Shown: piece by piece, positions 1-64,000 of the stretch | Layout of the letters: the number at the start of each line of letters is the position of its first letter | How positions within the stretch are numbered: the first letter of the stretch is position 1 | DNA from: Phycisphaeraceae bacterium | GTDB lineage: Bacteria; Planctomycetota; Phycisphaerae; Phycisphaerales; Phycisphaeraceae | DNA length: 64,000 nucleotides | Reading direction: 5' to 3' | Assembly (NCBI GenBank): GCA_028277745.1 | Contig: JANQFR010000013.1 | Location: forward strand, 1 to 64,000 | Notes under the pieces: generated by a model | Told to the model about the DNA's origin: nothing | The model's input: the letters and a program-made list of their open reading frames with translations, nothing else | Database searches by the model: none | Position numbers and translations under genes: made by a program

Positions 1-2
1 AA

Positions 3-76
<74 letters not shown>

Positions 77-179
77 AACTGGATTGAGCCCTGAATCCTA
101 CCACCCTTTCCCGACGGCGTCAAAGTGATGTGTGCCATCAGGTTACACGGAGCTTCCCAAGCGGCTTCGGGCTATGATT

Positions 180-208
180 TTTACAAAAGTACGGGCGGAA
201 GATACAAT
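180..208 (+). promoter_or_regulatory. sigma70-type promoter of korAB
   Basis: A TTTACA -35 hexamer (180-185) is separated by exactly 17 bases from a TACAAT -10 hexamer (203-208). Each matches the consensus at 5 of 6 positions. Transcription would start near 215, giving a leader of about 60 nt before the korA ATG at 274, which has its own AGGAG ribosome binding site at 260-264. Confidence 0.75.
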
Positions 209-273
209 TACTGGTTTACCCTTGCCTTCGTAGATCTGCCAAAAAGGTCGTGGTTTTCAGGAGCAATCGGCAC

Positions 274-2247
274 ATGGCCGTAGATATTCAAACGCCATCT
301 GGTGCGGACGGGGGAGGCGCGGAGCCCCGGACACGCTTGCGGTCCGCCGTGATCCGGTTTGCGGGAGATTCGGGGGATGGCATGCAACTCGCCGGGACCC
401 AATTCACGGACACGTCGGCCTTGCACGGCAATGACGTAGCGACGTTGCCGGATTACCCGGCGGAGATCCGGGCCCCCGCCGGGACGGTGGCGGGCGTCTC
501 CGGGTTCCAGATCAACTTCGCCAGCGAAGATATCCACACCCCCGGCGATAAGGTCAATGTCCTGATTGCCATGAATCCGGCCGCGCTCAAGGCGCACCTC
601 GCCGACGTAGAGCACGGCGGGATCGTCGTGGTGAACGAAGATGAGTTCACCAAGACGAATCTGAAAAAGGCCAAGTACGACGCCAATCCACTCGAAGACG
701 AAGGGCTGATCAACAAATACCAACTTTTTAAGGTGCCCATTACGCGCCTGAACGAAGAGGCGCTGGCCGAAACGGGCATGGGCGCCAAGGATGTCGGGCG
801 TTGTAAGAACATGTATGCGCTGGGGCTGGTGTATTGGCTTTACGGGCGGAGTCCTCAGCCGACGATTGATACGCTGAATGCGTATTTTGGCCGCAAGAAG
901 GGCAAGCCCGAGGTTGCCGAGGCGAATATCAAGGCGTTGAAAGCGGGTTATTACTTCGGCGAAACCGCGGAGATGTTCTCGGTGCGTTACGACGTTGACC
1001 CCGCGGAGATCATGCCGGGGCGGTACCGCAAGGTTGTCGGTAACGAAGCGTTGGCGATGGGGTTGGTCGCGGCGGCCAAGCTGTCCGGCAAGCAGTTGAT
1101 TTACTGCTCGTACCCGATTACGCCGGCGTCGACCGTGCTGCACGCGATGGCGAATCTGCGTCAGTACGGGGTCAAGACATTCCAGGCCGAAGACGAGATC
1201 GCGGCGGTGTGCGCCGCCATCGGAGCGTCGTTCGCGGGGCAGATCGGGGTGACGGGCACGTCGGGCCCCGGGCTCGCGCTTAAAGCGGAAGCGATGGGGC
1301 TGGCGGTGATGACCGAGTTGCCGCTGGTGGTGATCAATGTGCAGCGGGGAGGCCCGTCCACGGGGCTGCCGACCAAGACGGAGCAGTCCGACCTGTTGCA
1401 GGCGATGTACGGCCGCAACGGCGATTGCCCATGCGTGGTGCTCGCGCCCAAGTCGCCGGCCAACTGCTTTGAAACCGCGATCGAGGCGGCCACGCTGGCG
1501 ATGGAGCACATGGTCCCGGTGGTGATTTTAACGGATGGCTATCTGGCGAACGGTTCAGAACCCTGGCTGATCCCGGATGCGTCTTCGCTGGACCCGATCT
1601 CGATCAATCACGCGACCGATCCCTCTGCTTTTGCGACGTACGGGCGCGACGACCAGTTGGTGAGGCCGTGGGCGATCCCGGGAACGCCGGGCCTCGAACA
1701 CCGCATCGGCGGATTGGAAAAGCAGAACATCACGGGCAATGTGAATTACGACCCTGAAAACCACCAGTTGATGACGATGCTCCGGCAGCGAAAGGTCGAC
1801 CTGGTGGCCGAACGCATCCCGCCGATCGAGCCCCACGGCTCGGCTTCCGGTGAAGTGCTGGTGGTGGGGTGGGGCGGGACGTACGGATCGATCCAGACGG
1901 CCGTGGAGCGGGCCCGCGCCGCGGGCAAGAGCGTGAGTCAGTTGCATCTGCGGCATATCAACCCGATGCCCCGGAATCTGGGCGACACACTGCGGAAGTT
2001 CAAGCAGGTTCTGGTGCCGGAGTTGAACGCCGGGCAGTTGCGCTCCCTTTTGCGTTCGAAGTATTTGGTGGACGCCCGTGGCCTGAACAAGGTGCAGGGC
2101 AAGCCGTTTTTGGTGGATGAAATCGAACAGGCGATCGACCTCATGCTGGACGGGCGGTGGGGCGACGCCGAATACCTCATGCCGCGTGAGCATCAGGTGG
2201 ACCCGGCGAATCAGGCGTACAACTTTTCCAGCATAGACGGTGATTGA
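274..2247 (+). CDS. korA: 2-oxoacid:ferredoxin oxidoreductase, fused gamma/alpha subunit (KorA)
   Basis: Large subunit of a 2-oxoacid:acceptor oxidoreductase, most likely 2-oxoglutarate:ferredoxin oxidoreductase, which makes succinyl-CoA and reduced ferredoxin in the TCA cycle. The 657-residue protein starts with the gamma domain (GDSGDGMQLAG near residue 25), followed by the alpha (pyrimidine-binding) domain beginning around YCSYPITPAS. This gamma-alpha fusion is the usual KorA form. The frame is open from GTG 250, but ATG 274 is preferred because AGGAG lies 9 bases before it. korB follows after 18 bases, so the pair is one operon. The 2-oxoglutarate specificity comes from family resemblance and the absence of a pyruvate-type delta subunit, and is not proven. 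Confidence 0.92.
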   Translation: MAVDIQTPSGADGGGAEPRTRLRSAVIRFAGDSGDGMQLAGTQFTDTSALHGNDVATLPDYPAEIRAPAGTVAGVSGFQINFASEDIHTPGDKVNVLIAMNPAALKAHLADVEHGGIVVVNEDEFTKTNLKKAKYDANPLEDEGLINKYQLFKVPITRLNEEALAETGMGAKDVGRCKNMYALGLVYWLYGRSPQPTIDTLNAYFGRKKGKPEVAEANIKALKAGYYFGETAEMFSVRYDVDPAEIMPGRYRKVVGNEALAMGLVAAAKLSGKQLIYCSYPITPASTVLHAMANLRQYGVKTFQAEDEIAAVCAAIGASFAGQIGVTGTSGPGLALKAEAMGLAVMTELPLVVINVQRGGPSTGLPTKTEQSDLLQAMYGRNGDCPCVVLAPKSPANCFETAIEAATLAMEHMVPVVILTDGYLANGSEPWLIPDASSLDPISINHATDPSAFATYGRDDQLVRPWAIPGTPGLEHRIGGLEKQNITGNVNYDPENHQLMTMLRQRKVDLVAERIPPIEPHGSASGEVLVVGWGGTYGSIQTAVERARAAGKSVSQLHLRHINPMPRNLGDTLRKFKQVLVPELNAGQLRSLLRSKYLVDARGLNKVQGKPFLVDEIEQAIDLMLDGRWGDAEYLMPREHQVDPANQAYNFSSIDGD

Positions 2248-2265
2248 TCAAGCGGAGGCGGTGAT

Positions 2266-3306
2266 ATGCCTGAATTAAACGTATTGAAACCGACTGATTA
2301 TGCATCTGACCAGGATATCCGCTGGTGTCCGGGGTGCGGCGACTACGCGATCCTGGCCCAGATGAAGAAGGTGCTGGCCAAGACGAAAGCGGTGCGTGAA
2401 GCCACGGTATTCGTGGCCGGCATCGGTTGCTCGTCGCGGTTCCCGTACTACATGAGCACCTACGGGTTGCATTCCATCCACGGCCGGGCGCCGGCGTTCG
2501 CAACGGGGATCAAGATCGCCAATCCGGACCTGACCGTCTGGCAGGTGACCGGCGACGGCGACGGCCTGTCGATCGGCGGCAATCACCTGATGCACATCCT
2601 CCGGCGGAACGTCGGCGTGAAGATCATGCTTTTCAATAACCGTATCTACGGCTTGACGAAAGGGCAGTATTCCCCGACTTCCGAGATCGGCAAGAAAACG
2701 CCGTCTACGCCCATGGGCAGCCTCGACATGCCGCTGTCGCCGCTGTCGGTCGCGATCGCCGCCGAGGCGACGTTTGTCGCTCGATGCATCGACGTGGACA
2801 AGTCCCTTCCCGAAGTGCTGGAGCGGGCGTCGGCTCACCGGGGGGCGGCGTTCATCGAGATCTACCAGGACTGCAACGTTTTCAACCACAAGGCGTTTGA
2901 GTACGCCACCGACAAAGAGACGAAAGAGGACCATATCCTTCGCCTCGAACACGGCAAGCCGATGATTTTCGGCGCCAACCGCGACAAGGGGATCCGTCTC
3001 CAGGGCTGCGGCCCCGAGGTGGTGCGGTTGGACTCCGGGGTGAAGGAAGATGACCTGCTTTTCCACGATGAGACCAGCGAGCCCCTGGCGTACATGCTCA
3101 GCCGGATGCGGCACCCGGAGTTCCCCGAACCCATGGGCGTGTTCCGAGCGGTGCAGCGTGAATGCTACGAAGACCTTCTGAATGCCCAGGTGCAGGAAGC
3201 CGTCGCGAAGCGGGGTGAAGGCACGATCGAAACGCTGCTTAACTCCGGCGAGTCCTACACCATCGAAGCCAGGGATAGCCAGAATCCCGGGCTGCACGAA
3301 TCGTGA
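2266..3306 (+). CDS. korB: 2-oxoacid:ferredoxin oxidoreductase, thiamine diphosphate beta subunit (KorB)
   Basis: The ThDP-binding partner of KorA, 346 residues. The N-terminal WCPGCGDYAI motif, the GDGDGLSIGGNH segment (Mg/ThDP-binding GDG) and NNRIYGLTKGQYSPTS are typical of this subunit. The start ATG is preceded by GGAGG at a good distance. It sits 18 bases after korA, and its TGA overlaps the GTG of the following AraC gene. No ferredoxin gene is seen beside the pair, so the electron acceptor must be encoded elsewhere. Length and motifs are complete, with no sign of damage. Confidence 0.93.
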   Translation: MPELNVLKPTDYASDQDIRWCPGCGDYAILAQMKKVLAKTKAVREATVFVAGIGCSSRFPYYMSTYGLHSIHGRAPAFATGIKIANPDLTVWQVTGDGDGLSIGGNHLMHILRRNVGVKIMLFNNRIYGLTKGQYSPTSEIGKKTPSTPMGSLDMPLSPLSVAIAAEATFVARCIDVDKSLPEVLERASAHRGAAFIEIYQDCNVFNHKAFEYATDKETKEDHILRLEHGKPMIFGANRDKGIRLQGCGPEVVRLDSGVKEDDLLFHDETSEPLAYMLSRMRHPEFPEPMGVFRAVQRECYEDLLNAQVQEAVAKRGEGTIETLLNSGESYTIEARDSQNPGLHES

Positions 3307-4211
3307 GCCCTCAGCCTGAAAGCAACCGTTCCGTTTTGTCGCATCACGACGTGGGAACGGATGCGCCGAAACATCGCGTCAAGCCTCTCCGAACCGATGT
3401 GCTGCCTGTCACGCAGGTCCATCCCGTGGTTCGGATCGCACATCGTCGCGGCGGACCTGCTCATATTCCTTCGCGCATCATCTTTGACCATGAACTGGTG
3501 CTGATTGTTCGAGGCTCGGGGCGATATGTTTATGAAGGATCGGCGTATGAGATCGGGCCGAACGATCTGCTGTTCATCCGGCCGTTTGAACGGCATCGTC
3601 TGGAGTTGTTCTCCTCGTCCGAGCATCTCGCCGTCCATTTTGACCTGTCGCCCGACGTGCAGCCGCGGGGCGCTGGGCTCGATCGTCAGGCGTACGCGGT
3701 GACGATCGCGGAAGGACAGACGCTACGCCCGTGGACCCGGCTCGATGCGGACGATGTGGCGGCGACGTTGCTCGAAGGGGTGGTCGACGCGTTTGCGACG
3801 GGCGATCCATTAGACGAGGCGACGGCGGGCTCTCGTTTGCTGCGGGTGTTATTGTCTTTGCTGAGACGCCACGAGCGGCCCCGCGACGCACGGTTCGAAG
3901 CCGCGGCCGAGTTGATCAACCATGAACTCGACGGCGTCTGGACCGCCGACCGCCTCGCCGGGGCGGTGGGGCTCAGTTCAAGCCAGTGCCGCCGACTGTT
4001 TGTCCAGTGGACCGGGCTGACGCCGATGGCGTACATCCGCCAGAAACGGGTGAACCGCGCGCGGCGGCTGTTGGCCGAGGGGGAGCTCTCGATCAAAGAG
4101 ATCGCTTTCCGCTGCGGATTTGCCGATCCGCTTCATTTTTCCCGGCTCTTCCGGAAGATCGACGGCTTGTCGCCGAGTCAGTATCGGCAAGAAGCCCAGG
4201 CCGGCCGATAA
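3303..4211 (+). CDS. AraC-family transcriptional regulator
   Basis: A 302-residue regulator with an N-terminal cupin-like sensing domain (FDHELVLIVRGSGRYVY; PNDLLFIRPF) and a C-terminal double helix-turn-helix from about residue 195 to 297 (LAGAVGLSSSQCRRLF, then IKEIAFRCGFADPLHFSRLF with SPSQYR). The GTG start overlaps the korB stop by 4 bases, so it could be co-transcribed with korAB, but the 3' neighbour (a PhyH dioxygenase) is a more likely target. A later in-frame start cannot be excluded because no Shine-Dalgarno is obvious. The inducer is unknown; such cupin/AraC proteins usually sense sugars or related small molecules. Confidence 0.88.
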   Translation: MSPQPESNRSVLSHHDVGTDAPKHRVKPLRTDVLPVTQVHPVVRIAHRRGGPAHIPSRIIFDHELVLIVRGSGRYVYEGSAYEIGPNDLLFIRPFERHRLELFSSSEHLAVHFDLSPDVQPRGAGLDRQAYAVTIAEGQTLRPWTRLDADDVAATLLEGVVDAFATGDPLDEATAGSRLLRVLLSLLRRHERPRDARFEAAAELINHELDGVWTADRLAGAVGLSSSQCRRLFVQWTGLTPMAYIRQKRVNRARRLLAEGELSIKEIAFRCGFADPLHFSRLFRKIDGLSPSQYRQEAQAGR

Positions 4212-4253
4212 ACTGATGCGCGTTTTATCCATATCATCGGCGTCGTAGCTATT

Positions 4254-4316
4254 CCGCCAAGGTGAGGCGGTGAATAGCATCATGAGATCACCCTTTACGA
4301 TGGAGATGATCTCATG
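4254..4316 (+). promoter_or_regulatory. inverted repeats in the leader of the PhyH gene
   Basis: Two inverted repeats lie between the AraC gene and the dioxygenase gene. The first pairs CCGCC (4254-4258) with GGCGG (4266-4270). The second is a perfect 10-bp pair: CATGAGATCA (4281-4290) and TGATCTCATG (4307-4316). The right arm of the second contains the ATG start codon (4314) and the loop contains the GGAG ribosome binding site (4302-4305). It could be an operator for the adjacent AraC protein or an RNA hairpin controlling initiation. Confidence 0.5.
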
Positions 4317-5147
4317 TTGACCACCGCTCAGATTGAAGCGTATCGCGACCAGGGATTTATCCGTGGCCCGAAGCTGCTGACCGATGAAGAGACCGCATTG
4401 TTAGGCAGTGAGATCGAGCGCGTGATCGCGGATCGCGACCACGCCGACCAGTCGCAACCCGTGTCGTGCCGGAATCTGACCGGTGACCCGAACAACTTCG
4501 TCTGGCAGATCGTCAACATCTGGCAGGCCAGTGACGCGTTCCGGGATCTGTTGTTCAACCGTGGCCTTGGCGAGATGGCGGCGGAGCTCACCGGCGCGCG
4601 TGAATTGCGCGTCTGGCATGATCAGGTGCAATACAAACCGGCACGGAAAGGCGGCGTGAACTGGTGGCATCAAGACTCGATCTTATGGCCCCCGCTGACG
4701 CCGAAAGATCAGCAGATCACCGCATGGATCGCGTTGGACGATGCCGACACGGAGAACGGTTGTATGTCGATGGTGAGCGGATCGCATCGGTGGGGTGATC
4801 AAAGCGCATTTCTGGGTCAACTGCAGCGTGAACATGGATTAGACCGGTTTCTGGAGAGTATCCCGACGCGTTTCGAGAACCAGGAAGCCGCGGTGCGCCA
4901 CTGCCCGGTTGGCCGGGGTGAGGTGCATTTTCATCACCCGCTGTGCTGGCACGGCTCACAGAGCAACCGGTCCGGGCGTCCTCGGCGTGCGATCGCCATC
5001 CATCTCATGACGGAGCAAACCCGTTTCGCGGCAGACGGCGGAGACCATCTCATGAGGCCTTTCATCGCGGTGGCGGATGGAGAAACGATCCTGGGAGAGG
5101 TGTTCCCGCTGATTTATGAAGCGGCATCATCGGAGGCCGCGGTGTAA
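4314..5147 (+). CDS. phytanoyl-CoA dioxygenase (PhyH) family protein
   Basis: A 277-residue Fe(II)/2-oxoglutarate-dependent oxygenase of the PhyH family. The 2-His-1-carboxylate ligands are visible: His-x-Asp in WWHQDS (about residue 122) and the distal His in HHPLCWHGS (about 217), followed by the Arg of RSGRPRRA that would bind 2-oxoglutarate. The start ATG has GGAG 8 bases upstream and lies in the arm of an inverted repeat. It follows an AraC regulator, a pairing seen again at 33-35 kb. The substrate cannot be read from the sequence; planctomycete genomes carry many such oxygenases. Cytoplasmic, no signal peptide. Confidence 0.88.
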   Translation: MLTTAQIEAYRDQGFIRGPKLLTDEETALLGSEIERVIADRDHADQSQPVSCRNLTGDPNNFVWQIVNIWQASDAFRDLLFNRGLGEMAAELTGARELRVWHDQVQYKPARKGGVNWWHQDSILWPPLTPKDQQITAWIALDDADTENGCMSMVSGSHRWGDQSAFLGQLQREHGLDRFLESIPTRFENQEAAVRHCPVGRGEVHFHHPLCWHGSQSNRSGRPRRAIAIHLMTEQTRFAADGGDHLMRPFIAVADGETILGEVFPLIYEAASSEAAV

Positions 5148-5274
5148 GACGCCGTAAAGGCAACAGGACCACTCAATACGGGATGATCTTCGGTGACCCG
5201 AAGATTTCCACCAACGCCCGCCCGGTTATCATGTCCGGCCGGATCCGATCGATTGGAAATCTTTGGAGGCTCCG

Positions 5275-6294
5275 ATGCAAAAAGGACTCGATGGCTGGTT
5301 TCAACACGCCGAAGCAAACGGATACGGCCCGCACCTGGTCGAATCCGGTGACGGCCGGCTTCTTGTCGTGGAGCGCGGCGCCCGTCTGCTCGCGGCGTCG
5401 CTGCCTGGCGTCGAGGGTGATCTTTTCTTCAACAACGACGCGTGTACGGGCGGCGATCGGCTGTGGATCGCGCCGGAGGTCGCCTATTACTGGCCAAGCC
5501 TTGAACAGGCGCGCGAAGACCCGGTCAAGTGGGCCGCGACCCCGCCGGCTGTCGACCCGGGCGACTACGCTCTCGGCGACGCCTGGCCCGGCGGCGTCCA
5601 TCTCCATGCGTCGATGAGCCTCCGCGACGCTCGTGACGACAAACGGATCAACCTCGATGTGACCCGCGTTTTCGCGGCGATCGACCCGCCCGACGGTTTG
5701 CCGGCCGGGCTGAAATGCCTGAGCTTTGCCGTCACCAACGAATTAACGGTGAACGGCGGCGACGACGGCGCGGTCGCCGGAGCGTGGGATATCCTTCAAA
5801 TCCCCCCGGTCGGCACGCTCATCTGCCCGACGACGACTGGCGTCGACCCGCGTTCTTACTACGATCCGTTCGGCGAGCGACACGTGCAATGCGACAGCCG
5901 GGCGGTCCGGTTTTTCATCGACGCTGACCGCCGCATCAAGATGGGGCTGCGGCCCGAGCACACGACCGGACGCATGGGGTACTACCGAATGGTCGGTGAG
6001 GTCGCCACGCTGATCGTCCGCATCTTTGGCGTGTATCCCGGCGAGCCTTACATCGACATCCCGCGCGACCATCCGGCCGATCAGCGGCGAGGCGGCGATG
6101 TCCTGCAAGCCTACAACGATGACCTGACGTTCGGCGCGTTCGGGGAGATGGAATACCACGACCCGGCGGTCCGCGTGGGCGGATGCGAGCGCCGCTACGG
6201 ACAGAGCGTCACGCACATCCTGGCGGGAGACGACGCCGTTGTGTGCTCTGTTGGCGCGGAGCTTCTGGGCGCGCCGGTCGAGCCGATTGTTTGA
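5275..6294 (+). CDS. conserved protein of unknown function, beta-rich, possibly mutarotase-like
   Basis: A 339-residue protein that I cannot assign firmly. It has no signal peptide or membrane segment and is rich in short beta-type stretches (GRLLVVERGARLLAA, GDRLWIAPEVAYYW, WDILQIPPVGTLI). The motif GDRLWIAPE, followed by a long all-beta body, recalls galactose-mutarotase-like DUF families (DUF4380/DUF6786 type) found near sugar genes in planctomycetes; that link is from memory and unverified. The start is ATG 5275, with GGAGG at 5265-5269, rather than the upstream TTG. It lies 127 bases after the PhyH gene on the same strand and ends one base before the convergent NHL gene. Confidence 0.75.
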   Translation: MQKGLDGWFQHAEANGYGPHLVESGDGRLLVVERGARLLAASLPGVEGDLFFNNDACTGGDRLWIAPEVAYYWPSLEQAREDPVKWAATPPAVDPGDYALGDAWPGGVHLHASMSLRDARDDKRINLDVTRVFAAIDPPDGLPAGLKCLSFAVTNELTVNGGDDGAVAGAWDILQIPPVGTLICPTTTGVDPRSYYDPFGERHVQCDSRAVRFFIDADRRIKMGLRPEHTTGRMGYYRMVGEVATLIVRIFGVYPGEPYIDIPRDHPADQRRGGDVLQAYNDDLTFGAFGEMEYHDPAVRVGGCERRYGQSVTHILAGDDAVVCSVGAELLGAPVEPIV

Positions 6295-7200
6295 TCAACG
6301 TTTGGCGAGCTTGGTGATCCGGCCGCCGATGATCCACTCAACGACGTAGATGTCGCCGTTGGGCGCAACCGCGATGCCGTGGGGGCTGTTGAATCTGCCG
6401 GGCTGAACATGTTCGGTTTCCGCAAGATTCGGCCAGCCTTCGACATCCTTGACGTTGAAATTGTCACCGAGGTTAGCGACGACGTTGAAGTCCTTGTCGA
6501 GTGCTTTGACGCCCGCAAAAAGTTCGGGGAGGTAGGTGAGCCCGTTGTGGAAGACAAAGCCGCAGGGGCTGTGGGTCGCGTCATCATTGTGGCGGAGGTA
6601 TCCGCCGTCGGCATCGTAAACGGTCACCCGGTGGTTGCCGCGGTCGGCGATGTAGAGTTCGCCTTCCGGACTGAACATCAGGCCGTGAGGGCACCGGAAC
6701 CGTCCGGCCCCCTCCTCGCCGTTGAGCGTGCTTTGATAGGCGCCGCCGGGATCGTAGCGGTGGACGAGCGATGAGCCGTAGCCGTCGGCGACCAAGATAT
6801 CTCCGTCTGGCCCGATGGCGACCCAGGTCGGCACATATTTGTTGTCGACGCACACCTCGCTTGGCGGGGCGTCGAGGGTTTGGATTGTTTCCCCCTCCAG
6901 GGTTGTCTTGACGACTTCTTTCGAGTTCTGGTCGGTCAGCCAGAGGCGCTCGGCGCCGTCTTCTTCGATGAGCGTCATGCCGTGAGCGCCGCCGAAGCGA
7001 TCGCCCCAGGCGTTTTTCAAGCCGCCGTCGGCGTCAAACACCAGCACGCCGGGGTCGGCCTGGTTGAAGACGAGGATGTCGCCGGTCTTGGACACGACCA
7101 CGCCATGCGTACGGCCGTTGGCCTTGCCCGACACGGTGTCGGGGATCCGGGTCCACTGGTCATTCCATTCGTAAACATGTTCGCCATTGCCGATCTGCAT
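6295..7200 (-). CDS. NHL-repeat beta-propeller protein
   Basis: A 301-residue protein made of NHL repeats, recognisable by repeated blade motifs: THGVVVSKTGDILVF, GDILVADGYGSSLVHRYD, PHGLMFSPEGELYIADRGNHRV and SPHGIAVAPNGDIYVVEW. This pattern is that of six-bladed SMP-30/peptidylglycine-lyase-like propellers. No signal peptide is present. The frame is open further upstream, but ATG 7200 has AGGAG at 7207-7211 and avoids overlap with comB, so it is the chosen start. It lies 61 bases after comB on the same strand. The role is uncertain: a lactonase-like or lyase-like enzyme, or a simple binding propeller. Confidence 0.85.
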   Translation of the reverse strand: MQIGNGEHVYEWNDQWTRIPDTVSGKANGRTHGVVVSKTGDILVFNQADPGVLVFDADGGLKNAWGDRFGGAHGMTLIEEDGAERLWLTDQNSKEVVKTTLEGETIQTLDAPPSEVCVDNKYVPTWVAIGPDGDILVADGYGSSLVHRYDPGGAYQSTLNGEEGAGRFRCPHGLMFSPEGELYIADRGNHRVTVYDADGGYLRHNDDATHSPCGFVFHNGLTYLPELFAGVKALDKDFNVVANLGDNFNVKDVEGWPNLAETEHVQPGRFNSPHGIAVAPNGDIYVVEWIIGGRITKLAKR

Positions 7201-7261
7201 GGGATTCGCTCCTGATGGTTTTGCGTCAGACGCGGAATCATGCCCGATGCTCGGCCGATGA

Positions 7262-7984
7262 TCAAGCGGGGCTTTCGACATAGGCGCCGTCGGTCAGGCG
7301 CGGCGCCGTGTGGCTGACATCGTGCTGCGCGGCCCGGACCACGTCACTCTCATAGCCCCTGGCGATCAATTCCCGCCCCGATCCGCAGGCCGACAGGGTT
7401 TCTGTGAAGCGGCGGCTTGCCTGGCGGAAAGCGGCGACGGCGGCCCGGGCCTCGGGTGACGGATCGCCGTTCAGTTCCGCGATGATGGCCCCGGCCCCGA
7501 TCCAGTCTTCGAGCGCCGGGCGCAGGCCGCCGTCGGGCCAGCGTTCGCCGGCCGGGATGACCGCCACCGTCCCACCGATCCGGTTGGCGGCTTGGGCGGC
7601 CGCCCTCGCGTTGCGCAGGCACCCCGACAGGGTGGGCGTCTTGCCGGTGGCGAGCGTGAGCGTGGAGCCGTTGGGCGAAGGGAGCACGATCCGGTCCCCG
7701 GGGCCGAGCTTCTCCAGCGACACCGGCGACAGGGAAAAACGATGGGCCGGGTCGCCGCGTACGCCCGCCAACTCGGCCGAGTGCCGCCGGGCGAACTCCC
7801 CGGCCGAATCGTCCTTCCAGCGGTAGGGCAGCACCGCCGCGCCGCGGCTGACCGCGACGTCCACGCACGTTGTGAACGACAGGACATCAACAATGATCAC
7901 GACATCGCTGATCGGCGCCAGCGCCTCAACGCCTTTGATCCCCCACTCGCAACGGATGCCGAACCCGGACTGGTCGTGATGCAT
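7262..7984 (-). CDS. comB: 2-phosphosulfolactate phosphatase (ComB)
   Basis: A 240-residue member of the ComB family, which removes phosphate from 2-phosphosulfolactate to give sulfolactate. The family motifs are clear: VDVLSFTTCVDVAVSRGA near the N-terminus, LPSPNGSTL, LRNARAAAQAA, and VIPAGERWPDGGLRPALEDW with the conserved acidic residues. The family was defined in coenzyme M synthesis of methanogens, but homologues are widespread in bacteria, where the product may go to other sulfonate pathways. No comA or comC is visible here. It lies 9 bases downstream of an SDR gene on the same strand, suggesting joint expression with a dehydrogenase. Confidence 0.85.
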   Translation of the reverse strand: MHHDQSGFGIRCEWGIKGVEALAPISDVVIIVDVLSFTTCVDVAVSRGAAVLPYRWKDDSAGEFARRHSAELAGVRGDPAHRFSLSPVSLEKLGPGDRIVLPSPNGSTLTLATGKTPTLSGCLRNARAAAQAANRIGGTVAVIPAGERWPDGGLRPALEDWIGAGAIIAELNGDPSPEARAAVAAFRQASRRFTETLSACGSGRELIARGYESDVVRAAQHDVSHTAPRLTDGAYVESPA

Positions 7985-7993
7985 CCGTGCAGT

Positions 7994-8716
7994 TTACGGG
8001 CTGGGGACGACGATCGTTTCACCCGGCGAAAACGCCCGCAGGCCGGTGACGCAGTCGCGGATGATCGTCGCCAGTTCGACCGGGTCGAGCGTTTTGTGCT
8101 TGGGGATCATCGCTTCAGGGAAAATCGTGCGAAGCAGAGGGGTCTCGACCGCGCCGGGCGCGATGGCGACCGCCCGGACGCCGATTTTTTTCCCTTCGTC
8201 GGCGGTGCATTGGGTGAACATGTTGACCCCGATCTTGGCCGCGGCGTACATCGAGAAACCCGGGAACGGGTCGATGCTGGCCATCGAGGAGACATTGACG
8301 ACGACGCCGTTGCGCTGCTTCTCGAAGATAGGCCACGCCGCGTTGGTCAGCATCACCACCGACGTCAGGTTGGTGTCGATGCACCGACGCCAGGTTTCGG
8401 CGTCGATCTTGGAGATCGGGCCCAGGGGGGCGTAGCCGGCGATGTTGCACAGCGCATCCAATCGGCCGAAACGCTCCGCCGTCGCGTCGACAACCTGGCG
8501 ACACGCTTCCTGGTCGGTCAGGTCCGCGGGATGTACGTGGCGGACCGCGTCGGCGCCGCATTCGTCAGCGATCAGCCGGGCGGTTTCCTGCAGGCTGGAT
8601 TCGGTCCGGCCGACCAGCACAACGTGGTAGCCGGCTTCCGCCAGCAGCACCGCCGTGTCCCGTCCGATCCCGCTGCCGGCGCCCGTGACGATGGCCGCTT
8701 GCTGTCCTTCGTTCAT
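7994..8716 (-). CDS. short-chain dehydrogenase/reductase (SDR)
   Basis: A classical SDR of 240 residues from ATG 8716. The Rossmann nucleotide-binding motif is GAGSGIGRDTA, the structural CNIAG (NNAG-type) motif follows, and the catalytic YAAAK (Tyr-x-x-x-Lys) is present with a Ser in the preceding VSSMASI segment. An upstream in-frame ATG at 8725 exists, but a TATCAT box at 8729-8724 ends 7 bases before ATG 8716 and there is no Shine-Dalgarno, so transcription may start right at 8716. It is followed by comB; the substrate is unknown. NAD or NADP preference cannot be decided with confidence. Confidence 0.88.
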   Translation of the reverse strand: MNEGQQAAIVTGAGSGIGRDTAVLLAEAGYHVVLVGRTESSLQETARLIADECGADAVRHVHPADLTDQEACRQVVDATAERFGRLDALCNIAGYAPLGPISKIDAETWRRCIDTNLTSVVMLTNAAWPIFEKQRNGVVVNVSSMASIDPFPGFSMYAAAKIGVNMFTQCTADEGKKIGVRAVAIAPGAVETPLLRTIFPEAMIPKHKTLDPVELATIIRDCVTGLRAFSPGETIVVPSP

Positions 8717-8775
8717 GCGACACATGATAGACGCGTTCCCGATCCCGGGAGCGGCGTCTGACGTATACTTGACTG

Positions 8776-9498
8776 ATGTTCGAAGTTCACAATGGCTCCA
8801 TGCGGCTGTTTAAGGCCAGCGGAATCAACGTCTACCTGCATTGGTCGTGGTTTGCGCTGGTCTTTGTGTTTTACTGGATCGGGGCCTTCGAGCCCGACCC
8901 GTTTTGGGGGGTGATGAAGTTTCTGGCCTTGTTTGCAATCGTGCTCCTGCACGAGTTCGGCCACGCGCTGGCGTGCCGATCGGTCGGCGGGCGGGCAAAC
9001 ACGATCATGCTCTGGCCTCTTGGCGGCGTGGCCTTCGTCAGCCCGCCCCCGAGGCCCGGCGCGGTGCTCTGGTCCATCGCTGCGGGGCCGCTCGTCAATG
9101 TCCTGCTGGTCCCGGTCACCTTGGCCGCGTATGTCCTGGTGGTCGGCCAAACGCCGATGGGACAGTGGAGCCCGATCCAGGATTTCGTCGCTTCCGTCAC
9201 CGTGATCAATGCCCTGCTGCTGGCCTTTAACATGCTCCCCATCTATCCGCTGGACGGCGGCCAGATCCTCCAATCCATCCTCTGGTTCTTTGTCGGCCGC
9301 ACCCGGAGCCTGCGCTTCGCCGCGATCGTGGGGTTGGTGTGTGCCCCGATCCTGTTCGTCATTGCCTTGTTGATCGGCTGGCCGCTCCTCCTGGTGATCG
9401 CGATCTTTATCGGGTGGCAAGCGTACATGGGCTACCGGGCGGCCGTGGCCATGGCTCAACGCGAGCAGATGATGAACCCATGGGAAGCGACCCGCTAA
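8776..9498 (+). CDS. site-2 protease family (M50) membrane metalloprotease
   Basis: A 240-residue polytopic membrane protein of the M50 site-2 protease family, which cleaves substrates within the membrane. The zinc motif HEFGH (HExxH) lies at about residue 58, in a hydrophobic segment, and the second ligand motif is YPLDGGQ (LDG) at about residue 160. Several further hydrophobic segments fit five or six membrane helices. No CBS or PDZ domain is attached, so this is the short form. No Shine-Dalgarno is seen; a TATACT box at 8764-8769 ends 6 bases before the ATG, suggesting a leaderless mRNA. It is divergent from the SDR gene with under 60 bases between them. Confidence 0.9.
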   Translation: MFEVHNGSMRLFKASGINVYLHWSWFALVFVFYWIGAFEPDPFWGVMKFLALFAIVLLHEFGHALACRSVGGRANTIMLWPLGGVAFVSPPPRPGAVLWSIAAGPLVNVLLVPVTLAAYVLVVGQTPMGQWSPIQDFVASVTVINALLLAFNMLPIYPLDGGQILQSILWFFVGRTRSLRFAAIVGLVCAPILFVIALLIGWPLLLVIAIFIGWQAYMGYRAAVAMAQREQMMNPWEATR

Positions 9499-9520
9499 AG
9501 CATGCATCGTTCAACGCCGG

Positions 9521-9544
9521 AGCCCCGCATGCACATGCGGGGCT
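9521..9544. terminator. perfect GC-rich hairpin between convergent genes
   Basis: AGCCCCGCAT (9521-9530) and ATGCGGGGCT (9535-9544) pair perfectly around a 4-base loop. The hairpin lies between the 3' ends of the M50 gene and pth. There is no T-tract on either strand, so it may act as an mRNA 3' end or with Rho rather than as a classical intrinsic terminator. Confidence 0.5.
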
Positions 9545-9578
9545 TAGGGACGCGGCGAACGGGGCGGGCGGCGCAGAT

Positions 9579-10139
9579 TTACTGCGAGTTGTACCCTGTC
9601 ATCGCCTGGTCGATGCCGTGGGTGATCCAGCACTCGATAGCGTCGCAGGCGCGGTCGAGGACGGCGTCGAGCTTAATGGACTGCTCGGTGCTGAACCGGC
9701 TCAGGACGTAGTCCGCCTGGGGGACGCGGCCGGGCGGGTCGATGCCGATGCGCAGGCGGGGGTAGGCCGGCCCGCCGAGTTTCTGCTGGATATCCTTGAG
9801 GCCGTTGTGCCCCCCGGCCGAGCCCTCCGGGCGGAGGCGGATCCTTCCGACCGGCAGGGCGACCTCATCCACGATAATCATCAGGTCGGCCAAGTCGAGC
9901 TTGTAGAAGTTGACCGCCTCGCCGACCGCGAGCCCGCTACGGTTCACGTAAGTCGCCGGCTGCATGAGCACGACTTTTTCGCCCGCGATCACGCCTTCGA
10001 GCACGCCGGCGTGGAACTTGGTCTTGACGCCGGTGATGGCGTGGCGCTGAGCCAGGCGCTCGACCGCCATGAACCCGGCGTTGTGCCGGGTCTTGGCGTA
10101 TTCGGAGCCGGGGTTGCCCAGGCCAACGATCAAGCGCAT
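9579..10139 (-). CDS. pth: peptidyl-tRNA hydrolase
   Basis: A 186-residue bacterial Pth that releases tRNA from stalled peptidyl-tRNA. The N-terminal signature IVGLGNPGSEYAKTRHNAGF carries the conserved Asn and the catalytic His, and the later segments LMQPATYVNRSG, DEVALPVGRIRL and SAGGHNGLKDI are all as expected. Length is normal. It is the last gene of the conserved glmU-prs-rplY-pth order, 53 bases after rplY, and ends near a strong hairpin at 9521-9544. Cytoplasmic and essential in most bacteria. Confidence 0.97.
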   Translation of the reverse strand: MRLIVGLGNPGSEYAKTRHNAGFMAVERLAQRHAITGVKTKFHAGVLEGVIAGEKVVLMQPATYVNRSGLAVGEAVNFYKLDLADLMIIVDEVALPVGRIRLRPEGSAGGHNGLKDIQQKLGGPAYPRLRIGIDPPGRVPQADYVLSRFSTEQSIKLDAVLDRACDAIECWITHGIDQAMTGYNSQ

Positions 10140-10192
10140 GGCGGCTTCGAGGAGGGTTGAACAGCAGGTGGCGGCGAACGGTTGGCCGGGGT

Positions 10193-10834
10193 TTACTCGG
10201 CTTCGTCTTCCTTCTTGGCGCCGATGACCTCGGGCTCGCCTTCGGCGGCTTCGGCCTCGACGGCTTCTTCTTCCTCGATCTCGGCCATGATCTGGACCTG
10301 GGCGATGATCGTCTCCGGGTCGGTGACCGCAACGACGCCGGCGGGCAGGGTCAGGTCGGCGACCGTGATCGGGGCATCGGTCGTCAGCTCGCTGATGTCA
10401 TGGATCAGCCGCTCGGGGATCGCGTCGGCCCGGCACTTGACCGTAACCGTGGACAGCGGGTGATCGAGCACCGCGCCGGCTTCCTGCAGGGACTTGGGAT
10501 CGCCGGTGAGTTCCAGCTCGACCTCAACCTCGACCTCTTCGGACAGGTCCACACGGGCCAGGTCCACGTGGATGATGTGGTCGCCGAGGTAGTCCCACTG
10601 GATATCCTTGATCAGGCAGGGCTCGGTCTTCCCGGCGACCTGGGCGTTAACGAGTTGGGTGTTCTCATGTAGCAGGCCGGTAATCACCTGGGCGTCGACG
10701 GCGACGTGGACCGGGTCCTGCTTGTGGCCGTAGACCACGGCGGGGATCTGGCCGGCCTCGCGCAGGCGGGCGCTGTAGCGGGAGCCGGTCTTGTCGCGGG
10801 CGGTGGTTTCGAGTGTGGGGATGTCTTGGGCCAT
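10193..10834 (-). CDS. rplY: 50S ribosomal protein L25 (long Ctc form)
   Basis: A 213-residue L25 of the TL5/Ctc type: an N-terminal 5S rRNA-binding domain (TARDKTGSRYSARLREAG, IPAVVYGHKQDP) and a C-terminal beta domain, ending in an acidic tail rich in Glu and Ala. The frame is open far upstream, but ATG 10834 has AGGAG a few bases before it and gives the standard N-terminus. It sits between prs and pth, in the order known from Firmicutes and other phyla. The acidic tail is normal for the long form. Confidence 0.95.
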   Translation of the reverse strand: MAQDIPTLETTARDKTGSRYSARLREAGQIPAVVYGHKQDPVHVAVDAQVITGLLHENTQLVNAQVAGKTEPCLIKDIQWDYLGDHIIHVDLARVDLSEEVEVEVELELTGDPKSLQEAGAVLDHPLSTVTVKCRADAIPERLIHDISELTTDAPITVADLTLPAGVVAVTDPETIIAQVQIMAEIEEEEAVEAEAAEGEPEVIGAKKEDEAE

Positions 10835-10872
10835 GATGGATGCTCCTGTCGGGTGTGTAGCTGTCTTGGGGA

Positions 10873-11859
10873 TTAACGTTGGCCGCGGGCGCCGTTCTTG
10901 CGGAACAGCGACGACACGGACTGGTTGTGGTGGACGCGGCGCATCGCATCGCCGATGAGCTCCGCCACGGAGAGTTCGGAGAGCTTGTCGACGATGGGCT
11001 CGCACCGGCCGGCGCAGGGGATGGTGTCGGTAACAACGACGCGGCTGATGGGCGCTTCCTTGAGCCGCTCCATGGCCAGGCCGACGAACACGGGGTGGGT
11101 CGCCGCGGCGACGACGTCCCGCACGCCGCGGGACTTGAGCAGCCGGGCGGCCTCGCACATCGTGCCCGCGGTGGTGATCATGTCGTCAACCATCAGGGCG
11201 GTCTTGCCCTCGACGTCGCCAATGATATTGGCCGACTCCACCTCGCTGCCGGACTTGCGGCGTTTGTCGATGATCGCCAGATCCCCCCCGAGCCAGTTGG
11301 CGTACTTGTTGGCCATCTTGACGTTGCCCACGTCGGGGCTTACCAGCACGAGGTCGCCCAGCTCGTCCTTGATCGATTCGAGGTGATCGACCAGCACCGG
11401 CGCGGCGTGCAGATGATCGACCGGCATATCGAAGAAGCCCTGGATCTGCTCGGCGTGCAGGTCCATCGCCATGATGCGGTTGGCGCCGGCCACGGTGAGC
11501 AGGTTGGCCACGAGCTTGGCGGTGATAGGCACCCGGCCCTCGTCCTTGCGGTCCTGCCGGGCGTAGCCAAAATACGGGATCACCGCCGTGATGCGCTGAG
11601 CCGAGGCGCGTTTGAGACAGTCGATATAGATCAACAGCTCCATCAGGTGAGCGTTGACCGGGTTGTAGGTCGACTGGACCACGAAGCAGTCGCGGCCGCG
11701 CACGTCCTCCTCGATCTTGACGAACACCTCGCCGTCGGGGAACAGCTCGGTCTTGCCCTGCCCCATGGGCAGGTTCAGGTGCTGGCAGATGCTCTCGCAC
11801 AGCCCCCGGCTGGCGCGGCCGCAGAAAATCTTCATCTGGCTGGCGTCGTCGTGGCTCAT
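10873..11859 (-). CDS. prs: ribose-phosphate pyrophosphokinase
   Basis: Makes PRPP from ribose 5-phosphate and ATP for nucleotide, His and Trp synthesis. The 328-residue protein begins with the typical FCGRASRGLCESICQHL region and contains RQDRKDEGRVPITAKLVANLL, the ribose-5-phosphate loop VDDMITTAGTM, and the DLHAEQIQGFFD metal-binding region. Its start overlaps the end of the upstream glmU-like gene by 4 bases, so the two are translationally coupled. It precedes rplY by 38 bases. Length and motifs are complete. Confidence 0.97.
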   Translation of the reverse strand: MSHDDASQMKIFCGRASRGLCESICQHLNLPMGQGKTELFPDGEVFVKIEEDVRGRDCFVVQSTYNPVNAHLMELLIYIDCLKRASAQRITAVIPYFGYARQDRKDEGRVPITAKLVANLLTVAGANRIMAMDLHAEQIQGFFDMPVDHLHAAPVLVDHLESIKDELGDLVLVSPDVGNVKMANKYANWLGGDLAIIDKRRKSGSEVESANIIGDVEGKTALMVDDMITTAGTMCEAARLLKSRGVRDVVAAATHPVFVGLAMERLKEAPISRVVVTDTIPCAGRCEPIVDKLSELSVAELIGDAMRRVHHNQSVSSLFRKNGARGQR

Positions 11860-12638
11860 GCGACCTGTCCTTTCTGAGAGGCGACGCGCGCCGAGAGGAT
11901 GCGGTCGACCTCCGCGAGCTGCTGGGGCGTGTTGATGCTCAACACATCCTCGGCGGGGACGGCGTCGACCACGACCACGGTCTTGCCCTGTTGCTTGAGC
12001 AGGCCCGGCGCGTCGGTGAGGTAATACTCCCCCGAAGCGTTGTCATTGCTGACCCGGTCGAGGGCGATAAACAGGGCGTGGGCGTCGAAGCAGTAATAGG
12101 AGGGGTTGACCTCCTGGATCGCGAGCTGCTCGGGGGTGGCGTCTTTCTGCTCGACGATGGCCTCGAAGTCGCCGCTGGAGCTGCGCACCACGCGGCCGTA
12201 GCCGGTGGGGTCGTCGATGACGGAGGTGGCGAGGGTGGCGTCGGCCTTGCGGCGGCGGTGGATCTCGAGGACCCGGGCGAGGGTGGTGTGGCGGATCAGG
12301 GGTCCGTCGCCGGCGAGGACGAACGTGTCCCCGGCCGGCATCTGCTCGAACCGCGGACGGGCCATCATGGCGGCGTGGCCGGTGCCCAGTTGCTCGGCCT
12401 GCTCGACGAACACGCAGCTCGGCTCGTCAGCGAGCGCCGCCTGGACCAGGTCGGCCCTGTAGCCGACCACCACGACGATCGTGCCGACCCCCGCCTTCTT
12501 GCACGCCTCGACGACCCAGCAGATCATCGGCCGCCCGGCGACCTCGTATAGCACCTTGGGCGCGTCTCCGCCCATCCGCGTGCCCTTGCCGGCCGCCAGG
12601 ATGATCGCCGCGGGCGGGTTCGATAGCGTGTCGGTCAT
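11856..12638 (-). CDS. GlmU-type nucleotidyltransferase, pyrophosphorylase domain only
   Basis: A 260-residue sugar-nucleotide pyrophosphorylase related to the N-terminal half of GlmU, which makes UDP-GlcNAc from UTP and GlcNAc-1-P. The nucleotide loop LAAGKGTRMGGDAPKVL is intact, and GTGHAAMMA, LAGDGPLI and EVNPSYYCFD match the uridyltransferase domain. The left-handed beta-helix acetyltransferase half of normal GlmU (about 200 residues) is absent, and the next gene starts at once, so acetylation must be done by another protein. An AAAGGACG site precedes ATG 12638. First gene of the operon with prs, rplY and pth. Confidence 0.88.
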   Translation of the reverse strand: MTDTLSNPPAAIILAAGKGTRMGGDAPKVLYEVAGRPMICWVVEACKKAGVGTIVVVVGYRADLVQAALADEPSCVFVEQAEQLGTGHAAMMARPRFEQMPAGDTFVLAGDGPLIRHTTLARVLEIHRRRKADATLATSVIDDPTGYGRVVRSSSGDFEAIVEQKDATPEQLAIQEVNPSYYCFDAHALFIALDRVSNDNASGEYYLTDAPGLLKQQGKTVVVVDAVPAEDVLSINTPQQLAEVDRILSARVASQKGQVA

Positions 12639-12690
12639 CGCGTCGTCCTTTCGCGCTTGTGGTCAGGGCGGGGTCTCAAGCCCGACAAAG

Positions 12691-12761
12691 CAGGCCCACT
12701 AGGATTCGAACCTAGACTACAAGTACCAAAAACTTGGGTGCTGCCATTACACCATGGGCCT
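12691..12761 (-). tRNA. tRNA-Gln (UUG)
   Basis: On the minus strand a 71-base cloverleaf is formed: acceptor AGGCCCA pairs with TGGGCCT, the anticodon stem CAAGT pairs with ACTTG around loop TTTTGGT (anticodon TTG), and the T-arm carries GGTTCGAAT. The discriminator base is G. CCA is not encoded. It lies just upstream of the glmU-prs-rplY-pth operon on the same strand. Confidence 0.95.
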
Positions 12762-13008
12762 GTCGGGCCGTGATCCGAACCGGGCCGCGCCGGGCGGTCC
12801 GGCCTGGGCGACCCCTGGCTGGCCCGCCGTGACCGACGGTTCAGGAAGGGATGCCCGGCTACACTGGAGAGACTCGACGGCCCGGCTGCCGGAGCGGGTC
12901 CGGGGCGTCTGGTGTCCGCGCCGCATCGCTTTGTCGCGGTCGGTCTGCATCCAGGGCCGCAGTTTAGGATTTCGCCCTCCCCTTGTAAAGCCCGCCGGGC
13001 CGCCATAT

Positions 13009-13037
13009 TTGCATCCCCGGCCCGTCTGGCCTATATT
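13009..13037 (+). promoter_or_regulatory. sigma70-type promoter of rpsL-rpsG
   Basis: TTGCAT (13009-13014) and TATATT (13032-13037) are separated by 17 bases. The -10 box matches the consensus at 5 of 6 positions. It lies 33 bases before the rpsL ATG and inside the roughly 310-base stretch between tRNA-Gln and rpsL. Apart from this promoter I see no other feature in that stretch. Confidence 0.72.
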
Positions 13038-13070
13038 ACGCGGCTCGAAACGCCGTCCAGAGAACGACCG

Positions 13071-13445
13071 ATGCCCACCATCAACCAACTCGTCCGCAAG
13101 CCCCGCGCCACCCCCAAGGCCAAGTCGAAGGTCAAGGACCTCGACGAGTGCCCCCAGAAACGCGGCGTCTGCCTCCAGGTCAAGACCGTGACCCCCAAGA
13201 AGCCCAACTCGGCGCTGCGGAAGGTCGCCCGTGTCCGCCTGTCCAACGGCAAGGAAGTCACCGCCTACATCGGCGGTGAGGGGCATAACCTCCAGGAGCA
13301 CTCGATCGTCCTCGTCCGCGGCGGCCGTGTCCGCGACCTGCCCGGTGTGCGGTACCACGTCGTCCGCGGCAGCCTCGACACCCTCGGCGTCGACGGTCGG
13401 CGTCAGGGCCGCTCCAAGTACGGCGTCAAGCAAGCTAAAGGTTGA
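13071..13445 (+). CDS. rpsL: 30S ribosomal protein S12
   Basis: A 124-residue S12, a core decoding-site protein. The N-terminus [12 protein letters not shown], the [19 protein letters not shown] loop (streptomycin/decoding region with the conserved Lys) and the C-terminal GVKDRR-type segment, here [13 protein letters not shown], are all present. The frame is open upstream, but only ATG 13071 gives the universal N-terminus. rpsG follows 133 bases later, so the str gene order is kept in part; fusA and tuf do not follow. Confidence 0.97.
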
Positions 13446-13578
13446 CTTGTAAAGCCGCGGCCAATGGCTGCGGTCCCCCATGTTTCCCATTCGACACCGG
13501 CAAGTAATCGCGTCCGGGCCAACGACGCGGTGAACACACAGCCCCGACCCGGGGCAGATGAGCCAGGAAAGGACCCCT

Positions 13579-14055
<477 letters not shown>

Positions 14056-14084
14056 ACCAGCAAGCGCCGTTGACAGGAATCCTC

Positions 14085-14135
14085 TAGCCGGCGGGCTACG
14101 CCCGCCTGGGCCAGGGCCGCGTAGCGGCCCGGCTA
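14085..14135 (+). repeat. double-palindrome intergenic repeat, copy A
   Basis: A 51-base element framed by TAGCC at the left and GGCTA at the right. It holds two adjacent hairpins, one with stem GGCGGGC/GCCCGCC and one with stem GGGCCGC/GCGGCCC. It matches the reverse complement of copy D (50780-50830) at 49 of 51 positions. It lies just 3' of rpsG. Confidence 0.85.
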
Positions 14136-14213
14136 AGAGCGTTTCAGTTTGGCTCGCATCGCTTGACCGTCATTTCACCGCGAAACGTCCGCCCGGCGGC
14201 GTACAATACGGCG

Positions 14214-15305
14214 ATGTCGCAGGGCCTCGATCGCTACCACCGACAGATGCTCTTGCCGGGCTTTGGCGAAGACGGCCAGGCCAGGCTGGGCCACGCCAAG
14301 GCGCTGCTGGTGGGCTGTGGGGCGTTGGGGTCGATCATCGCCGACAGCCTCTGCCGCGCGGGTGTGGGGTGTCTGGTGATCGCCGACCGGGACGTGGTGG
14401 AACTGACCAACCTCCAGCGGCAGGTGCTCTTCGACGAGCGGGACGCCGCCGAGGCCACGCCCAAGGCCGAGGCGGCCCGACGCAAGCTCTCGGCGATCAA
14501 TAGTCAGGTCCGGGTCGACGCGGTGGTGGACGATGTCAACCACACCAACATCGAGCGTCTGGCCGACGGCTGCGGCGTGATCGTCGACGGGACCGACAAC
14601 TTCGAGACCCGCTATCTGATCAACGACGTGGCGGTGAAGCACGGCGTGCCCTACGTGTACGGCGGAGCGGTCGGAACCGTGGGGATGTGCTACACCATCC
14701 TGCCCCACACGCCGGGGGGCGATGCGCCATGGGAGAGGATCGGTCGGGCGACGCCGGACCTGCGTGACTTGTTCGACCAGCCCCCTCCGCCCGGCTCGAC
14801 GCCGACCTGCGACACCGCGGGCGTGCTTGGGCCCGCCGTCGGCGTCGTCGCGCACCTCCAGGCCGCCGAGGCGATCAAGGTCCTGCTGGGCGCTTTCGAG
14901 GCGGTTAACCCGAAGATGGTGCACGTCGACCTGTGGGCCAACACGATCCGCCAGTTCGACGTCGCCGCCGCTTATGGCGCCGGCGATGGGGTCTGCTCGA
15001 AGCAACGCCGGTTTGATTACCTCAACGGCGCCCGGGGCAGCGGCGTGACCTCCCTCTGCGGCCGCAACGCGGTCCAGATCACCCGCCCCGATCGCCCGGC
15101 CGGGCCGATCGATTTCGACCGGATCGCCGACCGGCTGCGCGCCCACGGCGATGTGCGCACCAGCCGCTTCATGCTCCGCGCCAACCTCACCGATGGCGGC
15201 GAGCCGTACGAACTGACCTTGTTCACCGATGGGCGGGCGATCGTCAAAGGCACCGATGAGCCAGCCACCGCCCGTTCGATCTACGCCCGGTACGTCGGGG
15301 CCTGA
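14214..15305 (+). CDS. ThiF/MoeB/HesA-family E1-like adenylyltransferase
   Basis: A 363-residue enzyme of the E1-like superfamily, which adenylates the C-terminus of a ubiquitin-like sulfur carrier. It shows the RYHRQMLLPGFGEDGQ start, the ATP loop GCGALGSIIADSLCRAGVG, DRDVVELTNLQRQVLFDE, and DGTDNFETRYLINDV. Instead of a rhodanese domain there is a C-terminal module of about 65 residues. Two DinB-like genes and a cysteine desulfurase follow on the same strand, which fits a sulfur-transfer role. No Shine-Dalgarno precedes ATG 14214; a TACAAT box ends 6 bases upstream, so the mRNA may be leaderless. Whether the carrier is ThiS- or MoaD-like is unknown. Confidence 0.88.
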   Translation: MSQGLDRYHRQMLLPGFGEDGQARLGHAKALLVGCGALGSIIADSLCRAGVGCLVIADRDVVELTNLQRQVLFDERDAAEATPKAEAARRKLSAINSQVRVDAVVDDVNHTNIERLADGCGVIVDGTDNFETRYLINDVAVKHGVPYVYGGAVGTVGMCYTILPHTPGGDAPWERIGRATPDLRDLFDQPPPPGSTPTCDTAGVLGPAVGVVAHLQAAEAIKVLLGAFEAVNPKMVHVDLWANTIRQFDVAAAYGAGDGVCSKQRRFDYLNGARGSGVTSLCGRNAVQITRPDRPAGPIDFDRIADRLRAHGDVRTSRFMLRANLTDGGEPYELTLFTDGRAIVKGTDEPATARSIYARYVGA

Positions 15306-15325
15306 CCCGACCGGAGACGCCAGTG

Positions 15326-15817
15326 ATGGACCCTAGTCAGTTGCACTGTTTTGCGTTTAATCTGGGGTACGCCCAGATGCTCATGAACGACATCGAAGAC
15401 GCCCGCATGGCTGAACAGCCGGGCGGGCTGACGAACCACCCCGCCTGGACATTAGGGCACCTGATTTATTCGTTGGACGGAGCGGTGCAGTTGCTGGGTG
15501 AGAAGTCGGTGTTCGTACCCGACGAAGATTGGAACGAACGTTTCGGTATGGGGTCGACGCCCAGCGCAGATCGGGGAGCTTACCCCGCCAAGCAAGCGTT
15601 GCTCGACGCGTTGGTGGCCGGGCATGAGCAACTCACGCCCGCGGTTCAGGCGGCCGACGAGAAACGCCTGGCCGCGGCCATGCCCGACAAGCACTTCCGC
15701 CGGATCATGCCGACCATCGGCAACGGTGTGGCCTTTCTGATGGGCATCCATTACGCGACCCACCTCGGCGAGTTGGCGGCGTGGCGTAGGGCCGCGGGCT
15801 ACCCGCGGGTCATCTAA
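15326..15817 (+). CDS. DinB-like four-helix protein (paralogue 1)
   Basis: A 163-residue protein of the DinB superfamily (four-helix bundle with a His-based metal site). The conserved ligands are visible: WTLGHL near residue 48 and the HYATHLGEL His-x3-His motif near residue 143, followed by the usual AWRRAAGYP tail. Some members are thiol-dependent transferases. It begins 20 bases after the ThiF-like gene and is followed after 20 bases by a second DinB-like gene. GTG 15323 is an alternative start one codon upstream. The substrate is unknown. Confidence 0.85.
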   Translation: MDPSQLHCFAFNLGYAQMLMNDIEDARMAEQPGGLTNHPAWTLGHLIYSLDGAVQLLGEKSVFVPDEDWNERFGMGSTPSADRGAYPAKQALLDALVAGHEQLTPAVQAADEKRLAAAMPDKHFRRIMPTIGNGVAFLMGIHYATHLGELAAWRRAAGYPRVI

Positions 15818-15837
15818 CCTTTCCTGAAAGGTCAAGC

Positions 15838-16326
15838 GTGCTTCGATCTCTCAACGCGATCTATGCGAACAATCTCGACTACACCCGGCGGCTCACCGCC
15901 GACCTCGATGATGCGAACGTCTGCGCGCAGCCGGCGCCGAACATGAACCACGCCGCCTGGGTGGTCGGCCACCTCGCGTTGACCGCCGACCGAGTCACCT
16001 GCGGCATGCTGCTGGGCATCGAGCCGGCCCTGCCCGACGTGTGGAAAAACCTTTTCAGCGGCCGATCCCGCCCCAACCCCGACCGATCGCTCTACCCGCC
16101 GCTTACAGACCTGGTCGAGGCGCTGGCGTCGCGTCACGCGGCTGTTTCCGAGACGCTCGCCAACGCTCAACCGTCTCTGATTGAAAAGGCCACCCCACAC
16201 GAGGGCTTCCGCAAACGGTTCCCGACGATGGGCCAGGCCCTGCTGCACACCATGATCGGCCACGAGCAGATGCACCTGGGCCAACTCAGCGCGTGGCGGC
16301 GCGTGCAGGGGCTGCCGGCGGTGTAA
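15838..16326 (+). CDS. DinB-like four-helix protein (paralogue 2)
   Basis: A 162-residue DinB-superfamily protein with the same layout as its neighbour: WVVGHLALTADR near residue 40 and IGHEQMHLGQLSAWRR with the His-x3-His pattern near residue 140. A GTG start at 15838 is preceded by GAAAGG. The two tandem genes are clearly divergent paralogues rather than recent copies. It ends 2 bases before the cysteine desulfurase gene, so the four genes ThiF-DinB-DinB-desulfurase look like one operon. Confidence 0.85.
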   Translation: MLRSLNAIYANNLDYTRRLTADLDDANVCAQPAPNMNHAAWVVGHLALTADRVTCGMLLGIEPALPDVWKNLFSGRSRPNPDRSLYPPLTDLVEALASRHAAVSETLANAQPSLIEKATPHEGFRKRFPTMGQALLHTMIGHEQMHLGQLSAWRRVQGLPAV

Positions 16327-16328
16327 GC

Positions 16329-17468
16329 ATGATCTATCTCGACAACGCGGCAACGAGTTTTCCCAAAGCGCCGTCGGTCGCGGAGACGGTGGCGGGCTTT
16401 CTCGCGTCCGCCGCCGCGAACCCCGGCCGCAGCGCCCACCGCATGGCGGTCGAGACGGAGCGGCGGATCGACGATGTACGCCTCCGGCTGACGCGGCTCA
16501 TCGGCGGCGACGACCCGCGCCGGATGATCTTCACCCTCAATGGCACCGACGCGCTGAACATCGCGATCAAGGGCGCCCTCGCGGCCGAGCCCGACGGCGC
16601 CCATGTCGTCGCCACCGTGGTCGAGCACAACTCCGTCGCCCGCCCGCTCCGTGCGCTGGCCGATGCCGGGCGGGTCTGCGTGACGTGGGTCGACTGTGAT
16701 GAACAGGGCCATGTCGATCCCGCCGACATCGCGGCGGCGATGACCGACGCGACCCGGCTGGTGGTGATGATCCACGCCTCGAACGTGACAGGCGCGATCC
16801 AGGACGCCGCCGCGGTGGGTCGGGTCGTCCGGGCCCACGGGGCGTTGTTCTGCCTCGACGCGGCGCAGACGATCGGGCTGCTGCCGATCGATGTGGACGC
16901 GATGAACGTGGACCTGCTGGCTTTCCCGGCCCACAAGGCGCTGTTGGGCCCGCCGGGCGTTGGCGGCCTGTGGGTGGGACCGCGGTGTGACCCGGTCATG
17001 AGGCCGTGGCGTGAGGGAGGGACCGGCGGCGACTCGTCGTCGCCGGCTCAACCCGTGGAGTGGCCCCACCGTCTGGAAGCGGGGACCGCCAACACCGCGG
17101 GGATCATCGGGCTGGGCGCCGCCCTGAAGCGGCCGATCGAGGGGCGGCTGGCTCACGAGCGGGAACTGCGGCGGATGCTCATGGATCGGCTCGAGGGCGA
17201 TGGCCGGTTCGCCGTCGTGGGGCCGAGGGATTCGGGCCGGTGCGTCGGCGTGGTGTCGTTGAATGTGGCGGGAAGCGACCCGCACGACGTGGCGGCCATC
17301 CTGGACGACAGCTTCGACATCGCGGTCCGGGCCGGGCTCCACTGTGCGCCGGGCGTTCATCGTCGGCTCGGCACGTTCCCGGCCGGGACCGTGCGGGCGA
17401 GCTTCGGCCCGTTCAACACCGAGGCGGACGTGGACCGTCTGGCCCACGCTCTTGACCAGATCGCTTGA
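16329..17468 (+). CDS. class V aminotransferase, cysteine desulfurase family
   Basis: A 379-residue PLP enzyme of the cysteine desulfurase group, closest in pattern to the EF2568-type subfamily. It starts with IYLDNAATSFPKAP, carries the PLP-lysine in AFPAHKALLGPPGVGGL, and has the candidate active-site Cys in AGLHCAPGVHR. It would take sulfur from cysteine as a persulfide. It is the last gene of the ThiF-DinB-DinB-desulfurase run, so it is the plausible sulfur donor for that system. ATG 16329, right after the previous stop, is the start giving the family N-terminus. A degenerate repeat and two hairpin terminators lie downstream. Confidence 0.9.
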   Translation: MIYLDNAATSFPKAPSVAETVAGFLASAAANPGRSAHRMAVETERRIDDVRLRLTRLIGGDDPRRMIFTLNGTDALNIAIKGALAAEPDGAHVVATVVEHNSVARPLRALADAGRVCVTWVDCDEQGHVDPADIAAAMTDATRLVVMIHASNVTGAIQDAAAVGRVVRAHGALFCLDAAQTIGLLPIDVDAMNVDLLAFPAHKALLGPPGVGGLWVGPRCDPVMRPWREGGTGGDSSSPAQPVEWPHRLEAGTANTAGIIGLGAALKRPIEGRLAHERELRRMLMDRLEGDGRFAVVGPRDSGRCVGVVSLNVAGSDPHDVAAILDDSFDIAVRAGLHCAPGVHRRLGTFPAGTVRASFGPFNTEADVDRLAHALDQIA

Positions 17469-17475
17469 GGGCATA

Positions 17476-17506
17476 TAGCCGGCTCGCTACGCGGCCCTGG
17501 CCCGCC
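17476..17506 (+). repeat. double-palindrome intergenic repeat, degenerate half copy B
   Basis: Begins with TAGCCGG and CGCTACGCGGCCC, matching one hairpin of the 51-base repeat seen at 50780-50830, but the second half is lost or altered. It lies 7 bases after the desulfurase stop codon. Confidence 0.55.
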
Positions 17507-17530
17507 GACAATTCAGGCCTGAGGGGTCAT

Positions 17531-17562
17531 AAAAAAACTCGACCGGCGGTGAGCCGGTCGAG
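17531..17562 (-). terminator. intrinsic terminator of the outer-membrane barrel gene
   Basis: On the minus strand, CTCGACCGGC and GCCGGTCGAG (17562-17553 and 17547-17538) form a perfect 10-bp stem with a 5-base loop, followed at once by seven Ts (17537-17531). It lies about 120 bases after the stop of the porin-like gene. Confidence 0.85.
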
Positions 17563-17637
17563 TCTTGAGTCTGGCGCGATTGAGGTCGGGACCCGGGTTC
17601 CTGGGCAGGTCGTCGACCCCGGCGCCTTGCTTATGCA

Positions 17638-17666
17638 CGCCCCGGACAACCGGGGCGAGATTTTTT
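17638..17666 (+). terminator. intrinsic terminator on the plus strand
   Basis: CGCCCCGG (17638-17645) and CCGGGGCG (17650-17657) form an 8-bp stem with loop ACAA, followed by AGA and six Ts (17661-17666). It would end plus-strand transcripts arriving from the desulfurase operon before they run into the antisense of the barrel gene. Confidence 0.75.
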
Positions 17667-17680
17667 CAGATCACGCGGGC

Positions 17681-18625
17681 TCAGTAAGTCATGCTGACGC
17701 CGGCGGTGACGATGTAGCGGACGTCCTGGTTACCGGTGCCGTTGGCGACGGAGATCGCACGGGTCTGGTCGCCGAGGAACAGGAAGGTCAGGCCCACGCC
17801 GGCTTCCCATTCGCCGAACTCAGCCGGGACGAACGAGAGGGGCACGCCCAGAGCGAAGCCGACGCTGGCGAACCCGAAGGTGTCGTCGCCGCCGCCGATG
17901 ACGTAGTAGTCATTAACGCTCAGGCCCAGAGCGAACGGCACCGAGAGGGTGACCGGGTAGTCTTCGCTCTGAAGGATGACGATGCTCGGCTCGAAGCCGA
18001 ACTCGAAGTAGATGCCTTCCTGGCCGGAGCCGTCGGAGCTGCCGGCGGTTTCAAAGGCGAACAGGATGTACGGCTGGAGGCCGCCGAACTCCATGAAATC
18101 GATGCCGGCCTGCTCCCAGAGGGCCGAGTCGTCATACGCGAGCGACAGGTCGATTTCCTGGGCGAACTCGCCGCCGCCCTGGGGGTTCTCCAGGGCGATG
18201 TACGCCACGTCGGCCGAGAAGCCCATGGGCAGGCCGAAGGAGAAACCGGCGTACAGGTCGGCTTCGTACCAGTTGCCGGTGGAACCGAAGTTGCCGCCGC
18301 TGGTGGTGAAGCTGTTCCAGATGCCGACGTAGAAACCGATGGTGATTTCTTCGTCGCCGACCGGGAAGCTGTACAGGTCAAACGCGACATCCGCGTAGGG
18401 CTGAATAACCAAGCGGCCTGTGTTGCCCGCGCCCTGCGAGATACCGCGGAACCAGTACTCGTTGGTAATGTCCGCGCCGAGCGTCAGCGAGACATTCCCG
18501 TTGTTGATCGCTTGGATCTCTTGGTCCACGGCTGCATCCTGAGCGAAGCTCGCCACCGGCATCCCGGCAAGAGCCACGGCGCCAGCAAGCAGTCCAGACC
18601 GGATCCACTTCTGTCCTTGTGACAT
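17681..18625 (-). CDS. putative outer-membrane beta-barrel protein (TorF-like porin)
   Basis: A 314-residue secreted protein. A signal peptide is clear: a basic start (QGQKWIRS), a hydrophobic core, and cleavage after ASFAQ near residue 30. The mature part alternates short polar and aromatic strands (VSLTLGADITNEYWFRG, EITIGFYVGIWN, DLYAGFSFGLPMG) and ends in an aromatic residue (VSMTY), as outer-membrane barrels do. LGADITNEYWFRGISQG recalls the Gcw_chp/TorF porin-like family. ATG 18625 has AGGAG upstream and is preferred to the TTG one codon earlier. The gene stands alone, with a strong terminator. Substrate unknown. Confidence 0.75.
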   Translation of the reverse strand: MSQGQKWIRSGLLAGAVALAGMPVASFAQDAAVDQEIQAINNGNVSLTLGADITNEYWFRGISQGAGNTGRLVIQPYADVAFDLYSFPVGDEEITIGFYVGIWNSFTTSGGNFGSTGNWYEADLYAGFSFGLPMGFSADVAYIALENPQGGGEFAQEIDLSLAYDDSALWEQAGIDFMEFGGLQPYILFAFETAGSSDGSGQEGIYFEFGFEPSIVILQSEDYPVTLSVPFALGLSVNDYYVIGGGDDTFGFASVGFALGVPLSFVPAEFGEWEAGVGLTFLFLGDQTRAISVANGTGNQDVRYIVTAGVSMTY

Positions 18626-18977
18626 CAATTCGACTCCTTAGCTAGTTGGGAACCCTGATTAGCCTTTGATCGCCAACGCGACGATCTATAAGTGCTAGTG
18701 TGGCAAAGTTTGTACCAGAATCGTTCAAGTACAGCAAATAATCGGTCAACGCTCGGTTAATCGCCAGTTTCGGCGGATTATGTCGTCGATTAATCTGGAT
18801 TGCAAGATCCGCTTTGCCTACATCTTGGTCGTATATCGACAGGCCGGCCTTAGACTGCACAAAAATACGCCAGTATTTTTGGTGTTACCGGACGTTCCCG
18901 GGCAGCCGCGATGGGACGACGCGGCAGGAGACGACCCGAAAGACACGGGAAAAGGGCGTTTTCAGGGCTCACACGAT
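18626..18977. other. non-coding interval between the barrel gene and the ATPase gene
   Basis: About 350 bases without a gene. The half next to the barrel gene is AT-richer than its surroundings and should hold the barrel promoter and the AGGAG site (18633-18637), though I find no convincing -35/-10 pair. An AAAAATAC/GTATTTTT inverted repeat near 18862-18881 could act as a weak bidirectional terminator for the ATPase gene ending at 18978. Confidence 0.5.
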
Positions 18978-20516
18978 CTAGGCCGGGGAGAGGCCGCGAT
19001 AGAGTTCCTGCACCCGCTGGGCCTGGTCGCGGCGCACCGACTCCAGCGTCAGCCGGGCGATCTGGAACCGCGGCTGCTCCTCGGGCACGATCCGGCAGTG
19101 CTCCTGGATCACGTTGTAGAGGAACTTGAACGCGTCGCGGGGCTGGTGCATCTGGTCGAGGGCGTCGATCAGCAGGTCCCGGCTGACATCGTTCTCGAAG
19201 AGGCTCGTGAGCGTGACCTCATTGGGCTCCCCGTCCATGCACGCCCTCAGCCGACGGGAGCAGAGGTCGTAGAGCATCGCGCCGGACCACGACAGCCGGT
19301 CGATCAGGTTCTGCTTGTCCAGCCGGGCCTCCTGGAAGAACCGGGCCGACTCGCGGTGGAGCATGTGCCGCAGCTCGATCGGCAGCAGCAGTTTGATCCC
19401 GATCCGGTCCTGCTTGAGGAACTTGTTGTCCATCATGGGCCAGAGGATCGCCTTCATGCGGTCGGCGTCGCCGCTGACGAGGGTCGGCTCGTCGAGGCGG
19501 TCGACCAGGACGATCAGCCCGGTGTAGCCGAACGCGTGGAGTACGTCGATCCATCGGCGGGTGAGCTGGTAACGGCTGTCGCTCTCGCCGGTGCGGGAGG
19601 TCTCGGGCGAGGGCAGGGGCTGGCGGAGCAGGTCGGAGCGGCCGAACCGGCCGAGCATTCCGGCGAGCTCGCCCGCGGTCCGGTTCACGGCGGGCATGTC
19701 CCGGGCGGCCTTGTGGGCCAGCCGCCACCGCGCCGCGTGGCGGTAGCCCCACAGGCCCCAGAGCAGCAGAGCGGCGGCGCCGGCGAGCCCCAGTGACGGG
19801 ATCAGCCACCAAGGCCGGCTGTCGGCGGCGACGAACGCCATGGTCAGCCCCAGCCCGACTGTAATCAGGCTGAGCAGGATGGCGCCGTAGAAGGTCGCCG
19901 CCTGAGGGACCTGATAGCCCAGCCGCAGTTTTTTCCACAGCCGTTCGAGGCGGTCCGCCGCCGATCCGTTGCGGGGTTGGTCATACAGCGCCGCGAGCAC
20001 AGCCAAGTCGACCCGCACCTGCCGCGGCACGTTCTTTTTGATGTGTTTGTCCACGTGCTCGGGCAGGGCGATGGGGTCTTCGCCGTCGGGCGATTCGTGG
20101 AGCAGGGCGTCGACGAGCCGGGTGACCGCGAGGCTGAGGATGGCGTCCTGATGGTCCTCCAGCCGGAAACCGGCGAGGACGGCGTCCGCCTTCTGCTTGT
20201 GGCGGCGGAGCAGGTTGTCGAGCATCGGGTTGAGGTCGTCATACGCGACGGTGAGCACCCGCCGGTCGGGGTGTTCGCGGTTGTGCTCGGCGACCTGCCG
20301 GGCGAGCTGGAGCCGGATCGCGGTTTTGCCGCTGCCCTTCTCGCCGAACACGATCGAGGTGGCGGGCTTGTCGATCTGGCCGAGCACCTTGGGGAAGTCG
20401 GGGTGGGTGGGCGAGCCGTCGATGAGCCGGCCGAACACCGGGTCGAGGCGGGCCTCCTCGGCGGCGAACGGGTTTTCCTTGACGTGGTGATGGGCGAGGA
20501 AGGTGTCGATGTTCAT
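18978..20516 (-). CDS. membrane-anchored P-loop ATPase of unknown role
   Basis: A 512-residue ATPase with a Walker A motif GEKGSGKT (residues 58-65) and a Walker B-like LIVLVDRLDE (334-343). Between them are two strong hydrophobic segments (about 208-230 and 237-258), so the ATPase core is interrupted by a membrane hairpin, the same layout as KAP NTPases, although the canonical KAP DDLDRC box is not present. The N-terminus HHVKENPFAAEEA resembles ExeA/STAND-type ATP-binding proteins. It is monocistronic, divergent from a small conserved gene. No function can be assigned; signalling or defence is possible but only an inference from the architecture. Confidence 0.75.
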   Translation of the reverse strand: MNIDTFLAHHHVKENPFAAEEARLDPVFGRLIDGSPTHPDFPKVLGQIDKPATSIVFGEKGSGKTAIRLQLARQVAEHNREHPDRRVLTVAYDDLNPMLDNLLRRHKQKADAVLAGFRLEDHQDAILSLAVTRLVDALLHESPDGEDPIALPEHVDKHIKKNVPRQVRVDLAVLAALYDQPRNGSAADRLERLWKKLRLGYQVPQAATFYGAILLSLITVGLGLTMAFVAADSRPWWLIPSLGLAGAAALLLWGLWGYRHAARWRLAHKAARDMPAVNRTAGELAGMLGRFGRSDLLRQPLPSPETSRTGESDSRYQLTRRWIDVLHAFGYTGLIVLVDRLDEPTLVSGDADRMKAILWPMMDNKFLKQDRIGIKLLLPIELRHMLHRESARFFQEARLDKQNLIDRLSWSGAMLYDLCSRRLRACMDGEPNEVTLTSLFENDVSRDLLIDALDQMHQPRDAFKFLYNVIQEHCRIVPEEQPRFQIARLTLESVRRDQAQRVQELYRGLSPA

Positions 20517-20592
20517 ATGGGGCCCCTCAGCGGCGGGCGTGGCGCGCGATGGACGTGTGCGGCGACGGCAGGATCATCATAAACTATTCGCC

Positions 20593-21012
20593 ATGACGCA
20601 GACGCCCCGTCCCGAGCCCGCCGCTGAGCCGCAGGCCCAGGCCCTCCAGCCCCCGCCAAAGCTCACGAAAACCACGCTCGAGGGCGCCGTTCCCCCGCTG
20701 ACCGACGAGGAGCAGCGCCGCAAGGCCATCGACATGGCGTTCGATTACCGCGGCGACGTGACGATCGATACCCGTGATGGGCGGAGCCTGACCGGCTACG
20801 TGTTCAACCGCGACGCCCAGGCGGCCGAGCCTTACGCCCGGATGATGCTGACCGAGGGCGGCCAGACCGTCATCAAGTATGCCGACGTGGCGAAGCTGAC
20901 CTTCAGCGGCAAGGACACCGCGGCCGGCAGGTCGTGGGAGTCGTGGCTCAAGCGTTACGTGGAGAAGAAAATGGCCGGGGAAGCGGCCAATATCGAGTCG
21001 GAATACCAGTAG
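20593..21012 (+). CDS. small conserved protein of unknown function
   Basis: A 139-residue protein. The first 40 residues are Pro/Ala/Gln-rich and probably disordered. Then follows a compact domain with RRKAIDMAFDYRGDVTI, DGRSLTGYVFNRD and IKYADVAKLTFSGKDTAAG, ending in a basic amphipathic tail SWLKRYVEKKMAG. The central part could be a small beta barrel, but I do not recognise a family. No Shine-Dalgarno is present; a TAAACT box ends 7 bases before the ATG, suggesting a leaderless mRNA. It lies immediately upstream of the trp leader and trpE. Confidence 0.7.
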   Translation: MTQTPRPEPAAEPQAQALQPPPKLTKTTLEGAVPPLTDEEQRRKAIDMAFDYRGDVTIDTRDGRSLTGYVFNRDAQAAEPYARMMLTEGGQTVIKYADVAKLTFSGKDTAAGRSWESWLKRYVEKKMAGEAANIESEYQ

Positions 21013-21028
21013 ACCTGGGGATGCCCGG

Positions 21029-21082
21029 ATGAACAGGACCCAATGCGGGAGATGGCTCTGGCGCGGCTGGCGATGGCGTTGA
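21029..21082 (+). CDS. trpL: probable trp leader peptide
   Basis: A 17-codon reading frame, ATG 21029 to TGA 21080-21082, encodes MNRTQCGRWLWRGWRWR with four Trp codons (positions 9, 11, 14 and 16). GGGG at 21017-21020 is a possible ribosome binding site. It lies 61 bases before the trpE start. A hairpin can form between 21060-21067 (GGCGC GGC) and 21086-21094 (GCC T GCGCC), overlapping two of the Trp codons, so a ribosome stalled for Trp-tRNA would open it. There is no T-tract, so control may act through translation or Rho. Too short for ordinary gene calling. Confidence 0.7.
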   Translation: MNRTQCGRWLWRGWRWR

Positions 21083-21143
21083 TCCGCCTGCGCCCGTTCG
21101 TTCCTGTCCATTCGCATTGACCCATTCATTCGGACCCCCGCCC

Positions 21144-22721
21144 ATGCCCTCCAACCTCCTTGACTTGCCCGCGTTCGAACAGATCGTCGCCGATACGTCG
21201 GCCGACGGCGGCGACCTGGTCGTGCCGGTCGTCCGTCGGCTCTTCAGCGACACCCTCACCCCCGTGCTCGCCTACCGCCGGCTCGTCCGGCCCGACGACC
21301 GCCTCGCGCCCAGCTTCCTGTTCGAATCCGTGATCGACGGCGACCGCGTCGGCCGGTACAGCTACCTCGGCGCCCAGCCCGTCGCGCAGATCGTCGCGTA
21401 CGGCCACGACGTCACGTTCACCGATTCACAGGAACCCGCCAACTCACGCCAATACCGTAGCGACGACCCGCTGACCGAGATGGACAAGCTGACCGCGGCG
21501 TGGCGGCTCGCCGACGTCCCCGGTCTGCCCGACTTCACCGGCGGCTGGGTCGGCTACGCGGGGTACGACACCGTGCGGTATCTCGAAGGCGAGAAGCTCG
21601 CCGACCCCCCGCCCGACGATCGGGGCCTGCCCGACCTGCACATGCAGCTCTACAACGACGTGGTCGCCTTCGACCACGTCCAGAAGACCGTGATGGTGAT
21701 CACGCACGTGAGGCCGTCGGCGTTCGCCTCGGCCCGGAAGGCGTACGACGCGGCCTGCGCGCGGCTGGATGAGCTGACCGATCGGTTGGTGACGCCGTCG
21801 GACCTCGAAGCCTCGCTCTCGCCGCGGCACGTCGATCTCAGCTCCCCCCCGCCGAGCCTGCCGCCGAGCAACATGGGCGTGGGCGGGTACCAACGCGCGG
21901 TTGAGCAGGTCAAGGAATATGTCAAGGCGGGCGACGCGTTCCAGGTCGTGCCGTCGCAGCGGTTCGAGCTGAAGACGCAGGCCGACCCGTTTGACATTTA
22001 CCGGGCGTTGCGGGTGGTGAACCCTTCGCCATACATGTTTTATCTGCAGATCGAGGGGGGGATGCTGGTGGGCTCGTCGCCGGAGATCCTCTGCCGGCTG
22101 CAGGGCGACGTGGTGACCAGCCGCCCGCTGGCGGGCACGCGTCGGCGGGGCCGGGACGCGGCGGAGGATGCGGCGCTGGAGGCCGAACTGCTGGCCGACC
22201 CGAAGGACCGGGCCGAGCACATCATGCTGGTGGACCTGCACCGCAACGACGTGGGCCGTGTGGCCGTGCCGGGGTCGGTCGAGCTGACCGAGGTGATGAT
22301 CGTCGAGCGGTACAGCCACGTGATGCACATCAGCTCGGAAGTGACCGGCAGGCTGCGCGAGGGGATGACGGGCTGGGACCTGCTGCGGGTGTCGCTGCCG
22401 GTGGGGACGGTGAGCGGGGCGCCGAAGGTGCGGGCGATGCAGATCATCGACGAGCTGGAGACGACGCGCCGCGGCCCGTACGCGGGGGCGGTGGGCTACG
22501 CCGACTTCGCGGGCGGGCTGGACATGGCGATCGCGCTGCGGACGATGGTGGTCAGGCCCGCCGACGCCGGGGGGTGGACGGTCCACATCCAGGCGGGCGG
22601 GGGCATCGTGTACGACAGCGACCCGGACGCCGAGCACCAGGAAACGGTCAACAAGGCGGCGGCGTTGGCCAAGGCGGTCGACGTCGCCGAGGCGATGTTC
22701 ACCGGAGGCGCCGAAGCATGA
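21144..22721 (+). CDS. trpE: anthranilate synthase component I
   Basis: A 525-residue TrpE that makes anthranilate from chorismate with ammonia from TrpG. The N-terminal regulatory part has SFLFESVIDGDRVGRYSYLG, equivalent to the Trp-binding LLES region. The catalytic domain carries LVGSSPEILCRL, RPLAGTRRRGRD, LVDLHRNDVGRV, LPVGTVSGAPKVRAMQIIDELE and RRGPYAGAVGYADF. ATG 21144 gives the normal start; no trpG is adjacent. A Trp-rich leader lies just upstream. The stop overlaps the start of the DUF402 gene (ATGA), so the two are coupled. Confidence 0.96.
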   Translation: MPSNLLDLPAFEQIVADTSADGGDLVVPVVRRLFSDTLTPVLAYRRLVRPDDRLAPSFLFESVIDGDRVGRYSYLGAQPVAQIVAYGHDVTFTDSQEPANSRQYRSDDPLTEMDKLTAAWRLADVPGLPDFTGGWVGYAGYDTVRYLEGEKLADPPPDDRGLPDLHMQLYNDVVAFDHVQKTVMVITHVRPSAFASARKAYDAACARLDELTDRLVTPSDLEASLSPRHVDLSSPPPSLPPSNMGVGGYQRAVEQVKEYVKAGDAFQVVPSQRFELKTQADPFDIYRALRVVNPSPYMFYLQIEGGMLVGSSPEILCRLQGDVVTSRPLAGTRRRGRDAAEDAALEAELLADPKDRAEHIMLVDLHRNDVGRVAVPGSVELTEVMIVERYSHVMHISSEVTGRLREGMTGWDLLRVSLPVGTVSGAPKVRAMQIIDELETTRRGPYAGAVGYADFAGGLDMAIALRTMVVRPADAGGWTVHIQAGGGIVYDSDPDAEHQETVNKAAALAKAVDVAEAMFTGGAEA

Positions 22722-23275
22722 CGCCCGGCCGGCCGATCTGGATCCACTCGACCAAGCACGACGGTTCGCCGCACTACCGCTACGGCGCCGTCGTGGTCGA
22801 GCACGACGCGGAACGCACCCTCGCCTACACGCCGCCCGACGTGGCCGTCGCCTCCTACCGCGGCTCATCGTCGTCGGACCACCACTGTCTCAAGCTCTTC
22901 TGGCCCGACCGCCACTACAACCTGTTCGTGATGTGGGGCGCCGACTGGTCGCCGCGGGAGCACTACGTCAACCTGGCCACGCCCCGGTCGTTCGACGACG
23001 ACGCGGTGCGGTTCGTCGATCTCGACCTGGACGTGATCTGGCGCAAAGACGGCGGGGTCGTCCTCGACGACGAGGAGGAATGGGACCGCCACCGCGTCAC
23101 GATGGCGTACCCCCCGCCGCTGGTGGAGCGGGTGCTGGCGGCCAAGGACGAGCTGATGGCCCTGATCGCCGGCCGGGTCTGGCCGTTTGACGGCTCGCTC
23201 TACGGCTGGCGCCCCTCGGCCGCCGTTGCCGACGCGGCCGCCCGATTACAGAACGCCCCCGCCGACAGCCGATAA
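22718..23275 (+). CDS. DUF402 domain protein
   Basis: A 185-residue protein of the DUF402 family, whose studied members are nucleoside-phosphate or fluorinated-nucleotide phosphatases (FomD and Ntdp type). Typical parts are the aromatic N-terminal half (LFWPDRHYNLFVMWGADW) and the acidic metal-binding motifs FVDLDLDVIWRKDG and LDDEEEWDRHR. Its ATG overlaps the trpE stop codon. The link to tryptophan synthesis is only positional. The start is fixed by the ATGA overlap; the frame is open further back inside trpE but without meaning. Confidence 0.82.
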   Translation: MTPGRPIWIHSTKHDGSPHYRYGAVVVEHDAERTLAYTPPDVAVASYRGSSSSDHHCLKLFWPDRHYNLFVMWGADWSPREHYVNLATPRSFDDDAVRFVDLDLDVIWRKDGGVVLDDEEEWDRHRVTMAYPPPLVERVLAAKDELMALIAGRVWPFDGSLYGWRPSAAVADAAARLQNAPADSR

Positions 23276-23284
23276 ACCCAATCG

Positions 23285-23551
23285 ATGCCCACCGACGTCA
23301 AGACCATCCTCCAGCTCAAGGTGCCCGTGATCGTGACGATCGGCGAGCGGCTCATGTCCCTCGACGATGTGCTCGCGCTCGGCCCCGGCGCCATCCTCGA
23401 GCTGGAGAAGATCAACGAGGAGCCGCTGGACCTGATGGTCAACAACAAGGCCATCGGCCGCGGCTACGCGGTCAAGGTCGGCGAGAACTTCGGCATCAAG
23501 ATCAACGACATCGGCACCCCGTCCCAACGCATCCAGGCCATGGGCGGGTAG
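23285..23551 (+). CDS. FliN-type SpoA-domain protein
   Basis: An 88-residue protein that is almost only a SpoA domain: VKTILQLKVPVIVTIGERLMS, LGPGAILELEKINEEPLDLMVN, and GYAVKVGENFGIKIND follow the FliN pattern closely. FliN forms the C-ring of the flagellar switch; related SpoA proteins serve type III secretion sorting platforms. No other flagellar or secretion gene is in the window, and the gene sits 9 bases after the DUF402 gene. It may be a displaced flagellar gene, as flagellar genes are scattered in many planctomycetes. A repeat follows 14 bases after the stop. Confidence 0.88.
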   Translation: MPTDVKTILQLKVPVIVTIGERLMSLDDVLALGPGAILELEKINEEPLDLMVNNKAIGRGYAVKVGENFGIKINDIGTPSQRIQAMGG

Positions 23552-23565
23552 AGTGGGGCCCGCGA

Positions 23566-23623
23566 TAGCCGGGCCGCGACGCGACCCCGCCCCCGGAACC
23601 AGGCGGGCGTAGCCCGCCGGCTA
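23566..23623 (-). repeat. double-palindrome intergenic repeat, copy C
   Basis: Framed by TAGCC and GGCTA like copies A and D. Its right half is identical to copy D over 25 bases; the left hairpin has changes (GCGACGCGACC) and a few extra bases. Its final CTA is, on the minus strand, the TAG stop codon of the next gene. Confidence 0.8.
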
Positions 23624-24178
23624 GCCCATCTGCTCTTTAGAATCCGATTCCTCAAGCATTTTCATCACTTCCGACCCACCGGATGAAACGCAGATCACCT
23701 TCGATCGATCGAGTTGATCGATCTTGACATCGTCTTTCACATACAAGCCCCGACCGTTCTTAAGGCTCATGACATGGTCTTTGATCCAAGTGAAACGCTG
23801 GTCTTCTTCATCGGGGGACAACGTGGATTCATCAGCTAAAACATAATCAGGAAGATTTGTCTCTTCCAACCACCAACCTTGGATGACGGGGTGGGGATGG
23901 TGATAGGCATCAACAAACAAATAGCCGCTGGTGTCCGCCATTCGGCGCTGCAAATCGATGAAATCGATGATTCGCCTCGACCATCGAAGTAGGATACGTT
24001 CCCGTAGAGAAAGGCAGACGCCGACAGGGATCATTAAGATCATCGCAACGGTCAGTAGAACGATAAGTACCGCCACGACCGGAATCATCACAATGATCAT
24101 GATCGTCAGGCAAGCCGCAACTATCATGCGATAGGCCGCTGGATCGCTTTTCCGGAATAGCGCATTGTTTAAATGCAT
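23621..24178 (-). CDS. small membrane protein of unknown function, AT-rich
   Basis: A 185-residue protein with a long hydrophobic N-terminal region (about residues 18-58, TIMIIVMIPVVAVLIVLL...) that can form two membrane helices, followed by a soluble domain with SYLF-type aromatic motifs, charged loops and a C-terminal VICVSSGGSEVMKMLEES. I do not recognise a family. Codon use is far more A/T-rich than in the neighbours, suggesting horizontal arrival. Its TAG stop is supplied by the terminal bases of repeat copy C, so the repeat may have reset the C-terminus. No partner gene is obvious. Confidence 0.65.
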   Translation of the reverse strand: MHLNNALFRKSDPAAYRMIVAACLTIMIIVMIPVVAVLIVLLTVAMILMIPVGVCLSLRERILLRWSRRIIDFIDLQRRMADTSGYLFVDAYHHPHPVIQGWWLEETNLPDYVLADESTLSPDEEDQRFTWIKDHVMSLKNGRGLYVKDDVKIDQLDRSKVICVSSGGSEVMKMLEESDSKEQMG

Positions 24179-24249
24179 ATCATGGATTATCGATTTGGAC
24201 GCGGCGCCTTGTCAATAACTGTCGCCGCCGGTCCACCGTGTTTTGTAAC

Positions 24250-25278
24250 TCACGCGATCCGCACCGGCTCGGCCTTCGGGAACGTCACCTCCAGCCACGT
24301 GGTCGGCCGATACACCGTCACCTTCCCGTGCTTCATCCCCGGCGGCAGCAGCAGCGTCTGGCCGGCCTCGAAGTCCACGTCCGGCGCCGCGCCGCAGACG
24401 ATCCGGCCCGCGCCTTCCAGCACCATCCACACCACCGGCTGGCTCAGGTCCAGATCGGCGACGTAGTCGTCGTTCACCGTCACCCGGTCCACGTTGAAGT
24501 ATTCGCTGGCGCACAGCCGCGTCGTCACCGCGTGCTCGCCGTGGATCGTCGTCATCGGCTCGTACCGCGACGCGTCGCACGGCCCGAACGTGATGCACTG
24601 CATCGCCTGGTCGATGTGCAGCTCCCGGCCGGTGCGGCCCCAGTCGTACACCCGGAACGTCGTGTCGCTGGGTGTCTGCACTTCCGCCGCCAGCACCCCC
24701 GCCCCCAGCGCGTGGCACGTGCCCGACGGCAGGTAATGAAAATCTCCCGCCGTCACCGGGATCGAAATCAGCAGATCGACCACCGTGTTGTCGGCGATCG
24801 CGGCGCGGAACCGCTCCGGCGTGGTCCCTTCCTTGACGCCCTTGTAGATCACCGCCCCCGGCTCGGCGTGCAGGACGTACCAGCACTCGTTTTTCAGAAA
24901 AGCATCCGCGTGCGTCGCGGCGTACTGCGGGCTCGGATGCACCTGCACCGACAGGTCGGCATTGGCGTCGAGGAACTTGACCAGCAGCGGGAAGTCGCCC
25001 CCGTCGGTCAGCGGCAGGTCGCCGATCGCCTCCGAGCCGTATTGCTCGATCACCTCGTGCAGCGACCGGCCGGCCAGCGGGCCGTTGACGATCCGCGACC
25101 GCTCGGCCCCGCCCCCTCCCCCCGACACCGACGTGGTGCTCAGGTCCGCCAACTCCCACGACTCGCCGATGTCGCCGTCGGGCAGCGTCCGGCCGAGCCG
25201 GGCGAGCGTGCGGCCGCCCCAGACTTTTTCCTTGTAAATCGGATCGAAATGAAGCGGATACAACGCCAGGTCCGGCAT
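24250..25278 (-). CDS. manA: mannose-6-phosphate isomerase, type I
   Basis: A 342-residue PMI that interconverts mannose 6-phosphate and fructose 6-phosphate. Diagnostic segments are YKEKVWGGRTL, GESWELAD, FPLLVKFLDANADLSVQVHPS (zinc His), KNECWYVLHAEPGA (zinc Glu) and FHYLPSGTCHALGAG (zinc His), then the short C-terminal cupin. ATG 25278 is preferred to the upstream ATG because it gives the family N-terminus and has GGGAG upstream; TATATT farther upstream is a possible -10. It stands alone on its strand. Cytoplasmic. Confidence 0.93.
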   Translation of the reverse strand: MPDLALYPLHFDPIYKEKVWGGRTLARLGRTLPDGDIGESWELADLSTTSVSGGGGGAERSRIVNGPLAGRSLHEVIEQYGSEAIGDLPLTDGGDFPLLVKFLDANADLSVQVHPSPQYAATHADAFLKNECWYVLHAEPGAVIYKGVKEGTTPERFRAAIADNTVVDLLISIPVTAGDFHYLPSGTCHALGAGVLAAEVQTPSDTTFRVYDWGRTGRELHIDQAMQCITFGPCDASRYEPMTTIHGEHAVTTRLCASEYFNVDRVTVNDDYVADLDLSQPVVWMVLEGAGRIVCGAAPDVDFEAGQTLLLPPGMKHGKVTVYRPTTWLEVTFPKAEPVRIA

Positions 25279-25365
25279 GAATGGTCTCCCACGGGTGATC
25301 GTCCGCACAATATAACCGCCTCCCAGACCCTTGCCTCGTGCCCAGGTGAACGCGACAATAGAGGT

Positions 25366-26121
25366 ATGAACAGGTGCATGCGGCTACTGACGATCGTGGG
25401 CGCCGCGTGGGGCCTGACGGCCGCGGCCCAGGCGGCGGCGCCGGCCGACCCCAACGGCCACGTCGACCCCTACGCGGGCTATCAGCCCCGGGTCATCCAC
25501 GCCCCGCCGTTGATCGGCGGCGCGGCCAAGCAGGCGGCGGAAGAACCGCCTGTCCGCTCATTTACGCTCCGAGCCGACGGCCCGTCCGCAGCGCCGCCGC
25601 GGGTCGTCCATAACGCCATTGATCACGTGACGCCCGACCGCGCGTTGCGGGGCCGTTTCACGCCGGTCAAGGAACCGCAGACCGATCCCGCCGCGGCGGT
25701 CAACCCCGCGGCGACCGCGCCCGATCAAGCCATCCGCGCCGGCTACACCCCGCGCAAGTCCGCCCCCGTCCCCGCCAGCAACGCGTCCAGCGGGTACGTG
25801 GCGCCGCAGTATTTCCCCAACGCCTCGTACCACCACCGCAATCATCGCGAGCACAACCGCAACCCCGGCCGCCGGTACGTCTCCGGCGGCTACGGCTACA
25901 GCAACAGCCACTACAGCCATCGCTATCGTTCACGCGTGTTCTACTATTACCCGTCTTATTACAGCTGCGGGGGTGGGTACATCTACCCGGGCCGACGCAA
26001 TTACGGCTACTGGGGGTGCGGCTGGACGTACTATTCGTACCGGCCGTTCCTGTTCCGCCGCGGCTTCTATGGCTACCGGGGCTGCTACGGTTCGGGCCTG
26101 AGCATCGGGATCCGGTTTTGA
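25366..26121 (+). CDS. secreted Tyr/Gly/Arg-rich protein of unknown function
   Basis: A 251-residue protein with a clear signal peptide (MRLLTIVGAAWGLTAAAQAAA, cut near residue 24). The middle is Pro/Ala-rich. The last 110 residues are an unusual low-complexity region full of Tyr, Gly, Arg, His and Ser (HYSHRYRSRVFYYYPSYYS, GYWGCGWTYYSYRP), with four Cys. Such tails occur in small envelope or surface proteins of planctomycetes and in Tyr-rich cross-linked matrices, but I cannot name a family. A good plus-strand terminator (26186-26226) ends the gene. GACAAT ends 6 bases before the ATG, which also has GAGG nearby. Confidence 0.7.
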   Translation: MNRCMRLLTIVGAAWGLTAAAQAAAPADPNGHVDPYAGYQPRVIHAPPLIGGAAKQAAEEPPVRSFTLRADGPSAAPPRVVHNAIDHVTPDRALRGRFTPVKEPQTDPAAAVNPAATAPDQAIRAGYTPRKSAPVPASNASSGYVAPQYFPNASYHHRNHREHNRNPGRRYVSGGYGYSNSHYSHRYRSRVFYYYPSYYSCGGGYIYPGRRNYGYWGCGWTYYSYRPFLFRRGFYGYRGCYGSGLSIGIRF

Positions 26122-26185
26122 AGGTTTTATGCGGGCCGCACGGAGTCCCGTCATTCGGGGTCGCATTGAGTTTTTTGTAATCAAG

Positions 26186-26226
26186 CCGGACCTGAGCGAA
26201 GCGAAGGTCCGGATAGGTTTGTTTTT
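26186..26226 (+). terminator. intrinsic terminator after the Tyr-rich gene
   Basis: CCGGACCT (26186-26193) and AGGTCCGG (26205-26212) form an 8-bp stem, followed by ATAGGTTTGTTTTT. It lies 65 bases after the stop of the Tyr-rich gene and 28 bases before the end of the convergent gene. Confidence 0.8.
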
Positions 26227-26253
26227 GTGCTGAACCGGGACGGCATCACGACA

Positions 26254-27012
26254 TCATGCGGCCGGCTGGACCGGCGCGTCGCGGAAGACGGCCCGGGTCG
26301 GGTCGAGCGACCGGATGCGCCGGGCGACGCGTTCGGCGACGGCGCCGAGGTGGCCGACGAACCAGCCCGCCAGCGAGGGGTGGGGGGTGAGCCGGTCGAG
26401 GTGGCGGGCGATGTCGAGGCTGGGCGCGCCGTCGGGGCTGATGGGGACGCACTGGACCAGCAGGATGCCGGCGCGGTCGGCCGCGTCGTACAGCGACTCG
26501 GGGCCGTAGTGGTCGCGGACCATCAGCAGCGAGTCGCCCGAAGCGGGCAACAGGCGGTTCTCCGCGATGCGGTCGACGAACAGGACCGAGTGGATGTCGC
26601 AGACGTGGCCGTTCACCAGCAGGTGGGTCGGGTCGTCGGGGGTGTCGCGTCGGATCGAGGTCAGGCCGATCGTGACGGTGTGTTCGTCGGCGACCTCATC
26701 GTTGACGATCAACGTGAGGGTCAGCGTATAGAGGGGCTGCTTGCCCATGCTGGCGGGCCACCAGCGTTCGGGGTGGACCATGTCGAAGCGGACCGAACCC
26801 GCGTTGTCGCGGAGCGTGAGGCGGGTCTTGCCCTCGTCCTCGAAGCCGTCGGCGCCGGTGATGCGCAGGTGCGCATCAACCACGTCCGGCGGCGGCGCGT
26901 CGCCGGGCGGCAGGGCAGGCAGCGTGGTGAAGTGGGTGTCAATGACCGCCTGGTCTTCATCCACGTAACGAACCAGAGGTCGGACGGTGCTCAATCGAAG
27001 AGGGCTGGGCAT
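26254..27012 (-). CDS. degenerate GH2-like protein (Ig-like domain plus barrel start)
   Basis: A 252-residue protein that resembles an inner piece of family 2 glycoside hydrolases. HPERWWPASMGKQPLYTLTLTL and VTIGLTSIRRDT match the Ig-like domain that in GH2 enzymes reads LWWP..G.QPLY...GLR; LLVNGHVCDIHSVLF matches the next segment, and YDAADRAGILLVQ the FY..CDELG.MVWQ motif. The N-terminal sugar-binding domain and the catalytic NE and SE glutamates are absent, so it should not be an active glycosidase. The frame is intact, and GGAG precedes ATG 27012, so it may be a kept binding protein rather than debris. No signal peptide. Confidence 0.6.
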   Translation of the reverse strand: MPSPLRLSTVRPLVRYVDEDQAVIDTHFTTLPALPPGDAPPPDVVDAHLRITGADGFEDEGKTRLTLRDNAGSVRFDMVHPERWWPASMGKQPLYTLTLTLIVNDEVADEHTVTIGLTSIRRDTPDDPTHLLVNGHVCDIHSVLFVDRIAENRLLPASGDSLLMVRDHYGPESLYDAADRAGILLVQCVPISPDGAPSLDIARHLDRLTPHPSLAGWFVGHLGAVAERVARRIRSLDPTRAVFRDAPVQPAA

Positions 27013-27077
27013 GCGAAAAACTCCACAACCACAGCAGGCGTCTTTAAAGATACAATCGAAAGGTCGGAAACGGAAGC

Positions 27078-28286
27078 ATGACTTTATCCCGAATCCAGGT
27101 CATCCTTGTCCTCTTCATTCTAGGCCTCGGTTCCGCCCCGATCGCGGCGACCGCCTCTCCGGGCCTGGAAACCTATGAATCGAAGTATTACACGATCCGC
27201 CACAACCTCCCCGACGAGCAGGTCCGCCGCGCCGCCGAGCACATGGACCTGGTGTTTCGGGAGTACAGCAAGCGGTTCGCGGGGTTCCGAAGCCGCCGCA
27301 AGGGGAGGCAGAACCTTTACCTGCTCAAGACCAAACAGGACTACGTCGACTTGCTCGCCGGGTTCGGCATCAACGGCTCGGCGAGCGGCGGCATGTTTTT
27401 CTACGGCCCGCGCGGCAGCGGACTGGCGACCTACATCGGCGGGCGTGACATCGAAGACGTCTTCCCCATCCTTCAGCACGAGGGCCTGCATCAGTTCGTC
27501 CGCAATTACATGGGCGACCGCGTGCCGCTCTGGCTTAACGAAGGCCTCGCCGAATACTTCGAACAGGCCCGCATCGTCAAGGGCAAGGTCAAGACCGGCA
27601 TCGCCGACCCGAACCGGATCGCCATCCTCCGAAAAGCCATTGAAGCGGACGTCGCTTTACCCTTTGATTCGCTGATCAATATCAGCTCGCAACAGTGGCA
27701 CGCTAACATGCTCTCCGGCTCGCCGCAGGGTTATATCCAATACGTCCAGTCCTGGTCGATCGTCCACTTCCTGGTTCACGACAGCAAGAAGCTGCGCGGC
27801 GGGTTCAACGTGTTTCTCAACGAACTGTCCGCCGGCCGCACGCCCGATCAGGCGTTCCGCAAAGCCTTCCGCACCGACAACGTCCAGGCGTTCCACCGGC
27901 GTTGGGAAGCGTACGTCCTGGAGGAGCTCAAGCCGGACGACTTCACCGTGGCCGTTGACCGCATGCGTTTCCTCGCCGCCGGGTTGAAGCATCTGCACGA
28001 CCGGGGCGTGGAGATGCCCGCCGACCTCGACGCGCTCAAGCAGACCCTGCAGGACCGCGGCTTCCACACCGTGACCCGCTCCCATGTCGGCCAGACCAGG
28101 ACCGAGGCGAGCGACGAATCGGTCTACTCGTTCACCGACTCGAAGGGCAGGCAGAAGCCGTTCGGCTTCACGCCGGCCGCCGACGGCTTGCCCCCGTCCC
28201 TCCGCGCCGTCGGCCTGCGGCCGATGCCGACCGTGCAGTGGATCGAGGACGGCGGCAACGTGTCATACAAGATCGCGTACCGGTGA
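27078..28286 (+). CDS. DUF1570-type secreted zincin-like peptidase
   Basis: A 402-residue protein with a signal peptide (VILVLFILGLGSAPIAATA, cut near residue 26). The N-terminal YTIRHNLPDEQVRRAAEHMD region and the zinc motif LQHEGLHQFV (HExxH, about residue 135), followed by the Glu of LNEGLAEYFE 18 residues on, are the pattern of DUF1570/gluzincin-like peptidases common in planctomycetes. A C-terminal part of 150 residues has no clear domain. It would act in the periplasm or outside. It is convergent with the nucleotidyltransferase remnant, with 12 bases between them. The substrate is unknown. Confidence 0.82.
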   Translation: MTLSRIQVILVLFILGLGSAPIAATASPGLETYESKYYTIRHNLPDEQVRRAAEHMDLVFREYSKRFAGFRSRRKGRQNLYLLKTKQDYVDLLAGFGINGSASGGMFFYGPRGSGLATYIGGRDIEDVFPILQHEGLHQFVRNYMGDRVPLWLNEGLAEYFEQARIVKGKVKTGIADPNRIAILRKAIEADVALPFDSLINISSQQWHANMLSGSPQGYIQYVQSWSIVHFLVHDSKKLRGGFNVFLNELSAGRTPDQAFRKAFRTDNVQAFHRRWEAYVLEELKPDDFTVAVDRMRFLAAGLKHLHDRGVEMPADLDALKQTLQDRGFHTVTRSHVGQTRTEASDESVYSFTDSKGRQKPFGFTPAADGLPPSLRAVGLRPMPTVQWIEDGGNVSYKIAYR

Positions 28287-28298
28287 ACGCTGGGCAGA

Positions 28299-28637
28299 TT
28301 AAGCCTCTTTGTTTTCCACCTCGGTTATCGCCTCATTGAGAAGGTCCAGAACTTTCAACTCGCGCGCCCAGAACTCCAGGTGCTCAAGATCAAGCCGGCC
28401 GTGTTGAATTCTGATGACCTCGATGACGTCGCGCCATTGACGATCCGACATCTCCTCCCCCAGACGATACCATTCAAGCTTGTTCAGAATCACGTCTTCC
28501 GGCGCCGCCAGGACGAATTGTTTGCCCTGTTTGGAATCGAGCACTTCGTAACGTGTGCGGCGGCAGGCTGCGTAATCAAACGGCCGGTCTTTCACCGCGA
28601 AAACGTCGATCTTGAACATCGTTTCGATGTGAATCAC
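28299..28637 (-). pseudogene. 5'-truncated nucleotidyltransferase of a toxin-antitoxin-like pair
   Basis: The 112-residue frame from GTG 28637 encodes only the C-terminal two thirds of a nucleotidyltransferase-like protein: IHIETMFKIDVFAVKDRPFDYA, APEDVILNKLEWYRLGEEMSDRQWRDV. Whole members of this group begin with a GS(x)nDxD nucleotide-transfer motif that is missing here. Reading upstream in frame gives the family-like residues RRSSFN before a TGA, so homology continues past the apparent start and is cut off. The upstream small gene ends 32 bases away. I therefore read this as a decayed toxin half. A functional short protein cannot be fully excluded. Confidence 0.6.
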
Positions 28638-28669
28638 ATTGAAGGATGACCGGCGTCAACGCAAGGATG

Positions 28670-28954
28670 TCAGGGTTGTTCGACATGCAGCTTTTCCCCG
28701 AGATAGGCTTTGACCCGGCGGGCGAGGTCCTTGCCGTAGCATATCTCGACGAAGCGTAGCTTCACATCGATATCGGACATCCCCGGATTGGCTTGCTGGA
28801 TCCCTCGCATGCAACGCGCGAGGGTCGATTCAGTCATGGACGAGGCGAGTTCGGCTCGCCGCGTCACCCCGGCCTGCCGCAGCAGATCGACATGCACCCG
28901 CTCGGCTTCGAGCGCCGTGTCGCTAAGGCCGGTTCGGGGATGTCGGCGGGCCAT
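28670..28954 (-). CDS. small antitoxin-like protein (Rv0078B-like)
   Basis: A 94-residue helical protein with the pattern TALEAERVHVDLLRQAGVTRRAELASSM followed by a second helix pair (VKLRFVEICYGKDLARRV). Short proteins of this design are commonly encoded directly upstream of a nucleotidyltransferase gene, and some are annotated Rv0078B-related antitoxins. This naming is from memory. Here the partner gene downstream on the same strand is truncated. It lies 14 bases before the sdhB stop side, between the sdh operon end and the remnant. It may persist as an orphan antitoxin. Confidence 0.6.
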   Translation of the reverse strand: MARRHPRTGLSDTALEAERVHVDLLRQAGVTRRAELASSMTESTLARCMRGIQQANPGMSDIDVKLRFVEICYGKDLARRVKAYLGEKLHVEQP

Positions 28955-28968
28955 GCCGTCAGTCTACA

Positions 28969-29745
28969 TCACTTCTTGCCCGAGAAGAACCGTTTGACCG
29001 CGTGGACGGTCGTCTTACGGCCGAGGCTGGCGATCGCGTCGAGCAGGGGCAGCTCCTTGGGGCAGACCTTGACGCAGTTCTGGCTGTTGCCGCAGTCGGT
29101 GATGCCGCCCGGCTCCATGATGACGTCCAGCCGCTCGGCGGCGAGTTCCTTGCCGGTGGCGTGGGAGTTGAAGTACTCGATCTGGGCGAAGACCTGGGCG
29201 CCCTTGAAGTCGTTGTCCTTGGTGAATTGCGGGCAGGCCTCGAGGCAGCATCCGCAGGTCATGCAGCGCGAGTAGGCGTAGCGCTGCTCCTGCTCTTCCT
29301 GCGTCTCGGTCGGTCCGGCGCCGAGGTCGTGCGTGCCGTCGATCGGGACCCAGCCGTGGATCTTCTTGAGGTTATCGAACATCCGCTGACGGTCGACCCA
29401 CAGATCGCGGACCACGGGGAACTTGCTCATCGGCTCGAGCGTGATCGTGTTGCCGTCCTGCAGGTTCTCCGCGACCAGGCAGGAGCAGGACTGCCGGACG
29501 TGGCCGTTGATGACCATGGTGCAGGCGCCGCAGACCTCTTCGAGGCAGCCCGCGTCCCACACCACCGGCTCGACGTTCTTCCCGTCGGTCGTGACCGGGT
29601 TCGCCGCCACGTACTGCAGGGCCGAGATGATGTTCATGCTCGGCCGGATCGGCACCTCGAAGCTCTCCCAGTGCGACGGCTTGCCTTCGCCGAGGCTACG
29701 CTTGATCTTGAGGATGAACGTCTTGGGGGGGCTGGAGGCGATCAT
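28969..29745 (-). CDS. sdhB: succinate dehydrogenase iron-sulfur subunit
   Basis: A 258-residue SdhB with the [2Fe-2S] ligands in the GCLEEVCGACTMVING region (Cys-x4-Cys-x2-Cys) and the two C-terminal cluster motifs YSRCMTCGCCLEACPQF and NCVKVCPKELP. It passes electrons from SdhA to the membrane cytochrome. The gene order sdhC-sdhA-sdhB on the minus strand, and the sequence type, fit the Bacillus/epsilonproteobacterial-like form with a single 5-helix cytochrome b. It starts 66 bases after the sdhA stop. Confidence 0.96.
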   Translation of the reverse strand: MIASSPPKTFILKIKRSLGEGKPSHWESFEVPIRPSMNIISALQYVAANPVTTDGKNVEPVVWDAGCLEEVCGACTMVINGHVRQSCSCLVAENLQDGNTITLEPMSKFPVVRDLWVDRQRMFDNLKKIHGWVPIDGTHDLGAGPTETQEEQEQRYAYSRCMTCGCCLEACPQFTKDNDFKGAQVFAQIEYFNSHATGKELAAERLDVIMEPGGITDCGNSQNCVKVCPKELPLLDAIASLGRKTTVHAVKRFFSGKK

Positions 29746-29811
29746 ATTCGGCGTCCTTGGGGGCTTACCTGTCCTTGGTATCGTAGGCGAGGCTGCGGCT
29801 GCGCGTCGTGG

Positions 29812-31698
29812 TCAAACGGAAGTGGCCTCTTCCTTCTTCTCATCCTTCTCCGCCGCCGCCTCGACTTTGCCGTAGCTGCGGTCGCGCAGCGGGACCAACG
29901 GCAGGGGGATGTCTTCCCAAGTGATCTCGGGCTTGTCCTCGGCGGCGTTGTATTTCACAAGAGTGGTCTTGTGGAACGGGTCGTCGATCCGCTTGGGGTA
30001 GTCGAGACGGTAGTGGCTGCCGCGCGATTCTTTGCGGGCGATCGAGCCCGCGAGGATCGTCTCGGCGTACTTGAGCATGTCGCCCACCGCCCGGCTGAAG
30101 CTGAGGTTCTGGTTTGTCCACGTGCCGGTGTCGGAGAGCTTGATCGACTTGAACTGTTCCTTGAGCTCGTTGATCTTCGTGTAGGCCTGGTTGAGGCGAT
30201 CCTCGGTCTTGACGACCGTCGCCGACGCGATCATCTCCTCACCCATCTCGCGCCAGATCTCGTAGGGGTTGTTCTGGCCGTCGTTGGCGATGAGGCGTTC
30301 GACCTTGGCCTGCTCCTGGTCGACGTACTTCTGGAACAGGCTGTCGGGCGCCTGGCCGGCGGACTGCTCGTGGGCGACGCCGTCGCGCACGTAGTTGGCG
30401 ACGGACAGGCCGCAGAACAGGCCGTCGAAGATGCACGAGAGCAGGGCGTTGGCGCCGAGGCGGGTGGCGCCGTGGTAGGCGTAGTTGACCTCGCCGAAGG
30501 CGTAGAGCCCCGGGATGTTGGTCATCATGTTGTTGTGGGCGCCGCTGACCATGCCGCGGGCGTCGTCGACGGCGGTGTAAGTGGAGTAAAGCCCGCCCAT
30601 GGAGTAGTGGACGGCGGGGAAGATCTTCATCGGGGTGAAGCGCGGGTCGTCGCCGGTGAACTTCTCGTAGATCTCGAGGATGGCGGCGAGCTTGTTCTTG
30701 GTTTCCATCGGCAGGTGGGTGATATCGAGGTAGACCATGTTCCCGCCGCTGATGCCGTAGCCGTCCTGGCAGACGAAGAAGATCTCGCGGGTGGCGATGT
30801 CGCGGGGCACGAGGTTGCCGTACTTGGGGTACTTCTCTTCGAGGAAGTACCAGCGTTCGTCTTCGGGGATGTCGGCGGGCTTGCGGTCGTCGCCTTTCTT
30901 ACGGGGGACCCAGACGCGTCCGCCCTCACCGCGGGCGGACTCGGACATGAGCCGGCACTTGTCCTCACCGGGGATGGCGGTGGGGTGGACCTGGATCATC
31001 TCGGGGTTGCCCAGCCACGCGCCGGCCTGGTAGCAGCGCGACGCGGCCCCGCCGGTGCAGATCACCGACATGGTCGACTTGCCGTAGAGCATGCCGCACC
31101 CGCCGGTGGCCATCACCACCGCGTCGGCGCGGAGCGCCTTCATCTCCATGGTCCGCATGTCCTGGGCGACGATCCCCTTGCAGTGGCCGTTGTCATCGAT
31201 GACCGGCCAGAGGAACTCCCAGAACTCGTGCTTGTTGACCTTGCCCTCGGCCTCGTATCGGCGAGTCTGCTCGTCGAGGGCGTAGAGCAACTGCTGGCCG
31301 GTGGAGGCGCCGGCGAAGTGGGTGCGCTTGAAGATCGACCCGCCGAACAACCGCAGGTCGCGGAAGCCCTCCTTGGTGCGGTTGAAGGGCACGCCCATGC
31401 GGTCGAGCAGGTCGATGATCTTGGGCGCCCAATGGGTCATCTCGAACACAGGCGGCTGGTGGTTGAGGAAGTCGCCGCCCAGCAGCGTCTCGTCCATGTG
31501 CTGCCACTCGGAGTAGCCCTGCTGGCGGGCGACGGTATTGCAGGCGTTGATGCCGCCCTGGGCGCAGACCGAGTGGGATCGCTTGACCGGCACCATCGAG
31601 AACAGGTCGACCGGCACGCCCGCCTCGGCGACGCGCACGGTCGCGGCCAGGCCCGCCAGCCCCCCGCCGACGACGATGACTCTCGGATGATCCGCCAT
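29812..31698 (-). CDS. sdhA: succinate dehydrogenase flavoprotein subunit
   Basis: A 628-residue flavoprotein that oxidises succinate to fumarate. It opens with the FAD loop VIVVGGGLAGLAATVRVAEAG, has the covalent-FAD His region RSHSVCAQGGINA, and the substrate-binding MGGLYSTYTAVDDARG and GATRLGANALLSCIFDG segments. ATG 31698, with GGAAAGG upstream, gives the normal N-terminus; the frame is open 20 codons further up. It lies between sdhC and sdhB. Length fits the B. subtilis-like class (slightly longer than E. coli SdhA). Confidence 0.96.
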   Translation of the reverse strand: MADHPRVIVVGGGLAGLAATVRVAEAGVPVDLFSMVPVKRSHSVCAQGGINACNTVARQQGYSEWQHMDETLLGGDFLNHQPPVFEMTHWAPKIIDLLDRMGVPFNRTKEGFRDLRLFGGSIFKRTHFAGASTGQQLLYALDEQTRRYEAEGKVNKHEFWEFLWPVIDDNGHCKGIVAQDMRTMEMKALRADAVVMATGGCGMLYGKSTMSVICTGGAASRCYQAGAWLGNPEMIQVHPTAIPGEDKCRLMSESARGEGGRVWVPRKKGDDRKPADIPEDERWYFLEEKYPKYGNLVPRDIATREIFFVCQDGYGISGGNMVYLDITHLPMETKNKLAAILEIYEKFTGDDPRFTPMKIFPAVHYSMGGLYSTYTAVDDARGMVSGAHNNMMTNIPGLYAFGEVNYAYHGATRLGANALLSCIFDGLFCGLSVANYVRDGVAHEQSAGQAPDSLFQKYVDQEQAKVERLIANDGQNNPYEIWREMGEEMIASATVVKTEDRLNQAYTKINELKEQFKSIKLSDTGTWTNQNLSFSRAVGDMLKYAETILAGSIARKESRGSHYRLDYPKRIDDPFHKTTLVKYNAAEDKPEITWEDIPLPLVPLRDRSYGKVEAAAEKDEKKEEATSV

Positions 31699-31764
31699 GG
31701 TTTGAACCGCCTTTCCGTCTCGAACTCGAAGCGCGGGGCGGGCCCCGCCGCTCAACAACTCGTC

Positions 31765-32634
31765 TTACGACCCGCCGTGGCTCGCCGCGTATTCCATCTG
31801 GCGCCGCTCGGCCTCGGCCTCACTGGGGACCTCGACGCCGTGGTCGATCAGCACCTCACGTCCGTCAGGGATAACTTCCATAAACACGATCTTCTGATCG
31901 GTCGTCATCTCTTGATAACTGTAGGCGAGCGCCCCGTAAATAGCAGCGCCCCAGAAAGCGGTGAGGGCGATAAACAGCAGCAGGCAGACCGCGCCCCAGC
32001 GTTGCTGGGCCTTGGGGGTGATGGTGAGCCCCCAGGAGATCGCCGCGGTCCACAGGCCATTGGCCCAGTGGTAGACCACGCTGGCGACGCCGATGACGTA
32101 GAACAGCACGACGATCCAGCTGTACTGCAGGGCGTAAGCGGTCAGGGGCATGCTCATCGGCACGCCTTTGCCGTAGGAGCCGTCGATCTTCAACTGGCCG
32201 TAGAAAGGCGTGAACCAGCCGAAGAAGTCCCACCGCCAGCGGAGGGTGGCGATGTGGAAAAAGATGAAGATCAGGGCGAGGATCCCGGTGATGCGCTGGA
32301 GGGTGTAGCGGAGGTTGGCGGAGTAGGAGTAGTTCTTGACGTTGCCCTGGCCGGTGAAGGTGTAGACCAGGCCCAGGGCGGCGTGGAAGCCGATGCCGAC
32401 CCAGAGGCTGATCTCGATGAAGAGCAGGGCGGGCATGCTGTGGATGAAGTCGACCTCGTGCTGGAAGGTGGCGCCGGCGTCGGGCCAGATCATCTGGGCG
32501 TTGGTGAAGAGGTGGAAGATCACAAAGAGCCCGACGGGCACGATGCCCGACAGCGAATGGAGCCGTCGGAGCAGGAAGTGGTGTCGTTCGATGAGGCTGA
32601 GCTGGGGGGGGGCGGCGGTGGGCGTGGCGCTCAC
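31765..32634 (-). CDS. sdhC: succinate dehydrogenase cytochrome b558 subunit
   Basis: A membrane anchor of about 290 residues with five hydrophobic helices and the heme-ligand histidines in RLHSLSGIVPVGLFVIFHLFTN and the RITGILALIFIFFHIATL helix. This single-protein, di-heme-type anchor replaces the SdhC/SdhD pair of proteobacteria. The start is GTG 32634, because AAAGGAA lies just upstream; a GTG at 32652 is also in frame but has no ribosome binding site. It is the first gene of the sdh operon, downstream of a promoter at 32690-32717. Confidence 0.93.
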   Translation of the reverse strand: MSATPTAAPPQLSLIERHHFLLRRLHSLSGIVPVGLFVIFHLFTNAQMIWPDAGATFQHEVDFIHSMPALLFIEISLWVGIGFHAALGLVYTFTGQGNVKNYSYSANLRYTLQRITGILALIFIFFHIATLRWRWDFFGWFTPFYGQLKIDGSYGKGVPMSMPLTAYALQYSWIVVLFYVIGVASVVYHWANGLWTAAISWGLTITPKAQQRWGAVCLLLFIALTAFWGAAIYGALAYSYQEMTTDQKIVFMEVIPDGREVLIDHGVEVPSEAEAERRQMEYAASHGGS

Positions 32635-32689
32635 GGCGGGGGTTCCTTTCACCGGGGTGGGGCGGCCGGTTGCGGCCGGTCACTATCAA

Positions 32690-32717
32690 AAGATAGTGAG
32701 ATGTTTTTTGTCGTCAA
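32690..32717 (-). promoter_or_regulatory. sdhCAB promoter with overlapping inverted repeat
   Basis: On the minus strand TTGACG (32717-32712) is followed after 16 bases by TATCTT (32695-32690). A perfect 7-bp inverted repeat CACTATC-AAAA-GATAGTG (32681-32698) covers the -10 box, so it could be an operator. The plus strand also has TTTTTT just after the repeat, so a terminator role in the other direction is an alternative reading. Confidence 0.5.
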
Positions 32718-32722
32718 ATCCT

Positions 32723-33121
32723 TTAAGCCGGTCCCCGGGCGGATGAGGAGATCTGCACGTACCGCGTCCGCAGTTCGTACAGCGTGGAGGCCAGCAGGTT
32801 GCTCTCCTCGTCGGTCAGGTTGCCCTTGGTTTTCTCTTCGAGCACGCTGAGCATGTCGATGTTGTGCCGGGCCAGGTCGAGGTGCGCGACCCGTTGGCCG
32901 GTGCGGGGGTCGGGGATCGCGCCCATCGCAAACAGCGCCTGGGTCACGAACGAGCTGACCAGCGTCTCGAAATTGGCGGGGGGCAGCTGCCCCGGGCCCG
33001 CCGCCGCGGCGTCCGGGTCGCTCTCCGAGGCGGTCTCGGCCAGCTTCTCCTTCTCCGCCTGGGCCTGGGCCTTCCAATCGCTGTCGATATGGATCTTGGG
33101 TCCGTCTTGTTCATCCGCCAT
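32723..33121 (-). CDS. DUF1844 domain protein
   Basis: A 132-residue acidic protein with the DUF1844 core in its second half: NFETLVSSFVTQALFAMGAI, ARHNIDMLSVLEEKTKGNLTDEE and LLASTLYELRTRYVQ. The family is widespread in planctomycetes, acidobacteria and deltaproteobacteria and has no known role. The N-terminus (first 40 residues) is rich in Glu and Ala. ATG 33121, after GGAAAGGGC, is preferred to the upstream ATG. It is directly upstream of sdhC on the same strand, but sdh appears to have its own promoter. Confidence 0.85.
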   Translation of the reverse strand: MADEQDGPKIHIDSDWKAQAQAEKEKLAETASESDPDAAAAGPGQLPPANFETLVSSFVTQALFAMGAIPDPRTGQRVAHLDLARHNIDMLSVLEEKTKGNLTDEESNLLASTLYELRTRYVQISSSARGPA

Positions 33122-33191
33122 CGGGCGCCCTTTCCGCAAGGTTGCGTGTGACTTGCGCGTGAGTATAGGGGCCGATCCGCATGGCGGCGAA

Positions 33192-34052
33192 TCAAGGCGT
33201 CGTCGGGGGGCGGCTCATGGTCAGCGACCGCCGGTACGCCCGCGGCGTCCGCCCCGCGACCTGCTTGAAACGCTTGGAGAAATGAAACGCATCGGCGAAC
33301 CCGAGACGCTGGGCGATCTGGGCGTCGCTCAGCGTGGTTTCCGCCATCAGGCCGCACGCTCGGTCGATGACGCGCTTGCCCCGGTAGCGCCCGGGCGAGA
33401 CCCCGAAAGCCTCGCGGAACCGCCGGCGGAACGCTGCATAGCTCAGGCCGACCGTCTCCGCCACCTCTTCTAGCCGCAGCGTCTGCGACGCCTCCCGGTC
33501 GATCAGCCGTTGCGCTTCGGCCAACTCCGCGTCCGCCGCCGGGCTCGTCGAGCGGGCGTGTGCCGCGAAGACGTCGCCCAGCAGCCGCATCATCGCGGTC
33601 GTCTCCTCGATTACCGCGGGGCTCCCCGACGCTCGATGGTCCAGCACGGTCGTGATCCGGGCCGGCCAGTCCGACGTCCGGGGCAATCGCAGGATCGGCC
33701 GCCGACGATCCAGCAGCCCGGGGCGGTCCCACGCGTCGAACCCGGGACCAAGAAAGACGAGAAACAGTTCACGCCAGGTCCCCCCGGTCGGGCCGTAGCG
33801 ATGGCCCAGGTCCGGCCAGACGAACAAGATGTCGCCCCCGGCCAACCGTGTCGGGCCCCGGTTCTCGTCCTCGTAGACACCCTCGCCCGCGTGGAGGTAC
33901 ACCAGGGCGTAGCTCCCGAGCACGCGCCAGGCGAGGGGTTGCCGGCCGCTCTTGTCCATCTGCCCCTGCTGGGCTACCCAGCCCAGCGCCGCGGCGCCCG
34001 CGTGGTCGGGGCGGGTCCGCATCACCCATCGTTTGGGAAAAACATCGGCCAT
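33192..34052 (-). CDS. AraC-family transcriptional regulator
   Basis: A 286-residue AraC protein: N-terminal cupin (VYLHAGEGVYEDENRG, GGDILFVWPDLGHRYGP) and C-terminal DNA-binding domain with LEEVAETVGLSYAAFRRRFREAFGVSPGRY and DAQIAQRLGFADAFHFSKRFKQVAGRTPRAYR. The start is ATG 34052; the frame is open to a TTG at 34070. A TATATT box ends 9 bases before this ATG and no Shine-Dalgarno is seen. It is divergent from a PhyH gene and is the likely regulator of the gene cluster to its right (34.1-38.7 kb). Confidence 0.9.
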   Translation of the reverse strand: MADVFPKRWVMRTRPDHAGAAALGWVAQQGQMDKSGRQPLAWRVLGSYALVYLHAGEGVYEDENRGPTRLAGGDILFVWPDLGHRYGPTGGTWRELFLVFLGPGFDAWDRPGLLDRRRPILRLPRTSDWPARITTVLDHRASGSPAVIEETTAMMRLLGDVFAAHARSTSPAADAELAEAQRLIDREASQTLRLEEVAETVGLSYAAFRRRFREAFGVSPGRYRGKRVIDRACGLMAETTLSDAQIAQRLGFADAFHFSKRFKQVAGRTPRAYRRSLTMSRPPTTP

Positions 34053-34061
34053 AGCGATCAA

Positions 34062-34088
34062 AATATACAAATTATGGCAATTTCGCCA
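34062..34088. promoter_or_regulatory. AT-rich divergent control region with a short palindrome
   Basis: Between the divergent AraC and PhyH genes lie a TATATT box for the AraC gene (minus, 34067-34062) and the palindromic ATGGC-AATTC-GCCAT (34074-34088). The region up to about 34135 is strikingly AT-rich compared with the flanks. The palindrome is a natural candidate site for AraC autoregulation. Confidence 0.45.
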
Positions 34089-34166
34089 TTTATTTTTGAT
34101 TTTATACCGTTATTTTCAGATTTCGAGAGGTCGCATAATCATCATTTCAACCGACGGAACCCCGCC

Positions 34167-35069
34167 ATGACCATCCGCTTCGGACCCCGCGACATCGTGT
34201 ACCCCTCCACCGAGCTCGGCGAGCTCCGCGACAGTTCGCCCCTGCTGGACGACCCCGCGGCGTTGCGCGCGCGCATGGAGGAAGACGGCTACCTGCTCCT
34301 GCGGGGCCTGCTCGACCGCGACGCCGTGCTCAACGCGCGGCAGGCGATCCTCGAGCATATGGACGAGCAGGCGGCCCTCACGCCCGGCCGGCCGGTGCTC
34401 GAAGGCGCCATGCCCCAGGGCGGCAGGACGGTGCCGATGATGGGCCGCAGGGGCGTCACCCATGCGCCCGCCGTCCGCGCGGTGCTCGAAGCCGAGGCGT
34501 TGTTCGATTTCTATCGTGCTTACTTCGACCGCCCGGCCCTGACTTTCGATTACAAGTGGCTCCGCGGCGTGGGCAACGAGGAGTACACCGGGGCCCACTA
34601 CGACGTCGTCTACATGGGCCGCGGCAGCGACCACCTGCACACCTGCTGGGTCCCGCTGGGCGACATCTCCGTCGAGCAGGGGACCCTCGCCATCTGTGTC
34701 GGCTCCCACAACGCCCCGGGCTTCGCCCGGCTCCGCGAGACCTACGGCCGCGTCGACGTCGACCGGGACCGCATCGAGGGATGGTTCTCTCAGGACCCCA
34801 TGGAACTGTCCGAGCGGTACGGCGGGCAGTGGAAGACCGCCGAGTTCCGCGCCGGCGACGTCATCACCTTCGGCATGTACGCCATGCACGCCTCGACCAC
34901 CAACCTTACCGATCGCTTCCGGTTGAGCTGCGACATCCGCTTCCAGCCCGCCGACGAGCCGGTGGACGAACGCTGGGTCGGCGAGAACCCCATCGGCCAC
35001 TACACCTTGCACGAGGACCCCGGCACGATCGTCCGCATGGCCGACGCCCGCGCGGCGTGGGGGGTTTGA
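34167..35069 (+). CDS. phytanoyl-CoA dioxygenase (PhyH) family protein
   Basis: A 300-residue Fe(II)/2-oxoglutarate oxygenase. The metal ligands are His-x-Asp in TGAHYDVVYMG (about residue 147) and the distal His in MYAMHASTTN (about 238), followed by Arg in DRFRLS. The N-terminal EEDGYLLLRGLLDRDAVL is the usual PhyH beginning. ATG 34167 follows CGGAAC. It is only distantly similar to the PhyH protein at 4314-5147. It heads a plus-strand cluster with URO-D-like, GH88-like and SDR genes, next to its probable AraC regulator. Confidence 0.87.
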   Translation: MTIRFGPRDIVYPSTELGELRDSSPLLDDPAALRARMEEDGYLLLRGLLDRDAVLNARQAILEHMDEQAALTPGRPVLEGAMPQGGRTVPMMGRRGVTHAPAVRAVLEAEALFDFYRAYFDRPALTFDYKWLRGVGNEEYTGAHYDVVYMGRGSDHLHTCWVPLGDISVEQGTLAICVGSHNAPGFARLRETYGRVDVDRDRIEGWFSQDPMELSERYGGQWKTAEFRAGDVITFGMYAMHASTTNLTDRFRLSCDIRFQPADEPVDERWVGENPIGHYTLHEDPGTIVRMADARAAWGV

Positions 35070-35220
35070 AAAGCAGGAAATGCAGAAAAACAGGAAAGCA
35101 GGAAATTCGGAAAATGCGTGGATCAGTGATGGGTCGGTGTGAACGGTTTGGTTTAGCGGCGGGGCATGCCCCGCGTTTCTCCATTTCCTGTTTTCCTGTT
35201 TTTTTGCTTTCCTGTTTTTA
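35069..35220. repeat. AG-rich inverted-repeat element
   Basis: A purine-rich left arm (about 35069-35115, built on repeated CAGGAAA) is mirrored by a right arm (about 35181-35220, TTTCCTG repeated). Between them is a 16-bp palindrome, GCGGGGCATGCCCCGC (35159-35174). The whole stretch between the PhyH and URO-D-like genes can fold into one long hairpin. Its composition is unlike that of both neighbours. No open reading frame of note. Confidence 0.6.
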
Positions 35221-35223
35221 ACC

Positions 35224-36327
35224 ATGCCCTTCTCCCACCGACGCAATTTTGAACAGATCATGCGCCGCGAGCCGGCGCAACGGCTGCCGTTCTCTTTGCC
35301 GCTGACCCCGCCGGTCGCTCGGCACGTGCTCGAAAAGCGCCGCGGCGTCCCCTTCGACACCACCTTCCGCGACCTGTACCCCGCCTACCCGGATGAGCCC
35401 GGGCGGTGGGAGCGGGCTTACGCGCAGCTCGGGGTTGAGCTGCCCGATGAGGCGGAAGTGAGCCGTTTCGGGTTCGTTCATCTCAAGCCGCCCCCGGAGA
35501 CGCTCGGCGCGGCGACGCATTTGCGGGAGATGATGCATCCGCTTCAGACCGTCAACGACGTCAGCGAGCTGGAATCGCTGCCCTGGCCCGATGTCGAGGA
35601 CCCGCGCCACTACGCCGCGTTGGGGCGGCGTGTGCGGCAGATCGAAGATGAGGACCGCGTGGCGGTCGGCCAATGCGCCTGTTCGCTGTTCGAGTCGGCG
35701 TGGTACCTGCGCGGCATGGACCAGCTCTTCTTCGACCTGACGGAGGACCATCCGGTCGGCAATTGGCTGCTGGACTACTTCACCCGGCGGACGTGCTGCG
35801 CGGTCCGGGCGTACGGCGAGGCCGGCGTCGACGTCGTGTTCCTCGGCGACGACGTGGCCACGCAGCAGTCGCTGATGATGTCGCCCGGCTTTTGGCGCGA
35901 GCACCTCCGGCCGCGCCTGCAACGCATCATCGACACGGTCCGCGCCCATCAACGCAAGCCCACCCGGATCGCCTATCACTCCGACGGCGCCCTGACCGAC
36001 CTGGTCGACGACCTGATCGAGATGGGGATCGACATCATCAACCCGGTCCAGCCCGAGTGCATGCCCTTCGATCAGACCGTTCAGCGGTTCGGGGACCGCG
36101 TCGCGTTCTGGGGGATGGTGGGCACGCAGACGACGATGCCGTTCGGCTCGCCCGGCGATGTGAGGGGGGTGGTCGAGCGCTGCGCCGACGCGGTGCGTCA
36201 GGGGGCGGCGATGGTAGTGGCGCCGACGCACGTCATCGAGCCGGACGTGCCGTGGGAGAACCTCGTCGCGCTGGTGGACGTCGTGGCGGACATCGATTTG
36301 CGCGCTGGAAACGTCTCGATCGGGTAA
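35224..36327 (+). CDS. uroporphyrinogen decarboxylase-like (URO-D superfamily) protein
   Basis: A 367-residue protein of the URO-D/methyltransferase superfamily. The N-terminus RRNFEQIMRREPAQRLPFSL, the ESAWYLRGMDQLFFDL helix, GVDVVFLGDDVATQQSLMMSP and the late IDIINPVQPECM and GDRVAFWGMVGTQTTMPF segments fit the group of URO-D-like proteins found in sugar or methyl-compound clusters, not true HemE. A HemE role is unlikely given the context. It follows an inverted-repeat element and precedes the GH88-like gene. The reaction is unknown; corrinoid-linked methyl transfer is one family precedent. Confidence 0.82.
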   Translation: MPFSHRRNFEQIMRREPAQRLPFSLPLTPPVARHVLEKRRGVPFDTTFRDLYPAYPDEPGRWERAYAQLGVELPDEAEVSRFGFVHLKPPPETLGAATHLREMMHPLQTVNDVSELESLPWPDVEDPRHYAALGRRVRQIEDEDRVAVGQCACSLFESAWYLRGMDQLFFDLTEDHPVGNWLLDYFTRRTCCAVRAYGEAGVDVVFLGDDVATQQSLMMSPGFWREHLRPRLQRIIDTVRAHQRKPTRIAYHSDGALTDLVDDLIEMGIDIINPVQPECMPFDQTVQRFGDRVAFWGMVGTQTTMPFGSPGDVRGVVERCADAVRQGAAMVVAPTHVIEPDVPWENLVALVDVVADIDLRAGNVSIG

Positions 36328-36375
36328 CGGCTATGTCGCCGGGCGTGAACCCGGGCCGCGGGGAGCCGGGTTAGC

Positions 36376-37791
36376 ATGTCGTGCATGATGAAGATCGACC
36401 CCACCCTCACCGCCAAGGCCCTGCTGCCTCAGTTGGAGCGGGTCTTCACGCTCGCCGCCGCCAAGTCGCGCAGCATCGACCGGACCTGGGACACCGCCCA
36501 AGGCACGCCTGTCTTCACCGTCGAGGGAAGGTACGCCACCCGCGGGTGGACCGAGTGGACCCAGGGCTTCGTGTACGGCAACCTCATCCTCGCCGGCGAT
36601 GCGCTCGACGACGACAAGCTCCTCAAGCTCGGTCGACGCCGAACCGTCGACCACATGCTCCCGCACGTCACCCACACCGGCGTGCACGACCACGGGTTCA
36701 ACAACCTCTCCACCTACGGCAACCTCCTGCGCCTGCTCAACGAGAAGCGCCTGCCCTACGACGGCTGGGAGGAGGTCGTTTACCGCAACGCCATCGCCGC
36801 CTCCGGCGCCGTCCAGGCCGCCCGGTGGTCGGGCACGGCGCCCGTGCCCGACTCGCCCCTCACCGCCAACAGCCCCGCGCTGGGCTACATCTACTCCTTC
36901 AACGGGCCCCACTCGCTGTTCATCGACACGATGCGCACCACCCGCATCCTCGGCGTCGCCTGGCAACTCGGCCACGTCCTCATGCACGAGGGCGACCGGG
37001 CCGCCAACCTCCTCAAACGCTCGGTCCTCCACGGCCTGACCACCAACCACTACATCGTTTTCCACGGCCGGTCCGGCCACACCTACGACGTGCGCGGCCG
37101 CACCGCCCATGAGGGCGTGTTCAACCGCAACGACGGCGCCTTCCGCTGCCGGTCCACCCAGCAGGGCTACTCCCCGTTCTCCACCTGGACCCGCGGCCTC
37201 GCGTGGGCCATGCTCGGGTACGCCGAGGAGCTTGAGTTCTTCCGCACGATCGACGCCGCCGCGTTCAAGGCCGCCTGCGGCCTGACCAAGTCGAAGGTGA
37301 TCAAGGTTTACGAGCAGGCCGCCAAGGCCACCTGCGACCATTACATGAATGATTGCGCGGCGCTCGACGGCATCGTCTACTGGGACGACGGCGCCCCCGG
37401 CCTCGCCCAGATGCCCGGCTGGCGCGATCAGCCCGCCAACCCATTCAACGCCCACGAGCCGGTCGACAGCTCCGCCTCCGCCATCGCCGCCCAGGGCCTG
37501 ATCCGCCTCGGCCGCTACCTGGGCGCCAAGGCCGGCAAGCGGTATCTGCAGGCGGGCTTCACCGTCGCCAGGGCGTTGTTCGACGAGCCTTATCTTTCCA
37601 CGAAAAAGGCGCATCAGGGGCTGCTGCTGCACAGCGTGTACCACTGGCCCAACGGGTGGGACCACGTGCCTCAAGGCATGTCGATCCCCTGCGGCGAGTC
37701 GAGCATGTGGGGTGACTACCACCTGCTGGAGCTGGCCAACCTCATCAAGCGTCTCGGCGAAGGCGGCAAGTACCCGACGTTTTTCCTATGA
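36376..37791 (+). CDS. GH88/GH105-like unsaturated glucuronyl hydrolase
   Basis: A 471-residue (alpha/alpha)6-barrel enzyme resembling unsaturated glucuronyl hydrolases, which hydrate and release the unsaturated uronic sugar made by polysaccharide lyases. Supporting segments are TRGWTEWTQGFVYGNL, the HDHGFNNLSTYG region, STWTRGLAWAMLGYAEE and DSSASAIAAQGLIRLGRY. No signal peptide, so it would act on imported oligosaccharides. ATG 36376 is the first of three close ATGs (36376, 36385, 36388). No lyase or transporter gene is in the cluster, so the polysaccharide is unknown. Confidence 0.82.
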   Translation: MSCMMKIDPTLTAKALLPQLERVFTLAAAKSRSIDRTWDTAQGTPVFTVEGRYATRGWTEWTQGFVYGNLILAGDALDDDKLLKLGRRRTVDHMLPHVTHTGVHDHGFNNLSTYGNLLRLLNEKRLPYDGWEEVVYRNAIAASGAVQAARWSGTAPVPDSPLTANSPALGYIYSFNGPHSLFIDTMRTTRILGVAWQLGHVLMHEGDRAANLLKRSVLHGLTTNHYIVFHGRSGHTYDVRGRTAHEGVFNRNDGAFRCRSTQQGYSPFSTWTRGLAWAMLGYAEELEFFRTIDAAAFKAACGLTKSKVIKVYEQAAKATCDHYMNDCAALDGIVYWDDGAPGLAQMPGWRDQPANPFNAHEPVDSSASAIAAQGLIRLGRYLGAKAGKRYLQAGFTVARALFDEPYLSTKKAHQGLLLHSVYHWPNGWDHVPQGMSIPCGESSMWGDYHLLELANLIKRLGEGGKYPTFFL

Positions 37792-37798
37792 ACCATGA

Positions 37799-37896
37799 AA
37801 CCGCAGATGAACGCAGATGCACGCGGATTGGGGAGCGGGCCGACCGCCAATGGTCCTGTCTTGATTCATCGGCGTTGATCCGCGTTTATCTGCGGT
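37799..37896. repeat. MITE-like inverted-repeat element with CGCAGAT motifs
   Basis: The left end begins AACCGCAGATGAACGCAGAT and the right end, read in reverse complement, begins AACCGCAGATAAACGCGGAT. The arms are about 30 bases each and imperfect, around a non-coding centre of about 40 bases. This motif type is known as a dispersed intergenic repeat in many bacterial genomes. It separates the GH88-like gene from the SDR gene. Confidence 0.7.
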
Positions 37897-37939
37897 TCCC
37901 ATTTCGTCTTCCCCTCGGCGGTTTCATTCAGGAGTCCAT

Positions 37940-38737
37940 ATGACAACCCCTGTTTCCATCGTGACCGGCGGCAGCCGCGGCATCGGCCGGGCGATCGCGG
38001 TCGAGCTCGGGCGGCTGGGCTACCGCGTCGTCATTAACTACAACGCCAACGCCGCCGCCGCCGACGAGGCCGCCGCCCTCGTCAAGGACGCCGGCGGCGA
38101 CGCGATCACGGTCCAGGCCGACGTCGCCCGCACCGACGACCACGCCCGGCTCCTCGACGCCGCCGTCTCCCGCTTCGGCCCGGTGACCCTGCTGGTCAAC
38201 AACGCCGGCGTCGCCCCCAAGGTGCGCGCCGATGTCCTGACCATGCCCGAGGCGTCTTACGACTTCGTGATGGACACCAATCTCAAGGGGCCGTTCCTGC
38301 TGACCCAGCGCGTGGCGAACCACATGGTTGAGGCAGGGGCCAGTGAAAGCGGAGTGGCCCCTGGCCACTCCATCCGGGCCATCATCAACATCAGCTCGAT
38401 CTCCGCGTACACCGCCCACGTCAACCGCGGCGAGTACTCGCTCTCCAAGGCGGGGATGGCCATGATGACCCAGGTCTTCGCGGCGCGGCTGGCCGAGGAG
38501 GGCATCGGCGTCTACGAGATCCGCCCCGGCGTCATCGCGACCGACATGACCGGGCCCGTGAAAGAGAAGTACGACAAGCTGATCCTCGAGGACGAGCGCG
38601 GCATCACCCCGATCCGCCGCTGGGGCCGGCCCGAGGACGTGGCCCAGGCCGTCGCCGCCATCGCCGAGGGCCGCTTCCCCTTCTCCACCGGCGAGGTCTT
38701 CAACGTCGACGGCGGGTTCCATATGAAGACGCTGTAA
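37940..38737 (+). CDS. short-chain dehydrogenase/reductase (FabG-like)
   Basis: A 265-residue classical SDR with [17 protein letters not shown] (nucleotide loop), NNAGVAP, the NISSISA Ser, and YSLSKAGM (catalytic Tyr-x-x-x-Lys). The C-terminal [12 protein letters not shown] is typical of 3-oxoacyl-ACP reductase-like sugar or polyol dehydrogenases. An AGGAG site precedes ATG 37940. A 10-residue insertion near residue 135 ([10 protein letters not shown]) is unusual for the family. As part of the uronate-like cluster it may reduce or oxidise a sugar acid. No terminator is evident before the convergent KAP gene. Confidence 0.88.
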
Positions 38738-38751
38738 AACCTGCGCGGTGT

Positions 38752-41124
<2,373 letters not shown>

Positions 41125-41194
41125 CGATAAGCCGCCATCCTACCCCGCGCCTCTCCCTCCGGCCACCAACCCACGTTTCCAGTAACATCCGGGG

Positions 41195-42283
41195 ATGCCC
41201 ATGCCTTCTCATCTCGCCGATCGGATCAAGAAGCTCCGCAAGCGGCTCGACGCCGATGCATTGCTCGTGACCAACCCCGTCGACATCCGCTACCTCACCG
41301 GGTTCGTGGGCGACGACTCGTGGCTGCTCGTGCCGGGGCGGGGGCGGGTGGTGGTGCTGAGCGATTCGCGGTTCGAGGAGCAGATCGAACGCGAGGCGCC
41401 GCACGTGCGCGTGGTGATGCGCAAGAAGGAGGGGCTGGCCGCGACACTGGGGAAGCTGATCGCGAAGAAACCGGTGGGGACGCTGGCGCTGCAGGCGGCC
41501 CACGTGTCGCTGGCGACGCGCAAGGCCTTGGGCAAGGCGCTCAAGGGCGTGAAGCTGGCCGCGTGGGACGACGGGCTGGTCATGCAGCGGGCGGTGAAGG
41601 ACGACGGCGAGGTGCGGGCGATCCACAAGGCGTTGGCGATCCAGCAGCGGGCGTACCGGGAGATGCTGGGGTTCATCAAGCCGGGGATGAGCGAGTTCGA
41701 GGCGACGGCGTTCCTGGAGTACCGGATGCGGTCTTTGGGGGCGGACGGGACGAGCTTCCCGTCGATCGTGGCCGCCGACGCCAACGCGGCGTTGCCCCAT
41801 GCGATCCCGGGCAAGAGCCGGATCAAGGCGGGGGGGATCCTGCTGGTGGACTGGGGCGCGAAGTTCAACGGGTACTGCAGCGACCTGACGCGGGTGATCG
41901 GGATCGGCCGGATGAAGCCGAGGCTGCGTGAGATTTACGAGGTCTGCCTCGACGCCCAGCTCGCCGCGATCGACATGATCGGCCCGGGGGTGAGCCTCCG
42001 GGCGGTGGACGCCGCGGCCCGGAGCGTGATCGAGAGGGCCGGGTACGGCGAGCGGTTTGGCCACGGCCTGGGGCACGGGATCGGGCTGGACATCCACGAG
42101 CAGCCGGTGCTGTCGCCGCGGTCCAAGGGCGTGCTGGAGCCGGGGCACGTGGTGACGGTCGAGCCGGGGATTTACCTGCCGGGGCTGGGCGGGGTGCGGA
42201 TCGAGGACGACGTGCTGGTGACCGCCCGGGGCCGCCGGGTGCTCAGCGATTTGCCCAAGTCTCTTGAATCGGCGATGCTATAA
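41195..42283 (+). CDS. pepQ: M24-family Xaa-Pro peptidase
   Basis: A 362-residue creatinase-fold peptidase that removes or splits residues before proline. It has the N-terminal DALLVTNPVDIRYLTGFVGDD domain and the metal ligands of M24: Asp in LLVDWGAKFNGYCSDLTR, His in HGLGHGIGLDIHE, and the two Glu of VEPGIYLPGLGGVRIEDD. It lies upstream of accB-accC, an order also seen in other bacteria, though usually with efp in between, which is missing here. TAACAT ends 6 bases before the ATG and there is no Shine-Dalgarno, suggesting a leaderless start. ATG 41201 is an alternative. Confidence 0.92.
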   Translation: MPMPSHLADRIKKLRKRLDADALLVTNPVDIRYLTGFVGDDSWLLVPGRGRVVVLSDSRFEEQIEREAPHVRVVMRKKEGLAATLGKLIAKKPVGTLALQAAHVSLATRKALGKALKGVKLAAWDDGLVMQRAVKDDGEVRAIHKALAIQQRAYREMLGFIKPGMSEFEATAFLEYRMRSLGADGTSFPSIVAADANAALPHAIPGKSRIKAGGILLVDWGAKFNGYCSDLTRVIGIGRMKPRLREIYEVCLDAQLAAIDMIGPGVSLRAVDAAARSVIERAGYGERFGHGLGHGIGLDIHEQPVLSPRSKGVLEPGHVVTVEPGIYLPGLGGVRIEDDVLVTARGRRVLSDLPKSLESAML

Positions 42284-42385
42284 GACTTGAGCCGTCGGTT
42301 GTAGCGGTTAGCCCTATCGTGGCCAACACCTTACAACTGGCGGCTCTTGAGCTATCAGCTCCAGGCCCATTGCTTAAAGGCTCTG

Positions 42386-42877
42386 ATGATGCAAGACCTG
42401 AAAACCCTCAAACAGCTGGTCCGGCTGATGGTCGACAACGACCTGACGGAGCTGGACCTGGAAGGCGACGGCGAGAAGGTTCGGCTCCGTCGCAAGAACG
42501 GCGGCCCGGACGTGCAGTACGTGCCCGCGGCGGCTCCGGCCCCAGTCGTGTCGGCGCCCGCCCCGGCCCCCGCGGTCGCGGCGACAGCGGCGGCGCCGGC
42601 GGACGGAGCGTCGGCCCCGCCGGATGAAGACGAGGGGCTGGTCCCCATCAAGTGCCCGATGGTGGGCACGTTCTACACCGCCCCCAGCCCCGAGGCCGAG
42701 GCGTTCGTGAAGGTGGGCGACAGCATCACCGCCGAGTCGGTCGTGTGCATCGTGGAGGCGATGAAGGTCTTCAACGAGATCAAGGCCGAGGCGTCGGGCG
42801 TGATCGCGAAGATCCTGGTGGAGAACGGCCAGGCCGTGGAGTTCGACCAGCCCCTGTTCATGATCAAGCCGTCCTGA
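42386..42877 (+). CDS. accB: acetyl-CoA carboxylase biotin carboxyl carrier protein
   Basis: A 163-residue BCCP. The N-terminal part ([25 protein letters not shown]) is the standard AccB start, then a flexible Pro/Ala linker, then the biotinyl domain with [18 protein letters not shown] and the biotin Lys in [13 protein letters not shown] 42386 is supported by AAAGG just upstream; the frame is open earlier without meaning. It is followed by accC after 37 bases and carries CO2 from the carboxylase to the transferase in fatty-acid synthesis. Confidence 0.95.
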
Positions 42878-42914
42878 GGGAAAACCGCGGCCGCCCCGCA
42901 GCCGTTGAGAACGC

Positions 42915-44258
42915 ATGTTCAAACGCATCCTCATTGCCAACCGTGGCGAGATCGCCGTCCGGATCATCCGCGCCGCCCGCGAGCTGGGGGTGCAGACGGT
43001 TGCGGTTTACTCGACGGCCGACGCCGAGTCCAAGCACCGCCGGATCGCGGACGAGTCGATCTGCATCGGCCCGCCCGCCGCCGCGGAGAGCTACCTCAAC
43101 ATCCCCCGCATCATCAGCGCGGCCGAGGTCGCCAACGTCGACGCGATCCATCCCGGCTACGGCTTCCTCGCCGAGAACGCCCATTTCGCCGAGGTCTGCC
43201 GCTCGTGCAACATCGAGTTCATCGGCCCGTCGGTCGAGTCGATGCGGCTGCTGGGCGACAAGGTCGCGTGCAAGCAGTTGGCGATCAAGCACAAGGTGCC
43301 GACCAGCCCCGGCAGCAAGGGCAAGATCGACGACGAGAAGCAGGCGTTGAAGGTAGCGCGGGAGATCGGCTACCCCGTGATGATCAAGGCCGCCGCTGGC
43401 GGGGGCGGCCGGGGGATGCGGGTGGCCAACAACGACATGGCCCTGCGCTCCGGCATCAAGGCCGCGATGCAGGAGGCCGAGGCCGCCTTCGGCGACGCCA
43501 CCGTCTACGTCGAGAAGTTCATCGACCAGGCCCGCCACGTCGAGGTCCAGGTCCTCGGCGACCAGCACGGCAGCGTCGTGCATCTCTTCGAACGCGACTG
43601 CACCATGCAGCGCCGCAAGCAGAAACTCATCGAAGAAGCGCCCTGCCCCGTGATCACCCGCGAGCAGCGCACCAAGATCTGCGGCGCCGCCGTCCGACTC
43701 TGCAAGGCCGCCGGCTACTACTCGGCCGGCACCGTCGAGTTTCTCATGGACCGCGACAAGCAGTTCTACCTCATGGAGGTCAACACCCGCGTCCAGGTCG
43801 AGCACCCGGTCACCGAGATGATCACCGGCATCGACATCGTCAAGCAGCAGATCCTCGTCGCCGCCGGCGAGAAGCTGCCCTTCGCCCAGAAGGACGTCAA
43901 GATGAACGGCCACGCCATCGAGGCCCGGATCAACGCCGAGGACCCCGAACGCGACTTCGCCCCCTGCGCCGGGCCGGTCCGCGAGTTCTTCCCCCCCGGC
44001 GGGTTCGGCGTCCGGCTCGACACCCACTGCCACTCCGGCTACACCGTGCCCCCCAATTACGACTCCATGATCGCCAAGCTGATCGTTCACCGCGCCAACC
44101 GCGAAGAAGCGATCCAGACCCTCCACCAGGCCCTCCGCGAGTTCCGCGTCTCCCCGACCAAGACCACCATCCCGCTGCACGAACGGCTGATGCTCAACGG
44201 CAACTTCGTGCGCAGCGAGATCGACATCAATTTTGTCGAGCGCCTGCTCAGCGGGTAA
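42915..44258 (+). CDS. accC: biotin carboxylase
   Basis: A 447-residue AccC, the ATP-grasp subunit that carboxylates biotin on AccB. It begins [22 protein letters not shown], has [15 protein letters not shown], the glycine loop [12 protein letters not shown], the metal and substrate residues of [18 protein letters not shown], and [13 protein letters not shown]. Length is standard and there is no fused carboxyltransferase, so it is the discrete bacterial form. Third gene of the pepQ-accB-accC run; convergent to the MFS gene, with 12 bases between. Confidence 0.97.
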
Positions 44259-44270
44259 ACCCCGGCCTGA

Positions 44271-45800
44271 TCACACATCCTTACCATCCGCTTCCGCCAG
44301 CTTCCGGTTGTTGATCAGCAACATCAACACCAGCCCGATGGCGGCGAGCGCCAGCGGCGCCAGGTATGCGCGGTGAAAGCCGTAGGTGAACGCCTGCTCC
44401 ATCGCGCCGGCGATCTTCTCGGCCTGGTCGGGCGTGAACCTGCGGAGGATCGCCTGGCTGGATTCGGATTGCGGGGACGCGCCGTTGAGGGCCCGCTGGT
44501 CGGCTTGAGAAACGTGGACGCCGAGCGTTTCCAGGACCTCGCGGAGTCGGGCGGCGCTGGCGGCGGCCAGGACCGCGGTCGAGCACGCCACGCCGATCGC
44601 GCCGAAACCCAGGTGCGACATGAACGAGAGCCCCCCCGCCAGGCCGGTGTTCTTTTCATCGGTGACGGCCACGGCGGCGGTGCTCGCCAGAGGGACAGCC
44701 CCGCCGGCGCCGATCGCCATCACCACCATCATCAGCACCAGGCTCGGATATCCCGCCTCCTTCGACACCATCCACACCGCTAGGCAGCCCAGCACCGTCA
44801 AGCCGTAGCCGACCACCAGCGGCCACTTCGCGCCGAACCGGTCGTAGACCCGCCCGCCCAGCACCGCCGTGGTCGCCAGGCCAAACATCATGGGCAACAT
44901 GCCGAGGGTTGACCACAGTTCAGACCAACCCAAAACCTTGTTGAGGTATTGGGGCCCGTACAGAAAGAGCACGAAAAACGAGGGCACCATCAGCCCGTTG
45001 GCCAGCAGCGCGATCATGAACTGCCCGTTGCGCAGCATCCCAGACGGCATCATCGGCTCGGCGACGAACTTCTCGATCAATGGGAACACCGCCGCCAGGG
45101 CCGCGGCCAGGATCAACAGACCGATGACCCCCCACGAACCCCAACCCCAATCGCTGCCGACGTCCATCGCGTACATCAGGGCCAGGACCGCGACCGACAG
45201 GGCGATCATGCCGCCGTAGTCGATCCGTTCGCGCCGGCGGTCCGTGTCCTTGTCGATCAGCGCCAGCGCGACGAACACCGCGATCACCGCCAGGACCACG
45301 TTAAAGACAAAAAACCAGCGCCAGTCCCCAAACGCCCCCAGCACCCCGGCGATGATCGGGCCGATGATGTTGCCCAGCGTGACGAAGCCCATCACCAGGC
45401 CCATCGTTGTGCCACGCTGGGCGGGCGACACCGACGCCTGGGGGATGGCGATCACGCCCGGCCACATCATCGCCGCGGAGACCCCCTGCACCGCACGCGC
45501 CGCGATCAGCAGCGTGATCGTCGGCGCCAGGACGCACGCCGCTGAGGATGCAATGAAGACAGACAGGCCCGCCAGCAACATCCGGCGCCGCCCCAGCATG
45601 TCCGCCAGGCGGCCGTTGCTGACCAGCGTCATCGCGAACATCAGGGCGTAAATGTTGAAGACCCACTGGGTGGTCGAGATGTCGACGTTGAAGTCGTTCT
45701 CGATCGCCGTCACGAGCATCACGGCGCCGATGAAGTCGGTGCCGACCGCCAGGGCGGGCAGGGCCACGCTGAACACGGCTTTGGCGACACGACGCTCCAC
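44271..45800 (-). CDS. MFS transporter, DHA2 (14-helix) type
   Basis: A 509-residue transporter with about 14 hydrophobic helices, as in EmrB/QacA drug:proton antiporters. Signature segments are the motif A-like GRLADMLGRRRMLLAGL, the RAVQGVSAAMMWPGVIAI region and motif C-like GNIIGPIIAGVLGAFGDWRWFF. A hydrophilic loop of about 50 residues precedes the last helix. It is the last gene of the M48-dapF-GH2-MFS run, starting 65 bases after the GH2 stop; whether it exports a drug or moves a sugar product is open. Confidence 0.88.
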   Translation of the reverse strand: MERRVAKAVFSVALPALAVGTDFIGAVMLVTAIENDFNVDISTTQWVFNIYALMFAMTLVSNGRLADMLGRRRMLLAGLSVFIASSAACVLAPTITLLIAARAVQGVSAAMMWPGVIAIPQASVSPAQRGTTMGLVMGFVTLGNIIGPIIAGVLGAFGDWRWFFVFNVVLAVIAVFVALALIDKDTDRRRERIDYGGMIALSVAVLALMYAMDVGSDWGWGSWGVIGLLILAAALAAVFPLIEKFVAEPMMPSGMLRNGQFMIALLANGLMVPSFFVLFLYGPQYLNKVLGWSELWSTLGMLPMMFGLATTAVLGGRVYDRFGAKWPLVVGYGLTVLGCLAVWMVSKEAGYPSLVLMMVVMAIGAGGAVPLASTAAVAVTDEKNTGLAGGLSFMSHLGFGAIGVACSTAVLAAASAARLREVLETLGVHVSQADQRALNGASPQSESSQAILRRFTPDQAEKIAGAMEQAFTYGFHRAYLAPLALAAIGLVLMLLINNRKLAEADGKDV

Positions 45801-45865
45801 CGCCCTATGGTACCCCGTTCTAAAATGCCGAGCCCGGGGCGACCCGGCGGACGCTCGCCGCCCGG

Positions 45866-48454
45866 CTACGTGGATGAAACGGCGGCCATCTTGGCGCCGA
45901 AGCGGTTGACGCTCTGCATGACCGGCGGCCGCGTCAACTGCTCCAGCGTCATCGCGGCGTCCGAGACGATCTCAAACACGAACACCTCGCCCGGCAGGAG
46001 CGTGACGCACTGGTCGTTGATCGTCGCGTCGGGGTCGATCCGGTCGGGGAAGACGCAGATGTCGCGCATCAGCGACCGGGCCCGGACCGTCAGCCGCTTG
46101 ACCCGGCCGTCGGTTTCCAGCGACGCCTCGAAGTCCGCGTCGGGATACGCCAGTTCCTTGTCCGGCGCGAACCACCACTCATTGCGGGCGTCGCCCATGT
46201 CGACCACCAGGAACGCGTCTTCGGTCTGCTCGCGCCAGTCGTCGGGCACGTCGAAACGCTCCAGGCTGCGCGGGGCGACCTCGACGTCCTTCCTCAGTTC
46301 CTGCAGCGTCTGGCCGTCGAGCGACATCTTGCGGAGCACGCACTGGCCGCTCCAGACCTCGTCATGGTCGTTGTGGAAGTAGACCGCCAGCGCGCCCATC
46401 GGCTCGCCCTGGGGGGCGACGCCGCGGGTCTTGATTGTGACCAGGCGGTCGGCGAAGAAGCGGCGGGACGCGAACAGCAGCGGCTTGGCCCGGCCGTCGT
46501 TGTCGATCGCCGACCACGACGAGACGGGGTAGGCGTCGTTGAGTTGCCAGTACAGAGCCCCGCTGTTCCAGGGGAACAGGGCGCGGAACCATTCGACGCC
46601 CATGCTCAAGGCCCGGGCCTGCATGACCTGGGCGAGGTAGAGCCAGTCGTCGAAGCGGTCGTCGGGCGGGACGAAGTCGTCGCACATCCGGTCGCGGGTC
46701 TGTTCCTGGCCGGGGCGGCCGTTTTTGTTGTGGAGCTTCATCGCGTCCGAGTTCCAGCGGCGCTGGTCGGGCGGGATCACGCGTTCGAGGGTGGGCCAGC
46801 AGGGCGGGCCGTGGAAGCCGAACTCGCTGGAGAAGCGGGGGAAGTGGGCGAGGTAATTGCGGTACTGGCCCGGGCCGTGCCAGACGTCCCAGATGTGCCG
46901 GTTGCCGAACTCGTTGGCGTTGGCGTCGCGTTGGAAGACGTCGGGGATGCCGGAATAGGGGCTGCCGGGCCAGTAGGGCTTGGTCGGGTCGATCTCGTCG
47001 ATGACGGCCGGGAAGGTATCGAGGTAGTAGCGCGACCCCCAGCCGCGTCCGTCGACGAACTCGTGCCAGGGCCGGCCCTTGTAATTCCACGCGGTGTAGC
47101 CCATGAAGTTTTCGTTGCACCCGTTCCAGATCACCAGCGACGGGCGCCGGCTCAGCCGCGAGACGTTGTCGCGCGCCTCGGCCTCGAACTGCGCCGGGAA
47201 CGGGCCCTCCTCGCTGTAGCACGCGCAGGCGCAGCAGAAGTCCTGCCAGACCATCACGCCCAACTCGTCGCAGGCCTCATAAAACGTGTCGGACTCGTAC
47301 ACCCCGCCGCCCCACACGCGGAGCATGTTCATGTTGGCGCCGAGGGCCTGATGGATGCGGTCGCGATAGCGCTGGGCGGTGACGCGGTGCGGGAAGCAGT
47401 CGTCGGGGACCCAGTTGGCGCCTTTGCAGTAGATCGGTTTGCCGTTGACCTTGAGGGTCATGCCCGCGCCGCGGCCCAGCCCGTCGAACGGGGCGGGGTC
47501 CGGCTCGGTCACCAGCTCGCTGGTGCGCAGGCCGATGCGATGGACGACCTCCTGGACCGTGTCGCCGCGTTCGTCTTTGAGCTTGATCTTCAGCTCATAC
47601 AGCGGCTGGTCCCCGTGGCCGGCGGGCCACCAGAGCCGGGGCCGGTCGACGGTGATCGTGGTCTGCACGAGCGAGCCGGCGACGGCGCCGTCGATCGGGT
47701 CGCAGACGAGCCGCCGGCCGTCGGGGCCGCGGAGGCTGTAGCCGATGTCGATCGGGCCCGGATCCGCCGCGGCCTCGGTCTGGACCCGCAGGTCGATCAC
47801 GGCCCGCTCCTCATCCGCGCGGGTGACCAGTGGGCGGACATCGCCGAAGCGCGCCCCGCTCCAGGCCTCCAGCCGGATCGGCCGCCAGACGCCCGCGGTG
47901 ACGACCACCGGCCCCCAGTCCCACCCGAAGTTGCACGCCATCTTGCGGATGAAGTTGTGCGGGTGCTGCGGGTTCGAGCCGCCGCCATGGACGGGCAGCT
48001 CGCCAAACCGCTCTTCCATCGCTTCGGCGTAGGGCAACGCCGCGGCGAAGGTGATGCTCAGCGTGTTGGCGCCCGCCCGCAGCAGCGGCTTGGCGTTGAA
48101 CCGGCGCCGTATGTGCATGTTGTCCGCTTCGCCCAGTTTCTCGCCGTTGAGCCGCAGCTCGGCGAGCGTGTCCAGGCCCTCACAAACCACGTCGACCCGG
48201 TCGTGCGCCAGCGTGTCGGCGTCCACGTCGAACGTCGCAACGTAACGCCAGTCGGTCCGGCCGATCCAGAGCAGGTCCAGCTCGTTCATCCCGACGTAGG
48301 GGTCGGGGATCAGGCCCGCGGCCATGAGGTCGGTGTGGACGCACCCGGGCACGGTCGCCTTGATGGTCTGTTCTCGGATACCGTCGGGGACGAGCGACAG
48401 GTCGCCGACCGCTTGAAGGGTCCAGTTGGAATCATGCAGGGACCGTGTGATCAT
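45866..48454 (-). CDS. family 2 glycoside hydrolase, beta-mannosidase type
   Basis: An 862-residue GH2 enzyme. The N-terminal sugar-binding domain (LHDSNWTLQAVGD, WRYVATFDVDADTL), the Ig-like domain (RLWWPAGHGDQPLYELKIKL) and the barrel are all present. The acid/base Glu is in VIWNGCNENFMGY (NE) and the nucleophile Glu in RFSSEFGFHGPPCW. GANMNMLRVWGGGVYESDTFYEACDELG and the overall layout match beta-mannosidases. No signal peptide is seen, so it would act in the cytoplasm. ATG 48454 overlaps the dapF stop (ATGA), fixing the start. Confidence 0.92.
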   Translation of the reverse strand: MITRSLHDSNWTLQAVGDLSLVPDGIREQTIKATVPGCVHTDLMAAGLIPDPYVGMNELDLLWIGRTDWRYVATFDVDADTLAHDRVDVVCEGLDTLAELRLNGEKLGEADNMHIRRRFNAKPLLRAGANTLSITFAAALPYAEAMEERFGELPVHGGGSNPQHPHNFIRKMACNFGWDWGPVVVTAGVWRPIRLEAWSGARFGDVRPLVTRADEERAVIDLRVQTEAAADPGPIDIGYSLRGPDGRRLVCDPIDGAVAGSLVQTTITVDRPRLWWPAGHGDQPLYELKIKLKDERGDTVQEVVHRIGLRTSELVTEPDPAPFDGLGRGAGMTLKVNGKPIYCKGANWVPDDCFPHRVTAQRYRDRIHQALGANMNMLRVWGGGVYESDTFYEACDELGVMVWQDFCCACACYSEEGPFPAQFEAEARDNVSRLSRRPSLVIWNGCNENFMGYTAWNYKGRPWHEFVDGRGWGSRYYLDTFPAVIDEIDPTKPYWPGSPYSGIPDVFQRDANANEFGNRHIWDVWHGPGQYRNYLAHFPRFSSEFGFHGPPCWPTLERVIPPDQRRWNSDAMKLHNKNGRPGQEQTRDRMCDDFVPPDDRFDDWLYLAQVMQARALSMGVEWFRALFPWNSGALYWQLNDAYPVSSWSAIDNDGRAKPLLFASRRFFADRLVTIKTRGVAPQGEPMGALAVYFHNDHDEVWSGQCVLRKMSLDGQTLQELRKDVEVAPRSLERFDVPDDWREQTEDAFLVVDMGDARNEWWFAPDKELAYPDADFEASLETDGRVKRLTVRARSLMRDICVFPDRIDPDATINDQCVTLLPGEVFVFEIVSDAAMTLEQLTRPPVMQSVNRFGAKMAAVSST

Positions 48455-49269
48455 TCTGGCCATTCTCCCGAGAAAATCTCGACCGCCGGCCCGGTCATCA
48501 GGACGTGGTTGTCGGACTCGCGCCACTCCAGCCCGAGGTCGCCCCCGGGCAGGTGGGCGGTGATGGCGCGGCCGGTGCGGCCGTTGAGCACCCCGGCGAC
48601 CGCGACGGCGCACGCCCCGGTGCCGCAGGCGAGCGTGGCCCCGCTGCCCCGCTCCCAATGCAGGACGGTCACCTCGTCGTCGCCGTTGACCTGCACGAAG
48701 TGGATGTTCATCCGGTTGGGGAACGCCGGATGGCGCTCCAGCGTTTCGCCCAGCGCCAGCTGCGGGCCGCGGTTGATCGAATCCACGTAAAACACCGCGT
48801 GCGGGTTGCCCATGCTCACGAACGTGGCCTCGCGCACCTGCTCGTCGAGCCCGCTCTTGTCCACGGGGATGTCGGGCAGGGCGAGGATCGGCTCGCCCAT
48901 GTCGACGGTCACGGTTTCGACCCGGCCGTCGCCGTTGGTCTGGTAATCGAGGCTCAGCACGCCCGCGGCGGTCTGGACCTTCATCGGCCTCGCGTCGGCC
49001 AGGCCGTGGTCGTGGGCGTACTTGCAGACGCAGCGGATGCCGTTGCCGCACATCTCGCCCTCGGACCCGTCGGCGTTGAACATCCGCATACGGACGTGGG
49101 CGTTGACGCCGTCGTCTGGCGGCAGGACCAGGATCAGCCCGTCGGCGCCGACCCCGAAGTGGCGGTCGCTGATGCGCACCGACAGCGCCGGCGGGTCCGC
49201 GACGGCCTCGGCGAAGCCGTCGACGTACACATAATCGTTGCCGATCCCGTGCATCTTGGTGAAACGCAT
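48451..49269 (-). CDS. dapF: diaminopimelate epimerase
   Basis: A 272-residue DapF that turns LL-DAP into meso-DAP for lysine and peptidoglycan. The catalytic Cys pair is intact: FNADGSEGEMCGNGIRC and GSGATLACGTGACA. The N-terminus MRFTKMHGIGNDYVYVDG is standard. A perfect TATAAT (49283-49278) ends 8 bases before the ATG and overlaps the stop of the upstream M48 gene; no Shine-Dalgarno is present, so dapF may also be made from its own leaderless mRNA. Its presence argues for DAP-type peptidoglycan in this organism. Confidence 0.96.
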   Translation of the reverse strand: MRFTKMHGIGNDYVYVDGFAEAVADPPALSVRISDRHFGVGADGLILVLPPDDGVNAHVRMRMFNADGSEGEMCGNGIRCVCKYAHDHGLADARPMKVQTAAGVLSLDYQTNGDGRVETVTVDMGEPILALPDIPVDKSGLDEQVREATFVSMGNPHAVFYVDSINRGPQLALGETLERHPAFPNRMNIHFVQVNGDDEVTVLHWERGSGATLACGTGACAVAVAGVLNGRTGRAITAHLPGGDLGLEWRESDNHVLMTGPAVEIFSGEWPE

Positions 49270-49278
49270 GGCGAGCGA

Positions 49279-50712
49279 TTATAGCGGCGGCGTCCACGGC
49301 CCGAGGCCGAGCAGCACGTGGGCCGCCGTTACGATCCCCAACGCGGCCAGGGTGGCGAGCTTGATCCAGTTCATCTGCCGGTCGATGCTCAACTCGCTGA
49401 CCTTCCGCCCGACCAGGCTGCGGAGGTAGGCCTGCCGCCACGCGATCGAGCCGTGCCGCCAGTTATGCTTCCGGGCCGGGACATGGTTCAGGTCGGCCAC
49501 GCTCTGCAGCGCCCAGACCATGGTGCGCACCGAGTCCTCGTCGACCGTCGCCAGCCGCCCCGGGTCGCGCTTGGCCACCAGGTGCTGGACCGCGTACGTG
49601 TCGGCCTGCCGTTCGATCCGCCGCGACACCCACCCGAACGCCAGCGCCCACACCAGCGCGGCGCCCCCCGCCGCCGCGGCGGCTAACCCGTCGGCCCAGC
49701 CGGCAGCCTCGACGTCCATCCCCAGCGTGTCCGCCGCCGACCACAGCAGCGTCGCCAGCACCAGCTCCGCCGAACCCAGCAGGCCCAGCGCCGCCGCGAT
49801 CAGCCAGAACATGTGGCGCCGCCTCACGTGCGCCAGCTCGTGAGCCATCACCGCCTCGACCTGCGGCCGGTGCAGCTTCTCGAGCAGCCCGTCGGTCAGC
49901 AGGATGTACCGCAGCGGCCCGACCAGCCCCATCACCGCGGCGTTGATCATCCCCCCGCGCGTCCGCCACAGCAGCACGTCGCGCACCCCCACCCGGTGCT
50001 GGCGACACATCGCTTCCATCTGCACACGCACCTCGCCCGCCGGCAGCGGGACCGTGTCCCACAGGTAGCGGATCACCAGCGGCGCCAGCAGAAACACCCC
50101 CAGGCTGCCGATCAGACGCACCGCGGTCTGCACCCCGGCGCCGGCGTCGGGCATCAGCACCGGGACCGCCTCGTACCACGCCAGGATGATCAACAGCGGG
50201 GCGAGGATCAGCGCCGCCTCGTGCCGGATGTGCACGCCGAGGTAGCCCCAGCGCGACCAGATCGGCTTGAACGCCGCGCCCGAGTCGATCTCCCGGATCA
50301 GCGCCGCCTCCCGCAGCCGGCGGTCGATCGGGTAGTACGCCCACCACGCCCACGCCAGCGCCGCGAGCGTCGGGGCGAGGATGAGCAGCTCGTCGACCAG
50401 GATGAGGTTGCCGGCTAGGCCGCGCACCGCCGCGAGGCCGCCGCACATCAGGTCGTTGAAAAAGAGGAACAGCACGGCGAGGCGGTAGGCGCCGGTGAGC
50501 CGTTCGAGCCGCGTGAGGGTTCCCGCGGCGCGGCCGTCGCTGAGCCGGCGGTAGGCGTTGCGGCAGGCCAACCAGTAGAGCAGTCCGAGGGCCAGCTTCG
50601 GCGCCAGGACGATCGCCCCCGCCGTCGCCGGGCCGGGCGTCCACCAGGCCAGGCCGTCGGCCGCGTCATAGATGAACAGCCCGAGGATCAGGGCCATCAA
50701 GAGCAACTGCAT
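49279..50712 (-). CDS. M48-family membrane metalloprotease
   Basis: A 477-residue membrane protein with at least eight hydrophobic segments and the zinc motif AHELAHVRRRH (HExxH, near residue 290) plus the third ligand Glu in SRRIERQADTYAV, the pattern of M48 Ste24/HtpX-like proteases. The extra N-terminal helices make it longer than HtpX. It is the first gene of the minus-strand run that includes dapF, 9 bases upstream of it. It probably acts in membrane protein quality control; no specific substrate can be named. Confidence 0.87.
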   Translation of the reverse strand: MQLLLMALILGLFIYDAADGLAWWTPGPATAGAIVLAPKLALGLLYWLACRNAYRRLSDGRAAGTLTRLERLTGAYRLAVLFLFFNDLMCGGLAAVRGLAGNLILVDELLILAPTLAALAWAWWAYYPIDRRLREAALIREIDSGAAFKPIWSRWGYLGVHIRHEAALILAPLLIILAWYEAVPVLMPDAGAGVQTAVRLIGSLGVFLLAPLVIRYLWDTVPLPAGEVRVQMEAMCRQHRVGVRDVLLWRTRGGMINAAVMGLVGPLRYILLTDGLLEKLHRPQVEAVMAHELAHVRRRHMFWLIAAALGLLGSAELVLATLLWSAADTLGMDVEAAGWADGLAAAAAGGAALVWALAFGWVSRRIERQADTYAVQHLVAKRDPGRLATVDEDSVRTMVWALQSVADLNHVPARKHNWRHGSIAWRQAYLRSLVGRKVSELSIDRQMNWIKLATLAALGIVTAAHVLLGLGPWTPPL

Positions 50713-50779
50713 GACCGTACTGTCGCAGGCTGCGCCCGCGAATCAAATCGCGTCGGGCATATCGCGTGCGGTTGACATT

Positions 50780-50830
50780 TAGCCGGGCCGCTACGCGGCC
50801 CCGGACCAGGCGGGCGTAGCCCGCCGGCTA
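50780..50830 (-). repeat. double-palindrome intergenic repeat, copy D
   Basis: A complete 51-base copy with TAGCC and GGCTA ends and two hairpins: GGGCCGC-TAC-GCGGCCC and GGCGGGC-GTA-GCCCGCC. It differs from the reverse complement of copy A at only two positions, 37 kb away. It lies 24 bases 3' of rpmH and upstream of the M48 gene. Confidence 0.88.
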
Positions 50831-50854
50831 TCGACGGCGAAATGGGTGGTTGAC

Positions 50855-51004
50855 TTAAAAGTTCGAGCGGACGTTGACGCTGCGGCCGGCGCGGCGTTTG
50901 CGGTTGATCATCTTCCGGCCGAGCCGGGTCCGCATCCGGGCGCGGAAGCCGAACTTGCGGGCCCGCTTGATCAGGCTCCGGCGCTTGGGGTAGTGCGTGG
51001 ACAT
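50855..51004 (-). CDS. rpmH: 50S ribosomal protein L34
   Basis: A 49-residue frame too short for usual ORF cut-offs. The product is strongly basic and matches L34: YPKRRSLIKRARKFGFRARM, then RTRLGRKMINRKRRAGR (compare KRTHGFRARMRTKGGRKVL of other bacteria). The start is ATG 51004, the stop TAA 50857-50855. It sits 24 bases after the secreted propeller gene on the same strand, not beside rnpA and dnaA as in most bacteria. A palindromic repeat follows the stop. Confidence 0.92.
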   Translation of the reverse strand: MSTHYPKRRSLIKRARKFGFRARMRTRLGRKMINRKRRAGRSVNVRSNF

Positions 51005-51028
51005 GGACGGGCTCTCTGTATCCTGGGC

Positions 51029-53539
51029 TTACGGTCGGATGTTCACGATCTTGGCGTGGTAACCGGTGTTCCCCCTCACGTCGGCCACCCGCAGGATGAT
51101 CACGTGGTCGCCGGGGGAAAGATCGGAGATCGTAACCGACCACGCCTCGCGTGTCGAGTCGAAGATCAGGTCCGTGGGGAGGATGGGCTCGTAGAACTCG
51201 GCGTCGTCGACCACGTAGGCGATCGATTGGATCGGGCTGAACGCGTCCACGGCTGTGCCTGAGAGGGTGACGGCCCGGCCCGCCACGGCGGCCTTGACGT
51301 CTTCAAGGGTGGGGGCCGTGGTATCGACCAGGACCGGCGCCGAGCGGCGGTGGGCGGTCAGGACCATGTCCGGGGGGTTGTCCAGCTTGTCCGAGGCGGT
51401 GACCCGCAGCAGGTACCAGCCGTCGGGCGCCCGGCGGGTGTTCCACTCGTAGGTCAGCGCGTCGAGGTCGGACGCCAGGTCGATCCACCGCTCGGCGCCC
51501 GCGGGCTGATAGGCGAGCGTGAAGAGCAGGCGGTCGCCGTTGGGGTCCGACGCCTCCCACTCGACGGTCATGTTCGGCGAGGCCTCGGTCTCCTCCTGGC
51601 CCGGCTGGGGCGGCGTCGGCTCGGGATAGGCGGCCTTGAACGTGCTGACCACCGGGCGGAGGTTCGGGGTGACGTACGCGGTGGCCACGCGGCCGACGAC
51701 CGGGGTCTGGCCGTCGCCGCCGGTGAGGGTCAGGCGGTACTGCAGGAAGCGGGCGGGCGGGGCCTTGACCTCGAGCTGCCGCGGCTGGAGCGGCGACGCG
51801 TCCGGCTGCGGTTCGAGCGTGATCGGGTCGGACCACTTGGACCAGGGCGCCTCCTCGGGGTCTTCGACGTTGCCCGAGCGGGTGGCGACCGCGACGCTCG
51901 CTCCCGCGGGGATGTCGGCGGTCAGGTGCATCGCGCCCCACAGCGAGACCTGGCCGGCGTCCAGGATGGGCCCGGAATAGGCGCCGCTGGTCGCCGTCTC
52001 GCCGGTGAGCAGCAGCAGCTCGGCGGGGTTGGCCGCGCCCATGAGCACGCCCTTGGGGGTCAGCAGCAGGGCCGGCACCTGCTCGGGCTCGACGTCGGCG
52101 ATGATGGTCATCTCGTTGTTGGACGGGTCCACGCGGAAGACCTGCCCCTCGTTGCCGGTGGCGACGATGAGCTGGCCGTCGTCGTTGACGATGCTGAGGA
52201 TCATGACCGATTCGCGGAAGACCTCGGCGACAAAGCCCTCGGGGTCGATGCGGTAGACGGCGTTGCCCTCCTTGGGCCCTTCCTGGGGCGCCCCGCCCTG
52301 GGCGCGGCGGGCCGGCCGGGCGGAGGCCGATCCGGGCCTGGACGGCCCGGCGGACAGGGCGCCGGACTTGCGGGCCGCCTCCAGCCGGGCCCGCACCAGC
52401 TCGCGGAGCCGGTCGCGCTGCTCCGGCGTCGGCTCGGCGTCGGGCTCACCTTCTTCCTCGCTCTGGGCGTCAGCGGCTTCGTCCTCTTCCTGGGCGGGGA
52501 CGGCGGCGGCGGGCTGATCGGCGGGCGCCGCCTCGGTCGGGGCGACGGCAGCGGCTTCGGCCGCCTCGGCGGGGGCGGCGGTCTCCTCGGGGGCGGGGGG
52601 GACCTCCGGCAGGTCGTCGGGCGCGGGCGGCTGCTCGGGCTCGGCCTCGCCTTCGCCGGCCGGCGCCTCGGCGGGGGCGACCCGGCCGACCTCTTCCTCG
52701 ACCAGCTCCCCGAGCCGGCCGGGCCGGGCCTGGTCGGCGTCGGCGGTGCCGGCGTAGAGCGTGCCGTCGGGCAGGACCAGCAGGGCGCCGATCTCGGGCT
52801 CGGGGGCGTCAAAGACGACGAAGCTGTCGAAGCCGGTCTCGGCGTCGGGGTTGGCGGTGAGGCGGTAGATCAGCCCGTCGGTGTCGGCGCCGGCGTAGAG
52901 GACGCCGGGGTTGAGCATGGAGAGGCAGAGGATATTGGCTTGGTTGGCGTCGAGGATGGGCGTCGCGGCCGGCTGGCCGTCCTCCCCGAGGGCGACGCGG
53001 TAGACCACGCCCTCGGTCCCGGTCGCGACGTAAACCGGCGGGTTGGGCCCCTCCTCTTCGCTGACGACGATGTCCCAGACGTAACGGGCGTCGGGCAGCT
53101 CGATGATCGTGACCAACTCGCCCGCGTCGTTGAGCTCGGCCAGCCGGCTGGTCTTGCCGCTGACCCCGGCCAGGAGCTTGCCGCCGTACTGGGCGAGGCA
53201 GAACACCTGCTCGTTGGGCAGGGCGGCGACCTCGGTCGTCTCGTCCCCCACGCGTTTGAACAGCTTGCCCTCGGGGCCGGCGGCGAGGTAGATCGTGTCG
53301 CCGATCGCCGCCACGTCGTAGATGACGCTGGCGTCTTCGCCCAACTCGGCCAGCGACGTGATGCCGGTGGCGAGCTTGATGTCGCCGAGGTTGGTGACGA
53401 CGGTGTTGTCGTTCTCGCCGGGCTCGAAGTCGGCCTCGGTGGTCTGGATGAACTGGCCCGGGCGGATGGCCAGGGCGGGCGGCGCCGCGGCGGCGCCCAG
53501 GAGCACAGCGGCGGAAGCGATCGTGAACAGACGTCTCAT
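51029..53539 (-). CDS. large secreted beta-propeller protein with acidic linker and Ig-like end
   Basis: An 836-residue secreted protein. Signal peptide at residues 1-24 (RLFTIASAAVLLGAAAAPPALA). Residues 60-275 hold propeller-like blades (VYVATGTEGVVYRVAL, VLYAGADTDGLIYRL, GTLYAGTADADQ). A Pro/Ala/Glu-rich linker spans about 280-425, then blades resume (AVYRIDPEGFVAEVF, IVATGNEGQVFRVDP). The C-terminal 300 residues look like sugar-binding/Fn3 and Ig-like beta domains, ending GDHVIILRVADVRGNTGY. It follows the S55 protease by 36 bases. No catalytic motif is evident; it may be an envelope scaffold or the protease's partner. Confidence 0.78.
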   Translation of the reverse strand: MRRLFTIASAAVLLGAAAAPPALAIRPGQFIQTTEADFEPGENDNTVVTNLGDIKLATGITSLAELGEDASVIYDVAAIGDTIYLAAGPEGKLFKRVGDETTEVAALPNEQVFCLAQYGGKLLAGVSGKTSRLAELNDAGELVTIIELPDARYVWDIVVSEEEGPNPPVYVATGTEGVVYRVALGEDGQPAATPILDANQANILCLSMLNPGVLYAGADTDGLIYRLTANPDAETGFDSFVVFDAPEPEIGALLVLPDGTLYAGTADADQARPGRLGELVEEEVGRVAPAEAPAGEGEAEPEQPPAPDDLPEVPPAPEETAAPAEAAEAAAVAPTEAAPADQPAAAVPAQEEDEAADAQSEEEGEPDAEPTPEQRDRLRELVRARLEAARKSGALSAGPSRPGSASARPARRAQGGAPQEGPKEGNAVYRIDPEGFVAEVFRESVMILSIVNDDGQLIVATGNEGQVFRVDPSNNEMTIIADVEPEQVPALLLTPKGVLMGAANPAELLLLTGETATSGAYSGPILDAGQVSLWGAMHLTADIPAGASVAVATRSGNVEDPEEAPWSKWSDPITLEPQPDASPLQPRQLEVKAPPARFLQYRLTLTGGDGQTPVVGRVATAYVTPNLRPVVSTFKAAYPEPTPPQPGQEETEASPNMTVEWEASDPNGDRLLFTLAYQPAGAERWIDLASDLDALTYEWNTRRAPDGWYLLRVTASDKLDNPPDMVLTAHRRSAPVLVDTTAPTLEDVKAAVAGRAVTLSGTAVDAFSPIQSIAYVVDDAEFYEPILPTDLIFDSTREAWSVTISDLSPGDHVIILRVADVRGNTGYHAKIVNIRP

Positions 53540-53575
53540 CGTGGAGGTTTCCGGAGGGTAGGGGCGCTCAACGGG

Positions 53576-55636
53576 TCAGCCGCCGGCGCCGTCGAAGTTG
53601 GAGTTGGGCTTGCGGACCTGGATCTGGAAGGAGTGGGCGCCGAGGACGACCGCGTCGGTGTCGATCACCGCGTCCACCGTCTCCAGGTAAGGCGTGGCGG
53701 TGGTGCGGGTGGGTTTGGCGATGATGGAGCGGATGCTGGAGGGCAGCGACGGCATCTCCTGTCGGCCGACCGCGATCCCCTGGTTGGTCGTGATCAGCGA
53801 GACGTACAACGCGTCGGCCTTGACGTCGAGCATGGTCTGGATCGAGTCGCGCAGGTCGTCGACCGACTCGGCGGCGAACAGGTGCGGGCGGGTCTGCATG
53901 ACCTGCATGGCGTAGGACTGGGCGTCCGCGATGAGCAGCGGGTAGTCGCCCTCGGGCAGGTCCACGGGGATGCGGACCTCGGCGTGATGGCGGGTGACGC
54001 CCTGGCCGAAGATCAGGACGTCGATCGCGACGTCGATCGACTCGCCCGGGCGGACGATGGCCCGGTCGATCGAGGCGTTGGTGATCGAGCCGGCCAGCAG
54101 CTTGTCCTCGACGCTCACCTCGAGGCTCATGCCTTCGAGCTTGAGGTCCTCGAAGGGGTTGTTCATCATGGCGGTGATGTAGGGCAGGACGCCAAAGGCC
54201 AGGTCGATGCCCCCGCCCGCGGGGATGACGGTGTCGACCGAGAGGGTCCGGCCGCCGGTGAAGTCCATGTCGCCTTTGAAGCGCAGCGTGCTCTTGAGCG
54301 GGATGTCCTGGACGGCGGTGAGGCTCTCCATCGCACAGATGGCGGCGGCGATCGGCGTGATCGTCGGGTTGTCGACCAGCGTGTACTGGTAAGACCGCGC
54401 GGGCTGCTGGGCGTGCTGGACGGCGACGGTCATCGGCGCGGTGGCGAACTCCGTGACGGAAGAGCCGGCGACCGCGGCCTGCTCGTCCTGGAGCAGCGAC
54501 CCCGCGACGCTCAGGACCCCGGCCTCGCGGAAACTGATCGACAGGCGGGGCACCACGAAGTGGACGTAGCCCGTCGCCATCGGCACGTTGGTCGAGCCCA
54601 CCGCGTCCATCGCGTGGCCGAAGCCCAGCACGGTGCCGTCCGGCAGCACATCCGTCACCGTGCCGTGCCCGGCGAGGTCGAGGTCGCCAAACGAAAACGG
54701 CACGCTCAGGACCGAACCCGGCTGCAGCCGAACCCGGTCGGCGTCGACGTTCGCCGGCGGGGCGGTGCTCGCGCTCACCGGGCCCGCGGCCGTGGTCAGG
54801 CCCATCGGCTCAAGGATCCGGCGCATGGTCCGCGCGACGTCGGGCGAACGCACCGAGAGCGGCACGAGCATCGGGCGCGGGTCGCGCCCATCGTGATCGT
54901 CGGCGGATCGGGGCGGGGCGTTGCCCGCCCCCTGGCCGGATGCGTCGCGGAGCATCCGGATCACGGCGTCGAGTTGATGCCGGGCGTAGGGCGAGGCGTT
55001 GACCTCGTCCGCGGCGTCCTGCATCGACGTGAGTAGGCGCAGCGCCCGCCCGACGTCGCCGCTTGAGGCCTGGGCGTCCGGCTCGCGCTGCGACGGCGGC
55101 TGGACGCGGCCGGAGACGTCGCGCATGTATTCGATGGGCTGCACGCCGGCGAGGAAGCCGACGGTTTCGCCGTACACGTACGCGAAGGCGCCGATCAGCC
55201 GCCCGCCCTGGCCGGGCTCGCCTTCGTGGCCGGGCTCCCAGAGGTAGACCGGCGAGCCGGACATGCCCTGGGCGCCGCCGGACTTGAGCATGCGGGGGTC
55301 GTCGCTGGTGATCCAGATCACGCCGTGTTTGGGCGAGGTGTTGTTGACCACGCTGACGACGGTGACGTCGAAGGGCTCGATGTCGGCGCCGTGGAAGATG
55401 GTCATGCCGTAGCCTTTCATGCCGGGCTTGACGTCGGCCAGGGGCATGATCGGCTGGGGCTGGTCGGGGACGAGGATGGCGGCGGGGGCGACGGGAGGGG
55501 CCGGGGATTGGGCGTCGGCGGGGCCGACCGGGATCAGGGCCAGGCAGGCCAGCGCGAGGAGCAACGCCAGGCCCGGACCGGCCGCGGGGTGGGAATATGG
55601 GGCGGACGCGGCGGGCGGAGGCTCTGGTGGGGTCAT
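53576..55636 (-). CDS. SpoIVB/S55-type secreted serine protease
   Basis: A 686-residue protein with a signal peptide or anchor (about residues 20-43). The S55 domain follows: DVKPGMKGYGMTIFHGADIEPFDV (residues 68-91) and the nucleophile loop GAQGMSGSPVY (Ser about 126), then RLIGAFAYVYGETVGFLAGVQPIEYM. In Bacillus SpoIVB such a protease triggers sigmaK processing; in non-sporulating planctomycetes its role is unknown. The C-terminal 350 residues include further beta-rich parts (FGDLDLAGHGTVTDVLPDG). It is divergent from rnc, with a shared promoter region. Confidence 0.85.
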   Translation of the reverse strand: MTPPEPPPAASAPYSHPAAGPGLALLLALACLALIPVGPADAQSPAPPVAPAAILVPDQPQPIMPLADVKPGMKGYGMTIFHGADIEPFDVTVVSVVNNTSPKHGVIWITSDDPRMLKSGGAQGMSGSPVYLWEPGHEGEPGQGGRLIGAFAYVYGETVGFLAGVQPIEYMRDVSGRVQPPSQREPDAQASSGDVGRALRLLTSMQDAADEVNASPYARHQLDAVIRMLRDASGQGAGNAPPRSADDHDGRDPRPMLVPLSVRSPDVARTMRRILEPMGLTTAAGPVSASTAPPANVDADRVRLQPGSVLSVPFSFGDLDLAGHGTVTDVLPDGTVLGFGHAMDAVGSTNVPMATGYVHFVVPRLSISFREAGVLSVAGSLLQDEQAAVAGSSVTEFATAPMTVAVQHAQQPARSYQYTLVDNPTITPIAAAICAMESLTAVQDIPLKSTLRFKGDMDFTGGRTLSVDTVIPAGGGIDLAFGVLPYITAMMNNPFEDLKLEGMSLEVSVEDKLLAGSITNASIDRAIVRPGESIDVAIDVLIFGQGVTRHHAEVRIPVDLPEGDYPLLIADAQSYAMQVMQTRPHLFAAESVDDLRDSIQTMLDVKADALYVSLITTNQGIAVGRQEMPSLPSSIRSIIAKPTRTTATPYLETVDAVIDTDAVVLGAHSFQIQVRKPNSNFDGAGG

Positions 55637-55645
55637 AGGCTGATC

Positions 55646-55696
55646 ACATTAGTCGCCAAATCCATCATTGACAAGGGATCATATGAGTTGGATACT
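55646..55696. promoter_or_regulatory. back-to-back promoters of rnc and the S55 protease gene
   Basis: Plus strand: TTGACA (55668-55673), 17 bases, GATACT (55691-55696), driving rnc. Minus strand: TTGTCA (55674-55669), 17 bases, TAATGT (55651-55646), ending 9 bases before the S55 ATG. The two -35 boxes overlap over five bases, so RNA polymerase cannot occupy both at once. Confidence 0.65.
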
Positions 55697-55828
55697 TCAT
55701 GGACCGATGCTACTGCGGCTCGTTGGGCGCGCAACGCGCCGCAGTGACACCGGCCGAATGTGGCTGAGCCCTCCGCCCCGATGTGGGACGGGCTGAATTT
55801 TATTCTTGTCAGGCTAAGCGTGTCACAC

Positions 55829-56608
55829 ATGTTAGATCAGGCCGAGAAGATTCTCGGGTATCGCTTCCATGACGAGGCGCTGCTCACCGAGGCCCTGACG
55901 CACGCGTCCAGCGCCGGGACGCGGCTCGAATCGAACGAACGCATGGAGTTCCTCGGCGACGCCATCCTCGGCTTCGTCGTCTGTCAGCACCTCTTCGAAG
56001 CGTACCCCGACCTGCTCGAGGGGGAGTTGACCAAGATCAAGTCGGCGGTCGTCAGCCGGCGGGTGTGCGCGGAGATCAGCCGACAGATCGACCTGGCGGG
56101 CATGCTCAACCTCGGCAAGGGCATGGCCTCGCGGCCGGGCCTGCCCAGCAGCGTGGCGGCGGCGGTGCTGGAGGCCGTGATCGCGGCGATCTACCTCGAC
56201 GGCGGCCTCGAGCCCGCCAAGGCGTTCATCCTCCATCACATGACAGAGATCATCACTGAGGCCGCCGAATCCGCCCACCAGCACAATTTCAAGAGCGTGC
56301 TCCAGCAACACGCCCAGAAGCAGATGCCGACCAACCCGCAGTACGTCCTGCTCGATGAGAAGGGGCCGGATCACGCCAAGGCGTTCGAGGTCGCGGTGGA
56401 GATCGACGCTCAGCGTTTCGGGTCGGCCTGGGCGAACTCCAAGAAGGAGGCCGAGCAGAAGGCGGCGCTGCTGGCCCTGGTCGAGTTGGACCTGGCGGCG
56501 ATCGACGAGGACGGCCGGGTGCGGCTCTGTGACCCGGCGGAGCCCGAGGAGGAAACAGCGGCCCCGTCGACGGGTGCGGCGGAGTCGCGCCCCCTCGGGG
56601 GCGCGTGA
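55829..56608 (+). CDS. rnc: ribonuclease III
   Basis: A 259-residue RNase III that cuts double-stranded RNA in rRNA and mRNA processing. The catalytic signature NERMEFLGDAILGFVV and the second acidic site VLEAVIAAIYLDGG are intact, and the C-terminal dsRNA-binding domain follows (NFKSVLQQHAQKQMPTNPQYVL, NSKKEAEQKAALLAL). A 30-residue acidic tail ends the protein. ATG 55829 is chosen as it gives the family N-terminus; the frame is open to 55760. The leader is about 125 nt from the promoter at 55668-55696. Confidence 0.95.
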   Translation: MLDQAEKILGYRFHDEALLTEALTHASSAGTRLESNERMEFLGDAILGFVVCQHLFEAYPDLLEGELTKIKSAVVSRRVCAEISRQIDLAGMLNLGKGMASRPGLPSSVAAAVLEAVIAAIYLDGGLEPAKAFILHHMTEIITEAAESAHQHNFKSVLQQHAQKQMPTNPQYVLLDEKGPDHAKAFEVAVEIDAQRFGSAWANSKKEAEQKAALLALVELDLAAIDEDGRVRLCDPAEPEEETAAPSTGAAESRPLGGA

Positions 56609-56618
56609 TGCGACTGAT

Positions 56619-56643
56619 CCGGGGCCGCGTAGCGGCCCGGCTA
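56619..56643 (+). repeat. double-palindrome intergenic repeat, half copy E
   Basis: A 25-base half element holding the hairpin GGGCCGC-GTA-GCGGCCC and the terminal GGCTA. It is identical to one half of copy D (reverse complement). It lies 11 bases after the rnc stop codon. Confidence 0.75.
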
Positions 56644-56672
56644 AAGGGGTGATCCAGCGATGGGGCTGGGGT

Positions 56673-57107
56673 TTACCGCGTCTCGGCCAGCAACTCGGCT
56701 TCCGCGTCGAGCCAGTTCTGCTCGTCCAGTCCGATCGGGCGGCCCTTGCCGATCCAGATCTCATAGGCCCGGACCGCGATCTGGTCGGTCGTGGGCTGGT
56801 TGCCGTTGACCTTCGCTTTCGCGGTTTTTTTCGCCACGGACTTCTTCCGCGGCTTGGGCGGGGTCTTGGTCTTGATGGTCGGCTTGACCGCGGCTTTGTC
56901 CTTGGACGCCGTCTGAGTCTTGGTCTTGCTCTTGGTCTTTGCGGTCTTGGCGGCCGCGGCGTCCTTGGTTTGAGCCTTGGCCTTGGTCTGGACCTTGACC
57001 GCTGGCGTCTTCTTAGCTTTCGCCGCGGTTTTGGTGGTGCTGGTGGTGGATTTGGCGCGCTTGGCTTTGGTGGTTTGGGTCGCGTTGGCGGTGTTCGCTT
57101 TCGCCAC
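56673..57107 (-). CDS. histone H1-like Lys/Ala-rich protein with C-terminal DUF2934
   Basis: A 144-residue protein. Residues 1-100 are a Lys/Ala/Thr-rich, proline-dotted tail (TKAKRAKSTTSTTKTAAKAKK and similar), as in bacterial histone H1-like DNA-binding proteins. Residues 105-144 (DQIAVRAYEIWIGKGRP followed by an acidic helix) match DUF2934, a short domain common in planctomycetes, acidobacteria and rhizobia. It likely coats or condenses DNA, or binds RNA. A strong AAGGAGG site precedes the ATG. It stands alone. Confidence 0.82.
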   Translation of the reverse strand: MAKANTANATQTTKAKRAKSTTSTTKTAAKAKKTPAVKVQTKAKAQTKDAAAAKTAKTKSKTKTQTASKDKAAVKPTIKTKTPPKPRKKSVAKKTAKAKVNGNQPTTDQIAVRAYEIWIGKGRPIGLDEQNWLDAEAELLAETR

Positions 57108-57411
57108 GAAGGGCCTCCTTAACTCAACTCAATGATTGGCGTTGTCCCCGGTCTCCAAACGAACATTACAGCCGCGTCTGGCGAACGGCGACACATTCAT
57201 CTTTAGTTCTATTGATGATACTCAATGATGACGAATCACCGAGGCGGGGTTGGATAAAAACAGTGTAAATCCTGATCTTTTCTCCGGGCTCCGTGCAAAC
57301 CGCGCGCCAGCCGGAGGATCGCGCCCCGGGCGCTTGCGGCGCCCATAAAACGCGCATCGTCCGGTTGAGAGCGCTCGGCGGGCGGCGCGGCGTCGGGTTC
57401 TTAAGCGGGAG
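57108..57411. other. non-coding interval between the H1-like gene and bcp
   Basis: About 300 bases. The part next to the H1-like gene is AT-rich, contains its AAGGAGG site and probably its promoter (TGTAAT is a possible -10, with no good -35). Closer to bcp there is a GGGCGC/GCGCCC hairpin (57328-57344). I see no gene or repeat here. Confidence 0.5.
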
Positions 57412-57909
57412 TTAACCTGTTGCGTGTTCGTCCAACGCGTCCAGGACTGCCTGGCTGTGGTTGGGCACCTTCACCTTGTCCCAGCGCTGGGCGACCTTGC
57501 CGGCGGGATCGATGAGATAGGTGGTGCGGACCACGCCCATGTACGTCTTGCCGTACATGCTCTTTTCCTGCCACACGCCGTATTTGGTGCAGACCTTGGC
57601 GCCCTCGTCGGCGAGGACGGGGAAGTTGAGGTCGTGCTTGTTGGCGAACTTGGCCTTGGACTTGACATCGTCGGGGCTGACGCCGAAGACCTGCGCGCCG
57701 CGCTTGGCCAGGTCCTTGCTGCGGTCGCGGAACTGGCAGGCTTCCTTGGTGCAGCCGGGGGTATCGTCTTTAGGGTAGAAGTAGAGCACGACCCAGCCGC
57801 CCTTGGCGTCGGCGAGCTTGTGGGTCTGGCCGTCCTGGTCCTTGAGGCTGAACGCCGGCGCCTTTTTACCGACTTCGATGAGGGCCGCTTCGGCGGTCTT
57901 GCTGGGCAT
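57412..57909 (-). CDS. bcp: thioredoxin-dependent peroxiredoxin (Bcp/PrxQ type)
   Basis: A 165-residue peroxiredoxin that reduces peroxides. VLYFYPKDDTPGCTKEACQFRD contains the peroxidatic Cys with the second Cys five residues later, the typical PrxQ/Bcp arrangement. GVSPDDVKSKAKFANKHDLNFPVL and the VRTTYLIDPAGKV end are standard. The frame is open far upstream, but ATG 57909 gives the correct N-terminus and length. It is divergent from fbp. Cytoplasmic. Confidence 0.95.
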   Translation of the reverse strand: MPSKTAEAALIEVGKKAPAFSLKDQDGQTHKLADAKGGWVVLYFYPKDDTPGCTKEACQFRDRSKDLAKRGAQVFGVSPDDVKSKAKFANKHDLNFPVLADEGAKVCTKYGVWQEKSMYGKTYMGVVRTTYLIDPAGKVAQRWDKVKVPNHSQAVLDALDEHATG

Positions 57910-58029
57910 GGTGTGGTTCTCCGGGGATGGTGGTAAGCTTAGCCGTCTGATTTGGCCGATCTTAGACCCGCCGCCGGCCGATTTCGACCCCCGGAGCACC
58001 CCGGAACGCCCCCTCGGAACCTTCCCGCC

Positions 58030-59031
58030 ATGCCCATCAAACGCAACGGCCAGTTCATCACCATCCAGCAGCACATCGTCGAGGCCCAGCGCAAGTACCG
58101 CCCCGGCTCGTCCGGCGAGTTTTCCTGGCTGCTCTCGGCGATCACGCTGGCGACCAAGATCATCGCCTCCCACGTCCGACGGGCTGGCCTGGTCGACGTG
58201 TGGGGCGAGCAGGGCACGACCAACGTTCAGGGCGAGACCGTCCAGAAGCTCGACCTGCTCGCCAACGAGGCCCTCAAAAACGCCCTGGGCTACCGCGACA
58301 GCGTCGGCATCATCGCCTCGGAGGAGGACAACGAGCCCCGCGTCCTGCAGGAGGTGGACGAGGCCCACGGCCGGTACATCGTCATGTTCGACCCGCTCGA
58401 CGGCTCGTCCAACATCGACGTCAACGTCTCGGTCGGCACCATCTTCACCGTGTTCCGCAACCCCCCCGAGGTCGCCAGCACCGAGGAGTCGGTCCTCCAG
58501 CCCGGCGCCGAGCAGGTCGCGGCGGGCTACGTCGTCTACGGATCGTCGGCCATCCTGGTCTACACCACCGGCCACGGGGTCCACATGTTCACCCTCGATC
58601 CCGACTACGGCGCCTACCTGCTCACCCGCGAAAACATCCGCATGCCCGAGCACGCCCCTCACTACTCCTGCAACGAGGCGTACTACCACACCTTCCCCTC
58701 GGCGTATCAGCGCTACCTCGCCTGGGCCAAGTCCGAGGGCGAGTTCAGCTCCCGCTACATCGGCTCGCTCGTCGCCGACTTCCACCGCATCCTCCTCAAG
58801 GGCGGCGTCTTCCTCTACCCCCCGACCGAGAAGCAGCCCGACGGCAAGCTCCGGCTGATGTACGAGGCCAACCCCATCGCCTTCATCGCCGAGCAGGCCG
58901 GCGGCGCGGCGTCCGACGGCAGCCGACGTGTCCTCACCGTTGAGCCCAACACCGTCCACGACCGCACGCCCCTGATCATCGGCACCCAACGCAACGTCAA
59001 CGAGGTCCTCCACTTCATCCAGAAACGCTGA
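58030..59031 (+). CDS. fbp: fructose-1,6-bisphosphatase, class I
   Basis: A 333-residue class I FBPase, a gluconeogenic enzyme. The metal site motifs are clear: ASEEDNEP, VMFDPLDGSSNIDVNVSVGTIF, and the C-terminal LRLMYEANPIAFIAEQAGG. ATG 58030 gives the normal N-terminus for the class. Next genes ribF and nrnA follow closely on the same strand (15-base gap to ribF), though the functions are unrelated. Confidence 0.96.
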   Translation: MPIKRNGQFITIQQHIVEAQRKYRPGSSGEFSWLLSAITLATKIIASHVRRAGLVDVWGEQGTTNVQGETVQKLDLLANEALKNALGYRDSVGIIASEEDNEPRVLQEVDEAHGRYIVMFDPLDGSSNIDVNVSVGTIFTVFRNPPEVASTEESVLQPGAEQVAAGYVVYGSSAILVYTTGHGVHMFTLDPDYGAYLLTRENIRMPEHAPHYSCNEAYYHTFPSAYQRYLAWAKSEGEFSSRYIGSLVADFHRILLKGGVFLYPPTEKQPDGKLRLMYEANPIAFIAEQAGGAASDGSRRVLTVEPNTVHDRTPLIIGTQRNVNEVLHFIQKR

Positions 59032-59046
59032 CGCCCTCCGCTCCCG

Positions 59047-59982
59047 ATGTCCACCGTCATCACGATCGGCAACTTCGACGGCGTCCACCTGGGCCACCGT
59101 GCGATCCTCGACAAGTCCCGCGCGTTGGCCGACCGGCGCGGCGCCCGGGTCGTCGCGCTCTCCTTTGACCCGCCTCCCGTCGCGATCCTCGCCCCCGCCA
59201 AGGCCCCGCCCAGGCTCCTGCCCCTTCAACCGCGCATCGAACGCCTCAAGCAGGCCGGCGCCGATGAGGTGGCGGTGCTCGACACCACGCCCGACCTGCT
59301 CGCCCGCTCTGCGACCGATTTCGTGGCCGACCTGATTGCCCGCTACGAGCCCGTCGCGTTTGTCGAGGGCGAGGACTTTCACTTCGGCCACAACCGCGAA
59401 GGCGACATGGCGTTGCTTGAAACGCTCGGCCGCGAGCACGGCTTCACCGCCCATATCGCTCCCTCCGTTCAGGTTGACCTCGATGACGGGACCCACGCCC
59501 CGGTCCGCTCGACCCTGATCCGCCAACTGATCGGCCACGCCCGGCTGCTCGACGCCGCCCGCTGCCTTGCCGCGCCGTTTGAGATCACCGCCCGGGTCGT
59601 GCGCGGCGAACAGCGCGGTCGCACGATCGGCGTCCCCACCGTCAACCTCGACCCCAACGACTACGCGCCTTACATCCTCCCGCCCGACGGCGTATATGCC
59701 GGCCTGGCCCGGTTCGCCAAAGCTGACGCCGACGCCTCGCACCCCGCCGCCATCTCCCTGGGGCCCAAGCCGACCTTCCAGGGCAAGGCCCTCACCCTCG
59801 AGGCCCACCTGCTCGGCTTTCACGCCGACGTCTACGATCAGACCGTGACGCTTTCCTTTGCCCGCTTCCTCCGCGACCAGTACCCTTTCCCCAGCCTCGA
59901 CGCCCTCAAAAACCAACTGCAACACGACATCGCCCAGACCCGCCGCCTCCATGACCAGGGCCTGCTCCACCTTGACCGCTGA
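59047..59982 (+). CDS. ribF: bifunctional riboflavin kinase/FMN adenylyltransferase
   Basis: A 311-residue RibF making FMN and FAD. The N-terminal adenylyltransferase has TIGNFDGVHLGHRAIL and GEDFHFGHNREGD; the C-terminal kinase has REQ-type EITARVVRGEQRGRTIGVPTVNLDP and AISLGPKPTF. Length and motifs are complete. It starts 15 bases after fbp, and its end overlaps the likely start of the DHH gene by 32 bases. Confidence 0.95.
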   Translation: MSTVITIGNFDGVHLGHRAILDKSRALADRRGARVVALSFDPPPVAILAPAKAPPRLLPLQPRIERLKQAGADEVAVLDTTPDLLARSATDFVADLIARYEPVAFVEGEDFHFGHNREGDMALLETLGREHGFTAHIAPSVQVDLDDGTHAPVRSTLIRQLIGHARLLDAARCLAAPFEITARVVRGEQRGRTIGVPTVNLDPNDYAPYILPPDGVYAGLARFAKADADASHPAAISLGPKPTFQGKALTLEAHLLGFHADVYDQTVTLSFARFLRDQYPFPSLDALKNQLQHDIAQTRRLHDQGLLHLDR

Positions 59983-61012
59983 CCTGACCCTCCAAGCCGC
60001 CGCCGACCTCCTCGAGGGGACACCCGCCGACGCGGGGCCCATCGTCCTGTTGACCCACACCAAGCCCGACGGCGATGCCCTGGGCTGCGTGCTCGCCCTC
60101 ACTGCCGTCCTCGACCGGCTGGGCAAGGCGACCCGCCCGCTCCTGGTTGGTCCCGTGTCCGGGGCCCTGCTCACCCTGCCCGGCGCCGCGGACCTGCCCG
60201 TCCTGACCAACGGCGATCCGCACGGCCTGCCCGAGCCCGCCCGGATCGTCATCGTCGACACCGCCGCGTCGTCCCAGCTCGGCTCGCTCGTCGAGTACGT
60301 CCACGCCCATCTCGACCGGACGCTGGTGATCGATCACCACCTCTCCGGCGACCTCGCCCCGGCCCATCAGCACATCGACCCCGACGCCCCCGCGTGCGCG
60401 CTGCTCATCGCTCAACTCATCCGGCGCCTGCCCCGTGAGGCCGCGAGCGATCAGCCGCCGGTCCCCTCCGCCCTCTACGCCGGCCTGGCGTCCGACACCG
60501 GCTGGTTCCGCTTCTCCAACACCACGCCCGCGGCGTTTCGGCTCGCGGCCGACCTGATCGAGCAGGGCGTCGACCACGCGGCCCTGTTCTGCGACCTGGA
60601 GCAGAACGAGAGACCCGGCAAGCCCGCGCTGATCGCCCGGGCCCTCGCGTCGCTGCGCTACACCCCCGGCAGCCGCGCCGCGATCATGTCGCTGCGGCTT
60701 GAAGACTTCGCCCAGGCCGGCGCCACGCCCGCCGACACCGAGGGGATCGTCAATCTGCCCCTGGACGTCGGCCCGGTTCAGGCCACCGCGTTGCTCACCG
60801 AGCGCGACGACGACGGCGACGCGATCACGGTCCGCGTCAGCTTCCGTAGCAAGCCCCCGACCCCCGCCCACCCCGACGCGCTCGATGTCGCCGCCCTCGC
60901 CGCCCGGTTCGACGGCGGCGGCCACGCCCGCGCCGCCGGGGGCCGCACGCTCTTGGCTTTGCCCGACGCCGTCGACGCGGTCTACCAAGCGTTCATCGAC
61001 GCGCTGTGTTGA
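59951..61012 (+). CDS. DHH/DHHA1 phosphoesterase (NrnA-like)
   Basis: A protein of about 353 residues of the NrnA family, which degrades 2-5 nt RNAs and may hydrolyse pAp. The DHH motifs are THTKPDGDALG, IVIVDTAA and VIDHHLSGD, with SDTGWFRFSNT in between, and the DHHA1 end carries FDGGGHARAAGG. Two starts are possible: ATG 59951 (overlapping ribF by 32 bases) or TTG 59972. It ends 17 bases before the convergent permease gene. Confidence 0.9.
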   Translation: MTRACSTLTADLTLQAAADLLEGTPADAGPIVLLTHTKPDGDALGCVLALTAVLDRLGKATRPLLVGPVSGALLTLPGAADLPVLTNGDPHGLPEPARIVIVDTAASSQLGSLVEYVHAHLDRTLVIDHHLSGDLAPAHQHIDPDAPACALLIAQLIRRLPREAASDQPPVPSALYAGLASDTGWFRFSNTTPAAFRLAADLIEQGVDHAALFCDLEQNERPGKPALIARALASLRYTPGSRAAIMSLRLEDFAQAGATPADTEGIVNLPLDVGPVQATALLTERDDDGDAITVRVSFRSKPPTPAHPDALDVAALAARFDGGGHARAAGGRTLLALPDAVDAVYQAFIDALC

Positions 61013-61029
61013 GTTTGTTTCGAAAGACT

Positions 61030-61983
61030 TCAGCGCCGGCGCGAGCGCGGGTCCAGCCGGTCGCGCAGGCCGTCGCCCAGGAAGTTGAGCGCCATCAAGG
61101 TCAGCCCCAGCAGCACGCAGGGCACGACCAGCAGCCACCATTTCATGGCCGAGGGGTTGATCACCAGCGTGTAGAGCTCACCGAGCCCGGCGCTGGCCAG
61201 GTTCCCCCAACTCGGCAGCGGGTCCGCGACGCCGATGCCCAGGAAGCTCAGGAACGACTCCTGCAGGATCGCCTGCGGCACGGCGAGCGTCGCGTACACC
61301 ACGATCGGGCCGACCAGGTTCGGCAGCAGGTGCCGGCGCAGCACCGCCAGCCGCCCCACGCCGATCGCCCGCGCCGACTCGATGAACGGCTGGGCCCGAA
61401 GGCTCAGCACCTGCCCCCGGATCACCCGCGCCATCGTCAGCCAGCTCACGCTCCCGATCGCGATCAGCAGCGTGACCACGTTCGCGATCTGCCCGGCGGC
61501 GTTGCTGCCCATGAAAAGGCCCAGCGTCCGCTCCATCACCGGCTGCAGGCCCAGGTCGATCAGCACCACCAGCAGGATGTACGGCAGCCCGTACAGCACG
61601 TCGACGATCCGCATCATCGCCGCATCGACCCGGCCGCCGGCGAACCCCGCCACCATGCCCCAGCTCACCCCGATGAACACCGCCAGCCCCGCGGCGCAGG
61701 TCCCGATCGTCAGGCTGATCGCCCCGCCCAGCAGGCAACGCCACAGCAGCGACCGCCCCAGCAGGTCCGTGCCGAACGGCTCGCTCCACGACGGCGCTGA
61801 CAGCGGGATGTCGCCCGTCAACCGCTGGTGGTCGTACGCCGACAACGACCACGGCAGTGTGAGCAGGCACGGCGCGGCGATCACCGCCAGCATCACCAGC
61901 CCGAGCGTCCCGGTGTTGAGCCGGGGCATCCCCCGGCCGGGGGCGGCGTCTTCGACCATCGTCGTTCGGGGGAGGCTGCTCAT
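61030..61983 (-). CDS. ABC transporter permease, OppC/DppC type
   Basis: A 317-residue inner-membrane permease with an N-terminal helix, the periplasmic HP-type segment SEPFGTDLLGRSLLWRCLLGG, and the EAA-like loop SARAIGVGRLAVLRRHLLPNL that contacts the ATPase. This is the OppC/DppC pattern of peptide or nickel importers. It follows the OppB-type gene by 3 bases. No ATPase or binding-protein gene is next to it; the other parts must lie elsewhere. Confidence 0.9.
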   Translation of the reverse strand: MSSLPRTTMVEDAAPGRGMPRLNTGTLGLVMLAVIAAPCLLTLPWSLSAYDHQRLTGDIPLSAPSWSEPFGTDLLGRSLLWRCLLGGAISLTIGTCAAGLAVFIGVSWGMVAGFAGGRVDAAMMRIVDVLYGLPYILLVVLIDLGLQPVMERTLGLFMGSNAAGQIANVVTLLIAIGSVSWLTMARVIRGQVLSLRAQPFIESARAIGVGRLAVLRRHLLPNLVGPIVVYATLAVPQAILQESFLSFLGIGVADPLPSWGNLASAGLGELYTLVINPSAMKWWLLVVPCVLLGLTLMALNFLGDGLRDRLDPRSRRR

Positions 61984-61986
61984 CGT

Positions 61987-62901
61987 TTACAACTCGATCC
62001 GCGGGTCCAGCCATGCGTACGCCACATCCACGATCAGGTTGAACAGCACCAGGATCGTGGAGTACACCAGGACGACGCCGAGGATCAGGAACTGGTCCTT
62101 GTTGATGGCCGCGGCGACGAAGTGCTCGCCCAAGCCGGGGATGTTGAAGATTTTTTCGACCACGAACGACCCGGTCATCGCGGCCGCCGCCGCGGGGCCC
62201 AGGAAGCTGAGCACCGGCAGGTAAGCGACCTTCATGGCGTGCTTGAACAACGCCGCCCGGCGCGAGAGGCCCTTGGCCATGGCGGTGCGGATGTAGTCGC
62301 TGGACATGATGTCGGCCAGGCCCAGGCGGATCAGCCGGGCGATATAGGCCGCGGGCGCGGCCCCGAGGGTCAGCGCGGGGAGGATGACCTGGTCGGGCCG
62401 GCCCCAGCCCCCCGCCGGCAGCACGCCCATGAGGCCGGCGAACACCGCCAGCAGGATCGACCCGGTCACGAAGCTCGGCAGGCTGATCCCGATGAGCGTG
62501 ATCGCCATGCTGGAAAAGTCCAGCGCCGTGCCCGGGCGCAGCGCCCCCACCACGCCCGCCAGGGTGCCGACGAACAGCGCCACGACCAGCGCCGCGGCGC
62601 CCAACGCCATGCTCACCGGCAACCCGTCGGCGATCACCTCGCTCACCCGGTTCTGATAGTGCAGCGACGGGCCCAGGTCGCCCCGCACCACGCCGCGGGC
62701 GTAGCTGACCAGGAACGCCCCCGGGCTGTGCAGGTTGTATTGCCGCTTCATCGCCTCCTGCACCTCCGGCGGGGGTCGGCGGCCGTCCTCCCGGTCCAGC
62801 GGGTTCCCCGGCGCCACCCACGCCAGCACGAACGTCAGCAGGAAAATCACCACGAGGATCAGCGGCAGTTGCAGCAATCGCACCGCAATCAATCGAACCA
62901 T
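61987..62901 (-). CDS. ABC transporter permease, OppB/DppB type
   Basis: A 304-residue permease with the OppB features: N-terminal helix RLLQLPLILVVIFLLTFVLAWVAPGNPLD, several helices and the EAA loop TAMAKGLSRRAALFKHAMKVAYLPVL, then GSFVVEKIFNIPGLGEHFVAA. ATG 62901 is preferred over an upstream ATG at 63054, which would reach into fumC on the other strand. It forms a pair with the OppC-type gene. The start lies about 125 bases from the divergent fumC. Confidence 0.9.
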   Translation of the reverse strand: MVRLIAVRLLQLPLILVVIFLLTFVLAWVAPGNPLDREDGRRPPPEVQEAMKRQYNLHSPGAFLVSYARGVVRGDLGPSLHYQNRVSEVIADGLPVSMALGAAALVVALFVGTLAGVVGALRPGTALDFSSMAITLIGISLPSFVTGSILLAVFAGLMGVLPAGGWGRPDQVILPALTLGAAPAAYIARLIRLGLADIMSSDYIRTAMAKGLSRRAALFKHAMKVAYLPVLSFLGPAAAAAMTGSFVVEKIFNIPGLGEHFVAAAINKDQFLILGVVLVYSTILVLFNLIVDVAYAWLDPRIEL

Positions 62902-63025
62902 AACAGGGGCGTTATACCATCCCTCGTTCAGCGCCGACCCGCCGGGCCGCGTTGCATCCGTGCCGGTTCCGATGTAACGTCCAACAAGTCTTTTGTTTCG
63001 CCCCCCACACCTGAGGACCCCCGCG

Positions 63026-64000
63026 ATGTCCACCCGTATTGAGAAAGACGCCATGGGCGAGATGCCCGTCCCCGCCGAAGCCCTTTATGGCGCCTCGACC
63101 GCCCGGGCCGTTGACAACTTCCCGATCGCCCACGAGCCCGTCCCCGCCGCGGTCATCCACGCGTTTGGCCACCTCAAGGCCGCCTGCGCCCAGGCCAACC
63201 TCGACCTCGGCAAGCTCGACAAGAAGCTCGCCGACGCGATCATCGCCGCCGCCGACGAGGTCGCCCAGGGCAAGCACGACGCCCACTTCCCCGTCGACAT
63301 CTACCAGACCGGCTCGGGCACCAGCACCAACATGAACGCCAACGAGGTCATCGCCACCCTCGCCAACGAGAAGCTCGGCCTCGGCCGGCACGTCAAGGCC
63401 GAGGGCGGCGTCCACCCCAACGATCACGTCAATATGGGCCAGTCGTCCAACGACACGTTCCCGACCGCGATGCATATCGCGGGGGCGATAGCGATCAAGT
63501 CTGATCTGTCTGGCGCACTTGGAAGACTATACGACGTCACCTTTGCCAAGAGCACTAAATGGGACAAGATTGTCAAGGTCGGTCGAACGCATCTGATGGA
63601 TGCAACACCGATTCGAGTGGGTCAGGTCTTCGATGGTTACTGTGCGCAAGCTGATGCCGCAACAGGTCGTTGCGAGAGCGCCCTTCTAGAGTTGACTGTA
63701 AATATGCCAATCGGAGGAACGGCAGTTGGGACAGGCATCAACACACACGAGCTGTTTGCAGAGAAGGTATGCACAGCCCTTAATGCCCGTACAGGCCTCA
63801 TGTTTTCTGAAGCCGACAATCACTTCGCCGCACAAGCATCGAAGGATGCATTTGTCGAAGCCCATGCCCACCTCAAAACCATCGCCGTTTCCCTCTCCAA
63901 GATCGCCAACGATATCCGCCATCTCGGCAGCGGCCCGCGGTGCGGGATCGGCGAGCTGAACCTGCCCGCGACCCAGCCCGGCTCGTCCATCATGCCCGGC
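63026..64000 (+). CDS. fumC: class II fumarase (3' end beyond the window)
   Basis: The first 325 residues of a class II fumarase, which hydrates fumarate to malate. Signatures are QTGSGTSTNMNANEV, GVHPNDHVNMGQSSNDTFPTA, KVGRTHLMDATPIRVGQ, GGTAVGTGIN and SGPRCGIGELNLP ending GSSIMPG at the window edge. The reading frame is open throughout. Between about 63480 and 63855 the codon use changes sharply: rare codons for this genome (ATA, CTA, AGA, TGT, AAA) replace C/G-ending ones, then the usual pattern returns. CTGAGGA precedes ATG 63026. Confidence 0.95.
   Translation, partial: MSTRIEKDAMGEMPVPAEALYGASTARAVDNFPIAHEPVPAAVIHAFGHLKAACAQANLDLGKLDKKLADAIIAAADEVAQGKHDAHFPVDIYQTGSGTSTNMNANEVIATLANEKLGLGRHVKAEGGVHPNDHVNMGQSSNDTFPTAMHIAGAIAIKSDLSGALGRLYDVTFAKSTKWDKIVKVGRTHLMDATPIRVGQVFDGYCAQADAATGRCESALLELTVNMPIGGTAVGTGINTHELFAEKVCTALNARTGLMFSEADNHFAAQASKDAFVEAHAHLKTIAVSLSKIANDIRHLGSGPRCGIGELNLPATQPGSSIMPG

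Follow-up and report, generated by a model that had tools for sequence, protein, structure and literature searches.

A Trp-rich leader upstream of trpE

A short reading frame with four Trp codons was found upstream of trpE in the window (the whole 64-kb stretch of DNA analyzed here), and judging from its sequence, 21029–21082 is very probably a functional Trp leader. About as likely as not is the further proposal that, as a cis-acting, Trp-sensing leader peptide, it would govern trpE through stalled ribosomes and that trpE translation is the step most probably affected. The frame (21029–21082, forward strand, stop codon included) was considered trpL-like and encodes MNRTQCGRWLWRGWRWR, comprising 17 codons from an ATG start. 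Its Trp codons are codons 9, 11, 14, and 16 (at 21053, 21059, 21068, and 21074), which are the proposed stall sites (21053–21076, forward strand). A Shine-Dalgarno-like GGGGA (21017–21021, forward strand) is located 7 nt 5′ of the leader ATG. The duplex energy was −5.5 kcal/mol at the leader vs. −3.2 kcal/mol at trpE, which has no strong Shine-Dalgarno sequence in the window genome.

The leader stop codon is separated by 61 nt (21083–21143, forward strand) from the ATG of trpE at 21144. The proposed regulated gene, trpE (21144–22721, forward strand), encodes anthranilate synthase component I, as indicated by a match to TIGR00564 at 561.3 bits (cut-off 517.7) together with PF00425 and PF04715. 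The trpD and trpB genes of this genome were located on other contigs. Directly upstream, 16 nt before the leader ATG, there is a small conserved uncharacterized gene (20593–21012, forward strand) that had no match in a Pfam and NCBIfam search, and its homologue also precedes trpE in many relatives. The only promoter-like box seen by inspection lies near 20577, before this small gene, and thus a longer transcript may carry the leader and trpE as its distal portion. The small gene is probably co-transcribed with them in the window genome. Within 20560–20595, the box TAAACTAT is very near the ATG (20593) of the small gene, and being so close, it may give rise to a leaderless mRNA. Similar boxes also precede trpE in relatives. 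On its divergent side, the trpE region is flanked by a P-loop ATPase gene (18978–20516, minus strand). Its product has sub-threshold likeness both to the Sll1717 ATPase family and to NF053860 (93 bits, cut-off 370), whose annotation is that of an anti-phage protein. The Rfam scan above the gathering score returned only tRNAs in the 64-kb window, and nothing at the trpE leaders tested.

A previous sequence-only reading of this DNA had described a 17-codon frame that contains four Trp codons and stops 61 nt short of trpE, and this description was confirmed. Four Trp in ten codons occurred in 0.025–0.03% of the dinucleotide shuffles of the 131-nt gap (P 0.0003), and of the 386 ATG frames of 8–40 codons that the window contains on its two strands, none but the leader reached this density; both results argue against chance. 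Upstream loci of trpE were collected from the family (49), other families of the order (40), elsewhere in the phylum (38) and a second collection (80); some were too short and were left out. They were scanned for ATG-started frames of 8–30 codons in which a stretch of ten codons holds three or more Trp. Six of 47 Phycisphaeraceae upstream regions passed, compared with a shuffle mean of 0.05 and a maximum of 1, and Trp was the sole amino acid of the 20 that stood out before trpE (z 10.8; the next was 2.9). No genome passed at trpE in the other families of the order (0/39) or elsewhere in the phylum (0/38). Three loci from actinobacterial records in the second collection (L095, L109, and L117) yielded trpL-like frames, which indicated that the scan detects expected leaders. 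A frame that is Trp-rich by chance and without function would fit the patchy distribution of the leader and its absence from the genus closest by TrpE identity. However, the uniqueness in the window, the shuffle result, the excess within the family and the lack of a comparable leader in the other families and the rest of the phylum make this explanation very unlikely.

Distribution of the leader among relatives

Trp-rich leaders preceded trpE in the window genome and in seven other Phycisphaeraceae genomes. The seven leaders were MDVRWWRDQVMWR (G013), MQLNRRSIRRWWRGWQA (G016), MHTRTRQVGDCWRGWRRDARAL (G017), MRNPTPPTRWACWRWPIG (G019), MNHKHAAYWQVYWRRWQS (G043), MKYMTTAYWQVYWRRWQS (G044), and MNPARRSMIWWP (G002). 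The distance from the leader stop codon to trpE ranged from 41 to 108 nt across the leader genomes. A W-R-x-W core was common to five of the eight leaders (window genome, G016, G017, G043, and G044), which at the sequence level suggests shared descent or shared constraint. In genomes G016, G017, and G019, −10-like boxes (TATAACAT and TATAAGAT) were located shortly 5′ of the leader.

A lack of conserved Trp codons in close relatives had been put forward as an outcome that would refute the leader, and this outcome was not observed: the codons recurred in eight genomes from five genera, but the distribution was patchy and the genus nearest by TrpE identity (G023–G028) contained no Trp leader. On the TrpE tree, the leader trait needed five changes, at least four of which were forced by well-supported branches. 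This indicated that the leader was gained or lost repeatedly.

In the nearest genus, a promoter-like box (TATAGACTAT) was closely followed by a hairpin-like element, ..CCCAAATCGGG..GGGCACAAAAGTT, that is conserved. The element was observed at loci L002, L004, L006, L042, and L048 and in a looser form at L003 and L052, about −130 to −60 before trpE, and is possibly a different trpE regulator. Genome G020 was without the Trp leader present in its genus mates G016, G017, and G019, and its trpE (L047, G020:C1:4181677-4183249) appeared as two separate matches, as if frame-broken, in a one-contig genome. Long inverted repeats were found just 5′ of trpE at six loci (L005, L007, L022, L024, L026, and L049; e.g., ACCACAGAGACACAGAG...CTCTGTGTCTCAGTGCCTCTGTGGT), and they are perhaps small mobile repeats or terminators.

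Other amino acid genes were scanned as well. In the eight leader genomes, no convincing Trp leader was found at trpB or at trpS, where one GTG-start frame with two Trp preceded the gene in G002. None was found at trpD across the family either, where frames with three Trp preceded the gene in G006 and G027. LTWWF peptides also occur upstream of trpD in G008 and G009, and they were rejected as candidates since they look like the end of an upstream coding frame. The ilvB genes of the eight leader genomes had no convincing branched-chain leader, and the His leader scan at hisG found none.

Predicted RNA folding and simulated ribosome stalling

The sequence-only reading had assigned the attenuation to a hairpin overlapping two of the Trp codons (21060–21067 with 21086–21094). 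On paper, these arms can form 8 bp with one bulged T. The predicted pair probability was 0.001–0.004 in all four contexts computed, and the hairpin was rejected as the working structure; the local fold around it was no better than shuffles (z −0.17). Alternative folds in which the Trp codons come close to the start of trpE were favored over it. Of the attenuation logic first proposed, the Trp leader was supported, but not its operation through this hairpin.

The fold favored in the ensemble comprised two elements, a long stem between the leader and the region near the trpE start and a local hairpin around the stop codon of the leader. The long stem consisted of 21025–21033 with 21125–21133, 21041–21047 with 21113–21119, and 21051–21055 with 21108–21112, and the pairs sampled from it had probabilities of 0.96–1.0. 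The 5′ side of this proposed sequestering stem (21025–21055, forward strand) extends from the leader start, which it covers, to the first Trp codon, which falls in 21051–21055. The last base of the 3′ side (21108–21133, forward strand) lies 10 nt before the trpE ATG.

Here, a mechanism of translational attenuation was proposed. When charged tRNA-Trp is ample, ribosomes would finish the leader and depart, and the freed leader segment (21025–21055) would pair with 26 nt located just 5′ of the trpE start (21108–21133), hiding the start. When charged tRNA-Trp is scarce, a ribosome would stall on the leader Trp codons and keep the pairing segment open; the start would thus be uncovered and trpE translated. 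We infer that the leader is translated, that tRNA-Trp is sensed and that control acts at this level.

The pairing of the leader with trpE and its opening by a stalled ribosome were supported by modeling. Simulated ribosome footprints were used to compute how much energy is needed to open the trpE start region (−18 to +9). The free RNA required 11.5 kcal/mol. A ribosome placed on the leader stop codon left this value at 10.2 kcal/mol, and one on Trp codon 9, 11, or 14 lowered it to 6.2–6.3 kcal/mol. The gain from stalling exceeded that of shuffles in the window genome (P 0.033) and in the eight leaders combined (P 0.0018), whereas the 31 leaderless relatives, tested at the distances of the window genome, gave a combined P of 0.40. 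This contrast favors translational attenuation; it was sensitive to the footprint and the window used, with P ranging from 0.001 to 0.29 over nine settings. Stalling had almost no effect in G044 and only a small one in G017 and G019. A plain leader-to-start duplex test gave P 0.017 in the leader genomes and P 6e-5 in the leaderless controls, several of which carry unrelated inverted repeats. Duplex energy was dropped as a discriminating test because the controls score too.

A leuA attenuator in the same genome

Upstream of leuA in the window genome (L265:1320-1482; G000:C24, leuA at 80204), there was a Leu-rich leader, MSMHFPILTADLGLLLSLELIVRAG, followed on its 3′ side by a terminator (ACGCCCTGTC-CGGCTCACCCGC-GACAGGGCGT) with the T-rich tail TTTTCTTTGA. 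The leader-stop region GCCGGAUAGGG and the 5′ terminator arm CCCUGUCCGGC form an 11-bp pairing. By its sequence, this pairing is a textbook antiterminator, and a ribosome positioned on the stop codon would keep it from forming. Compared with shuffles, the antiterminator pairing reached a combined P of 6e-16 over the 20 family loci with both leader and terminator, a value that overstates independence as the loci are related. At several positions of the stem, the pair types vary and the pairing is kept.

Of 30 family loci, 18 had a leader with at least four Leu in ten codons before leuA, where 1.4 were expected. In a sister family, a Leu-rich leader was present at all eight loci tested, and five of them had the matching terminator motif (CCCTGTC...GACAGGG plus a T-run). 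The attenuator was found at loci L260, L262, L264, L265, L290–L312, and L321–L332, and the leuA leaders had no Rfam match at the loci tested. The anatomy in the sequences is clearly that of a classical attenuator, conserved at leuA in both Phycisphaeraceae and the sister family.

A terminator was thus present at leuA and absent at trpE of the same genome, and this was counted in favor of a non-classical output at trpE. We tentatively propose, with more doubt than confidence, that two outputs exist in one genome, terminator-based at leuA and start sequestration at trpE, and that the trpE device was gained, lost or switched in its output several times in the family.

Terminators, Rho and the level of control

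No intrinsic terminator was detected on the forward strand between the leader and trpE in the window genome. The earlier statement that no T-run follows was correct, and its suggestion that control is translational or Rho-based was supported insofar as the lack of a terminator makes intrinsic termination improbable. By eye, no antiterminator partner for the leader stop-codon segment was seen in the trpE spacer, unlike at leuA. Among the five leader genomes scanned, only G043 and G044 had terminator-like sites, which were hairpins with T-rich tails 3′ of the Trp leader. Control in these two may be transcriptional, and the output may differ among genera.

Rho-dependent attenuation was considered as the leading alternative, and it is rather unlikely. 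When Trp is plentiful, the ribosome would leave at the stop codon, the spacer would load Rho, and transcription would end before trpE; stalling would alter coupling or exposure, and RNA polymerase would pass. The spacer, a possible Rho-loading site under this model, contains 46% C and 18% G without an intrinsic terminator, and a like argument was made for the terminator-free mycobacterial cys leaders (PMC1262725). The C-over-G skew before trpE was slightly higher in the leader genomes (P 0.047); however, leaderless relatives also have C-rich stretches at this position. Rho homologues are encoded, although none of the copies found in the window genome reaches the family cut-off. It is also not obvious in which direction control would run, as most of the spacer stays bare when a ribosome is stalled on the Trp codons. 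In the TIGR00767 search, full-score Rho was observed in six of seven relatives and none was found in the 95.6% complete assembly of the window genome; a second, more divergent Rho-like protein occurred in all eight genomes searched.

Classical transcription attenuation of the E. coli trpL type, which relies on an intrinsic terminator, would be in line with the plan of the leuA leader of the same genome, judged by anatomy, and with the terminator-like hairpins after the Trp leaders of G043 and G044. At trpE of the window genome, where no such site exists on the forward strand and the G-poor spacer offers little to build one, it is improbable.

The least probable explanation is that the leader acts only by reinitiation or coupling, as a ribosome antenna for a trpE that lacks a strong Shine-Dalgarno sequence, with incidental Trp codons: leader genes, including those of Planctomycetes, have been proposed to boost translation via short-distance reinitiation (PMC4833913), but the distances of 41–108 nt exceed the 10–11 nt peak of that study, and the Trp enrichment (z 10.8) is left unexplained.

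Comparison with known systems

A genome-wide attenuator screen from 2010 stated that, to the knowledge of its authors, leader peptides had not been shown beyond Proteobacteria and Actinobacteria before their own case in Firmicutes (PMC2965389). Our literature search, which covered few subscription journals, found no earlier description of an amino acid leader peptide in planctomycetes. If translational attenuation at trpE is true, ribosome-mediated amino acid sensing would extend to another deep bacterial branch, a terminator-free output (trpE) and a classical output (leuA) would coexist in one cell, and the switching between transcriptional and translational output in evolution would become testable. 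The leuA element is a well-conserved RNA and a candidate for a family model.

The trpE leader shares with E. coli trpL a short leader peptide, clustered Trp codons shortly 5′ of trpE and the logic of stalling. In contrast to trpL, there is neither an intrinsic terminator nor a 3:4 hairpin, what is controlled is probably how accessible the trpE start is, and trpE is separate from trpD and trpB. The device without a terminator thus fails the defining test of a classical transcription attenuator. In rhizobia, peTrpL precedes trpE(G). It likewise is a Trp leader peptide from a trp attenuator; however, the rhizobial system is a transcription attenuator whose peptide is also trans-acting (PMC7298713), and nothing suggests trans action here.

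The trp attenuators of Corynebacterium and Streptomyces share high GC and repeated UGG codons in their leaders, but they have GC-rich terminators followed by poly-U (PMC1262725), which are absent here. In the actinobacterial LEU element of leuA, the Leu codons pair with the Shine-Dalgarno box (PMC1262725). It resembles the fold predicted for trpE in that the regulatory codons pair with the region where translation of the controlled gene begins, while its Leu codons, conserved pseudoknot and different gene set it apart from the Trp leader (PMC1262725). The mycobacterial cys leaders have an amino acid-rich peptide, no obvious terminator and a pyrimidine-rich spacer as well; they contain Cys instead of Trp, and no pairing with the gene start was claimed for them (PMC1262725). 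Judged by analogy, the LEU element and these terminator-free cys leaders are the nearest analogues of the proposed trpE device.
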